Shown here: piece after piece, positions 1-38,271 of the stretch | Layout of the letters: every line of letters begins with the position of its first letter | Position numbering within the stretch: the first letter of the stretch is position 1 | Assembly: GCA_029239235.1 (NCBI GenBank) | Contig: JAQZBD010000006.1 | Location: 1-38,271 of the forward strand | DNA: 38,271 bases | Direction: 5' to 3' | From: Herbinix sp. | Lineage (GTDB): Bacteria > Bacillota > Clostridia > Lachnospirales > Lachnospiraceae | Notes under the pieces: generated by a model | What the model was told of the DNA's origin: nothing | Seen by the model: only the letters and a program-made list of their open reading frames with translations | Database searches by the model: none | Made by a program: the position numbers and the translations under genes

Positions 1-1
1 A

Positions 2-193
2 TATATCGATAAATGGAGCCGCAGACATTGGGCTATTACGAACAGAAGGTTATATACCATTGCTACGCCGGATGGAGAATCGATGAAAAAGGAGCATACC
101 CGGTATGTTCCCTTTGGCGTTAGTAATACGACAGATAAAAGAGCAAGAAAGGAAAGGATGATAATTATAAATGAAACGAATTTTTTTGGTTGA
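2..193 (+). other. Coding-like fragment at the left edge, unrecognised
   Basis: Two overlapping frames are open from the window edge. Frame 2 runs without a stop to TGA at 191-193, and frame 3 to TGA at 84-86. Both give protein-like translations: frame 3 includes GLLRTEGYIPLLRRMENR, and frame 2 includes RRLYTIATPDGES and RYVPFGVSN. Only one can be real, and I recognise neither. It could be the 3' end of a gene that starts outside the window, or decayed mobile DNA. The following response regulator starts at 171, inside frame 2. Confidence 0.2.
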
Positions 194-857
194 AGACGAT
201 AAAGCAATCGCTAAAAACCTTATACTTTTACTCCGCTCGGAGGGATTTACCGTCACTCACGCCGCTACCCGGAGTGAGGCTCTTTCCGCGCTTACAGGAA
301 ATCGATTTGACTTGGCTTTACTGGATATTTCATTGCCTGACGGAAATGGCTTTACGATTTGTACCGAAATTAAAGAAAGTCAAGATGTTCCAGTGATCTT
401 TCTGACGGCTTCCGGCGATGAAGCGAGTGTTGTCACCGGGCTGAACATGGGCGCGGACGACTATATCACCAAGCCTTTTCGGCCCCGTGAACTAATTGCA
501 AGAATCGGAACCGCTCTGAGAAAAAGCGAACGCTGCGCATCGGGTTTTGAAATTCGCGGGCTTCAGGTCGATACGGCAAGCGGCATTGTAAAAAAACACA
601 GCAGCGAGGTTTTTCTTTCAGCATTAGAATACCGCTTGTTACTGGTGTTTATTAATAACCCAAAGATCATTATTACGAGGGGCAGGCTGCTTGACGAATT
701 GTGGGACGTGGCAGGCGAGTTTGTCAATGACAATACCTTGACTGTATATATCAAACGCCTGAGGGAAAAGATTGAGAACGATCCGGCAAACCCGCAAATC
801 ATTCTGACTGTTCGTGGGACAGGATATCGATTGGGGGATGAGTATGCTACGCAATAG
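171..857 (+). CDS. OmpR-family response regulator (BceR/VanR-like)
   Basis: This is a DNA-binding response regulator of 228 residues. The receiver domain (about 1-115) has the acidic pair D9/D10, phosphoacceptor D52 in LLDISLP, T79 and K101 in ITKPF. The C-terminal winged helix (about 130-225) ends with the typical VRGTGYRLG. The ATG at 171 follows an AAAGGATGAT ribosome binding site. The stop overlaps the start of the next gene, a histidine kinase, by 14 bases, so the two are translationally coupled partners. Context (kinase, ABC ATPase, FtsX permease) suggests control of the transporter at 1916-5139, and a BceR-type site lies before that transporter. The exact signal is unknown. Confidence 0.93.
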   Translation: MKRIFLVEDDKAIAKNLILLLRSEGFTVTHAATRSEALSALTGNRFDLALLDISLPDGNGFTICTEIKESQDVPVIFLTASGDEASVVTGLNMGADDYITKPFRPRELIARIGTALRKSERCASGFEIRGLQVDTASGIVKKHSSEVFLSALEYRLLLVFINNPKIIITRGRLLDELWDVAGEFVNDNTLTVYIKRLREKIENDPANPQIILTVRGTGYRLGDEYATQ

Positions 858-1833
858 AGAGTTCCGGCTGTTTGCAATATTATTCTTCCTAATAGCTGCC
901 GTTGCTGTAATTATAGGATTTGTTATCAATACGGCAGCAGGAGTCCTTGCTCTCTCTTCTGCTGCTGCTTTTGGCACAGTTTTTTATTTCTTCACCAAAG
1001 CCAGGTACATAAGCATTGCACGTATTTCAGATCAGATCGACCTTGTACTTCATAATGCGGAGCATCTGTATATTGGTGAATCAAACGAGGGTGAGCTTTC
1101 TATCCTGCACAGTGAGATAACAAAAATGACACTACGTATTCGTGAGCAAAATGAGGCATTAAAAAATGAAAAACAGCATCTTGCCGATTCCCTGGCCGAC
1201 ATAGCTCATCAGCTTCGAACCCCGCTCACCTCTGTCAATCTCATTCTGTCCTTGTTAGCCAATAATCCTGATGAAAATGAGCGAAAAGCGTTTCTTCGAG
1301 AAACAGAGGATTTGCTTTTGCGAATGGACTGGCTGATCACTTCCCTCTTGAACATATCCCGCTTAGACGCGGGCATTGTAGTATTCCAAAAGGAGGAACT
1401 GGAGGTAACCAATTTGATCCATACTGCACTTCGTCCACTCCTGGTGCCAATGGACTTGTACAATATTGAATTGAAAATAGATGCGCCGAAAGGAATCCTG
1501 ATCAAGGGTGATTTAGGCTGGCTCTCGCAGGCGCTTCAAAATATCCTGAAAAATTGCATGGAAAGCGCAGGCGAGAACGGGATACTTAAGATTGTTTGCG
1601 TTGACAATCCCTTGTATACCGAGCTTATCATCCATGACAGCGGCGGGGGCATTGCTAAAGAAGATTTACCCTGCCTCTTTGACCGGTTTTATCGTGGAAA
1701 AAATTCTAGCACTACAGGCTATGGGATTGGCTTAGCTCTTTGCAAGATGATTATAACCCGTCAGGGCGGAATAATTACCGCAAAAAATCATCCCCAGGGC
1801 GGCGCGGTATTTGCCATACGTTTCCCAAAGTGA
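844..1833 (+). CDS. Intramembrane-sensing histidine kinase (BceS-like)
   Basis: This is a sensor histidine kinase of about 329 residues. Two adjacent membrane helices (about 8-29 and 31-50) have almost no extracytoplasmic loop and no obvious HAMP domain, the layout of intramembrane-sensing kinases such as BceS. H122 in the motif HQLRTPL is the phosphoacceptor. The ATPase domain shows the N box (NILKNCMES), DSGGGI and the G2 box YGIGLALCK. I chose ATG 844 because GGGGG at 833-837 lies six bases upstream; ATG 838 in the same frame is possible. It overlaps the response regulator gene. Kinases of this shape usually do not sense alone but are controlled by their ABC transporter; that is an inference here. 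Confidence 0.92.
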   Translation: MLRNREFRLFAILFFLIAAVAVIIGFVINTAAGVLALSSAAAFGTVFYFFTKARYISIARISDQIDLVLHNAEHLYIGESNEGELSILHSEITKMTLRIREQNEALKNEKQHLADSLADIAHQLRTPLTSVNLILSLLANNPDENERKAFLRETEDLLLRMDWLITSLLNISRLDAGIVVFQKEELEVTNLIHTALRPLLVPMDLYNIELKIDAPKGILIKGDLGWLSQALQNILKNCMESAGENGILKIVCVDNPLYTELIIHDSGGGIAKEDLPCLFDRFYRGKNSSTTGYGIGLALCKMIITRQGGIITAKNHPQGGAVFAIRFPK

Positions 1834-1852
1834 CGAATCTGTCACCGGAAAG

Positions 1853-1866
1853 TCACAGAGTTGTAA
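1853..1866 (+). promoter_or_regulatory. BceR-type operator (TCACA-N4-TGTAA)
   Basis: TCACA (1853-1857), four bases, then TGTAA (1862-1866) match the published BceR-family consensus TNACA-N4-TGTAA at every defined position. It lies in the 82-base gap between the kinase and the ABC ATPase gene, just upstream of a TATTAT at 1878-1883, roughly where a poor -35 element would be. This is the expected place for activation by the regulator encoded at 171-857. Binding is inferred. Confidence 0.6.
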
Positions 1867-1877
1867 GCGGAAGGTTC

Positions 1878-1883
1878 TATTAT
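1878..1883 (+). promoter_or_regulatory. Putative -10 element of the ABC transporter promoter
   Basis: TATTAT at 1878-1883 lies 33 bases before the ATPase start and directly after the BceR-type site. No good -35 is present at 17 bp spacing, consistent with an activator-dependent promoter. This is inference from position and sequence only. Confidence 0.4.
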
Positions 1884-1915
1884 ATGGGTGATACATTAGA
1901 AGGGAGACTCACATA

Positions 1916-2599
1916 ATGGAGTTTTTAAAAATTGAAAATCTATGTAAAGTTTACGGTAAGGGTGAAAACCAGGTTATCGCCCTTGACCATGTTTCACTTA
2001 CCATCGAAAAGGGGGCGTTTACCGCTATCATTGGTTCCTCCGGTTCGGGCAAATCCACCTTGCTTCACAGCATTGGCGGCGTGGACGTGCCGACAAGCGG
2101 AAAGGTGTACTTGGAAGGACAGGATGTCTACGGCCAAAGCAATGAAAAACTGGCAATTTTTCGCAGGCGCCAGGTTGGACTGATTTACCAGTTTCATAAC
2201 CTCATTCCCACTCTGAACGTGGTAGAAAACATCACCCTGCCCATTCTGATGGACAAACGCAAGGTCAACAAGGAGAGGCTGAATGATCTGCTTGATATGA
2301 TTGGATTAAAAGACCGCAAGACACATTTACCAAATCAGCTTTCAGGCGGTCAGCAACAGCGTGTTTCCATCGGCCGCGCTTTGATGAATGCACCGTCGGT
2401 CATGCTTGCCGATGAACCCACTGGCAGCTTGGACAGTGTAAATGGACATGAAATCATCAAGCTTCTAAAGGAAAGCAATAAAAAATATGGACAGACCCTA
2501 ATCCTAGTTACCCATGATGAAAATATCGCTCTACAGGCAGACCGTATTATTAGCATATCAGACGGCAAAGTAGTGAGGGACGAGAGGGTGAGGCCATGA
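1916..2599 (+). CDS. ABC transporter ATPase (LolD/MacB/Bce type)
   Basis: This is a 227-residue nucleotide-binding subunit of an ABC transporter. It has Walker A GSSGSGKST (40-48), Q-loop Q92 in YQFHNL, signature LSGGQ (142-146), Walker B VMLADEP (162-168) and H-loop H200 in VTHD. Length and motifs fit the MacB/LolD/BceA branch that pairs with FtsX-type permeases. GAAGGGAG about ten bases before the ATG is the ribosome binding site. Its stop overlaps the permease start (ATGA), so the two subunits are coupled. The likely job is energising the permease next door, perhaps for peptide-antibiotic detoxification given the two-component system; the substrate is not visible. Confidence 0.94.
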   Translation: MEFLKIENLCKVYGKGENQVIALDHVSLTIEKGAFTAIIGSSGSGKSTLLHSIGGVDVPTSGKVYLEGQDVYGQSNEKLAIFRRRQVGLIYQFHNLIPTLNVVENITLPILMDKRKVNKERLNDLLDMIGLKDRKTHLPNQLSGGQQQRVSIGRALMNAPSVMLADEPTGSLDSVNGHEIIKLLKESNKKYGQTLILVTHDENIALQADRIISISDGKVVRDERVRP

Positions 2600-5139
2600 A
2601 TATTTTTAACAAAATCACTCTGCAAAGCTTGAAAAAGAGCCGTACCCGTACAATTGTAACGGTGATCGGAGTGGTTCTGTCCACCGCCATGATTACAGCA
2701 GTAGCCAGCTTTGCCATTTCTCTGCAAAACTATTTAATAAACGGTGCTGTCGCCAAATATGGTGATTGGCATATTGAAATCCCGGACACAGATTCCTCCT
2801 TTGTACAGGAACAGTCAGAGAACAGCCAAGTGGCAAAGGCGGTAACGCTCCAGAACCTTGGCTATGCTTCACTGGAGAATGGACGAAATCCCAGCAAGCC
2901 CTATTTATTTATTACCGGTTGGGATAAGAAAGCCATGGATACGCTCCCCATCGAGCTGCTTTATGGCAGATTGCCGGAGAACAGCAGCGAAATCGTGATA
3001 CCTGCTCATATTGCGGCTAATGCCGGTGTGAAAATTTTAGTGGGTGATACCCTCACGCTTTCGGTTGGAAACCGTATGAAGAGCGGTCAGAAGCTTAGTC
3101 AACACGATTCCTATTATGCAGGAGAAGAATCCCTAGTACCCACGACCGAGAAAACATATACGGTTGTCGGCATCTGCCAACGACCAGCAATTGAGGAATA
3201 TGCTGCACCCGGATACACCTTAATCACAATAGAGGATACAGCTGCAGCAGATAGTCTTAGCGTGTTTATTACGTTGAAGAACCCTTATCAGGTTCATTCT
3301 TATGCGAGCAGCATATCAAACAGGCACAGTTACGTCTTAAATGATGCAGTATTGCGTTTTATGGGACTTTCAGGGGAGAGGATAATTACAGTTCTTCTGT
3401 ATTCCATTGGCAGTATTTTGATTGCCCTGGTTATGCTGGGTTCCGTGTTTCTGATCTATAACTCCTTCAACATCTCCTTAAATGAACGTACACACCAGTT
3501 TGGTATTCTCATGTCGGTAGGTGCCACGGAAAAGCAGCTGCGCTATTCTGTACTGTTTGAGGGTCTTTGCATCGGTACAATCGGTATTCCGATCGGTATT
3601 ATAGTAGGGATACCAAGCATCAAGCTTGTGCTTGCTCTTGTAGAAAAGAATTTCGTTAATGTTATGTATGACAATGTATCCTTGACTTTGGTGGTGTCTG
3701 TTCCTGCTCTTATTGCTGCTGCGGTGATTAGTATGATCACCATTTTGATCTCAGCCTATCTTCCGGCAAAGAAGGCCGCCGGGATACCTGTGATGGAATG
3801 TATCCGCCAGACAAACGAGGTCAAGTTAGAAACCAAAGCCATAAGAATCTCAAAGCTCTCAGAGCACCTATTTGGTTTAGAGGAAATACTTGTGTTAAAA
3901 AATTTCAAGAGAAACCGGCGGCGTTACCGCAGCATTATCCTTTCGCTTACGTTAAGCGTCGTGTTGTTTGTGTCGGCAAGCTCTTTCGGAACCTATTTGA
4001 ATCAGCTGGCGAATAATTCATCCGCGGTAATGGAGGAATATGACATCTGTTTCTATACACGAGATATGGAGGAAAGCGAGCTGCTCCAGCTTTACGATGA
4101 GCTGAAAACTGCCGACGGCATAACACAGAGCTCTTATCAGGCTCTCTCCACCTATTCCTGTGTACTAAATACCGGTGATCTGTCTAGTCATTTTATTGAC
4201 GAGTACGGTAAACCCCTCGGTTATGATGGAACTGGTGAAACCGTGGATGTGCAATTGGATATTCAGTTTGTTGAGGACAGCGTCTATCAGAAACTGCTAA
4301 GCGGTCTGGGTTTGTCCCCAGAGGAATACTCTGGGCAGGACAATAAAATGATTATGGCGGGAATTTTGCCCGGGAGCTGGTATACACAGGAGCAGCCTAT
4401 GGAATTTACACTCCGCTCCAAGATCGGAGACCAGACAAAAACACTCGATGTGACCTTTGTAAAAGACTATCCGGATCTGCTGCCCGCATATCCCGGTGAT
4501 TGGACCGGGTATTCTCTTATGGTGATTGCTCCTTACGAGGTAAAACCACAGTTTGATGCACTCAATGCCACTGTAAAGCCAACAAAGCTGGGCATGACCT
4601 TCCAGTCAGAGAATCCAGGTGAGTCTACTGCAAAGATTCAAACCATAATTGATGGAGCCGGCGTTGCCGCCGACTATAGTCTGTACAATGTCTATCAGAT
4701 ACTGGAAGAAAACCGCAATATCAACTTCATTGTCAAGCTTTTCTCAACTGTTTTTATCACTATGATTTCGCTGATCGCGGTTGGGAACGTATTTAATACG
4801 ATTTCTACCAATATTAAGCTGAGCAGAAGGGAATTCGCCATCCTTCGTTCTGTCGGGATGTCCGATCGGGATTTTAATAAGATGATGCTCTTTGAATGCG
4901 CTCTTTATGGAGCACGGACATTGCTATGGGGTCTACCTCTCTCAGGAATTCTTTCCTGCCTGATTTATCAGGGTATGGTCGTTGGTGGAGCAGACAACAT
5001 TGATTTTGTGTTCCCCTTGGGCATTATGGCAATATGTGTGTTTGGTGTGCTCTTTGTTGTATTTATTACAATGCTATATGCCACTAGCAAGATAAAAAAA
5101 GAAAATATTATTGATGCACTTCGGGATGATTTGACTTAA
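2596..5139 (+). CDS. ABC transporter permease, tandem FtsX domains, 8 TM
   Basis: This is an 847-residue permease with a duplicated FtsX plan: TM1 (about 18-42), a large extracytoplasmic domain (43-260), TM2-4 (about 265-390), TM5 (446-468), a second large extracytoplasmic domain (about 470-710), and TM6-8 (about 711-832). This 1+3+1+3 arrangement with two external domains differs from the 10-TM BceB permeases with one large loop, although the kinase and operator look Bce-like. It overlaps the ATPase gene by four bases. The sequence ITLQSLKKSRTRT before TM1 is typical of the family. The substrate is unknown; an antimicrobial peptide or a lipid-linked compound is plausible from context only. 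Confidence 0.9.
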   Translation: MNIFNKITLQSLKKSRTRTIVTVIGVVLSTAMITAVASFAISLQNYLINGAVAKYGDWHIEIPDTDSSFVQEQSENSQVAKAVTLQNLGYASLENGRNPSKPYLFITGWDKKAMDTLPIELLYGRLPENSSEIVIPAHIAANAGVKILVGDTLTLSVGNRMKSGQKLSQHDSYYAGEESLVPTTEKTYTVVGICQRPAIEEYAAPGYTLITIEDTAAADSLSVFITLKNPYQVHSYASSISNRHSYVLNDAVLRFMGLSGERIITVLLYSIGSILIALVMLGSVFLIYNSFNISLNERTHQFGILMSVGATEKQLRYSVLFEGLCIGTIGIPIGIIVGIPSIKLVLALVEKNFVNVMYDNVSLTLVVSVPALIAAAVISMITILISAYLPAKKAAGIPVMECIRQTNEVKLETKAIRISKLSEHLFGLEEILVLKNFKRNRRRYRSIILSLTLSVVLFVSASSFGTYLNQLANNSSAVMEEYDICFYTRDMEESELLQLYDELKTADGITQSSYQALSTYSCVLNTGDLSSHFIDEYGKPLGYDGTGETVDVQLDIQFVEDSVYQKLLSGLGLSPEEYSGQDNKMIMAGILPGSWYTQEQPMEFTLRSKIGDQTKTLDVTFVKDYPDLLPAYPGDWTGYSLMVIAPYEVKPQFDALNATVKPTKLGMTFQSENPGESTAKIQTIIDGAGVAADYSLYNVYQILEENRNINFIVKLFSTVFITMISLIAVGNVFNTISTNIKLSRREFAILRSVGMSDRDFNKMMLFECALYGARTLLWGLPLSGILSCLIYQGMVVGGADNIDFVFPLGIMAICVFGVLFVVFITMLYATSKIKKENIIDALRDDLT

Positions 5140-5150
5140 TTTGATCTATT

Positions 5151-5173
5151 GGATTTTTTGCCATAAAAAATCC
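5151..5173. repeat. Perfect 9-bp inverted repeat overlapping a terminator
   Basis: GGATTTTTT (5151-5159) and AAAAAATCC (5165-5173) form a perfect inverted repeat with a five-base loop. It shares the AAAAAATCC arm with the terminator at 5170-5216, so the two hairpins are mutually exclusive. Confidence 0.5.
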
Positions 5174-5216
5174 CCTTCAACTAATTTACTAAAACGTAAT
5201 TATTGTTGAAGGGGAT
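5165..5216 (-). terminator. Intrinsic terminator of the rlmD operon
   Basis: ATCCCCTTCAAC (5170-5181) pairs perfectly with GTTGAAGGGGAT (5205-5216). On the minus strand the stem is followed at once by TTTTTT, so it ends leftward transcription of the rRNA methyltransferase operon. On the plus strand the T-tract is poor, although the hairpin may still help to end the permease transcript arriving from the other side. Confidence 0.8.
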
Positions 5217-5223
5217 ATCAATA

Positions 5224-5263
5224 TTTATTGTACGATATCATCATTTATTGTTCTATATCATTA
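5224..5263. repeat. Two 20-bp near-identical tandem units
   Basis: Units 5224-5243 and 5244-5263 both follow TTTATTGTnnnATATCATnA and differ at three positions. They lie between the terminator and the 3' end of the rRNA methyltransferase gene. No function is visible. Confidence 0.5.
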
Positions 5264-5274
5264 TCGATTGAATT

Positions 5275-6648
5275 TCAACATTTTTTGTAGGACAAAAGTA
5301 CAACCGTCTCTACATGCGTCGAATGACTAAACTGATCCACCGCTCTAACCCTTGTCAACTCATAATCCCTCTCACAAAGATACTTCAAATCCCTAGCCAA
5401 GGTCGCTGGATCACAGGATACATACACCACTCTCTTTGGCGCCATAGCTAGAATTGTATCGAGCAAGCTCTGATCACAGCCCTTTCTCGGAGGATCAACA
5501 ACAATAACATCCGCCTTAATCTTCTCTTCCTTATACTTTTTCGGAAGAATCTCCTCGGCAGCTCCCACAAAGAATTCTGCATTCCTAATACCATTTAACT
5601 CTGCATTCTTCTTTGCATCCTCAATGGCCTGAGGAATTATCTCAACACCATATACCTGCATTGCCCTTTGAGCCAGGAACAAAGATATGGTTCCGATCCC
5701 GCAATACAAATCCCACACGACCTCATCACCGTTTAAATCGGCATATTCCAAAGCAAGATCATACAATTTCTTTGTTTGAACCGGATTCACCTGATAGAAG
5801 GATAAAGGTGAAATCTGATAGTTAACCTCTCCAATGGAGTCCGTAATATACGGCTCACCCCAGAGTGGAATTACCTTATTCCCAAGAATGACATTGGTTT
5901 TCTCTTTATTGACATTTAAGCAGATACTCTTCATTCCCGGTATCTTACGCAAGCCTTCAACCAGTTCGTCCTGGTCCGGAATTTTCGTTCCATTAATCAC
6001 AAGACAGACCATAATCTCACCGCTGTTAAAGCCCATACGAATTAAAATATGTCGTAATAAGCCCTTATGCCCCTCTTCATCATAGGGTTCTATCCGCTTG
6101 TCCTCAATAAAGGAACGTAAGTAGGCCAGGATATCCTCGTTCACTCTCGCTCCAATATAGCAATGCTTTGTATCAATAATGGAGTGAGTGCGGCCGGCAT
6201 AAAAGCCGATAGCAACACTTCCATCCTTATTCCTTCCCACCGGATATTGGGATTTATTACGGTAGTAATAGGGTTCCTCCATACCGCTAATAGGCTCCAT
6301 CAGGATATCTGCGAAACCACCTATTCTGGTGAGACAGTTACGCACCTTGTTTTCCTTATACTCCAGCTGCTTTTGATAATCCACATGCATCAGCTGGCAG
6401 CCACCGCATTTTGCTGCTATGGGACATCTTGGCTCAACCCGAAATATTGAAGGGTCTAGTAGCTTAACCAGTCTGGCATAGCCATAGCTCTTTCCGGTCT
6501 TCATTACCTGCACCAGAGCCCTGTCACCCATCATGGTATCCTTGACAAACAGGGTATACCCCTCATACTTGCCAATACCTTCTCCTTCGGAACCGATATC
6601 CTCTATTAAGATTTCAACCTGATCGTTTTTCTTCAACCTTGTCTGCAT
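5275..6648 (-). CDS. rlmD: 23S rRNA (uracil-C5)-methyltransferase, RlmCD/RumA type
   Basis: This is a 457-residue TrmA/RumA-family enzyme that uses S-adenosylmethionine to make 5-methyluridine in 23S rRNA. An N-terminal TRAM RNA-binding domain (about 5-60) is followed by a 4Fe-4S site C75-x5-C81-x2-C84 with C163 as the likely fourth ligand. The methyltransferase domain follows, with DLYCGIGT (SAM binding), VDPPRKGC and the catalytic SCDPATLARD near the C-terminus. In Firmicutes one such enzyme (RlmCD) often modifies two positions; I cannot tell RlmCD, RlmD or TrmA-like specificity apart here. It starts three bases after the yhaM stop, so the two form an operon. Confidence 0.93.
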   Translation of the reverse strand: MQTRLKKNDQVEILIEDIGSEGEGIGKYEGYTLFVKDTMMGDRALVQVMKTGKSYGYARLVKLLDPSIFRVEPRCPIAAKCGGCQLMHVDYQKQLEYKENKVRNCLTRIGGFADILMEPISGMEEPYYYRNKSQYPVGRNKDGSVAIGFYAGRTHSIIDTKHCYIGARVNEDILAYLRSFIEDKRIEPYDEEGHKGLLRHILIRMGFNSGEIMVCLVINGTKIPDQDELVEGLRKIPGMKSICLNVNKEKTNVILGNKVIPLWGEPYITDSIGEVNYQISPLSFYQVNPVQTKKLYDLALEYADLNGDEVVWDLYCGIGTISLFLAQRAMQVYGVEIIPQAIEDAKKNAELNGIRNAEFFVGAAEEILPKKYKEEKIKADVIVVDPPRKGCDQSLLDTILAMAPKRVVYVSCDPATLARDLKYLCERDYELTRVRAVDQFSHSTHVETVVLLSYKKC

Positions 6649-6651
6649 ATA

Positions 6652-7605
6652 TTATTCCTTTGTTTTTGTACTGCGCTTAATATTTGATTCGAATAGCTTC
6701 TGGTAGCCTACCCATTCCAATTTCTTGTCCGCTGAGGCAAATATTTCTGTCATGGTTTGCATCTTCGCATCCAGATTGTCTGCAAAATGCAGCGCCAAAG
6801 CCTCTGCCGTAGCCGGCTTTTTAGGAGAACCGTATTCCAGCTCCCCATGATGTGCCAGAATACAATGAATTAACTCATTAGCAAGCTTTGCCGGAAATTT
6901 ATTTGCTTTTTTGATATAGTTACTTACTATATTTGCACCGATAAAAATATGTCCTAATAACTGACCGTCATCTGTATAATCGTTTTCCGGAAAGGTTGAT
7001 AGCTCCTGCATTTTACCAACATCATGGAATAAAGCCGCCGTAATCAGTATGTCCCTATTTAAGATCGGATAGTTCATCGCATAAAAATCACAGAGCTTTG
7101 CCACACTCAGAGTATGCTCCAGTAACCCTCCCACAAAGCTGTGATGAACTGCCTTTGCTGCGGAGTGATAGCGGAAGCTTTTCACAAAGTCTGAGTCATT
7201 AACAAAGAAATCCTCTGCCAGAATTCTTAAATTCGGCTCTTTGATGGATGCAATAAGCTCCTTAACCTCTTTATACATCCCGTCCACATTCTTCGTTGTT
7301 ACCGGGAAATAATCCTCTGGATAGTATTCCCCTTCTCTGGCTTTGTATATACGGCTGACATTCAGCTGCAAGGAATCCTGAAAACTAGTTACACGGGCAT
7401 CGATATGTACAAAGTCCATAGATTCATACTGCTCAATCTCCGCATTAAAATCCCATATCTTCGCATCAATCATTCCCGTCTTGTCCTGGAGCATTAAGGA
7501 AACATAGCTTTTTCCGCTCTTTCCTGTCAGCACCTGCTTAGACTTACATAAATATATCTCATTCTTAATAAAATCATTTTCTCTTAATTCTTGTATAAAT
7601 CTCAT
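6652..7605 (-). CDS. yhaM: 3'-5' exoribonuclease YhaM-like (OB fold + HD domain)
   Basis: This protein of about 317 residues has an N-terminal OB-fold nucleic-acid-binding domain (sequence around SLMLQDKTGMIDAKIWD) and a C-terminal HD phosphohydrolase domain. The HD domain shows HSFVGGLLEHT, the metal pair in ALFHDVGK and a later LAHHGELE. This is the YhaM architecture, a Firmicutes 3'-5' exonuclease acting on RNA and DNA. I start it at ATG 7605 (MRFIQELREND), preceded by AGGG, because that is the family's usual N-terminus; an upstream in-frame extension to 7653 is open. It is co-transcribed with rlmD three bases downstream. Confidence 0.9.
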   Translation of the reverse strand: MRFIQELRENDFIKNEIYLCKSKQVLTGKSGKSYVSLMLQDKTGMIDAKIWDFNAEIEQYESMDFVHIDARVTSFQDSLQLNVSRIYKAREGEYYPEDYFPVTTKNVDGMYKEVKELIASIKEPNLRILAEDFFVNDSDFVKSFRYHSAAKAVHHSFVGGLLEHTLSVAKLCDFYAMNYPILNRDILITAALFHDVGKMQELSTFPENDYTDDGQLLGHIFIGANIVSNYIKKANKFPAKLANELIHCILAHHGELEYGSPKKPATAEALALHFADNLDAKMQTMTEIFASADKKLEWVGYQKLFESNIKRSTKTKE

Positions 7606-7708
7606 TCTAATCCCTATGCCTTTCAATATTAATAGCCTATTTAAATACAACAAAGTCAGGGCTTTCTCCCCGATCTGTTATAATGATCTTATCGATTTAA
7701 GCATCCTT

Positions 7709-7737
7709 ATTATAACCCACACCGGCAAATAGATAAA
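7709..7737 (-). promoter_or_regulatory. Probable yhaM-rlmD promoter
   Basis: On the minus strand TTTATC (7732-7737), 17 bases, then TATAAT (7709-7714) give a perfect -10 and a weak -35. It lies about 100 bases upstream of the yhaM start and is the best sigma-A match in the gap. Confidence 0.45.
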
Positions 7738-7822
7738 GTATAAAATATAATAAGATTCATAAAACCACGCAATTCACAAGTAAAACAAGATAGATTAACA
7801 AGTTGATTCACTTTTCTTGAAT

Positions 7823-7893
7823 AAAAAAATGCTGTAAATCGAATTATCCCATCGCCTGGTTCGCCATGCCTGTTCTTTCGATTTACAACATTT
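7823..7893 (-). terminator. Long-loop terminator after the HtrA-like gene
   Basis: Arms at 7827-7843 and 7877-7893 pair over 17 positions with one mismatch and enclose a 33-base loop that can fold further. On the minus strand the stem runs into TTTTTTT. It follows the HtrA-like stop (7985) by about 90 bases. The arms are unusually long for a plain terminator. Confidence 0.65.
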
Positions 7894-7984
7894 CATTCTC
7901 TTATGTTAAACTTTATATTAACCATCATTTGGCTGTAAAGCCACTGGAGGTCAGATGTGTTTCTTTACTGTCACACTACAGAAA

Positions 7985-9322
7985 TCACTGTGCTTTCTCT
8001 GTCAGTACAACCTCTACTTCTATTTCCTTTTCCGTATTCCCTGAGATACGCTTCGTACTTACTGTTATCTTATCACCGGGCTTATACGCGGAAATGATAT
8101 TATAAAAATTACTGGTACTAAGTACTGTTTGGTCATCAATACTAAGAATGATGTCCCCATCCCGAAGTCCTGCCTTAAAAGCCGGTGAATCTGCCAATAC
8201 CTCGTTAATATATATGCCACTGCTTACGGATTTCTGCTTTTTCGCATCCTCGGACATATCATCCGCTTTCACGCCAAAGTAGATTCTTGATTCCTGAATT
8301 CCCATTTGGATAATGATTGACTTTATTCTGCTGATACCTATCACCGTACTTAAATCATCATTCAAATCCTCTTTTAAGGTTCTTGTGATTAAACCCACAA
8401 TCTCACCGTCAAAATTAAGAATAATTCCATCACTATTATCATTGGCTACCATATTGGTATTAAACAAATCCAATCGATTATCTGTAATACAAGCACAGCT
8501 TCCTTTGCTGGTCACAATCCCGACATCCATAGAATTAATATGACCGTTTGGATTACCAATAGCAATCACCGGATTACCCACGGACACTCCGTAAGACTCT
8601 CCAAGATCTGCTACCTCTAGTCCGTCCACATGCAGGTCAGGTATGTCCATTATCTTAAGTGCAAGTAGTCCAATATTCAGTTCTGTTTCATAATCCTGCA
8701 ATGCCACATCAACATAGCTGGTATCCGAGAATTTGACGCGGATACTATCTGCGCCCTTTACTCGGTCAAGGCTGACCAGTATTAAATAATCCGAGGTATT
8801 GCTCGCAACAATAACACCGGTTGTATTAACCGTTTTCTCCGAAGCTCCAAACCAATCCTCAACCGGGAAGGTGCTTGTGATGGTGACAATTGACTTATCA
8901 ACTTTATTCACCATCTCGTTTATCTTATCATACATTGCCACATAATCTTCCACACTCACATCCAGCTTTTGTATTACTGTATTGGTTACAGTCTGTGATG
9001 ACTCTGTGGGCTGATTCGTTGTATTTTCAATACCTTCGTTCCCTGTGACAGTTGTTCCATTAGCCGTATTCTCCGCTTCTGCTTCCGGAGATATCGTCGG
9101 AAAATCTACGGGAGTTTTTGTTTCAAGATCTCCGCTTAAAAATTTATATAATTTTGGTGCAGCCAATACAAAAGTGGCCGCAGCAATAACTCCAAAGAGA
9201 ATTGCCAGGGAAACTGTCATAACAAGAGGAAACAGCTTTTTCTTCCATTTCCTGCGCTTATTTTCAATTACTTGCTCTTTGATAAATTCAAAGTTCTTAT
9301 TGTCTTTATCAATCTCAGACAT
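7985..9322 (-). CDS. Membrane-anchored HtrA-like protein with PDZ, catalytic triad degenerate
   Basis: This is a 445-residue protein: cytoplasmic N-terminus, one membrane helix (about 30-54), a Thr/Asn/Pro/Glu-rich linker (65-115), a trypsin-like HtrA/DegP fold (about 135-340) and a PDZ domain (about 345-440, including GLRDGDIILSIDDQ). The catalytic positions are altered. The usual TNxHVV segment reads ILVSLDRV (181-188), so the His is missing. The Asp of xTDLAVLK appears as Asn (about N216). The usual GNSGGP loop reads DNSDGI around S297. Only the Ser is kept. It may be a proteolytically inactive scaffold or sensor of misfolded cell-envelope proteins. The ribosome binding site AAGGAGAAAG precedes the ATG. 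Confidence 0.88.
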   Translation of the reverse strand: MSEIDKDNKNFEFIKEQVIENKRRKWKKKLFPLVMTVSLAILFGVIAAATFVLAAPKLYKFLSGDLETKTPVDFPTISPEAEAENTANGTTVTGNEGIENTTNQPTESSQTVTNTVIQKLDVSVEDYVAMYDKINEMVNKVDKSIVTITSTFPVEDWFGASEKTVNTTGVIVASNTSDYLILVSLDRVKGADSIRVKFSDTSYVDVALQDYETELNIGLLALKIMDIPDLHVDGLEVADLGESYGVSVGNPVIAIGNPNGHINSMDVGIVTSKGSCACITDNRLDLFNTNMVANDNSDGIILNFDGEIVGLITRTLKEDLNDDLSTVIGISRIKSIIIQMGIQESRIYFGVKADDMSEDAKKQKSVSSGIYINEVLADSPAFKAGLRDGDIILSIDDQTVLSTSNFYNIISAYKPGDKITVSTKRISGNTEKEIEVEVVLTEKAQ

Positions 9323-9756
9323 TTACTTTCTCCTTATGGAACTAGGGTTATTCTCTATGCTTTTATACTAATGCGTAAGATTTATTATACATCTCACATA
9401 TGAACATATTATGAATTAATTGTAAACACTAGGCTATAAGTCCCTTGGAAATAAATAACTTATCATTTTCTCTTCTGTGTAATTGTTATATTTTCCCATG
9501 CATAACTTAACATAGTTATATTACCATAGAACTATAAAATAATCCACTGAAACTTGTCGACCAAATGACACAGGGCAATTAAGCTCTAATAATCCCCCTT
9601 ACCTGTTTTCTATGGTATTCGTAAAATAATTTCCTTATTTTTATGTTTTATTTTCTTACAACATAAGGTAAAATAGAGATAGTACCTTTTATCTTGGAAA
9701 AAGAATGCCTTAGGGCATTGTATCATAATAAAATTTGGAAAGGCCTTTATAAAGTA
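9323..9756. other. AT-rich intergenic region between the divergent HtrA-like and mutS2 genes
   Basis: These 434 bases carry no convincing gene. A perfect TATAAT on the minus strand (9384-9389) may serve the HtrA-like gene, but no -35 is seen at normal spacing. TAAAAT at 9670-9675 may be a -10 for mutS2. A small hairpin, AATGCC/GGCATT, lies at about 9703-9718 in the mutS2 leader. Otherwise I see nothing. Confidence 0.5.
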
Positions 9757-12135
9757 ATGAACGAAAAAGCATTAAGAACCTTAGAGTACAATAAAATTAT
9801 AGATAAATTATCCTCCCTTGCCGGAACAAGCTTTGGTCGGGAGCTATGTAAGAATCTCTTGCCCACCTCAGATCTCAGTGAGATTAAGAGCCTTCAAAAG
9901 GAGACCTCTGACGCACTCTCAAGAAATCTTCGACGGGGCAGTGTATCCTTTAGCGGGATCCATGATATCAGACCCTCTCTTATGCGATTAAAGGTGGGTT
10001 CTGCCTTAAGTACAGTTGAGCTGCTTCACATTAGCTCGGATCTGGATGCTACACTTAGGTTAAAGTCTTATGGTGGTTATACCGGAAAGGATAATGAGGA
10101 ACAGACCGAAGATTCTCTTACGGAGTATTTTTCTAATCTTGAACCTCTTACGCCTTTGAACAACGAAATTAAACGCTGTATTATATCAGAAGAAGAGATA
10201 GCAGATGATGCAAGCTCTGCTCTAAAATCCATTCGCAGATCCATCCGTGTTGCAAATGACCGGATTCACAGTGAGCTCTCCTCCATTCTTAACTCCTCCA
10301 GAACCATGCTGCAGGATAATATCATTACTATGAGAAATGGTCGTTACTGCCTTCCGGTTCGTGCTGAATTCAAAAGTCAGTTTCAGGGCATGATTCATGA
10401 TCAGTCCTCAACCGGTTCCACTTTATTTGTTGAGCCAATGGCAATTGTTCGTCTGAATAACGAACTAAAAGAGCTATCCATCAAGGAACAGGAGGAAATC
10501 GAGAAGATTCTGGCAGATCTGAGTAATGTAGCTGCAGAATATACCGAGAATTTGGAATATAACTTTTCTACCTTATCAAAGCTTGATTTTATCTTCGCAA
10601 GAGCCTCTCTTTCAAAACAAATGAAAGGCTCTGAGCCTATGTTTAATTCAAAAGGGATTGTAAACATTAAGAAAGGACGCCATCCCTTAATTGATTCCAA
10701 AAAGGTGGTTCCCATTGACATTCATCTTGGCAGAGATTTCACCATGCTGATTATCACCGGCCCGAATACCGGCGGTAAGACAGTCACCTTGAAAACCGTG
10801 GGCTTGCTCACTTTAATGGGACAGGCGGGGCTTCATATTCCTGCCTTTGACGGTTCTGAGCTCTCCGTATTTGAAGAGGTTTATGCAGATATCGGAGACG
10901 AGCAAAGCATTGAACAGAGCTTAAGTACCTTCTCCTCTCATATGACGAATATTGTTAAGATCCTTGATCAGGCAGACGACCGCTCTCTGGTATTATTTGA
11001 TGAGTTGGGTGCCGGTACTGATCCGACCGAGGGTGCTGCTCTTGCCATGTCCATTCTCTCTCACCTGCATAAGAAGGGCATACGTGCCCTAGCAACTACA
11101 CATTATAGTGAATTAAAGATTTATGCTCTATCCACACCGGGCGTTACCAATGCGTCTTGTGAGTTTGATATAGAGACCTTGCGTCCGACTTATCGATTAT
11201 TAATCGGTATTCCGGGAAAAAGTAATGCATTTGCCATCTCCTCTAAGCTTGGTCTCCCGGATTATATTATCCATGACGCCAAAGAACGTATCGGCACTCA
11301 GGATAAGAGCTTTGAAGATGTAATCAGTGACCTGGAATCCAGTCGAATTACCCTTGAAAAGGAACAGGATGCGATTTCCAAATATAAGGCAGAAATTGAA
11401 CAGTTAAAGAAAAGCCTTGCCAGAAAAAATGAATCCTTTGATGCAAGCCGTGAGCGCATGCTAAATGAAGCAAAGGAACAAGCATCTAAGATCCTTAATG
11501 ATGCTAAGGATTATGCTGATCAAAGCATCCGTAAGTATAATAAATGGATGCAGACAGGCGGCAATATTAAGGACATGGAGTCTGAGCGAGGTGGTCTTCG
11601 CGAAAAGCTAAATGACCAACAAATGTCCCAGGTTAAAAAGGCTGCAACGCAGAAAAAGAGGACACAGGTAAAGGATCTCAGAGTAGGTACTCCGGTCAAC
11701 GTTATAAGTCTTGGCCTCAAGGGCACCATTAGTACTCTTCCTAATGCAAAGGGAGATCTCTATGTTCAGATGGGTATTTTAAGATCCCAGGTAAATATGA
11801 AGGATATTGAAATTCTTGAGGAAGAGCTGATCAACGAACCCGGTTCAAATAAAACTCAAAGCGGAAAGATTAAGATGTCTAAATCCGCCAGTATCCATCC
11901 GGATATTAATCTGATCGGTAAAACGGTGGACGAAGCTCTCCCAGAGCTGGATAAGTATCTGGACGACGCCTATCTTGCACATTTACCTCAGGTAACCGTA
12001 ATTCATGGCCGAGGTACCGGTGCGTTAAAGAATGCGGTTCATGCTCATCTAAAAAAATTGAAGTATGTGAAATCTTACCGGGTCGGTGGTTTTGGCGAAG
12101 GCGACCACGGTGTTACGATTGTTGAATTTAAGTAG
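9757..12135 (+). CDS. mutS2: MutS2 (MutS-like ATPase with Smr domain)
   Basis: This is a 792-residue MutS2, a homologue of mismatch repair MutS without the mismatch-recognition domain. In Firmicutes MutS2 acts on recombination intermediates and on collided ribosomes. The core/lever region (about 1-320) is followed by the ATPase with Walker A TGPNTGGKT (near 333-345) and Walker B LVLFDELGAGTD (near 412). Next come a long coiled coil (about 500-620), a KOW-like segment and the C-terminal Smr domain (about 717-792) with the HGRGTG motif. ATG 9757 (MNEKALRTLEYNKI) is the family's N-terminus; an in-frame TTG at 9694 only adds an unconserved stretch. A two-component pair follows 17 bases later on the same strand. 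Confidence 0.95.
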   Translation: MNEKALRTLEYNKIIDKLSSLAGTSFGRELCKNLLPTSDLSEIKSLQKETSDALSRNLRRGSVSFSGIHDIRPSLMRLKVGSALSTVELLHISSDLDATLRLKSYGGYTGKDNEEQTEDSLTEYFSNLEPLTPLNNEIKRCIISEEEIADDASSALKSIRRSIRVANDRIHSELSSILNSSRTMLQDNIITMRNGRYCLPVRAEFKSQFQGMIHDQSSTGSTLFVEPMAIVRLNNELKELSIKEQEEIEKILADLSNVAAEYTENLEYNFSTLSKLDFIFARASLSKQMKGSEPMFNSKGIVNIKKGRHPLIDSKKVVPIDIHLGRDFTMLIITGPNTGGKTVTLKTVGLLTLMGQAGLHIPAFDGSELSVFEEVYADIGDEQSIEQSLSTFSSHMTNIVKILDQADDRSLVLFDELGAGTDPTEGAALAMSILSHLHKKGIRALATTHYSELKIYALSTPGVTNASCEFDIETLRPTYRLLIGIPGKSNAFAISSKLGLPDYIIHDAKERIGTQDKSFEDVISDLESSRITLEKEQDAISKYKAEIEQLKKSLARKNESFDASRERMLNEAKEQASKILNDAKDYADQSIRKYNKWMQTGGNIKDMESERGGLREKLNDQQMSQVKKAATQKKRTQVKDLRVGTPVNVISLGLKGTISTLPNAKGDLYVQMGILRSQVNMKDIEILEEELINEPGSNKTQSGKIKMSKSASIHPDINLIGKTVDEALPELDKYLDDAYLAHLPQVTVIHGRGTGALKNAVHAHLKKLKYVKSYRVGGFGEGDHGVTIVEFK

Positions 12136-12152
12136 CTTGAAAGGAGCAGCTC

Positions 12153-12875
12153 ATGATCGCAAAGCAGAAAATAATGGTTGTTGATGATGATGTCAATATC
12201 GCTGAACTTATATCACTCTATTTAACAAAGGAGTGCTTTGATACCTTAATTGTAAATGATGGAGAGGCGGCAATTAAGCAGTTTGCTATCTATCAGCCAA
12301 ATCTGGTATTACTGGATTTGATGCTGCCCGGCATTGACGGCTATGAGGTATGCCGTGAAATCAGAAAAAACTCAAAAGTACCAATCATCATGCTTTCAGC
12401 GAAGGGAGAAATCTTTGATAAGGTTCTTGGACTGGAATTGGGCGCAGATGATTATATCATTAAGCCTTTTGATTCGAAAGAGCTTGTCGCGAGAGCCAGG
12501 GCTGTTTTAAGACGTTTTCAGCCGGAAATTAAGGAAGAGGATGTATCCGCTCCTGCTCCGACCGGTAACTATGTGTCTTATCCTGATTTAATGATTAATT
12601 TAAGCAATTACTCCGTTCAGTATTATGGCTCAACCATAGAAATGCCTCCAAAAGAGCTTGAGCTCCTATACTTTTTAGCATCTAATCCGAATCAAGTGTT
12701 CACCAGAGAGCAGCTTCTGGATCATATCTGGGGATATGAATACTTTGGTGATACCAGAACTGTGGATGTTCATATTAAACGTCTTAGAGAAAAGATTAAA
12801 GATCATCAACAGTGGAGCTTAGCAACCGTTTGGGGCATTGGTTATAAATTCGAAGCAAAGACTACAAAGAGATAG
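12153..12875 (+). CDS. OmpR/PhoB-family response regulator
   Basis: This is a 240-residue response regulator. The receiver has acidic D11-D13, phosphoacceptor D55 in LLDLMLPG, S82 and K104 in IIKPFD. The winged-helix output domain (about 140-235) includes FTREQLLDHIWGYEY, VDVHIKRLREKI and the final WGIGYKFE. AAAGGAGC sits eight bases before the ATG. It lies 17 bases after mutS2 and directly before its kinase, so mutS2-regulator-kinase probably forms one transcript. The domain wording resembles the WalR/PhoP/YycF type. The regulon is unknown. Confidence 0.95.
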   Translation: MIAKQKIMVVDDDVNIAELISLYLTKECFDTLIVNDGEAAIKQFAIYQPNLVLLDLMLPGIDGYEVCREIRKNSKVPIIMLSAKGEIFDKVLGLELGADDYIIKPFDSKELVARARAVLRRFQPEIKEEDVSAPAPTGNYVSYPDLMINLSNYSVQYYGSTIEMPPKELELLYFLASNPNQVFTREQLLDHIWGYEYFGDTRTVDVHIKRLREKIKDHQQWSLATVWGIGYKFEAKTTKR

Positions 12876-12891
12876 AAGGGCTGGTGTTTCC

Positions 12892-14307
12892 ATGAAAAAG
12901 ACCTTATGGTCAAGGCTAATTGTATGCTTCTTGTTCGTAGGGGTATTAGTTTTTTTGCTTTTGAATACATATGGTGTTAATTTCCTGGAAAAGCAATTAA
13001 GAGCCGAAAAGCTGATTCAACTTGAAAAGGAAGCTAAACTCATATCAGCAGAATATATTAATAATTATTATGATAGTAATTTAACCTTAGAAGATTTAAA
13101 AACACAATTAAAATCCATAGAAACCTTCCTTGGCATACGGGTATGGATCGTAAATACCGCTGGGAATATTGTTGCCGATTCCTCTTCTTCCAATCGGGCT
13201 ATGGGAAAAAATATTTTGGATTTAAATCCAGAGTTCCTGGAGCATGTCATTAATGATAACAACTATTTCAGCGGAATTTTTAGTGAACCAATGCTCAGCT
13301 ATACAAAGACCTTGGATTATAACCAACGTATCCGTGGATATATTGTCTTACTCACTTCCCAAAACGGGATTACAAAGGACACTACAAAGTATATTGATGT
13401 TGTAAATATCTGTCTTTTGGTATTTATGCCCTTATTGTTTTTAATGTTTCTTTATTTATATTACATCACAGCAATACCACTTCAGAACCTAACGAAAGCT
13501 GCTATGAAATACAGTTCCGGTAATTATAATTATACTTTGAAGCAGAAGGGTCTAAGTGAATATCGGGATCTTGGTGATGCCATATCCTTTATGGCTGGTG
13601 AGCTTGGCAAGCTGGACGACTACCAAAAGAAATTTGTTGCTAATATCTCCCACGATTTTCGCTCTCCTTTAACCTCAATTAAAGGCTTTGCAGAGGCAAT
13701 CAAGGACGGCACCATACCTCACGAGATGCAGGATCGGTATTTGGATATTATTTTGTTTGAAACGGAGCGATTAACAAAGCTAACCTCCAATCTATTAGAA
13801 TTAAATAGCTTTGAGACAAAGGGCAATGGTAACTTCCTAGATATAACCTCCTTTGATATTAACAATATCATAAAAAAGACGGCAGAAAGCTTTGAAGGCC
13901 GCTGCCGTGACAAAAAGATTACACTAAATTTGATCTTCTCCTCCAAGGAAATGCTAGTGGATGCTGACATGGGAAAAATCCAGCAGGTGCTTTATAACCT
14001 GATTGATAATGCCATTAAGTTTAGTCACGCCAACTCCAAGATCAGGGTATCCACAGAAGAGAAGGGTGATAAAATATTCATTTCTGTCAAGGATTATGGT
14101 GTTGGTATTCCAAAGGAATCCATTAAGAAGATCTGGGAACGCTTTTATAAAACTGATCCCTCCAGAGGTAAGGATAAGCGAGGCACAGGTCTTGGCTTGT
14201 CCATTACCAAGGAAATCATTCAAGCTCATAATGAGAATATTAATGTTATCAGTACCGAAGGAGTCGGCACCGAGTTTATATTTTCATTAACTAAAACATC
14301 AGAATAG
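12892..14307 (+). CDS. Sensor histidine kinase with HAMP domain
   Basis: This is a kinase of about 471 residues: TM1 (9-28), an extracytoplasmic sensor of about 140 residues, TM2 (about 168-190), HAMP, a HisKA domain with H254 in NISHDFRSPLTS, and HATPase_c with DNAIKFSH, DYGVGIP and GTGLGLSI. I start at ATG 12892 (MKKTLWSRL), preceded by AAGGG after the regulator stop; the open frame further upstream overlaps the regulator and is not needed. The partner is the regulator at 12153-12875. The external loop looks PAS/Cache-like (GIRVWIVNTAGNIVADS), so the signal is probably extracellular. A strong terminator follows. Confidence 0.94.
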   Translation: MKKTLWSRLIVCFLFVGVLVFLLLNTYGVNFLEKQLRAEKLIQLEKEAKLISAEYINNYYDSNLTLEDLKTQLKSIETFLGIRVWIVNTAGNIVADSSSSNRAMGKNILDLNPEFLEHVINDNNYFSGIFSEPMLSYTKTLDYNQRIRGYIVLLTSQNGITKDTTKYIDVVNICLLVFMPLLFLMFLYLYYITAIPLQNLTKAAMKYSSGNYNYTLKQKGLSEYRDLGDAISFMAGELGKLDDYQKKFVANISHDFRSPLTSIKGFAEAIKDGTIPHEMQDRYLDIILFETERLTKLTSNLLELNSFETKGNGNFLDITSFDINNIIKKTAESFEGRCRDKKITLNLIFSSKEMLVDADMGKIQQVLYNLIDNAIKFSHANSKIRVSTEEKGDKIFISVKDYGVGIPKESIKKIWERFYKTDPSRGKDKRGTGLGLSITKEIIQAHNENINVISTEGVGTEFIFSLTKTSE

Positions 14308-14309
14308 CT

Positions 14310-14342
14310 ATAGAGTGCTGAGTCATCGGCACTCTATTTTTT
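14310..14342 (+). terminator. Intrinsic terminator of the mutS2 operon
   Basis: The stem ATAGAGTGCTGA (14310-14321) pairs with TCGGCACTCTAT (14326-14337) through one G-U, with a GTCA loop and a following run of T to 14342. It starts three bases after the kinase stop. Confidence 0.9.
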
Positions 14343-14399
14343 GCACTTAAGTACTTTCCTGAGAATCTTAATTATTTTCTAATTGTACAATTTCCCTAT

Positions 14400-14415
14400 A
14401 AAATAGTACTATTTT
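14400..14415. repeat. 16-bp perfect palindrome
   Basis: AAAATAGTACTATTTT reads the same on both strands. It sits between the kinase terminator and the small toxin-like gene, about 130 bases upstream of that gene. It could be an operator; nothing else supports this. Confidence 0.35.
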
Positions 14416-14514
14416 CAGTATTTTCACAATATTAAAATGTTAGCTTTTCCTTGCTTTATTTGTTATCATTATTGTGTAAATCAAGAGGAGAATGTAGGGA
14501 TGCATTTTCTGTTT

Positions 14515-14545
14515 ATTGCCCTCGATTAAATAGAAAGAGGGTGAT
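14515..14545 (+). promoter_or_regulatory. SD-sequestering hairpin in the toxin leader
   Basis: ATTGCCCTC (14515-14523) can pair with GAGGGTGAT (14537-14545) over nine positions, two of them G-U. The right arm contains the ribosome binding site GAGGGTG of the small peptide gene. Hidden ribosome binding sites are typical of type I toxin mRNAs. Confidence 0.6.
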
Positions 14546-14549
14546 GCCT

Positions 14550-14630
14550 ATGAATACAATTGAAGTTCTGACTTTATTGTTGGTTATCTTCGCGGCATTG
14601 TCTTATATAGATAATAAGCATAAAAAATAA
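14550..14630 (+). CDS. Small hydrophobic peptide, likely type I toxin (holin-like family)
   Basis: This gene encodes 26 residues: start MNTIEVLTLLLVIFAAL, then SYIDN and a lysine-rich end KHKK. It has one membrane helix (about 6-20) followed by a polar, positively charged tail, the pattern of the putative holin-like toxin family (Hol_Tox) and of type I toxins such as TxpA or BsrG. AGAGGGTG lies about seven bases before ATG 14550; an in-frame ATG at 14544 is less well spaced. The ribosome binding site can be hidden in a hairpin. The 3' end of its transcript is overlapped by a convergent RNA with a consensus promoter (14622-14708, minus), which fits an antisense antitoxin. Family assignment is by pattern, so it is moderately sure. 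Confidence 0.7.
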   Translation: MNTIEVLTLLLVIFAALSYIDNKHKK

Positions 14631-14660
14631 GCATCCCACCGTCCAAGTATGATGCTTATT
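14622..14660 (-). terminator. Terminator of the antisense RNA
   Basis: Perfect 10-bp arms AATAAGCATC (14626-14635) and GATGCTTATT (14651-14660) are followed by a T6 tract on the minus strand (14622-14627 read in reverse). It overlaps the stop codon of the toxin gene. Confidence 0.75.
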
Positions 14661-14708
14661 CGTTAATACATATAAGGGCATCAGATTTTGCATCTGAGTA
14701 CCTTTTCT
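14622..14708 (-). ncRNA. Predicted antisense antitoxin RNA
   Basis: Predicted RNA of about 85-90 bases on the minus strand. The promoter TTGATT-N17-TATAAT lies just upstream. The RNA would start near 14708, contain a small stem (TCAGAT/ATCTGA) and end at a hairpin with 10-bp perfect arms (14651-14660 and 14626-14635) followed by TTTTTT. It is fully complementary to the 3' part of the toxin mRNA, including its last codons. This is the arrangement of txpA/ratA-type type I systems. Exact ends are inferred. Confidence 0.65.
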
Positions 14709-14714
14709 GTCTTG

Positions 14715-14743
14715 ATTATACATCAGGGTGCTTGTTAAATCAA
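14715..14743 (-). promoter_or_regulatory. Consensus promoter of the antisense RNA
   Basis: On the minus strand TTGATT (14738-14743), a 17-base spacer, then a perfect TATAAT (14715-14720). The -35 and most of the spacer lie inside the stem-loop of the toxin terminator (14725-14754), a very compact overlap. Confidence 0.75.
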
Positions 14744-14754
14744 GCACCCTTTTT
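14725..14754 (+). terminator. Terminator of the toxin mRNA
   Basis: AGGGTGCTTG (14725-14734) and CAAGCACCCT (14741-14750) pair perfectly around a six-base loop and are followed by TTTT. It is the first strong plus-strand terminator after the toxin-like gene. On the minus strand it would also help to end trmL transcription. Confidence 0.8.
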
Positions 14755-14809
14755 ACTTAATAATCATTTTTTAGTAACTATGATAATTTTTTATTACTAT
14801 AAATAAAGG

Positions 14810-15307
14810 TTAAGCCTCATCCCAACTATACTTATGAAGCTTTCCGTCCATACGCATTCCTTCAAAATTATTCTGCCTCAATGCCTCATACAGAATAATT
14901 GCCACCGAATTTCCCAGGTTTAACGACCTAATATCACCAACCATGGGGATTCGGATGGTATTATCTTTATTATCAAGTAACAGCTCCTCAGGAATTCCTG
15001 CACTTTCCTTACCAAACATAATGTAGCAGTCAGGATCATATTCCACATGGGTATAGGAGTGCTGAGCCTTGGTTGTAGCCATATAGATCTTAGCATTTGG
15101 GTTCTTATCTAAAAAGTCCTGGTAATTATCATAAACAGTTACATCAAGATCCTTCCAGTAGTCCAGACCTGCTCGTTTAATCTCTTTTTCACTCAGGCGA
15201 AACCCCATGGGTTCGATGAGGTGAAGTCTTGTTCCCGTTGCCACACAGGTTCTTCCGATGTTACCTGTGTTAGCAGGTATCTCAGGCTCTAACAATACGA
15301 TATTCAA
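14810..15307 (-). CDS. trmL: tRNA (cytidine/uridine-34-2'-O)-methyltransferase TrmL
   Basis: This is a 165-residue SPOUT (TrmH/SpoU family) methyltransferase that methylates the 2'-O of the wobble base in certain leucine tRNAs. Family motifs are NTGNIGRTC near the N-terminus, FGKESAGIPEELL in the middle and RSLNLGNSVAIILYEALRQ at the C-terminus, which form the trefoil-knot SAM site. The length is that of minimal TrmL/YibK proteins. The start is TTG at 15305-15307, with GGAGG eight bases upstream. The AT-rich hairpin TAGTAA/TTACTA after the stop is too weak to call a terminator. Confidence 0.94.
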   Translation of the reverse strand: MNIVLLEPEIPANTGNIGRTCVATGTRLHLIEPMGFRLSEKEIKRAGLDYWKDLDVTVYDNYQDFLDKNPNAKIYMATTKAQHSYTHVEYDPDCYIMFGKESAGIPEELLLDNKDNTIRIPMVGDIRSLNLGNSVAIILYEALRQNNFEGMRMDGKLHKYSWDEA

Positions 15308-15417
15308 TATTCTAACCTCCGTACTCTTATCATCTTTTTCAATAGTCTAATCTTATTTACTCCATCTAATTCATACGTTTTATTAACTCACAGCTCTTTT
15401 CATACTTATTAAGTAAA

Positions 15418-15444
15418 AGAAAAAAGGTGAACTAATCACCTTTT
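15418..15444 (-). terminator. Terminator overlapping the cheX stop codon
   Basis: AAAAGGTGA (15422-15430) and TCACCTTTT (15436-15444) form a nine-bp stem with a five-base loop. On the minus strand it ends in a T-run. The cheX stop codon (15432-15434) is in the loop, so the last codons of cheX are part of the terminator. Confidence 0.75.
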
Positions 15445-15902
15445 ATTGCTATATTAATCTCAATTGTTTTATTCTCTTCATAAATTAATGGAACACAGAT
15501 ATTGGATGCATAATTCGTTGTAAAAGACATTGATCCATTCGCTACCGTCGGTGGTGTTATATCAATTGCAATTCCCTTGGTGGAGAATACTGTTGCTGTA
15601 TTGCCCATGATCATATTACCTAATTCACTTATCGCACTTTTTGCCAAATCATCCATTACAGTAATCGGCATCATTATCATTTTTGATGCTATATCGCAGG
15701 CAACTTCATTACTAAAGGCAATGATTGCTTGTCCTTTCATCTCGCCGGTGAAACCAATTAAAATAATTAATGTATCTTCAAAAAATGCTGGATTTTTAAT
15801 GTATGGTTTTCCAATCTTCGCATCGATAAAGCACATATCCTTCAGTACCTTTGTTGATGCCATTAAGAATGGATTAATATGTTCAACATTAACATTGGGC
15901 AT
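15432..15902 (-). CDS. cheX: CheX-like CheY-P phosphatase
   Basis: This is a 156-residue chemotaxis phosphatase of the CheC/CheX family, which dephosphorylates CheY-P. The signature SAISELGNMIMGN carries the catalytic Glu and Asn (ExxN). Length and single motif fit CheX rather than the two-motif CheC. ATG 15902 (MPNVNVEHINPFL) has a perfect AGGAGGTG upstream; the open frame beyond it (to 15956) has no support. The gene stands alone and is ended by a terminator that includes its stop codon. Together with the MCP at 33147-35054 it suggests a motile, chemotactic cell. An alternative CheY-like target cannot be excluded. Confidence 0.9.
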   Translation of the reverse strand: MPNVNVEHINPFLMASTKVLKDMCFIDAKIGKPYIKNPAFFEDTLIILIGFTGEMKGQAIIAFSNEVACDIASKMIMMPITVMDDLAKSAISELGNMIMGNTATVFSTKGIAIDITPPTVANGSMSFTTNYASNICVPLIYEENKTIEINIAIKGD

Positions 15903-16055
15903 TACAACACCTCCTAGTATCTCTTTCGTCTCTTTCCACATTGTAACACATATCACACTTATATTTCAACTATTATAGTCAATATATCGAGCTAATCCGG
16001 CTTATTCCGCCATAGTTTTCAAATAATTGGCACAATTATTACTATATCATATAAA

Positions 16056-16200
16056 AAGCTCATGCTATGACACTTCGTCCCAGGGATGCGAACTGCGCTT
16101 CGCTTCGGCACTGATATAAACCTGCCCGTTGAATTTCTCATTTATAAAGCAATAGCAGCCCTAAGCTGACTTTGATACAGCTTGCAGGCTGTTATTATAA
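16056..16200. other. GC-rich, hairpin-prone patch in an AT-rich gap
   Basis: Between cheX (start 15902) and the aminotransferase (stop 16201), the segment around 16068-16135 is clearly richer in G and C than its surroundings. It contains self-complementary pieces such as GCGAA/TTCGC and repeated CTTCG words. No gene is seen. It may be a copy of a dispersed palindromic repeat or a pseudogene remnant. The rest of the gap (15903-16055) is AT-rich and featureless. Confidence 0.35.
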
Positions 16201-17364
16201 TTATTTTTTATAGCGTTCTACAAATCGTTCCATTCGTTCCAATGCAATCTTTAAATTCTCAATGGAATATGCATAGGATATTCTCAAATAACCCTCACCA
16301 CAGTCTCCAAAAGCAGTTCCGGGAACCACCGCCACCTTTTCTTCCTGTAAAAGCTTTGTCGCAAACTCCTCTGAGGTCATACCTAAGCTCTTAATACAAG
16401 GAAAGACATAAAATGCACCGAAAGGCTCAAAGCACTCCAATCCCATTTTCCGTAAGGAATGAATCAAGTACCTGCGCCGTTTATCGTAAGCATCACGCAT
16501 CATTGCGACATCAGAATCGCCATTCTTTAAGGCTTCAACACCTGCATACTGGCTGGTAGTTGGAGCACACATAATCGCGAACTGATGAATTTTTATCATT
16601 TGTTCAATAATTAGCTCCGGTCCAACTGCATATCCCAGTCTCCAGCCGGTCATTGCATAGGATTTTGAAAATCCGTTAATCACTATCGTACGTTCCTTCA
16701 TTCCGGGAAATGATGCAATGGATACATGCTCCTTATCATATGTAAGCTCGGAATAAATTTCATCGGAAATAACAATCAGATCATGTTCAATAATTACATC
16801 AACAATGTTCTTTAAATCCTCATAATCCATAATAGCTCCCGTCGGATTATTCGGAAATGCAAGAACTAGAATCTTAGTTTTCTCTGTAATGGCATCAATT
16901 AGTTCCTGCCTTGTCAGTTTGAAGTCATTCTCACCCTTTAATTCAATTACTACAGGCGTTCCACCTGCTAGGACTGTGCAGGGATGGTAGGATACATAAC
17001 AGGGTTGAGGTATTAACACCTCGTCACCCGGCTCCAGCATAGCGCGCATTGCGATATCAATAGCCTCACTACCACCTACTGTTACAATTGTTTCTTTATT
17101 GTAATCATACTCTAAGTCAAAGCGTCTCTTTAAATAATTACAGATCTCCTGCTTTAATTCTTTTAATCCCGCATTTGAGGTATAGAAGGTTTTCCCCTTT
17201 TCCAAGGAGTAAATTCCTTCCTCTCGTACATGCCAGGGTGTATCAAAGTCAGGCTCTCCAACACCGAGAGAAATCGCATCCTTCATCTCGCTGACAATAT
17301 CAAAAAATTTACGTATACCGGATGGCGGCATATTAACAACTACTTTTGCTAATGGGTTTCTCAA
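16201..17364 (-). CDS. Class I/II PLP-dependent aminotransferase
   Basis: This is a 387-residue fold-type I aminotransferase. Visible residues are the PNNPTG motif (171-176), D201 and Y204 in SDEIYSELTY, the PLP lysine K234 in GFSKSYAMTGWRLGY, and a C-terminal Arg in YLRISYA. The N-terminus (RNPLAKVVVNMPPSGIRKFF) is typical of the Firmicutes PatA/AspC-like group found next to Lrp-type regulators. The amino-acid substrate cannot be told by eye. The start is TTG at 17362-17364, overlapping the TGA of the regulator gene by three bases, so translation is coupled. It is the last gene of a vanW-AIRS-lrp-aminotransferase group. Confidence 0.92.
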   Translation of the reverse strand: MRNPLAKVVVNMPPSGIRKFFDIVSEMKDAISLGVGEPDFDTPWHVREEGIYSLEKGKTFYTSNAGLKELKQEICNYLKRRFDLEYDYNKETIVTVGGSEAIDIAMRAMLEPGDEVLIPQPCYVSYHPCTVLAGGTPVVIELKGENDFKLTRQELIDAITEKTKILVLAFPNNPTGAIMDYEDLKNIVDVIIEHDLIVISDEIYSELTYDKEHVSIASFPGMKERTIVINGFSKSYAMTGWRLGYAVGPELIIEQMIKIHQFAIMCAPTTSQYAGVEALKNGDSDVAMMRDAYDKRRRYLIHSLRKMGLECFEPFGAFYVFPCIKSLGMTSEEFATKLLQEEKVAVVPGTAFGDCGEGYLRISYAYSIENLKIALERMERFVERYKK

Positions 17365-17843
17365 GGTGTAATCAGCATCCTTTCATCGTGTTTGGTTTGT
17401 ACCAATGGCAATCCATGCTCTTTATATTTCTTTAATACAAAATGTGTTGCCGTACTCAGGATCGCATCCATGGGAGCAAGCTTCTCAGATACGAAATTCG
17501 CAACCTCTCTCATGGTTCTTCCTTCCAATATAACGGTCAGATCAAATCCTCCTGACATTAGATAAACGGATTGCACCTCATCGAACTGATAAATACGCTC
17601 TGCTATTTTATCAAATCCAAGACCACGCTGTGGTGTCACCTTTAGCTCAATTAAAGCGGTCACTCTCTCATATTCTATCTTATCCCAATTAATCAGAGTT
17701 GGATATCCGCAAATAACCGATTCATCTTCCATTTGCTTAATTAAAGAAACGATCTCTTCCTCTGTGGCTCCTAACATAATCGCAAGATCTGCGGCTGTTA
17801 TTTTGCTATTTTTATCAATGGCTGCTAAAATCTTTTCTTTCAT
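17361..17843 (-). CDS. Lrp/AsnC-family transcriptional regulator
   Basis: This regulator of about 160 residues has an N-terminal winged HTH (1-50, KITAADLAIMLGATEEEIVSL), a GYPTLINWDK linker, and a C-terminal RAM ligand-binding domain (about 65-140) with VYLMSGGFDLTVILEG. It probably controls its own operon or the coupled aminotransferase gene in response to an amino acid. ATG 17843 has AGGAGG six bases upstream; a GTG at 17846 in the same frame is too close. The ribosome binding site is one copy of a 23-bp tandem repeat that repeats AGGAGG three times (17849-17905). Confidence 0.92.
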   Translation of the reverse strand: MKEKILAAIDKNSKITAADLAIMLGATEEEIVSLIKQMEDESVICGYPTLINWDKIEYERVTALIELKVTPQRGLGFDKIAERIYQFDEVQSVYLMSGGFDLTVILEGRTMREVANFVSEKLAPMDAILSTATHFVLKKYKEHGLPLVQTKHDERMLITP

Positions 17844-17848
17844 CACAA

Positions 17849-17905
17849 GCCTCCTGTTTTTGGAGGCTTTGGCCTCCTGTTTTTGGAGGTTTTGGCCTCC
17901 TGTTT
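17849..17905 (-). repeat. 23-bp tandem repeat carrying three Shine-Dalgarno sequences
   Basis: Unit 1 (17849-17871) and unit 2 (17872-17894) differ at one base, and a partial third unit covers 17895-17905. On the coding (minus) strand each unit contains AACAGGAGGC and, in the full units, a complementary CCTCC. The leader can therefore fold GGAGGC-CAAA-GCCTCC hairpins that hide or expose the ribosome binding site of the Lrp-type gene. Confidence 0.7.
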
Positions 17906-17917
17906 ATAATCTCAACA

Positions 17918-18901
17918 TCACATTACCTTATATAATTCATCACTTTTCGGTGGTTCCAGATAACGTCTTTCATCTTCATTTATGATAATGCGGTCATTTC
18001 CTTCTATAATACGTCCGATCACAGCGCTTGATATTCCGTTCGCCTTTAACTGATCCACTAATTGATTCGCTTTCTCCGTTATGATCAGCATACATCCGCT
18101 GGAAATTAACATATATGGATTGATATCATAAAACTCACAGATTTCTACTGTTTCCTGTTTAAGAGGTATTTTCTTTAAATCTACTTCTAATCCAACCTTA
18201 GAAGCCGCTCCGATTTCCCATAAAGCGCCGAAGATTCCGCCTTCCGTAATATCATGCATTGATGTTACTCCGGCAGTCCTGGCCACCATTGCTTCCGGAA
18301 CTACACTAATATTCTCTATCAGCATTTTCGCTCCTTCAATGAAGCTCCCGCTGTATTTTGTTTTAAGCTCCTCTTCTTTGGCTGCTGCTATAATGGCAGT
18401 ACCTTCTAAGCCAGCCCATTTTGTCATTACGATTTCCTGACCCGGCTTTGCACCTGCTGTTTTAATTACTTCACAGCGCTTCATCTTTCCAACACCGGTT
18501 ACAGTTACAATTGGTTGATTTACTGCCTTAGTAATCTCAGTATGTCCTCCAATGACATCCATGTTTAACTTACTGCATACAGCTTCAATCTCCTGCATCA
18601 TAGCTTTGAGATCGGCTTCTGAAGTTCCTTCGGGAAGCAGGATCGTTAACATAATTCCAATAATCTCTGCACCATTGGAAGCAATATCATTTGCCGTGAT
18701 GTGTACCGCAAGGGTCCCGATGTCTTGAACGGTTCCTGTGATAGGATCTGTTGACATTACCAAAACTTCATCCTCTGCAATTGTAAGTACACTGCAATCC
18801 TCACCGATTCCAGGTCCCACCAGAACTTCTTCACGCCTATGCTTTATTTGATTGAGTATTGACCTTTTTAGGACTGTTTCGGGTACTTTTCCAAGGTTCA
18901 T
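17918..18901 (-). CDS. AIR synthase-related (PurM/HypE-like) protein
   Basis: This is a 327-residue protein of the PurM/ThiL/HypE/SelD superfamily. The N-terminal ATP-binding half has GIGEDCSVL, MSTDPITGTV and NDIASNGAEIIG; the central part has DVIGGHTEIT. The C-terminal half (about 165-327) has the EGGIFGALWEIG motif. It lacks the C-terminal PRIC-type Cys tail of HypE, the Sec/Cys loop of SelD and the full PurM length signature, so it belongs to the uncharacterised AIRS group common in Clostridia. The ATG at 18901 follows GGAGAT. It lies between a VanW-like gene and an Lrp-type regulator and may be co-transcribed with them. The substrate is unknown. Confidence 0.85.
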   Translation of the reverse strand: MNLGKVPETVLKRSILNQIKHRREEVLVGPGIGEDCSVLTIAEDEVLVMSTDPITGTVQDIGTLAVHITANDIASNGAEIIGIMLTILLPEGTSEADLKAMMQEIEAVCSKLNMDVIGGHTEITKAVNQPIVTVTGVGKMKRCEVIKTAGAKPGQEIVMTKWAGLEGTAIIAAAKEEELKTKYSGSFIEGAKMLIENISVVPEAMVARTAGVTSMHDITEGGIFGALWEIGAASKVGLEVDLKKIPLKQETVEICEFYDINPYMLISSGCMLIITEKANQLVDQLKANGISSAVIGRIIEGNDRIIINEDERRYLEPPKSDELYKVM

Positions 18902-18935
18902 GCTTTATCTCCAATAATGTTTTCATTCTAGTATC

Positions 18936-20438
18936 TTAGTCTTCTGCTTCAGTATTTGTATTGCCTGTATCTGTATTGTCATTATTATCTGTTGGCGAAT
19001 CCGTTGGTGCCTTAGTTGGAGCTTTCGTAGGTGCCTTTGTAGGTGCCTTTGTGGGTCCCTTTGTAGGCGTTTCTGTTGGTTTGACTTCCTCTTCCTTCGT
19101 ACCTACAGTTACATACTGGGGTGCAGCAGCATAGTTACTGCTATTAACTAAATCTCTGCTTACCTCTTTTCCGTTCTCATATACAACCTTCCATAACTTT
19201 GCCTTATATCCGATATGAGCCGTTTGCGTAACCTGGCGATAAGTGGTCGGCTGCTTTGGATCTTTCGTAACTACATCAGCAGGAGGATTAGTTTTAGATA
19301 ATACTTCTGTTACATACTTTACCTTTCTGTTCTCTGTATCTCTTGTTTCCTGTCCCCACAGCTTAAAGGTAATTCTTCTGTCCCTTGTAGTAGCTTCTAC
19401 TAACACCGGAGCATCTGTATTGTTTTTAAATTGAAAGTTTTTATAGGTACCTGCAATTGCTGCATCTCTGGATAAGTCCACGTAACTAATTGTCATAGAG
19501 TGCGGAAAGCGTTCAACCACTTCCAACTCAGCTTCTAATACAGCATTATATAACGTAGTAGTAACCTGGCAAGCACCGCCGCCAACGCTATCCACTACAA
19601 CACCATTCAGGTATGCACCTGCAATAAAATATCCATTATCTGCTGTAAATGGCGTAAGCTTATCATAGGAATTAAATACATCTCCCGGATATAGCACCGT
19701 ATTATTAATTAATCTAGCACCATTTGCCAGGTTTGCCGCTCTACCCTCAGCTGAAGTAGTGTACTCCGTTGAGAAATTACCAATTACTGCATTGCACTTT
19801 TTCACATCCTCAAGGGTGTATTTCGGCATGTCTTCTTCTACAACAGCATCAATTAGAATATCCTGCCTGTCCCAGTTATTGATTGCATCTTCGATTAATT
19901 TAACCGTCTTATCAACATTAACCTTACTACCTACAACATGATCTGTATAAACGAAATTTCCGCTTTCTCTTTTTACAGTCGCACTAACCGGATCTATATT
20001 ATAAGAGCTAACTTCTTTTGATACGAGTTTCTTAATTTTTTCTGCATCATAGGTAAATTCCAGAGAATACGTATGATTTCCCTGTTCAATATCCTTTAAA
20101 TCCTTATATCTCTTAATAAGATTACCAGACTGTCCAAGATCCAGTGCCTGTTCTATAATACCACTATATTCTGTTGTATAACCCAAATCTCCTAAAGTCG
20201 CATATATGGTATTATCATGTACTCTTACTGCAACTCCTTTTGCACGTAGCGCCTCTACAAAACCTTTAACCGCCTCTTCTGCCTGTGCTTTCGTCATTCC
20301 ACTGACATCGACATCATCTATCGTCACGCCTTGGCTGATCGTCTTTTCTTCTTCTGCAGATGCATAGATAGCATTCCCTAAAATTAAGGAAAGCGATAAA
20401 CATAATATCGCTGAAAATATCTTTCTATTCATGCTCAT
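18936..20438 (-). CDS. Exported VanW-family protein with PG-binding-like domains
   Basis: This is a 500-residue secreted protein with a signal peptide (about 1-28, cleavage after YASA). Next are two peptidoglycan-binding-type domains (PG_binding_4-like, about 45-200), a VanW domain (about 225-355, with YPGDVFNSYDKL and GGGACQVTTTLYNA), a G5-like segment (about 365-450), and a Pro/Thr-rich tail with repeated PTKA units ending in an acidic Asn/Asp/Thr stretch. VanW proteins occur widely in Gram-positives and are not by themselves a sign of vancomycin resistance. AAGGAGG precedes the ATG closely; a second in-frame ATG six bases on is possible. It appears to be the first gene of the operon that continues to the aminotransferase. 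Confidence 0.9.
   Translation of the reverse strand: MSMNRKIFSAILCLSLSLILGNAIYASAEEEKTISQGVTIDDVDVSGMTKAQAEEAVKGFVEALRAKGVAVRVHDNTIYATLGDLGYTTEYSGIIEQALDLGQSGNLIKRYKDLKDIEQGNHTYSLEFTYDAEKIKKLVSKEVSSYNIDPVSATVKRESGNFVYTDHVVGSKVNVDKTVKLIEDAINNWDRQDILIDAVVEEDMPKYTLEDVKKCNAVIGNFSTEYTTSAEGRAANLANGARLINNTVLYPGDVFNSYDKLTPFTADNGYFIAGAYLNGVVVDSVGGGACQVTTTLYNAVLEAELEVVERFPHSMTISYVDLSRDAAIAGTYKNFQFKNNTDAPVLVEATTRDRRITFKLWGQETRDTENRKVKYVTEVLSKTNPPADVVTKDPKQPTTYRQVTQTAHIGYKAKLWKVVYENGKEVSRDLVNSSNYAAAPQYVTVGTKEEEVKPTETPTKGPTKAPTKAPTKAPTKAPTDSPTDNNDNTDTGNTNTEAED
19003..19080 (-). repeat. 12-bp tandem repeats coding for PTKA units
   Basis: A run of degenerate 12-bp units encodes PTKG and PTKA repeats in the C-terminal tail of the VanW-like protein. 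The tail probably spans the cell wall. Copy number of such repeats tends to vary between strains. Confidence 0.75.
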
Positions 20439-20507
20439 ACATCCTCCTTTTCTATTAACAATATTTCCATCCTATAATTATCGGTAGTATTTATGTAACT
20501 TCTTCCT

Positions 20508-20535
20508 ATTTTATCATAAAGATAAGATTATTCAA
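20508..20535 (-). promoter_or_regulatory. Probable promoter of the vanW-like operon
   Basis: On the minus strand TTGAAT (20530-20535), 16 bases, then TAAAAT (20508-20513). It lies about 70 bases before the vanW-like start. The match is moderate. Confidence 0.45.
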
Positions 20536-20624
20536 GACAATCTTTCACTCATTGACTTTTGGTTTCTTATTGTATATATTGAATTAAACAACAATGAATA
20601 AACCTGTAGTTACTTCTACCCACC

Positions 20625-20729
20625 CTAATTTAATACACTTAAAACATAGGAAGCCATAAAAGTTAATACCATTACTACAACGATAATTGTTGAAATGATT
20701 CTTTGTGTTTTTTTGTTATGAAAATTCAT
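20625..20729 (-). CDS. 34-residue single-span membrane peptide
   Basis: A short ORF in the gap between the divergent vanW-like gene and the TPR-like gene. It starts MNFHNKKTQRIISTI, has a hydrophobic helix of about 18 residues rich in Val, Ile and Met, and ends ASYVLSVLN. GGGGG lies seven bases before the ATG. Basic N-terminus plus one helix resembles the DUF4044/Prli42-type small membrane proteins of Firmicutes, but the sequence is too short to assign by eye. It is likely real given the ribosome binding site and composition. Confidence 0.5.
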   Translation of the reverse strand: MNFHNKKTQRIISTIIVVVMVLTFMASYVLSVLN

Positions 20730-20869
20730 AGTATACCCCCATTCTGCTGCCTTTAACAGCTATTCTTTAACAAAAACTCATTTGGCCGGTTTACGCCCTG
20801 CTGATAATAAAATAATAATTTGCTTCTTCAATTAAAATGTAAAATAGTAAAAAGAAAGGTTGTGATTAT

Positions 20870-21481
20870 ATGCCCCTTCCAATATTATCAGTACTTATAC
20901 TCATTTTCATCCTATGGCTTCACTACGAAATAAGGAAATCCTCAAAAAACTCAAAATTAGCCTCTGACTCCTTCCTGGAGAAGGAAATGAAAGCCAATCA
21001 TGTCCGCCGAGCCGATATTTCAGGACTTAATTATATAACCCTTCAGCCTGAACAACTGCCTCTGGCAGATAACGAGGATGAAACTATAAATTCTTACCGT
21101 GATACCATTCTAGGCCTAGTAAATAAAAAGATATTAAACCTTTCCGGATATACAAATATCGATTTAAAAAATAAATACGGTTCTGCTAATTTGTCTTCGC
21201 TCCAGGATTATGAGAATAATTATACCATTATGGTAAGCATACTGCATAAATGGGCAGAGCGTCTTTATCATAACGGTGATACACCGAAGGCAAAAACCAT
21301 TCTGGAATATGCCATCAGCTTAGGCTCCGATGTTACAAATACCTATAAGCTCCTCGCAGAGATTTACAGAAAACAGGATACTCCAGAAAAAATTGATGAC
21401 TTAATCCAAACTGCCTCGAAATTAACGATATACAACAAAGATAAATTAATCACAGACTTAGAAGGCTCTAAGCTTTTCTAG
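20870..21481 (+). CDS. Membrane-anchored protein with TPR-like region, function unknown
   Basis: This is a 203-residue protein. The first 18 residues form a membrane helix (PILSVLILIFILWLHY), followed by a basic stretch and a soluble cytoplasmic domain. The C-terminal part (about 115-200) reads like two or three TPR helices (ILHKWAERLYHNGDTPKAKTILEYAI, then YKLLAEIYRKQ). AAAGG lies nine bases before the ATG. The gene stands alone on the plus strand between two minus-strand groups. No catalytic motif is visible, so a scaffold or envelope role is possible. I do not recognise a named family. Confidence 0.75.
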   Translation: MPLPILSVLILIFILWLHYEIRKSSKNSKLASDSFLEKEMKANHVRRADISGLNYITLQPEQLPLADNEDETINSYRDTILGLVNKKILNLSGYTNIDLKNKYGSANLSSLQDYENNYTIMVSILHKWAERLYHNGDTPKAKTILEYAISLGSDVTNTYKLLAEIYRKQDTPEKIDDLIQTASKLTIYNKDKLITDLEGSKLF

Positions 21482-21557
21482 ACCTTTATTATGATCCCAT
21501 GTCCTTTATCCTATACAGAAAACAATTTAAAAAATCCTGTGGGTTGCAAGAAATATT

Positions 21558-22256
21558 TTATGATATTTTATTACTTCTAGCAAGACTTTTCTCGCTTTTC
21601 TTTTGCCCATTATAAAAAACACATTCCTCCTTTAGGAAGCATTCTTCACACTTTGGATTTCTTGCCATACAGATGCTTCTTCCATGAGTAATGATTTGTA
21701 AATTATATAAGATCCACTGCTCCCTGGGAAGACGATCCATCAATTCAAATTCAATTTTTACCGGATCATCTTCCTTGGTGAAGCCAAGCCTTTTAGAAAT
21801 GCGCTTCACGTGGGTATCTACCACAATACTGGGCTCATTGTATATATTTCCCCGAATAACATTTGCTGTTTTTCTTCCCACTCCTGCCAGCTTCGTCAGG
21901 GCATCAATATCACTGGGTACTTCGCCGCCATGCTCTTCCAGCAATTGTTTTGCACAGGCTATGATGTTTTTTGCTTTATTATGATAAAATCCGGTGGAAT
22001 GGATATCACGTTCCAGCTCCGTCTGCTCTGCTCCTGCAAACGCCTCCACGCTCTTGTATTTTTGAAATAAATCCTTTGTAACGATATTAACTCGTTCATC
22101 CGTACATTGTGCACTTAATATTGTAGCTATTAAGAGCTGCCAGGGCGTCTCATGATTTAAAAAGCACCGATATTCCATGGAATACTCCTGATTCAATGCT
22201 TGAATAATTCGATCTGTGCGCTCTTTTTCTTTTGTTGAGATTCTTTTTTTTGCCAA
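21558..22256 (-). CDS. nth: Endonuclease III (DNA glycosylase/AP lyase)
   Basis: This is a 232-residue base-excision repair enzyme that removes oxidised pyrimidines and nicks the abasic site. The helix-hairpin-helix LAGVGRKTANV contains the catalytic lysine, and the catalytic aspartate is in VDTHV. The 4Fe-4S cluster motif C-x6-C-x2-C-x5-C is complete (CMARNPKCEECFLKEEC). It is slightly longer than Escherichia coli Nth (211) because of a Lys/Ser-rich C-terminal tail. The start is TTG at 22254-22256 with GGGG eight bases upstream. It lies 60 bases after the radical SAM gene on the same strand. Confidence 0.96.
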   Translation of the reverse strand: MAKKRISTKEKERTDRIIQALNQEYSMEYRCFLNHETPWQLLIATILSAQCTDERVNIVTKDLFQKYKSVEAFAGAEQTELERDIHSTGFYHNKAKNIIACAKQLLEEHGGEVPSDIDALTKLAGVGRKTANVIRGNIYNEPSIVVDTHVKRISKRLGFTKEDDPVKIEFELMDRLPREQWILYNLQIITHGRSICMARNPKCEECFLKEECVFYNGQKKSEKSLARSNKIS

Positions 22257-22316
22257 AGGTAATTCCCCTTTCCTGGTCTATCTTCAGACAGAGTAACTCA
22301 TCAAATGTTGCAACTT

Positions 22317-24080
22317 TTATTTTTCCAGCTCGTTCTCTAATATCAATATGTTGGCTGCTTTGCTAAGAACATCGCGGTTTGCATAATCAAACAAAACAAT
22401 CGTATCCTTTCGAATCGCCTTTCCACTAGTTGCAGATTGGAAAATATCAAACATAAATTTTTCAATATGAACCATTTTATGATTTAATTTGTATTGATCA
22501 TATAATGCACGAAGTTCAGCCGTTGATGGCTTAGCGAAAGAAAATACCGGTCTGGACTTCAGATCCTCTCTTAGGTATAAATCCAGCAACAGAATTTCTT
22601 GAAATACCTGGGTTAGACTGATATCCTCTTCAGTATCTGATTCTAACACGACTTCTTTGAAGAAATCCAGTAGTATTTCATACCTTTTTATCCTGTTATG
22701 AGCCAACATCGCTTTTTTGCTGCATTCATAATAATCACTGATGTCTTGGTAAAGCTTCATTGGCGAGGTATAAAAATGCTCTAAGAATTGAATGGAATAT
22801 GCAAATTGCCCACTATTATAATATACCTCAACCATCTCACAAACGCCCTTAATTCTTAGCACTTCCTCATAAGTAAGATGATTGGTATACAAAACCTCAT
22901 AAGGCGCCGTACCGCGAAATACAATTCCATAACTTTCTTTATCAATCTCCATTGGCGACCCCTTTAGGATTTTTAAAAATCCCAATTGAAGCTGATCCGG
23001 TTTTAGTACATACACATCTAAAAATGATTTTTCAAAGGATTTGTAACCTTCCATGGGCAGCCCCGCGATTAAATCAAGGTGCTGATGTATATTAGCCCCT
23101 TCTTTTATTTTTCTCACATTATCTGCCACTTTATCAAAATCCATCTTTCTTCGGATGGCCTCTACTGTATCGGGATTCGTAGATTGTACCCCTATCTCAA
23201 ACTGAACTTGTCCCGGCCTTAAGGATGCTAAAAATGCAATCTCATCCTCCTCCAAAAGATCAGCAGCTATTTCAAAATGAAAATTTGTAATACCATTATC
23301 ATTCTCTTTAATAAATTTCCAGATGCCCATTGCATGCTTTTTGCTGCAATTAAAGGTACGATCTACAAACTTAACTTGAGGAATTTGATAATCCAGGAAA
23401 ATTCTCAGCTCTTTTTTCACAAGTTCAAGACTACGAAATCTTACCTTTTTATCTACCGAGGATAAACAATAGCTGCAAGAGAATGGACATCCACGGCTAC
23501 TTTCATAATAAATGATTCGATTACGGAAAGCTTCCATATCCTCATATGGGAATGGAATATCATCCATCCACATTGGTTCCCCTGGCATATTCAGAGATAA
23601 CAGACCTGGCTGCTTACCCGTCCCATCATTCATATCCAGCTTGGCGCTCTCCTTGTAAGCTAGACCTCGAATATTCTCCAGCCTTCCTTTTCCCTCTATA
23701 TAATACCCTGCTAGTTCCAGAAAGGTCTGTTCCCCTTCCCCATACATAATCCCGTCCAGCTGAGGATTCTCTATTAAGCATTGATCCATATCAAAGGACA
23801 CCTCAGGACCACCAAACCATATCCTTATCTCGGGCATAATCTTTTTTAATTCTGAGGATATTCTGCGAATAATGCCAATATTCCAGATATAACAGGAAAA
23901 TGCTATCACATCGGCCTTTTCCTTATAAATCTCTTTCAATATATCTTCTTCTGAATGATTAATCGTCATTTCAGTTAAACTAATTCTAGCTTTATATTTA
24001 TTTGCAAATGACATCAGGCTGTATACAGCCAGATTCGAATGAATGTATTTTGCATTCAAAGCAACAAGTAATATTTTCAT
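22317..24080 (-). CDS. B12-binding radical SAM protein (DUF4080 type)
   Basis: This is a 587-residue protein. The N-terminal cobalamin-binding-like Rossmann domain (about 1-130, starting MKILLVALNAKYIHSNLA) is followed by a radical SAM barrel with the cluster motif C198-x3-C202-x2-C205 in RGCPFSCSYC. The C-terminal region is DUF4080-like (about 400-587). The B12 domain lacks an obvious DxHxxG motif, so cobalamin may bind base-off or not at all. These proteins probably methylate or modify an unactivated carbon; the substrate is unknown. GAGGAAGT lies directly before the ATG. The large downstream partner nth gives no functional clue. Confidence 0.9.
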   Translation of the reverse strand: MKILLVALNAKYIHSNLAVYSLMSFANKYKARISLTEMTINHSEEDILKEIYKEKADVIAFSCYIWNIGIIRRISSELKKIMPEIRIWFGGPEVSFDMDQCLIENPQLDGIMYGEGEQTFLELAGYYIEGKGRLENIRGLAYKESAKLDMNDGTGKQPGLLSLNMPGEPMWMDDIPFPYEDMEAFRNRIIYYESSRGCPFSCSYCLSSVDKKVRFRSLELVKKELRIFLDYQIPQVKFVDRTFNCSKKHAMGIWKFIKENDNGITNFHFEIAADLLEEDEIAFLASLRPGQVQFEIGVQSTNPDTVEAIRRKMDFDKVADNVRKIKEGANIHQHLDLIAGLPMEGYKSFEKSFLDVYVLKPDQLQLGFLKILKGSPMEIDKESYGIVFRGTAPYEVLYTNHLTYEEVLRIKGVCEMVEVYYNSGQFAYSIQFLEHFYTSPMKLYQDISDYYECSKKAMLAHNRIKRYEILLDFFKEVVLESDTEEDISLTQVFQEILLLDLYLREDLKSRPVFSFAKPSTAELRALYDQYKLNHKMVHIEKFMFDIFQSATSGKAIRKDTIVLFDYANRDVLSKAANILILENELEK

Positions 24081-24200
24081 ACTTCCTCAATTCTACCGCA
24101 TTATTTAACAAGTCAAAGCAACAAGCCGCTTTACTGTTACGAATTATATTTATTTTTACAGCATTGATTTCCAGCTTTACAAAGCACTATTTATACTTAA

Positions 24201-24303
24201 GGTCATACATTCGTTAGGACACTCAATGCCGGATGTGAAATGTTCTTCATTCCATACGAACGGTCATTATTCCGTTAGGGACGCTCAATGCCGAATGTAA
24301 ATT
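24201..24303. repeat. Two copies of a 42-bp intergenic repeat
   Basis: Copy A (24201-24242) and copy B (24262-24303) both run GGTCAT...GTTAGG...TCAATGCCG...ATGT and match at most positions. Each copy is flanked by ACATTCG-like and CGGATGT/CGAATGT ends that are near inverted repeats, so each can fold as a stem. They sit in the 734-base gap between the radical SAM and DUF2156 genes. Confidence 0.6.
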
Positions 24304-24684
24304 ATACTTTTTAAATGATTCACTTTATTCTAACACAATTATTTATTCCCAATCTACCCTATTTATCAAATTTAATATTATAGTAACAAAAATTAGTAAC
24401 AAAAATTATGAAAAGTAATAAAATTATGATTCAATTATCGGGGATACACAGCACAAATGCAGCACCTTTAAGAAAAGTCAAATGGATAAGTAAGATCACC
24501 CGGTGGAATGATATGTTAAGAAGAGATTGATGTCGTCTAGACAGAAATCGTATCATATGATATAGTTTATATGCTACAAACTAAATTGTTTTAAACTAAA
24601 TTGTTCTATCGTAATAATTTTAATCTCTTTCATCTTTATCTTTATTGTTACCGATAATACAAAATATTAGTTTGAATCTATGAA
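24304..24684. other. AT-rich intergenic stretch
   Basis: No gene is seen. A 13-bp direct repeat AAACTAAATTGTT occurs at 24578-24590 and 24593-24605. The segment 24430-24540 has a more mixed composition but no open frame with a ribosome binding site. Confidence 0.4.
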
Positions 24685-24808
24685 ATGATGCAAGGCTTGA
24701 AGCGTCATACAAGAAGGGTCGAGTAGAACGAATTGACCCCGCAGGATGAATCAGCAGGCAGATTCATCTTGTCACGAAAAAAGTGATTGTGAATCAATCA
24801 CATGGAGG
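24685..24808 (+). promoter_or_regulatory. Structured leader upstream of the DUF2156 gene
   Basis: Stems in order: ATGATGC (24685-24691) with GCGTCAT (24702-24708, one G-U); ACAAGA (24709-24714) closing with TCTTGT (24767-24772); GGGTC (24716-24720) with GACCC (24735-24739); GATGAATC (24745-24752) with GATTCATC (24761-24768); GTGATT (24783-24788) with AATCAC (24796-24801), ending two bases before the GGAGG at 24804-24808. An alternative helix GATTCA (24761-24766) with TGAATC (24790-24795), plus an inner TCAC/GTGA, competes with the last two stems. I match it to no known riboswitch class. Confidence 0.4.
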
Positions 24809-24814
24809 ATACTT

Positions 24815-25705
24815 ATGCTTACATTTGAACCAATTAACGCAAATAACATTTTAAAGACCGCTGAATTTTTCAAATACAGAATCAGTCGCACCAGTGACTA
24901 CACAATCGGTGCTTTATATATGTGGAGGGATTTTTATCAGTCCCATTTTGCTATTTATGACGACATGCTTATGTTTAAGGTAATGTTTATCGACCACACC
25001 GCTTTTACTCTGCCAATCGGCGGAGGCTCCATAAAAAAAGCCATGGATGCACTAAAAGAATATGCTAAGGAGCAGCAAATACCTTTATGGTTTTGTACGG
25101 TACCTGATGAAGCTGCTAAAATTTTAGTAAATGATTTTAACGGCAGTATCCCATGTCCACCAAGCCGTGACTGGGCAGACTACCTATATAATGCAACTGA
25201 TCTGGCAAACATGGCAGGCAGGAGATACAGCGGACAAAGAAATCATATTAACAAGTTTAAGAAGCTTTACCCAAATTATAGCTATCAAAGAATTACAACT
25301 GAAAATATGCCAAGAATTATTGACTTCTTAATGGACTACGAAAAAAATCATGCCAAGGAAGCCTCTCTGGCACAAGAAGAGCTAACTAGAACCTTAGAAC
25401 TTCTTCCCTATCTCGAGCAATTTAAACTTCCCGGCGGCTTTATCGAAGTCGATGGAACCATAGTTGCCATGTCAATCGGAGAAATCGTAAAGGATACACT
25501 ATACACTCATATTGAGAAGGCAAACCGGGAATACGAAGGTTCCTATCAAATGATAGTAAAAGAATTCTCCAGTGACATAATGAATTCCTTTGATATCCAA
25601 TACATCAACCGAGAAGAGGACGTCGGTGACCTCGGATTACGTACCTCAAAATTATCCTATCACCCTATACAGCTCCTTGATAAGAACTGCGTCCTGATAC
25701 CGTAA
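24815..25705 (+). CDS. DUF2156 (LPG-synthase C-terminal-like, GNAT-fold) protein
   Basis: This protein of about 296 residues resembles the DUF2156 family, related to the catalytic part of phosphatidylglycerol lysyltransferases. Visible features are MWRDFYQSHFAIYDDML near the N-terminus, then RRYSGQRNHINKFKKLYPNYSY, and a C-terminal GNAT-like part with AMSIGEIVKDTLYTHIEKANREYEGSYQMIVKEF and INREEDVGDLGLRTSKLSY. There are no membrane segments, so it is a soluble version that may use an aminoacyl-tRNA or acyl-CoA; the substrate is unknown. ATG 24815 has GGAGG six bases upstream. A longer in-frame start at 24746 lies inside the leader hairpin and is rejected. Confidence 0.88.
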   Translation: MLTFEPINANNILKTAEFFKYRISRTSDYTIGALYMWRDFYQSHFAIYDDMLMFKVMFIDHTAFTLPIGGGSIKKAMDALKEYAKEQQIPLWFCTVPDEAAKILVNDFNGSIPCPPSRDWADYLYNATDLANMAGRRYSGQRNHINKFKKLYPNYSYQRITTENMPRIIDFLMDYEKNHAKEASLAQEELTRTLELLPYLEQFKLPGGFIEVDGTIVAMSIGEIVKDTLYTHIEKANREYEGSYQMIVKEFSSDIMNSFDIQYINREEDVGDLGLRTSKLSYHPIQLLDKNCVLIP

Positions 25706-25779
25706 CGTGTACTCATTATAAAACAGTATAAATCAGTGTTTATATAGTAAGAAACGCTACAACCTATCCGCTTAATTAC

Positions 25780-25815
25780 AAAGATCGGCTAAATAACCAC
25801 GGCCGATCTTTTTTT
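25780..25815 (+). terminator. Terminator of the DUF2156 gene
   Basis: AAAGATCGGC (25780-25789) and GCCGATCTTT (25802-25811) form a 10-bp stem with a 12-base loop, followed by a T-run. Confidence 0.9.
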
Positions 25816-25898
25816 ACATCTTTAACCCTTTACTTCCAACACCTCACAGGCTTTTGACACTCAAATCCTTCACCATCAGTTCCGCTTTTCACAACGTA

Positions 25899-25928
25899 AA
25901 AAAGGGCAGTTATGGGACTGCCCTTTTT
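25899..25928. terminator. Bidirectional terminator between DUF2156 and ftsH
   Basis: AAAAAGGGCAGT (25899-25910) and ACTGCCCTTTTT (25917-25928) give a 12-bp stem with T-runs on both strands. It ends the leftward ftsH transcript (stop at 26091) and backs up the terminator of the plus-strand gene. The remaining bases 25929-26090 show no gene. Confidence 0.85.
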
Positions 25929-26090
25929 CGGAGAAGGTATTTTTGTTACTTATGGGGGTGTAGCAAAAACTATATAATGTATTGGGGTTTACAAACATAG
26001 TATAGCATGTTTCCTTAAATAAGTGTGCACAAACTTCACAAATTATCAACTTTTTTTTCGTCACATTGCACAATACCTTACAGCTATTTC

Positions 26091-27935
26091 CTATGCCTGA
26101 CTATTATCTGCAATACCACTGTTCTCAAATAATGCTTCAAACTCTTCTCTTGTAATTCTCTCCTTCTGAATCAAGAGAGTAGCACAAGCTTCCAAAACAT
26201 CCTTATTCTCAATCAGAATTCTCTTAGCTTCCGCGTAGCATTCATCAATCATCTTGCGAACCTCTTCATCGATGTGGTTTGCCACGCTCTCACTATAGCT
26301 TCTGGTATGAGCCAGATCTCTTCCAATGAATACTTCATCATCGTCATTCTCATAGTTTACCATACCAATAGCCTCTGAAAAGCCATAGCGGGTAATCATT
26401 GCTCTAGCCGTTGAAGTTGCAACCTTAATATCTTGGGATGCTCCTGTAGTAACATCATCAAAAATCAGTTCTTCTGCAACTCTTCCGCCGAGATCCACAA
26501 TAATTTCCTGTTTCATTCGGCCTTTTGTATGGAACATCTCATCCTTTTCCGGCAGTGGCATAGTAAAGCCAGCTGCTCCATTTCCGGTAGGAATAATGGA
26601 AACCGTATATACCGGTCCAACGTCAGGAAGCTTATGGAACAGAATTGCATGACCGGCTTCATGATAAGCCGTAATTCTTTTTTCTTTCTCTGAAATAACC
26701 TTACTTTTCTTCTCGGTACCAATACCGACTTTGATAAAGGATTTCTTAAGATCCTCGTCATTAATATAGCTGCGGTTATCTCTGGCAGCACCAATCGCTG
26801 CTTCATTTAATAAGTTTTCAAGATCTGCGCCGGTAAAGCCAGCAGTCGTCTGAGCCACCTGCTTTAAGTCCACATCATCACCTAAGGGCTTACCTTTTGC
26901 ATGCACCGCCAGAATCTCTTCTCTTCCCTTAACATCGGGGCGTCCAACCGTAACCTTACGGTCAAAACGACCGGGACGCAAAATAGCAGGGTCAAGAATA
27001 TCTACACGGTTGGTAGCCGCCATAACAATGATGCCTTCATTTACACCGAAGCCATCCATCTCCACCAACAACTGGTTTAACGTCTGCTCTCTCTCATCAT
27101 GACCACCGCCAAGTCCGGTACCTCTACGTCTTGCGACTGCATCAATCTCATCGATAAATACGATACAAGGTGAATTCTTCTTTGCTTCCTCAAACAAATC
27201 TCTAACTCTGGATGCACCGACACCGACAAACATCTCAACAAAGTCTGAACCGGAGATGGAGAAGAACGGTACACCTGCTTCACCTGCAACTGCTTTCGCA
27301 AGCAAGGTCTTACCGGTTCCTGGAGGTCCAACTAAAAGAACACCTTTAGGGATTCTTGCTCCTACCTGAATATATTTCTTTGGAGATTTTAAGAAATCTA
27401 CAATTTCCTTTAATTCATCCTTTTCCTCGTCTAGACCTGCAACATTTTTAAATGTTGTAGTTTTATTTTCTTCTGTTGTCATCTTGGCACGGCTTTTACC
27501 AAAGTTCATGACCTTGCTGTTGCCTCCGCCCACGGATGCCTGATTGGACAGAAAAGAAAACAATACAATAATGATAATAAATACAAGGATATAAGGTAAT
27601 ACCGAGGTTAAAAACCAGTTCTGCTGCGGAACATCATTCGTATGGTAAACTATCTTATTTTCCGCTGCAAGCTGAGTAATTTCCTTTACATCTGGTACGT
27701 AAAATGTCTTCGTCGAATCATTCGTCAAGGTGACTGTGACGCTACCTGTTGGAACTTCCTGGTTCTGATTGATCTCAATGGATTTTATATTTCCTTTGTC
27801 AATATCATCCACAAATTGAGTAGAAGAGTATTCATCCGTGTTGCTAAACTCAAAACTTTGTGATAAATAGACCGTAGCTAACACAATCAGCAGAATAATG
27901 ATATAGAAACCATATCCTTTCATCTGTTTTCTCAC
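26091..27935 (-). CDS. ftsH: ATP-dependent zinc metalloprotease FtsH
   Basis: This is a 614-residue membrane AAA+ protease that degrades unassembled or regulatory membrane and cytosolic proteins. TM1 is about 10-27, the extracytoplasmic domain 28-110 and TM2 about 111-130. The AAA module has Walker A GPPGTGKT (203-210), Walker B FIDEID (260-265) and the second region of homology around 309-325. The zinc site is HEAGH (H425, E426, H429) with D502 as third ligand. The start is GTG at 27933-27935, seven bases after AAGGAGG; ATG at 27923 is too far. It follows hpt in the conserved tilS-hpt-ftsH order but also has its own promoter. Confidence 0.97.
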
Positions 27936-27987
27936 TAAACAACCTCCTTATTAATGCATTCTCTTGCTGTTAATTTATCCTATTTTT

Positions 27988-28016
27988 ACTATATTACACC
28001 AAATTACATTTTTCAA
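27988..28016 (-). promoter_or_regulatory. ftsH promoter
   Basis: On the minus strand TTGAAA (28011-28016), a 17-base spacer, then TATAGT (27988-27993). It is in the 136-base gap after hpt, about 53 bases from the ftsH start. Confidence 0.65.
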
Positions 28017-28071
28017 CTTGTTCCTTCAATAATTGTCTGGTAAAAATGAAAAAGTAACCGCCAAAATAACT

Positions 28072-28593
28072 CTACTGCTCAACCACTCCTACATAAGGAA
28101 GGTTTCTGTAGTATTGGTCATAATCCAGACCATAGCCTACCACGAATTCGTCCGGAATTACAAAGCCAACATATTTAACATCCACATTGGTAACTCTGCG
28201 ATCCGGCTTATCTAATAAAGTACAGATTTCTAATGATTTTGGTGCTCTGGTTCCAAGTAAATCCTTCAAATAGGACAAAGTATTACCGGAATCAATAATA
28301 TCCTCTATAATTAATATGTCTTTTCCTTGAATAGATTCATCCAAATCTTTTAAAATACGAACTCTTCCTGAACTAACTGTTTCACTGCCATAGCTTGATA
28401 CGGACATAAAATCTATCGTTACTGGAATCGAAAGTCTCTTAGCAAGCTCACAGGTAAAAAATACACTACCCTTTAAAATACAAATAAGGTGAACGCCTTT
28501 GCCTTTATAATCTTCACTAATCTGATCTGCCAATTCCTTAATTCTCGCATTAACCTGTACCTCTGATATCATTTCTCTAACTTTACCTGTCAT
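28072..28593 (-). CDS. hpt: Hypoxanthine phosphoribosyltransferase
   Basis: This is a 173-residue purine salvage enzyme that makes IMP or GMP from hypoxanthine or guanine and PRPP. The PRPP-binding motif is IIEDIIDSGNTL (about 95-106). LICILKGSVFF near the N-terminus and PDEFVVGYGLDY near the C-terminus are family motifs. ATG 28593 follows GGAGG by nine bases; the in-frame TTG at 28614 is not needed. The gene overlaps the 3' end of tilS by 11 bases, so the two are translationally coupled. In Firmicutes HprT and TilS are known to interact with FtsH expression; that link is only known from Bacillus. Confidence 0.95.
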   Translation of the reverse strand: MTGKVREMISEVQVNARIKELADQISEDYKGKGVHLICILKGSVFFTCELAKRLSIPVTIDFMSVSSYGSETVSSGRVRILKDLDESIQGKDILIIEDIIDSGNTLSYLKDLLGTRAPKSLEICTLLDKPDRRVTNVDVKYVGFVIPDEFVVGYGLDYDQYYRNLPYVGVVEQ

Positions 28594-30031
28594 TCTTATT
28601 TTCCTCCAAATCAATCAATTTCATCGAAAGTACTTTCGTAGTGGTTTCGCCCACTTTATATTTTTCACTCATACGCTCCCCTTCAAAAGGGATCCACATA
28701 ATATGACTTCCATCTGCAATTAGAATTTGACTATCTCTAAGGGGCTTCGGAACCTTTTGGTCAATAAAATAGTCCTTCAGTTTCTTTCTTCCACCCAGCG
28801 AATTAATCTGAATATAGTCGCCTTCCCTACGGTTTCGTATTTCAACAGCATTTTCTATTTTATCATAATCAAACCATTTCATACAACTATTTTTCGGGAT
28901 TGGCATGTTTTTTTCATAATTTAATATTTGAGTCTCTAAATACCGTCCTTTCTCGGGAATAAAAAAGGTTCCCGGGATACTCATTTGGATCGGAACCATT
29001 GGTTCTTTCACAGTTCTTTTTTCAGCAATCTCTTCTTTTTTTGAAAGTCTGATTTCCTCATACTCACGGCTTGCAATGACTCCATAGGGTAAATGGATGA
29101 GCTTTCCCACCTGCTTTTCTGTGAGCTCTAACACAGCCTCCACATGCTTTGCTTCAAGATCCTTTAGATGCCCTGAGAGCTGTTCCAATGCTTTGCGAAT
29201 TAATCCTTTTTGAATTACCCCGGCTTGCCTTTCCAGTGCTTCCACACGAATAAAACAACCATCCTGCTCTTGCCTAACCACTTGCCGGTATTGACATGCT
29301 ACGAAGGAATCAATAAACTCCAGCGCCTCTCCAATTTTAGAAGCAGATTCATTGATATGACCTATTGCACCCGAATTGATTTCTTTTACTGCATAGGATA
29401 ATATAACATTACGGATTTTATTTCGACTATAATCCTCCGTAAGATTTGTAGCATCTGTTCGATATGAGATGCCTTCTTCGTGAAGATAATTTTCTATTTC
29501 ATATCTTTCTATATGCAGCAAAGGGCGAATTAGCGACACATCCCAGCCATCCATTTTTAAATTGCGCGTTGGTTCAATGCCGGTTAGACCTTTCATACCC
29601 GTCCCCCGGAGCAAATGAAATAGAATTGTCTCCGCATTATCATTCCTATTATGTGCAACTGCTATTATATTACACTGATACGCTTTGCATACCTGAACAA
29701 AAGCCTGATAACGTGCATTTCTACCTGCTTCTTCCTCGGACAAGCCCTGTTCTTTCGCCATACTCTTTACATCAATATGAAAGGGATGGAACTGGACTCC
29801 AAGTCGCAAGCAAAGCTCCTTTACATACTGCTCGTCATCATCTGCTGCCTTCCCGCGAATACCATGATTCACATGAACAACCCTTACTGAGTATCTGATT
29901 TTTTCTGAAAGCCTCCAAAGCACATACAAAAGGCAGACAGAATCAGCGCCCCCGGATACCCCGACGACAATTCTATCCCCCTGTTTTATCATATGATGTT
30001 TGCTGGTATAATCGAATACCTGGTTAATCAT
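28583..30031 (-). CDS. tilS: tRNA(Ile)-lysidine synthase
   Basis: This is a 482-residue essential enzyme that ligates lysine to C34 of the AUA-reading isoleucine tRNA. The PP-loop motif VGVSGGADS (about 23-31) binds ATP, and the N-type ATPase domain extends to about 210. The tRNA-recognition domains follow, with the C-terminal segment (about 385-460) carrying NSLGGRKKLKDYFIDQKVP. ATG 30031 (MINQVFDYTSKH) is preceded by GAAAGG and GGG. It starts the tilS-hpt pair with its own promoter and overlaps hpt by 11 bases. Confidence 0.95.
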   Translation of the reverse strand: MINQVFDYTSKHHMIKQGDRIVVGVSGGADSVCLLYVLWRLSEKIRYSVRVVHVNHGIRGKAADDDEQYVKELCLRLGVQFHPFHIDVKSMAKEQGLSEEEAGRNARYQAFVQVCKAYQCNIIAVAHNRNDNAETILFHLLRGTGMKGLTGIEPTRNLKMDGWDVSLIRPLLHIERYEIENYLHEEGISYRTDATNLTEDYSRNKIRNVILSYAVKEINSGAIGHINESASKIGEALEFIDSFVACQYRQVVRQEQDGCFIRVEALERQAGVIQKGLIRKALEQLSGHLKDLEAKHVEAVLELTEKQVGKLIHLPYGVIASREYEEIRLSKKEEIAEKRTVKEPMVPIQMSIPGTFFIPEKGRYLETQILNYEKNMPIPKNSCMKWFDYDKIENAVEIRNRREGDYIQINSLGGRKKLKDYFIDQKVPKPLRDSQILIADGSHIMWIPFEGERMSEKYKVGETTTKVLSMKLIDLEENKNDR

Positions 30032-30118
30032 TTTGATACCCATGCCTTTCAATTTTTGAAGCCTTATCAAAATTGAACAGGCCGGTAGAAGCAATCACTT
30101 GATCTTTCATCTTGTAGT

Positions 30119-30147
30119 ATCATAATCTATTTATTATGATATTTCAA
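30119..30147 (-). promoter_or_regulatory. tilS promoter overlapped by an inverted repeat
   Basis: On the minus strand TTGAAA (30142-30147), a 17-base spacer, then TATGAT (30119-30124). A perfect 8-bp inverted repeat ATCATAAT (30119-30126) / ATTATGAT (30133-30140) covers the -10 and most of the spacer. Confidence 0.65.
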
Positions 30148-30167
30148 CGGTTTTTCAAGCCCTATTT

Positions 30168-32456
30168 CTATTTTAACCAGATTCCGGCAGTTATTACAGT
30201 CATATCATCCCTTGGAACATAATTACTTTTAGAAAGTGTTGCTTCCAGGATGCGATTTGCTATTTCTTGTACATTATTACTCTTAATCTCCATAATGAGA
30301 CGCTCCATATATGCCTCCTTGTCCTCTTCCTCGATACAATCTAACACTCCATCCGTAACCATGATAATAATATCCCCTTCATATAGCTTTTTGGTTACGG
30401 TGTCATAGTCTACATTGCCAAACATACCAATGGGTAGTGTAGTGGAGGTTATTGTCTCCACCCAGTTATCCCGTTTAATAAAGGTCGCCGCTGCACCAAT
30501 CTTAATAAATTCACACATACCTGAAAAAAGATTGATCAAATTAAGATCTACGGTGGAAAAGGTCTGTTGATCCGACTTTAATACCAAGCTGGAATTTATT
30601 AATTTGATTGCTGTTTCTGCACGAAAGCCTGCCTCAATCATCTGCTCCAGAAGGGACATCACAGTCTCGCTCTCCTGAGCTGCTTCTGCTCCTGTTCCCA
30701 TTCCATCAGAAAGTGCAATCATAAATTCCCCGGATTCAAGCTTAAGCAAAGAAAAATTATCTCCGGATATATTCTCCTTCATTGCCCGTGAAACTCCGGT
30801 TAATACTTTGAATTTAGTATCCGTCATAAATGCAAAATTCTCATAATCCTTAGTGATTACGGACTTTGAGGCTTCCGAAACCTTCATTTTATTATCTAAT
30901 ACCTCTGAAATAATAGCCGCCGTCTCTTTGGCGGTCACGCAACGCCCACCCTGGCAGGCTGCGGTAATATAAACTTCTTTTCTATTGTCTCCCCGCTCAA
31001 ATATTGTGATATCCTTTACATTAATATGCTCTGACCGAAGAGCACGCACCACCCGCTCTTCCTCGGATCTTGCCCCCTGGGAGGTTTCATAGATATCCCC
31101 CGTAATCTCTTGAATTACTGTGGATACCTCCTTTAGCTGTTCTGCAATTACTTCTCTGCTTTCCGAGATCCGGTGATGCCAGATACGATTAAGCTTTGCT
31201 ATCTCAAAGCCACGATTCGTCTCAGCGATAAAATCTTCTGCGCTAATACAATCAGAAAGAAACTCCATTGGAATATCTTCCACACCAAGGATTCCCTTTT
31301 CCTGAGCTTTTTCAAACATTAGACTTGCGGCTTGATAAGTTTGCTGAAAATTATGCTCCCAGCAATCGCTGCATTGATCACAGTTTTTGCAAAGCTTCTC
31401 CGAGATATCCTCAAATATCCGGTTCACCTCCTTTTGTTTTAGCTTTGTCTGCTGTTCTGCTATCGTATCCAGCGTTTTAGACAGCTTCAAAAATGATTCA
31501 GAAAATATCTTCATTCTTGCTTTTGCAATCTTCTTTATATTTTGCGCTGCTAACTGTTCCTGCCGCCCTGTGCCGCCGGCCGCGTCAGCTCTATAGATTA
31601 GGTTAGAGGGAATGAGTAGAAAAGCGATTACTGCAGATGCCAAAGCACTTATCTCCGAAATCGTTAGCTCCATATCTTTATTGATAACACCCATGACTGC
31701 CGCCATCATCATATAGATCATTGCTGTTGGAAATCTGCCCATCTCACGGAATATCGCTGCAATAATACCCATCATAGTATACATGCCGATGTCCGCTACA
31801 TTTGCCCCTCGTAAAAATAATGCAAAGCCGCATACCGCTCCTGTAATTGTTCCCTGCCCCACTCCGTATTTATATGTAAAAAATAATACGGTAAAATAAA
31901 CAACCGTTTCAAGAGGAGAAAAAAAACTATTCTGGTACTGGGGTATTGCGTAGATGACAATAGCCATAAGCACAGCCACACTGACCATCTGCTCATTGGT
32001 CATCTTATAACCCTTTCCGCTGTGAAGAACATAATCAATACCCTGCTTAAAAATGTAGGTGGCAACCACAGCAACAACACCTTCCAAAGCGATAAAACCG
32101 ATTCTGCTTCCGACTGCTCCCTGCGAAAACAGGTCAATGAAAGAGATAAGTACTAAGAAGATAGGAGCCACACCATAATAAATTCCTTTTGGTATATTAC
32201 GGTTTCTAAGCAGGGGGGACTCTAACAAAATGATAGTTGCTACCATCGCTAAGGTATATCGCACTACCTGTATAGGCTCCATTACCGTAGCAAGTCCAAG
32301 AAAAACAACAATACAACCTAGTCCTTTACTAAGACCAGTCGTGCAAACTGCCATAAAATATGCAATTGCCAAAGGATCGATACCATAAAAAGACGCTCTG
32401 GCGATCATAAATCCAATTAGATAAACTAAAAATGCTTTGCTGCTGATACCTTTCAT
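30168..32456 (-). CDS. spoIIE: Stage II sporulation protein E (membrane PP2C phosphatase)
   Basis: This is a 762-residue sporulation phosphatase that dephosphorylates SpoIIAA and so activates sigma-F in the forespore, and also binds the division machinery. About ten membrane helices fill residues 1-285. The central region (about 290-540) has a Cys-rich part (CKNCDQCSDCWEH). The C-terminal PP2C domain (about 550-762) has metal-binding Asp in ALSDGMGTGAEA (near 580) and MVTDGVLDC (near 700). The length is a little below that of Bacillus SpoIIE (827). AGGAGG lies 12 bases before the ATG, and a start-stop AUGUAA sits between. The promoter is Spo0A-like with a 21-bp spacer. Confidence 0.96.
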   Translation of the reverse strand: MKGISSKAFLVYLIGFMIARASFYGIDPLAIAYFMAVCTTGLSKGLGCIVVFLGLATVMEPIQVVRYTLAMVATIILLESPLLRNRNIPKGIYYGVAPIFLVLISFIDLFSQGAVGSRIGFIALEGVVAVVATYIFKQGIDYVLHSGKGYKMTNEQMVSVAVLMAIVIYAIPQYQNSFFSPLETVVYFTVLFFTYKYGVGQGTITGAVCGFALFLRGANVADIGMYTMMGIIAAIFREMGRFPTAMIYMMMAAVMGVINKDMELTISEISALASAVIAFLLIPSNLIYRADAAGGTGRQEQLAAQNIKKIAKARMKIFSESFLKLSKTLDTIAEQQTKLKQKEVNRIFEDISEKLCKNCDQCSDCWEHNFQQTYQAASLMFEKAQEKGILGVEDIPMEFLSDCISAEDFIAETNRGFEIAKLNRIWHHRISESREVIAEQLKEVSTVIQEITGDIYETSQGARSEEERVVRALRSEHINVKDITIFERGDNRKEVYITAACQGGRCVTAKETAAIISEVLDNKMKVSEASKSVITKDYENFAFMTDTKFKVLTGVSRAMKENISGDNFSLLKLESGEFMIALSDGMGTGAEAAQESETVMSLLEQMIEAGFRAETAIKLINSSLVLKSDQQTFSTVDLNLINLFSGMCEFIKIGAAATFIKRDNWVETITSTTLPIGMFGNVDYDTVTKKLYEGDIIIMVTDGVLDCIEEEDKEAYMERLIMEIKSNNVQEIANRILEATLSKSNYVPRDDMTVITAGIWLK

Positions 32457-32457
32457 A

Positions 32458-32474
32458 TTACATACTCTCCTCCT
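32458..32474 (-). promoter_or_regulatory. Start-stop AUGUAA between SD and the spoIIE start
   Basis: On the minus strand the order is AGGAGG (32469-32474), five bases, ATG TAA (32463-32458), one base, then the spoIIE ATG (32456-32454). The start-stop is better spaced to the ribosome binding site than the true start (12 bases). Confidence 0.5.
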
Positions 32475-32552
32475 GATTCACATAGGTGCAAATGCATACA
32501 TCATTCTATTTCCCTCCAAGCCAAGCGAACGGCCCTTGAGGGTTGTGCTGTA

Positions 32553-32585
32553 ATTATAGGAACTGCCTTTTAAAATCTTTGTCAA
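32553..32585 (-). promoter_or_regulatory. spoIIE promoter with a 21-bp spacer
   Basis: On the minus strand a perfect TTGACA (32580-32585) and a perfect TATAAT (32553-32558) are 21 bases apart. Spo0A-controlled spoIIE and spoIIG promoters of Bacillus subtilis have the same abnormal spacing (21-22 bp). The predicted transcript starts about 90 bases before the spoIIE ATG. Confidence 0.8.
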
Positions 32586-32587
32586 AA
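32578..32587 (+). promoter_or_regulatory. Spo0A-like box over the spoIIE -35
   Basis: TTTGTCAAAA on the plus strand resembles the 0A box (TTTGTCRAA) and covers the -35 element. A second similar box, TTGTCAGAA on the minus strand (32611-32619), lies about 30 bases further upstream. This layout matches Spo0A-activated promoters. Confidence 0.55.
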
Positions 32588-32668
32588 CATATCCCCAATT
32601 TCTGAAAACTTTCTGACAAGAAAACCATGAAACCTCGAAATACCTCATAAAAAAAGCCCTCATTTTTG

Positions 32669-32710
32669 TTAAGACCATTAGCTTACTCTTAAGACCGGGA
32701 GCTTGTACTT
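32669..32710. repeat. Two direct repeats with a 20-bp period upstream of spoIIE
   Basis: TTAAGACC-n3-AGCTT occurs at 32669-32684 and again at 32689-32704, exactly 20 bases apart (two helical turns). The rest of 32700-33146 carries a TATAAT (32795-32800), an extended -10 TGATATAAT (32927-32935), and only very short open frames. Confidence 0.45.
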
Positions 32711-33146
32711 TCCTATCAAGGCGATTTCATATGTTCCCAAGCGCATCCATATTCTTTCTAAATAATATAAAAGAAAACCCATGCACTCTTTTTATATAAT
32801 AGGAAAATAAAGGTGATTGCATGCCTGAAATAAACATTATTAGGATAAATCCAATCAATAATTAATTAAAGTAAGTCAAAGTCTTTGTAATTTATGGAAT
32901 TAAATATAGAAAAAACTCGAATTACTTGATATAATCAAAAAAATAAGATTTAGTATAGCCATACTTAATAAATAAGGCAAAGTAGGATGTAGGGTAATAT
33001 CTATCGCTGCAACGTAAGCTGTTACAAATAAAACGACAGTGCTCTAATATATGAAGTGAATGCCACAAAATGAAGGAGGCTTTTTTTATATATTCAATTG
33101 GCTGCTAAATCACAAATTAGATTTTTACTGTCAGATGGGAGAAGTT

Positions 33147-35054
33147 ATGGGATTAAAAAAAATATTAATAAAGAAATCCGCTGGAAAATCAAGTATGAAA
33201 TCAAATACGATATCAGATACGATAGATACGTTAGATACGATTTCAGATACAATATCAGCTACGAAATCAAGTAAGAAATCACATAAGAAAGCAATTAAGA
33301 AAGCAAATAAGAAATTAAATAAGGAACCAAATACCAGAGCAACAAAGAGATCGGTTCATTTATCGGTTAGAGTAAAATTAATTATTAGCTTTCTAATAAC
33401 AAGCATTATAATGAGTTTGGTGTGCATGATAGGAATATCCTATATAAAAGACATGGGACACAATACTTCCACTATGTATGATGTTCACCTTCAGAACATT
33501 AATGATTTTCATTTAATTAAAGAAGATCTGCTGGTAGTTAGGGAGTATCTTATTGAGCTTCTCAATACCGATAATACTCATACTGTTCAAGCTAATGCAC
33601 AAAAAATTACTATTGTTATGGAGGATATCTCAGGCATTATTAACGACTTAAACGGTCGGATTGTTGATGAGGAAGATATCGCTACCTGGAATCTCTTTCA
33701 AAATAGCCTGCAACGTTATAAGGAAGAAACTCAAAAGTTAATCGCTTTTGCAGTCGACGGCGACTTTGCAAGCGCAAATCACATCTTACCAAATGTAACC
33801 TATTCTCGTTTTGATATGGAAAAATCCTTGGATTCCTTGATTAGCGATAACATCCAAAGAGCTGATGTTTCCCATGACCAGAACGAGTCCTATTCCTACA
33901 CTTCTGTTCGTTTCATGTATTCCGCACTTGCAATCAGCTTTTTGTTATCAATTATCTTGGCAGTTTTAATGTCTAGATATATTAAGAAATCACTGAATAA
34001 AGGCATCCTGTTAGCAGAATCCATCGGAAATGGTGATTTAACCCTTCAGATTAAGCATAAGAACAAGGATGAGTTTGGCACTTTACTTCATGCGCTGGAT
34101 AAATCCCAAGATAATCTTAAGCAGATTGTAAATCAAATTATGATGCAATCTCAGGAGGTCTCTGCTTCCAGCGAGGAGCTATCTGCCACCATCGAAGAAT
34201 TATCCAGTGATTTTGAAAGCATCAATAGTAATACCGAAAGCATTGTAAGAGATGTTATGGATATTAACGCTGTTACAGAAGAATTATCAGCGACTATTGA
34301 ACAAGTAGATTCCGGCATTACACAATTATCCTCCATTGCAGATAACGGCCATGAACAGTCCAGCGAAATCAGAAAGAGAGCCGACAGTATTAAGTCTCAA
34401 GGTATTAAATCCAAGGTACTGGCGGATCAAATCTATGCTGAGAAGCAGGAAAGCATGATGAAGGCTATTAATAAAGGTAAAGTAGTAGAAGAAATCCTAA
34501 TGATACTGAATGCCATCTCTAATATTGCAGAGCAGACTAATCTTCTTTCTCTGAATGCTTCGATCGAATCCGCAAGAGCTGGCGAGGCAGGAAGAGGCTT
34601 TGCTGTTGTGGCTAATGAAATTCGCAAGCTAGCTGAAAAATCAACAGAATACGCAAATGAAATCAACCATGTCATTTCTGATGTACAAGGAGCCTTTAAT
34701 GATTTAGAAGAAAGCTCTATGGATCTATTGAACTTTATTGACCAACAGGTTCGATCTGATTATGATCTCTTAGTAAGTACTGGAGAAAGCTATGATCATG
34801 ATGCTATCTTTGTAAATGAGTTTTCACAGGATACTGCCTCCATGTCGCAGGAGATGAATGCCTCCACAGAAGAAATCAGCAGCGTAATTCAAAGCATCGC
34901 TAATAATATGTCAAGTACCACCGACAGTTCAGAGGTAATATTAAGCAGTATGAGCAAAACCTCACAGGCTGTAGAACAAATTTCAACAATGGCTACGCGA
35001 CAATCTGAGATTGCAGAAAGCTTAAATGCTTTAATACAGAAATTCAAGATTTAG
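33147..35054 (+). CDS. Methyl-accepting chemotaxis protein
   Basis: This is a chemoreceptor of about 635 residues. An unusual low-complexity N-terminal extension (about 19-60), first rich in repeated Asp-Thr-Ile, then strongly basic ([11 protein letters not shown]), precedes TM1 (about 77-98). A helical ligand-binding domain (about 99-253) is followed by TM2 (254-275), HAMP and the signalling hairpin with the conserved tip [29 protein letters not shown] (here shown in parts: [20 protein letters not shown]). I start at ATG 33147 after GGGAGAAG; an in-frame start at 33060 is open but poorly supported. The gene is inserted between spoIIE and the tRNA in a region otherwise conserved in order. Confidence 0.92.
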
Positions 35055-35071
35055 CTATGATACATAACCGG

Positions 35072-35108
35072 AACAAGGGAATCGATAAAACTGATTCCCT
35101 TGTTTTTT
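35072..35108 (+). terminator. Terminator of the MCP gene
   Basis: AACAAGGGAATC (35072-35083) and GATTCCCTTGTT (35093-35104) give a 12-bp stem followed by T-rich sequence. Confidence 0.9.
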
Positions 35109-35115
35109 ATTACAG

Positions 35116-35164
35116 AAAAGGGCAGTAACCACTAACCTATTGTTAGTAAGATTACTACCCTTTT
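35116..35164. terminator. Bidirectional terminator between MCP and tRNA
   Basis: Outer arms AAAAGGG-c-AGTAA and TTACT-a-CCCTTTT pair with one mismatch, and inner ACTAAC/GTTAGT extends the stem. T-runs are present on both sides. On the minus strand it ends the tRNA transcript. Confidence 0.75.
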
Positions 35165-35183
35165 CATACTGTATCTGTGATAA

Positions 35184-35257
35184 TAGCGAAGGACGGATTT
35201 GAACCGCCGACACCGCGGGTATGAACCGCGTGCTCTCGCCAACTGAGCTACTTCGCC
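35184..35257 (-). tRNA. tRNA-Met (anticodon CAT), elongator type
   Basis: 74 bases fold as a cloverleaf: acceptor GGCGAAG/CTTCGCT with a G-U at position 1-72, D arm GCTC/GAGC, anticodon arm CGCGG/CCGCG with loop TTCATAC (anticodon CAT), and T arm GGCGG/CCGTC with loop TTCAAAT. The discriminator is A and no CCA is encoded. The first pair G-U and the anticodon stem without three G-C pairs at the loop argue for an elongator rather than initiator tRNA; a tRNA-Ile2 is less likely. Confidence 0.92.
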
Positions 35258-35272
35258 GAAGTGACGAACTTT

Positions 35273-35301
35273 ATTATATCTGCTTTCTGATAGATTGTCA
35301 A
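35273..35301 (-). promoter_or_regulatory. Perfect consensus promoter of the tRNA gene
   Basis: On the minus strand TTGACA (35296-35301), 17 bases, then TATAAT (35273-35278), 15 bases before the mature tRNA 5' end. This is a textbook strong sigma-A promoter. Confidence 0.92.
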
Positions 35302-35453
35302 TCACTTTATTATAAAAAAATCACAAGAGAATTAACCCCTCCTGTAAAATTAATCTTTTTACCGGTGAGCAAATAATTCAAGTGAAATTCATATCCTTTG
35401 TAAAGCCACAGAATTCAGAATCCATCTATTTGAGTGATAGACATACTTCTAAA

Positions 35454-35750
35454 TTAATTGTCGTCCTCTGGAGTGAAGATAATCTCATCGGGATAAACTA
35501 ATCCCAGCTTTTCTCTGGCCATCTCTTCAATATACGCTTTGGTTTGTACATATGCTTTTAGATTACTGATATCAAGAGCACGCTCCTTTTGCTCATTAAT
35601 CTTACCCTGCAGTCGTTCAATTTTGACTTCAGCCTCGTCATATCTCTCCTGAAGGCCGACCCTGCTATATGACACAATAGCAGCAAAAATGAACACTACA
35701 ATAGCTATGATTCCAAAGCCTGTACTATTTTTACGTCTTTTTCTCATCAT
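35454..35750 (-). CDS. divIC: Septum formation protein DivIC/FtsB-like
   Basis: This is a 98-residue bitopic division protein: a basic N-terminus (MMRKRRKN), one membrane helix (about 12-30), an extracytoplasmic coiled coil (about 34-65) and the YIEEMAREKLGLVYPDEIIF motif of the DivIC/FtsB family. It works with FtsL and DivIB in the divisome. The two adjacent ATG codons are both possible starts after GAGGAT. It follows yabQ in the conserved yabP-yabQ-divIC order and is probably co-transcribed. No clear terminator follows in the 270 bases before the tRNA. Confidence 0.92.
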   Translation of the reverse strand: MMRKRRKNSTGFGIIAIVVFIFAAIVSYSRVGLQERYDEAEVKIERLQGKINEQKERALDISNLKAYVQTKAYIEEMAREKLGLVYPDEIIFTPEDDN

Positions 35751-35776
35751 TAAATATCCTCTAAATAGAAAAACGC

Positions 35777-36241
35777 CTATTCCTTTTTTCTTTTTTCATC
35801 TGATAGTTTAACTGATTTCTTCCATTTTTTCAATTGGGTTTTTGTGAACTTTATAACTTTATTACATCTGGCTCCTATTAATTTTCCAACTTTCCTTACG
35901 GCGCCAAATATTATCTCAAATGGCTTCAGCAACAGTCGAAAAAGCCTAGTGATCATTTTTACCAGGAACTCACTGAGCATAAAGTGGTATATTACCATCC
36001 CAATAGCCATCCCCATCACGCAAAAACCACGAATAATTCCATCATTTTCTTGATAAATCATGACAAAAATAAATAGACTGGCTGCAATCCAGAATAAGAT
36101 ATCCTGGGTTGCGATCATTATATTTCCGTGTTTTTTTAATCTTCGAAAAATACGAAGAAAATCGTAGGTAAGTATTACAATCGCGCCCCACAAAATAGAT
36201 ATTGCAAAAAACTGTAATTGCATTATAATTTCTTCATTCAT
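35777..36241 (-). CDS. yabQ: Spore cortex biosynthesis protein YabQ
   Basis: This is a 154-residue membrane protein of the YabQ family, needed for cortex formation on the outer forespore membrane in Bacillus. Helices are at about 5-28, 43-60 and 68-88, then a basic amphipathic C-terminal tail (KFTKTQLKKWKKSVK). AGGAGG lies five bases before the ATG. It starts ten bases after yabP, so the two form one transcript. The family match rests on the helix pattern, the QLQFFAISILWG start and the gene order. Confidence 0.9.
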   Translation of the reverse strand: MNEEIIMQLQFFAISILWGAIVILTYDFLRIFRRLKKHGNIMIATQDILFWIAASLFIFVMIYQENDGIIRGFCVMGMAIGMVIYHFMLSEFLVKMITRLFRLLLKPFEIIFGAVRKVGKLIGARCNKVIKFTKTQLKKWKKSVKLSDEKRKKE

Positions 36242-36250
36242 ACAGGCCTC

Positions 36251-36538
36251 CTATTTGAAAAGCCTGCCAAATATATTCTCAGAGGATTTACCCATATTGG
36301 AGGTATCGGAATAGGTCAAGCTGTCAATCCTTCCATCAATATCCACTTCACCTTTTTCCAGGGTTAGTCGGTTCACATGAAGCTCTGTTCCACGAATCAT
36401 AAGAACCCCCTGCTCCGTCTGCAATAATACTTCACCTGCATCAAAGGATAATACATCATTTACACCTGTGATAGCTGCTGTTTTTCTCCCGTTAATATTG
36501 AGTTTATGTCCTTTTAAAATCTGTTGCTTCTCTTCCAT
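36251..36538 (-). CDS. yabP: Sporulation protein YabP
   Basis: This is a 95-residue YabP-family protein (related to YqfC) with the beta-rich pattern GRKTAAITGVNDVLSFDAGEVLLQT and LHVNRLTLEKGEVDIDGRI. YabP is made under sigma-E in the mother cell and helps cortex formation with YabQ. The ribosome binding site AGGAGG lies seven T before the ATG, inside the 3' arm of a long hairpin. This means translation and read-through may be linked. It is followed by yabQ and divIC. Confidence 0.92.
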   Translation of the reverse strand: MEEKQQILKGHKLNINGRKTAAITGVNDVLSFDAGEVLLQTEQGVLMIRGTELHVNRLTLEKGEVDIDGRIDSLTYSDTSNMGKSSENIFGRLFK

Positions 36539-36616
36539 AAAAAAACCTCCTCATATCCTTACGAAGATGATCCCGCTGTGAACGGTAATCCTTTATCTTC
36601 TTAAGTATATGAGGAG
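36539..36616 (-). promoter_or_regulatory. Hairpin plus T7 directly before yabP, SD in the stem
   Basis: On the minus strand the arms at 36616-36595 and 36568-36547 pair at 20 of 22 positions with a 26-base loop. The 3' arm ends in GAGGAG, the yabP ribosome binding site, and is followed by TTTTTTT and the ATG. It has the shape of an intrinsic terminator for the upstream rqcP transcript that also hides the ribosome binding site. Confidence 0.7.
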
Positions 36617-36714
36617 ACTTGCTACTTAATGACGGTACATTTATTACAAGCTATATATTATCAAAACCAGCTTCCTGTTCAGATAATCCTGTTATTATTA
36701 CTGCAAAGCCTATG

Positions 36715-36954
36715 TTATAAATATTTATAGAGCTCTTTTGCATCATCTTTTTTCGTAGTTTCCTGCACGTCCAAAACTTCAACCTTAACCGCTTTTGCAC
36801 CAAAACCGATCTCAATTACATCTCCAACCTTGACCGTTGCTGAAGCCTTCGCAGGCTTTCCATTTATAGTCACTCTACCTGCATCACAAGCATCATTAGC
36901 CACAGTACGGCGTTTGATAATTCGTGATACCTTTAAAAATTTGTCTAGTCTCAT
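36715..36954 (-). CDS. rqcP: RqcP (YabO), S4-domain ribosome quality-control factor
   Basis: This is a 79-residue protein consisting almost only of an S4 RNA-binding domain (MRLDKFLKVSRIIKRRTVANDACDAG). In Bacillus RqcP (YabO) works with RqcH to add alanine tails to peptides stuck on 50S subunits. ATG 36954 has GGAGG five bases upstream; the longer open frame to 37026 is not needed. It sits between hup and yabP as in Bacillus. A strong hairpin with a T-run separates it from yabP. Confidence 0.93.
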   Translation of the reverse strand: MRLDKFLKVSRIIKRRTVANDACDAGRVTINGKPAKASATVKVGDVIEIGFGAKAVKVEVLDVQETTKKDDAKELYKYL

Positions 36955-37103
36955 TATTACCTCCACACACTTGTCGGAAGTTCTACAATCCATGAACATA
37001 ACACCTGTGACACAGGCGTCTCGCATTATTTAGAATAAAAGTACTTCAGAAATAAGAGGATTCAATGTAAGATAAAGCCTTAAAGATTTCCCTGACCTAC
37101 TAT

Positions 37104-37159
37104 AAAAAAGGCTGTATTTAATTCCATCACCTAAATAGTCACAGAATTAAAACAGCCTT
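37104..37159 (-). terminator. Terminator of hup
   Basis: AAGGCTGTATTTAATTC (37108-37124) and GAATTAAAACAGCCTT (37144-37159) pair over most of their length, followed on the minus strand by a T-run (37104-37109). Confidence 0.85.
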
Positions 37160-37172
37160 CGTTCTCAATTAA

Positions 37173-37448
37173 CTATGCGTTGATAACGTCCTTTAAAGCC
37201 TTACCAGCCTTAAACTTAGGTGCCTTTGAAGCAGCGATTGTGATAGTTTCCTTTGTTAAAGGATTTCTACCGGTTCTAGCAGGTCTTTCAGATACTTCGA
37301 AAGTACCGAAACCAACTAACTGAACCTTCTCACCTTTTGTTAATTCCTCTGTAACTACATCAATAAAAGCCTTTAACGCTTTCTCTGAATCCTTCTTTGA
37401 AAATTCTGTCTTCTCAGCAATTGCTGCTACTAATTCTGCTTTGTTCAT
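37173..37448 (-). CDS. hup: HU-family DNA-binding protein
   Basis: This is a 91-residue HU histone-like nucleoid protein. The family start MNKAELVAAIAEKT is followed by VQLVGFGTFEVSERPARTGRNP and the C-terminal APKFKAGKALKDVIN, which include the DNA-intercalating beta-arm region. ATG 37448 has GGAGGAG ten bases upstream. It follows mazG by 38 bases and ends at its own terminator, so it may be part of the mazG transcript or have a promoter inside mazG. Confidence 0.97.
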   Translation of the reverse strand: MNKAELVAAIAEKTEFSKKDSEKALKAFIDVVTEELTKGEKVQLVGFGTFEVSERPARTGRNPLTKETITIAASKAPKFKAGKALKDVINA

Positions 37449-37486
37449 GGATTGCTCCTCCTCTAAAGTATTAAAAATTTTTCGTC

Positions 37487-38263
37487 TTATAATAATTTTA
37501 CTTCCCGCCACAATTCATCCAGTGCTGTAGGGGTGAGTTCACATAGATTCTGGCCCCTGCTCTCCGCTAGAGCAAAGACATCTACAAATCTATTTATAAA
37601 CTTATTAGTGGCATTTGTCAAGGAATTTTCTGCATTTAATTGTAAAAAACGAGACAAATTAACTATTGAGAACATAAGGTCACCAAATTCTTCGTCAATC
37701 TTGCTTTTATCCCCAATTTCTATAGCTTCCGAGAGTTCTTTCAGCTCTTCCTCGACCTTGTTTAACACCTGTGGAACCCCTTCAAAATCCATACCTGCTT
37801 TGGCAGCTTTTCGCTGAATTTTTTCAGCTCTGATATTAGCCGGAAGAGCCTTTGGAACGCGAAGCAACTCTTGTGCTGCATTCCCTTTATTCTTCTCTGT
37901 CTTCTTAATTTCTTCCCAGTTATGAATAACACCTTCCGAATTTTCCACCACTACATCACCAAAGACATGGGGATGTCTGCGAATCATTTTCTCAGCCACT
38001 TCAGAAACAACTTCGTCTATGGTAAATTCGTTCATTTCTTCGGCTATCACACTATGAAGTGCTACCTGCAAAAGAACATCACCCAATTCTTCACGCAGAT
38101 TTTCATTATCCTGATTATTAATTGCCTCAATGGTCTCATAGCATTCTTCAATTAAGCAATTCTTCAAACTCTCATGGGTCTGCTCCCGATCCCAAGGACA
38201 GCCTTCTTCACTGCGAAGCTTTCGTATAATGTCCATAAATTCCTCAAACGTATTATCAACCAA
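37487..38263 (-). CDS. mazG: Nucleoside triphosphate pyrophosphohydrolase MazG
   Basis: This is a protein of at least 258 residues with two MazG domains. The first shows EEGCPWDREQTHESL, EECYETIEAI and EELGDVLLQVALH with the EExxD metal motif. The second (about 160-240) has EELKELSEAI and EEFGDLMFSIVNLSRFL. MazG hydrolyses NTPs to NMP and PPi, a house-cleaning or ppGpp-lowering role. The first usable codon here is TTG at 38261-38263, but the frame is open to the window edge (38271), so the true start may be outside. Order with hup and rqcP is the conserved Firmicutes one. Confidence 0.93.
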   Translation of the reverse strand: MVDNTFEEFMDIIRKLRSEEGCPWDREQTHESLKNCLIEECYETIEAINNQDNENLREELGDVLLQVALHSVIAEEMNEFTIDEVVSEVAEKMIRRHPHVFGDVVVENSEGVIHNWEEIKKTEKNKGNAAQELLRVPKALPANIRAEKIQRKAAKAGMDFEGVPQVLNKVEEELKELSEAIEIGDKSKIDEEFGDLMFSIVNLSRFLQLNAENSLTNATNKFINRFVDVFALAESRGQNLCELTPTALDELWREVKLL

Positions 38264-38271
38264 CCTAATCC

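Follow-up and report, generated by a model that had tools for sequence, protein, structure and literature searches.

A sensor histidine kinase gene (12838-14307, plus strand) and a SpoU-type methyltransferase gene (14810-15307, minus strand; tentatively trmL) are separated by about 0.5 kb; does this interval hold a type I toxin-antitoxin system? The window, meaning the whole stretch of 38,271 nucleotides that was analyzed, had been read from its letters alone as carrying one here: a hydrophobic peptide under the control of a convergent antisense RNA. We concluded, with a probability of about 85%, that the window locus is a chromosomal type I toxin-antitoxin cassette on the bsrG/SR4 plan, with predicted transcripts and a presumed toxicity. 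The anatomy of the locus, its conservation, the selection on the peptide, the complementarity of the mRNA ends, and the absence of the cassette from this site in congeners were established by computation. The parts are as follows.

14440-14469, plus strand: putative toxin promoter, TTAGCT, 18 nt, and TATCAT with TGT before it (extended -10); the best upstream sigma-70 match, weak (8/12)
14474-14549, plus strand: toxin mRNA leader, in which GGGATGC (14497-14503) and TTGCCCTC (14516-14523) are able to pair 3' of the stop codon
14516-14543, plus strand: Shine-Dalgarno (SD) hairpin predicted by folding, the anti-SD at 14516-14523 with the SD GAGGGTG at 14537-14543
14550-14630, plus strand: toxin candidate ORF of 26 residues, with one hydrophobic stretch and a lysine-rich C terminus, from translation and homologues
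14622-14660, minus strand: antitoxin terminator, a 10-bp perfect stem and T run, overlapping the ORF stop codon
14622-14708, minus strand: predicted antitoxin RNA of about 87 nt, fully complementary to the 3' part of the mRNA, its ends taken from promoter and terminator
14674-14697, plus strand: 3' untranslated region (UTR) elements able to pair with the leader, AAGGGC (14674-14679) and GCATCTGA (14690-14697)
14715-14743, minus strand: antitoxin promoter, TTGATT, 17 nt, and TATAAT (10/12 matches)
14725-14754, plus strand: toxin mRNA terminator, whose hairpin contains the antitoxin -35 (14738-14743)

The toxin mRNA would start at about 14474-14477. Its ORF encodes MNTIEVLTLLLVIFAALSYIDNKHKK, which has a single membrane-type stretch in 26 residues (best 15-residue hydropathy value, 2.67), and GAGGG at 14537-14541 is spaced 8 nt from the ATG; the hydrophobic ORF and good ribosome binding site of the sequence-only reading are thus where it placed them, as are the other elements it named. 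The SD hairpin appeared in every energy-model fold of the window locus, with the SD unpaired at 0.004-0.03 over 7 nt, and its helix is conserved (98.2% of cells paired across 34 type-1 loci). On the minus strand, the arms of the antitoxin terminator, AATAAGCATC (14626-14635) and GATGCTTATT (14651-14660), are perfectly complementary over 10 bp and are followed by six T; our terminator scan omits this hairpin because its loop is 15 nt and the scan's loop limit is 8. The hairpin of the plus-strand terminator (14725-14750) has 10 pairs, 6 of them G-C, and then TTTTT. In a 2.5-kb scan, we found 4 terminator-like sites against 1.0 expected; promoter-like sites numbered 8, and shuffles averaged 10.2, so that the match of the antitoxin promoter is not significant alone. 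A separate plus-strand terminator at 14310-14345 closes the histidine kinase gene ahead of the cassette, which is therefore probably transcribed on its own. At the gathering threshold, Rfam finds a single match in the window, a tRNA gene (35184-35257, minus strand).

The peptide occurs once in its genome and, at an E value of 1, in 5 of the 34 genomes of the genus, the window's own included. With an alignment of five members as query, the family yielded matches in 108/348 genomes at E 0.1; this permissive limit also lets in longer cousins of the Hol_Tox kind and, probably, chance hits. By our own count, the best match reaches E 1e-5 or better in 59/348, and at least one of these is a Hol_Tox cousin. 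At E 0.001, 8 of the 246 genomes of the order matched: five belong to other families, two of them (L260 and L261) with what look like longer Hol_Tox-type peptides, and three to the window's family, counting its own genome. The window's own genome was the sole match at that limit among 398 genomes sampled from the phylum. Searching by leader pattern gave 93 stretches from named genomes, mostly Lachnospiraceae or its genera and one from Bacilli, and 4 from viral contigs. The taxonomic family sampled here is probably the Lachnospiraceae; its carriers include Roseburia hominis and Eubacterium ramulus, and NCBI assigns Roseburia to the Lachnospiraceae and E. ramulus to the Eubacteriaceae. Related cassettes are thus present in many bacteria of the gut.

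We worked with three sets of relatives. Of 103 peptide hits, 21 scored less than 39 bits, 7 were duplicates, and 5 lacked an ATG start; without these, 70 distinct loci were left. At 75 to 145 nt, 60 of the loci carried an antisense promoter scoring 10/12 or better, and removal of near-identical leaders left 48, which fall into type 1 (n = 31), type 2 (n = 14), and type 3 (n = 3); tests on the 48 are therefore tests on loci chosen for that promoter. From 98 leader-pattern matches, 7 without an ORF and 6 that were duplicates or too near an end were removed, leaving 85 leader-selected loci, of which 72 are not identical to any of the 70 peptide-selected loci. In two matches (G060:C40:29018-29095 and G151:C11:156410-156487), the search flags one internal stop codon each; the ORF of these copies ends one or two residues early, and the flagged stop may be merely a shorter C terminus.

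We found that the parts named by the sequence-only reading are conserved together. It had proposed a minus-strand promoter at 14715-14743, and a minus-strand promoter of at least 10/12 lies within 230 nt after the stop codon in 61 of the 70 relatives; the plus strand of the same stretch has one in 12, and the observed value was reached by 99 of 1400 shuffles. It had also proposed a terminator over the ORF stop, and in 67/70 loci none of 20 shuffles equals the antitoxin terminator found there (34 of 1400 shuffles overall). Among the leader-selected loci, a minus-strand promoter is present in 80/85 and a plus-strand one in 14, and the terminator is above a fixed score, without shuffles, in 84/85; for the 72 non-identical loci, the promoter counts are 68/72 and 11/72. 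The plus-strand terminator overlaps the minus-strand -35 in 31/48 loci and in 10/960 shuffles. The promoter-in-terminator overlap first seen in the window is thus a trait of the family, not of the window copy alone. The antitoxin promoter outscores the best toxin promoter in 42/48 loci and is lower in 1, a comparison biased by the choice of loci for a good antitoxin promoter.

The peptide itself is under purifying selection. Over 45 loci, pN/pS was 0.186, a rough value since pS is near saturation (0.74), and pN was below pS in 99.9% of 990 pairs. In the antitoxin terminator stem of 31 relatives, 7 of 13 pairs are changed on both sides (13/500 shuffles reach this), with 49 cells changed on both sides (0/500 shuffles); the number of pair types is not raised (427/500). 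A covariance model of the type-1 antitoxin, built from 31 loci with the window's among them, scores the window's own 14624-14709 at 65.3 bits. Run on 84 of the 97 pattern records (those of the 85 loci), it gives at least 51 bits in each by a hand count that includes the model-building genomes. It found nothing at E 0.1 in bsrG (L255), L009, L003, or L008, and we took it to be specific to type 1 on that ground. Two hits at one place on another contig of the window genome (24.8 and 20.8 bits; E 0.07 and 0.5) were considered as a second antitoxin; by eye, the sequence there resembles a helicase gene, and we took them as chance. In the type-1 antitoxin terminator, the loop (columns 80-100 of A5; window 14636-14650, minus strand) is unusually conserved, reading about ACUUUGGACGGU, as would be expected of a recognition loop at which pairing with the mRNA begins. 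We concluded that the cassette is conserved and not a product of chance.

The family is new, and its plan is known. The window peptide had no match in NCBIfam, PHROGs, or PADLOC, and Rfam at the gathering threshold gave none at the locus or in 12 family loci. In the plasmid collection, neither protein nor DNA searches gave a match; in the phage collection, a type-2 peptide of the family and a Hol_Tox relative had none, and the L008 type had a single doubtful one (E 7). The literature searched contained none of six peptide strings from the family, and among the matches listed in the literature on type I systems and holin-like toxins, nothing concerned this family. Within these searches, with no Pfam or NCBIfam match above cutoff for the peptide, the impression that the locus was undescribed holds. 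YnaM-like PF23676 was considered and rejected (14.9 bits, E 0.021; Pfam cutoff, 27 bits), as was Rfam RatA RF01776 (22.3 bits against 49, E 1.5), which falls at 14657-14769 on the minus strand, out of register with the predicted antitoxin.

A comparison with the Hol_Tox profile had been suggested, and its outcome was divided. The window peptide has no Pfam match to Hol_Tox (PF16935; gathering cutoff, 23.3 bits), and other short members score 0 to 15.3 bits, under that cutoff. At the level of profiles, the likeness stood: a profile built from 22 family peptides and one from 10 Hol_Tox-type peptides align over their whole length (hhalign probability 97.8%, score 49.8; 51.8 without BsrG), while 60 column-shuffled controls scored 35.1 or less (one at 95.7% probability) and the reversed control 15.0. 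Peptides of the L008 type are intermediates (15.3 bits to Hol_Tox), and by eye their loci share flank sequences with Hol_Tox loci. We therefore call the window family a shortened branch of the BsrG/Hol_Tox group, as its profile likeness suggests.

The closest known counterpart is bsrG/SR4 of the Bacillus subtilis prophage SPbeta, a member of the TxpA/BsrG family, which shares with the window convergent genes overlapping at their 3' ends, an antisense RNA, an SD sequestered by the leader, and a predicted pairing of the 5' and 3' UTRs. BsrG matches Hol_Tox at 34.5 bits, and the window family resembles Hol_Tox by profile. The two differ in the peptide (38 residues in BsrG, 26 here), in the antitoxin (180 nt for SR4 [PMC7430163], about 87 nt predicted here), and in the predicted closure of the SD on antitoxin binding, which bsrG shows and the window copy does not. 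According to PMC7430163 and PMC6562991, the bsrG helix that sequesters the SD grows from 4 bp to 8 bp under SR4, which base-pairs with the 3' part of a main helix of that RNA, and the duplex is cleaved by RNase III. When we applied our calculation to bsrG mRNA, with guessed ends that give 297 nt (published length, 294 nt [PMC7430163]), we found 31 expected 5'/3' pairs and an SD opening of 0.128 when free and 0.007 with the SR4 target blocked. The bsrG leader resembles the 5' half of SR4 with a score of 34, above all 1000 mononucleotide shuffles; over a wider stretch, the score of 42 was reached by 37/500 dinucleotide shuffles. The plan of the cassette is thus known from bsrG/SR4, and the mRNA pairing is perhaps known there too.

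The par (Fst/RNA II) and hok/Sok systems share with the window a small membrane toxin with an antisense RNA, and the 5'/3' pairing of the mRNA is hok-like; their layouts are compared here by general description. The PXXXGC motif of Fst/Ldr (PMC8309996) is absent from the window peptide, which has no P, G, or C. In txpA/RatA of the B. subtilis skin element, the toxin mRNA and antisense RNA are likewise convergent and overlap at their 3' ends, by about 120 nt (PMC3531473); RatA is described as leaving the txpA SD region unchanged (PMC7430163). Clostridioides difficile modules (CD2517.1-RCd8 and others) bring convergent, overlapping toxin and antisense genes into the Clostridia (PMC6563280), and we set them beside the window by description, their toxins being described in that review as without similarity to known type I toxins.

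A new finding here is a likeness within the locus: inverted, the promoter and leader of the toxin look like the promoter and 5' half of the antitoxin. When the two were aligned within each of the 48 loci, the mean score was 39.2, compared with 28.7 for swapped partners and 23.2 for shuffles (0/5000 permutations), and the score was above the shuffle 95th percentile in 35/48 loci and above the shuffle maximum in 19. Distant lineages (L003, L004, L036, and L096) each have their own leader with their own matching antitoxin. The likeness in the window is moderate (score 35, reached by 5/500 shuffles). Of six of the seven Hol_Tox loci of the family, five have mirrored leaders beyond all 500 shuffles, and the sixth was reached by 8/500.

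Because the antitoxin leader mirrors the toxin leader, the 5' and 3' UTRs of the mRNA are able to pair. Consistently with this, pairing energies averaged -34.7 kcal/mol for a locus's own UTRs and -26.5 kcal/mol for swapped ones (0/5000 permutations, and also 0/5000 for swaps within types). For the leader against the segment just after the stop codon, the values were -15.6 and -12.9 (0/5000; within types, 1/5000). At least 15 expected 5'/3' pairs were predicted in 44/48 loci, and the predicted end-to-end pairing of the full-length window mRNA has a z score of -6.2 against mononucleotide shuffles. The 63 leader-selected type-1 loci have nearly uniform leaders, and there own and swapped partners are about equal (38.0 and 37.4, 187/2000; pairing energies, -35.4 and -34.7 kcal/mol, 38/2000). 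Both-side pair changes in the type-1 leader helices are few (2/11, reached by 34/500 shuffles, and 2/12, by 260/500); their paired-cell share and covariation score were reached by just 1 to 3 of 500 shuffles. The case for mirrored leaders rests on the comparison between lineages. Pairing in trans between the anti-SD copy in the antitoxin and the SD was also considered (own, -14.4 kcal/mol; swapped, -13.3 kcal/mol; 2/5000) and set aside because no locus ranks its own partner best.

These features suggest how the cassette may work. The weak promoter would drive the mRNA for a 26-residue membrane peptide, and the stronger-looking convergent promoter inside the mRNA terminator would drive an RNA of about 87 nt, fully complementary to the 3' part of the mRNA, that would act as the antitoxin. 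Present in excess, this RNA would anneal to the mRNA along a stretch that begins shortly before the stop codon, and RNase III would cut the duplex. Within the mRNA, the leader anti-SD would hold the SD; in most type-1 relatives, an SD-like GAGGGC in the 3' UTR could pull the anti-SD off, and an antitoxin covering the 3' UTR would let the anti-SD return to the SD, closing translation.

We examined this switch by folding, as energy-model predictions on assumed transcript ends. The type-1 leader GCCCTC can either close the SD GAGGG or pair with GAGGGC in the 3' UTR. Across the 31 type-1 loci, the predicted SD opening was 0.293 when free; blocking the antitoxin target lowered it to 0.087, and shuffling the 3' UTR to 0.101. 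From free to blocked, it fell in 23/31 and rose in 3. The 14 type-2 loci were unchanged on average (0.243 and 0.247; 1 fell and 1 rose), and in type 3 the opening fell in 2/3 loci on antitoxin binding. The window copy carries AAGGGC where most type-1 relatives carry GAGGGC, and its SD opening was 0.17 whether the mRNA was free, bound, or given a shuffled 3' UTR. Folding thus predicts no switch for the window copy, and for the relatives the switch, like the antitoxin excess and the RNase III cutting, would follow from the model above.

Could the same parts mean something else? The peptide might be a nontoxic membrane micropeptide, for instance with a ComI-like regulatory role, under antisense control. 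Some family members score weakly against NCBIfam ComI (12 to 17.8 bits; cutoff, 55), the window peptide having no NCBIfam match; the peptide is, however, profile-similar to Hol_Tox, which BsrG matches, and the plan of the locus, with a sequestered SD and a convergent antisense RNA, is that of a known toxin system. We consider this explanation unlikely. A hok- or AapA-like toxin-antitoxin locus, in which the full-length mRNA is inert through 5'/3' pairing and trimming of the 3' end makes it translatable, seems about equally improbable. It would account for the long pairing (at least 15 expected pairs) predicted in 44/48 loci, which is the form of the inert mRNA of AapA3 in Helicobacter (PMC6733600), but after trimming the SD is predicted to be more closed in 26/48 loci and more open in 4, the opposite of a hok-like switch. 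The review PMC6562991 also describes such processing as known from Gram-negative bacteria, with other ways in B. subtilis.

We judged it very improbable that the window holds a decayed, inactive copy of a cassette functional elsewhere, although the copy is single in its genome, is absent from the site in congeners, has AAGGGC in place of the usual GAGGGC, and has a weak toxin promoter (8/12). Its ORF, SD, both terminators, and antitoxin promoter are intact, and its antitoxin scores 65.3 bits in the family model, the window being among the 31 building sequences. A type I toxin-antitoxin cassette comparable to bsrG/SR4, as the sequence-only reading had it, is supported by the joint conservation of the parts, the purifying selection, the likeness to the Hol_Tox profile, and a 5'/3' pairing like that of bsrG/SR4.

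To place the cassette in the genus, we compared the kinase-methyltransferase site. The methyltransferase is present in 32 of the 34 genomes, and 30 loci were compared. In 25/30, the end of a histidine kinase gene is convergent within 1.5 kb of the methyltransferase; the window is one of these, with a gap of 515 nt. The other 24 have 20 gaps of 10 to 132 nt, too small for the cassette, and 4 gaps above 1 kb, in the genomes of which the peptide search found no match; the remaining 5/30 methyltransferase loci have no kinase in the flank. In the nearest relative, whose methyltransferase is 96% identical, the gap is 39 nt. Because 20 of the 24 congeners have a gap too short for it, the cassette was probably gained at the window site, and repeated loss appears less likely.

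Elsewhere, the cassette occurs in repeated copies, as in L020 (363 nt apart), L005 (409 nt), L159 (777 nt), L074, L191, and L192. On one strand of record L197, the antitoxin RNA matches three times in 3.7 kb (3907-4002, 5702-5795, and 7484-7588), with the exact leader motif at just one of these places; these are repeated cassettes, possibly with diverged leaders. The congener G024 (L002, L006, and L008) has two type-2-like copies, one of the L008 type, and seven Hol_Tox matches, and its kinase-methyltransferase site is empty. In the viral contigs L252 (5842-6732 with 7044-7077) and L254 (1289-2164 with 2760-2792), the cassette lies a few hundred bases from an integrase-family match. Since two of the four viral contigs pair the cassette with a phage integrase match, the cassette probably also travels on mobile elements.

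The family adds very small toxin candidates that fall under Pfam's cutoff; TADB 3.0 sets a 30-residue limit for predicted toxin or antitoxin proteins (PMC10767807), and the window peptide has 26. Its mirrored leaders are a sequence signature for finding more systems and offer an explanation, open to testing, of how binding at the 3' end could let an antitoxin shut a ribosome binding site that lies over 100 nt away. We tentatively extend this account to the BsrG/Hol_Tox group as a whole, at less than even odds: the antitoxin gene would be an inverted toxin promoter and leader kept alike by coevolution, the 3' UTR would be an anti-anti-SD that opens translation, and the antitoxin would shut translation remotely by covering the 3' UTR, with the ribosome binding site untouched. 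If true, it would hold as a general rule across a large class of Gram-positive type I systems and could be recognized with nothing but sequence.
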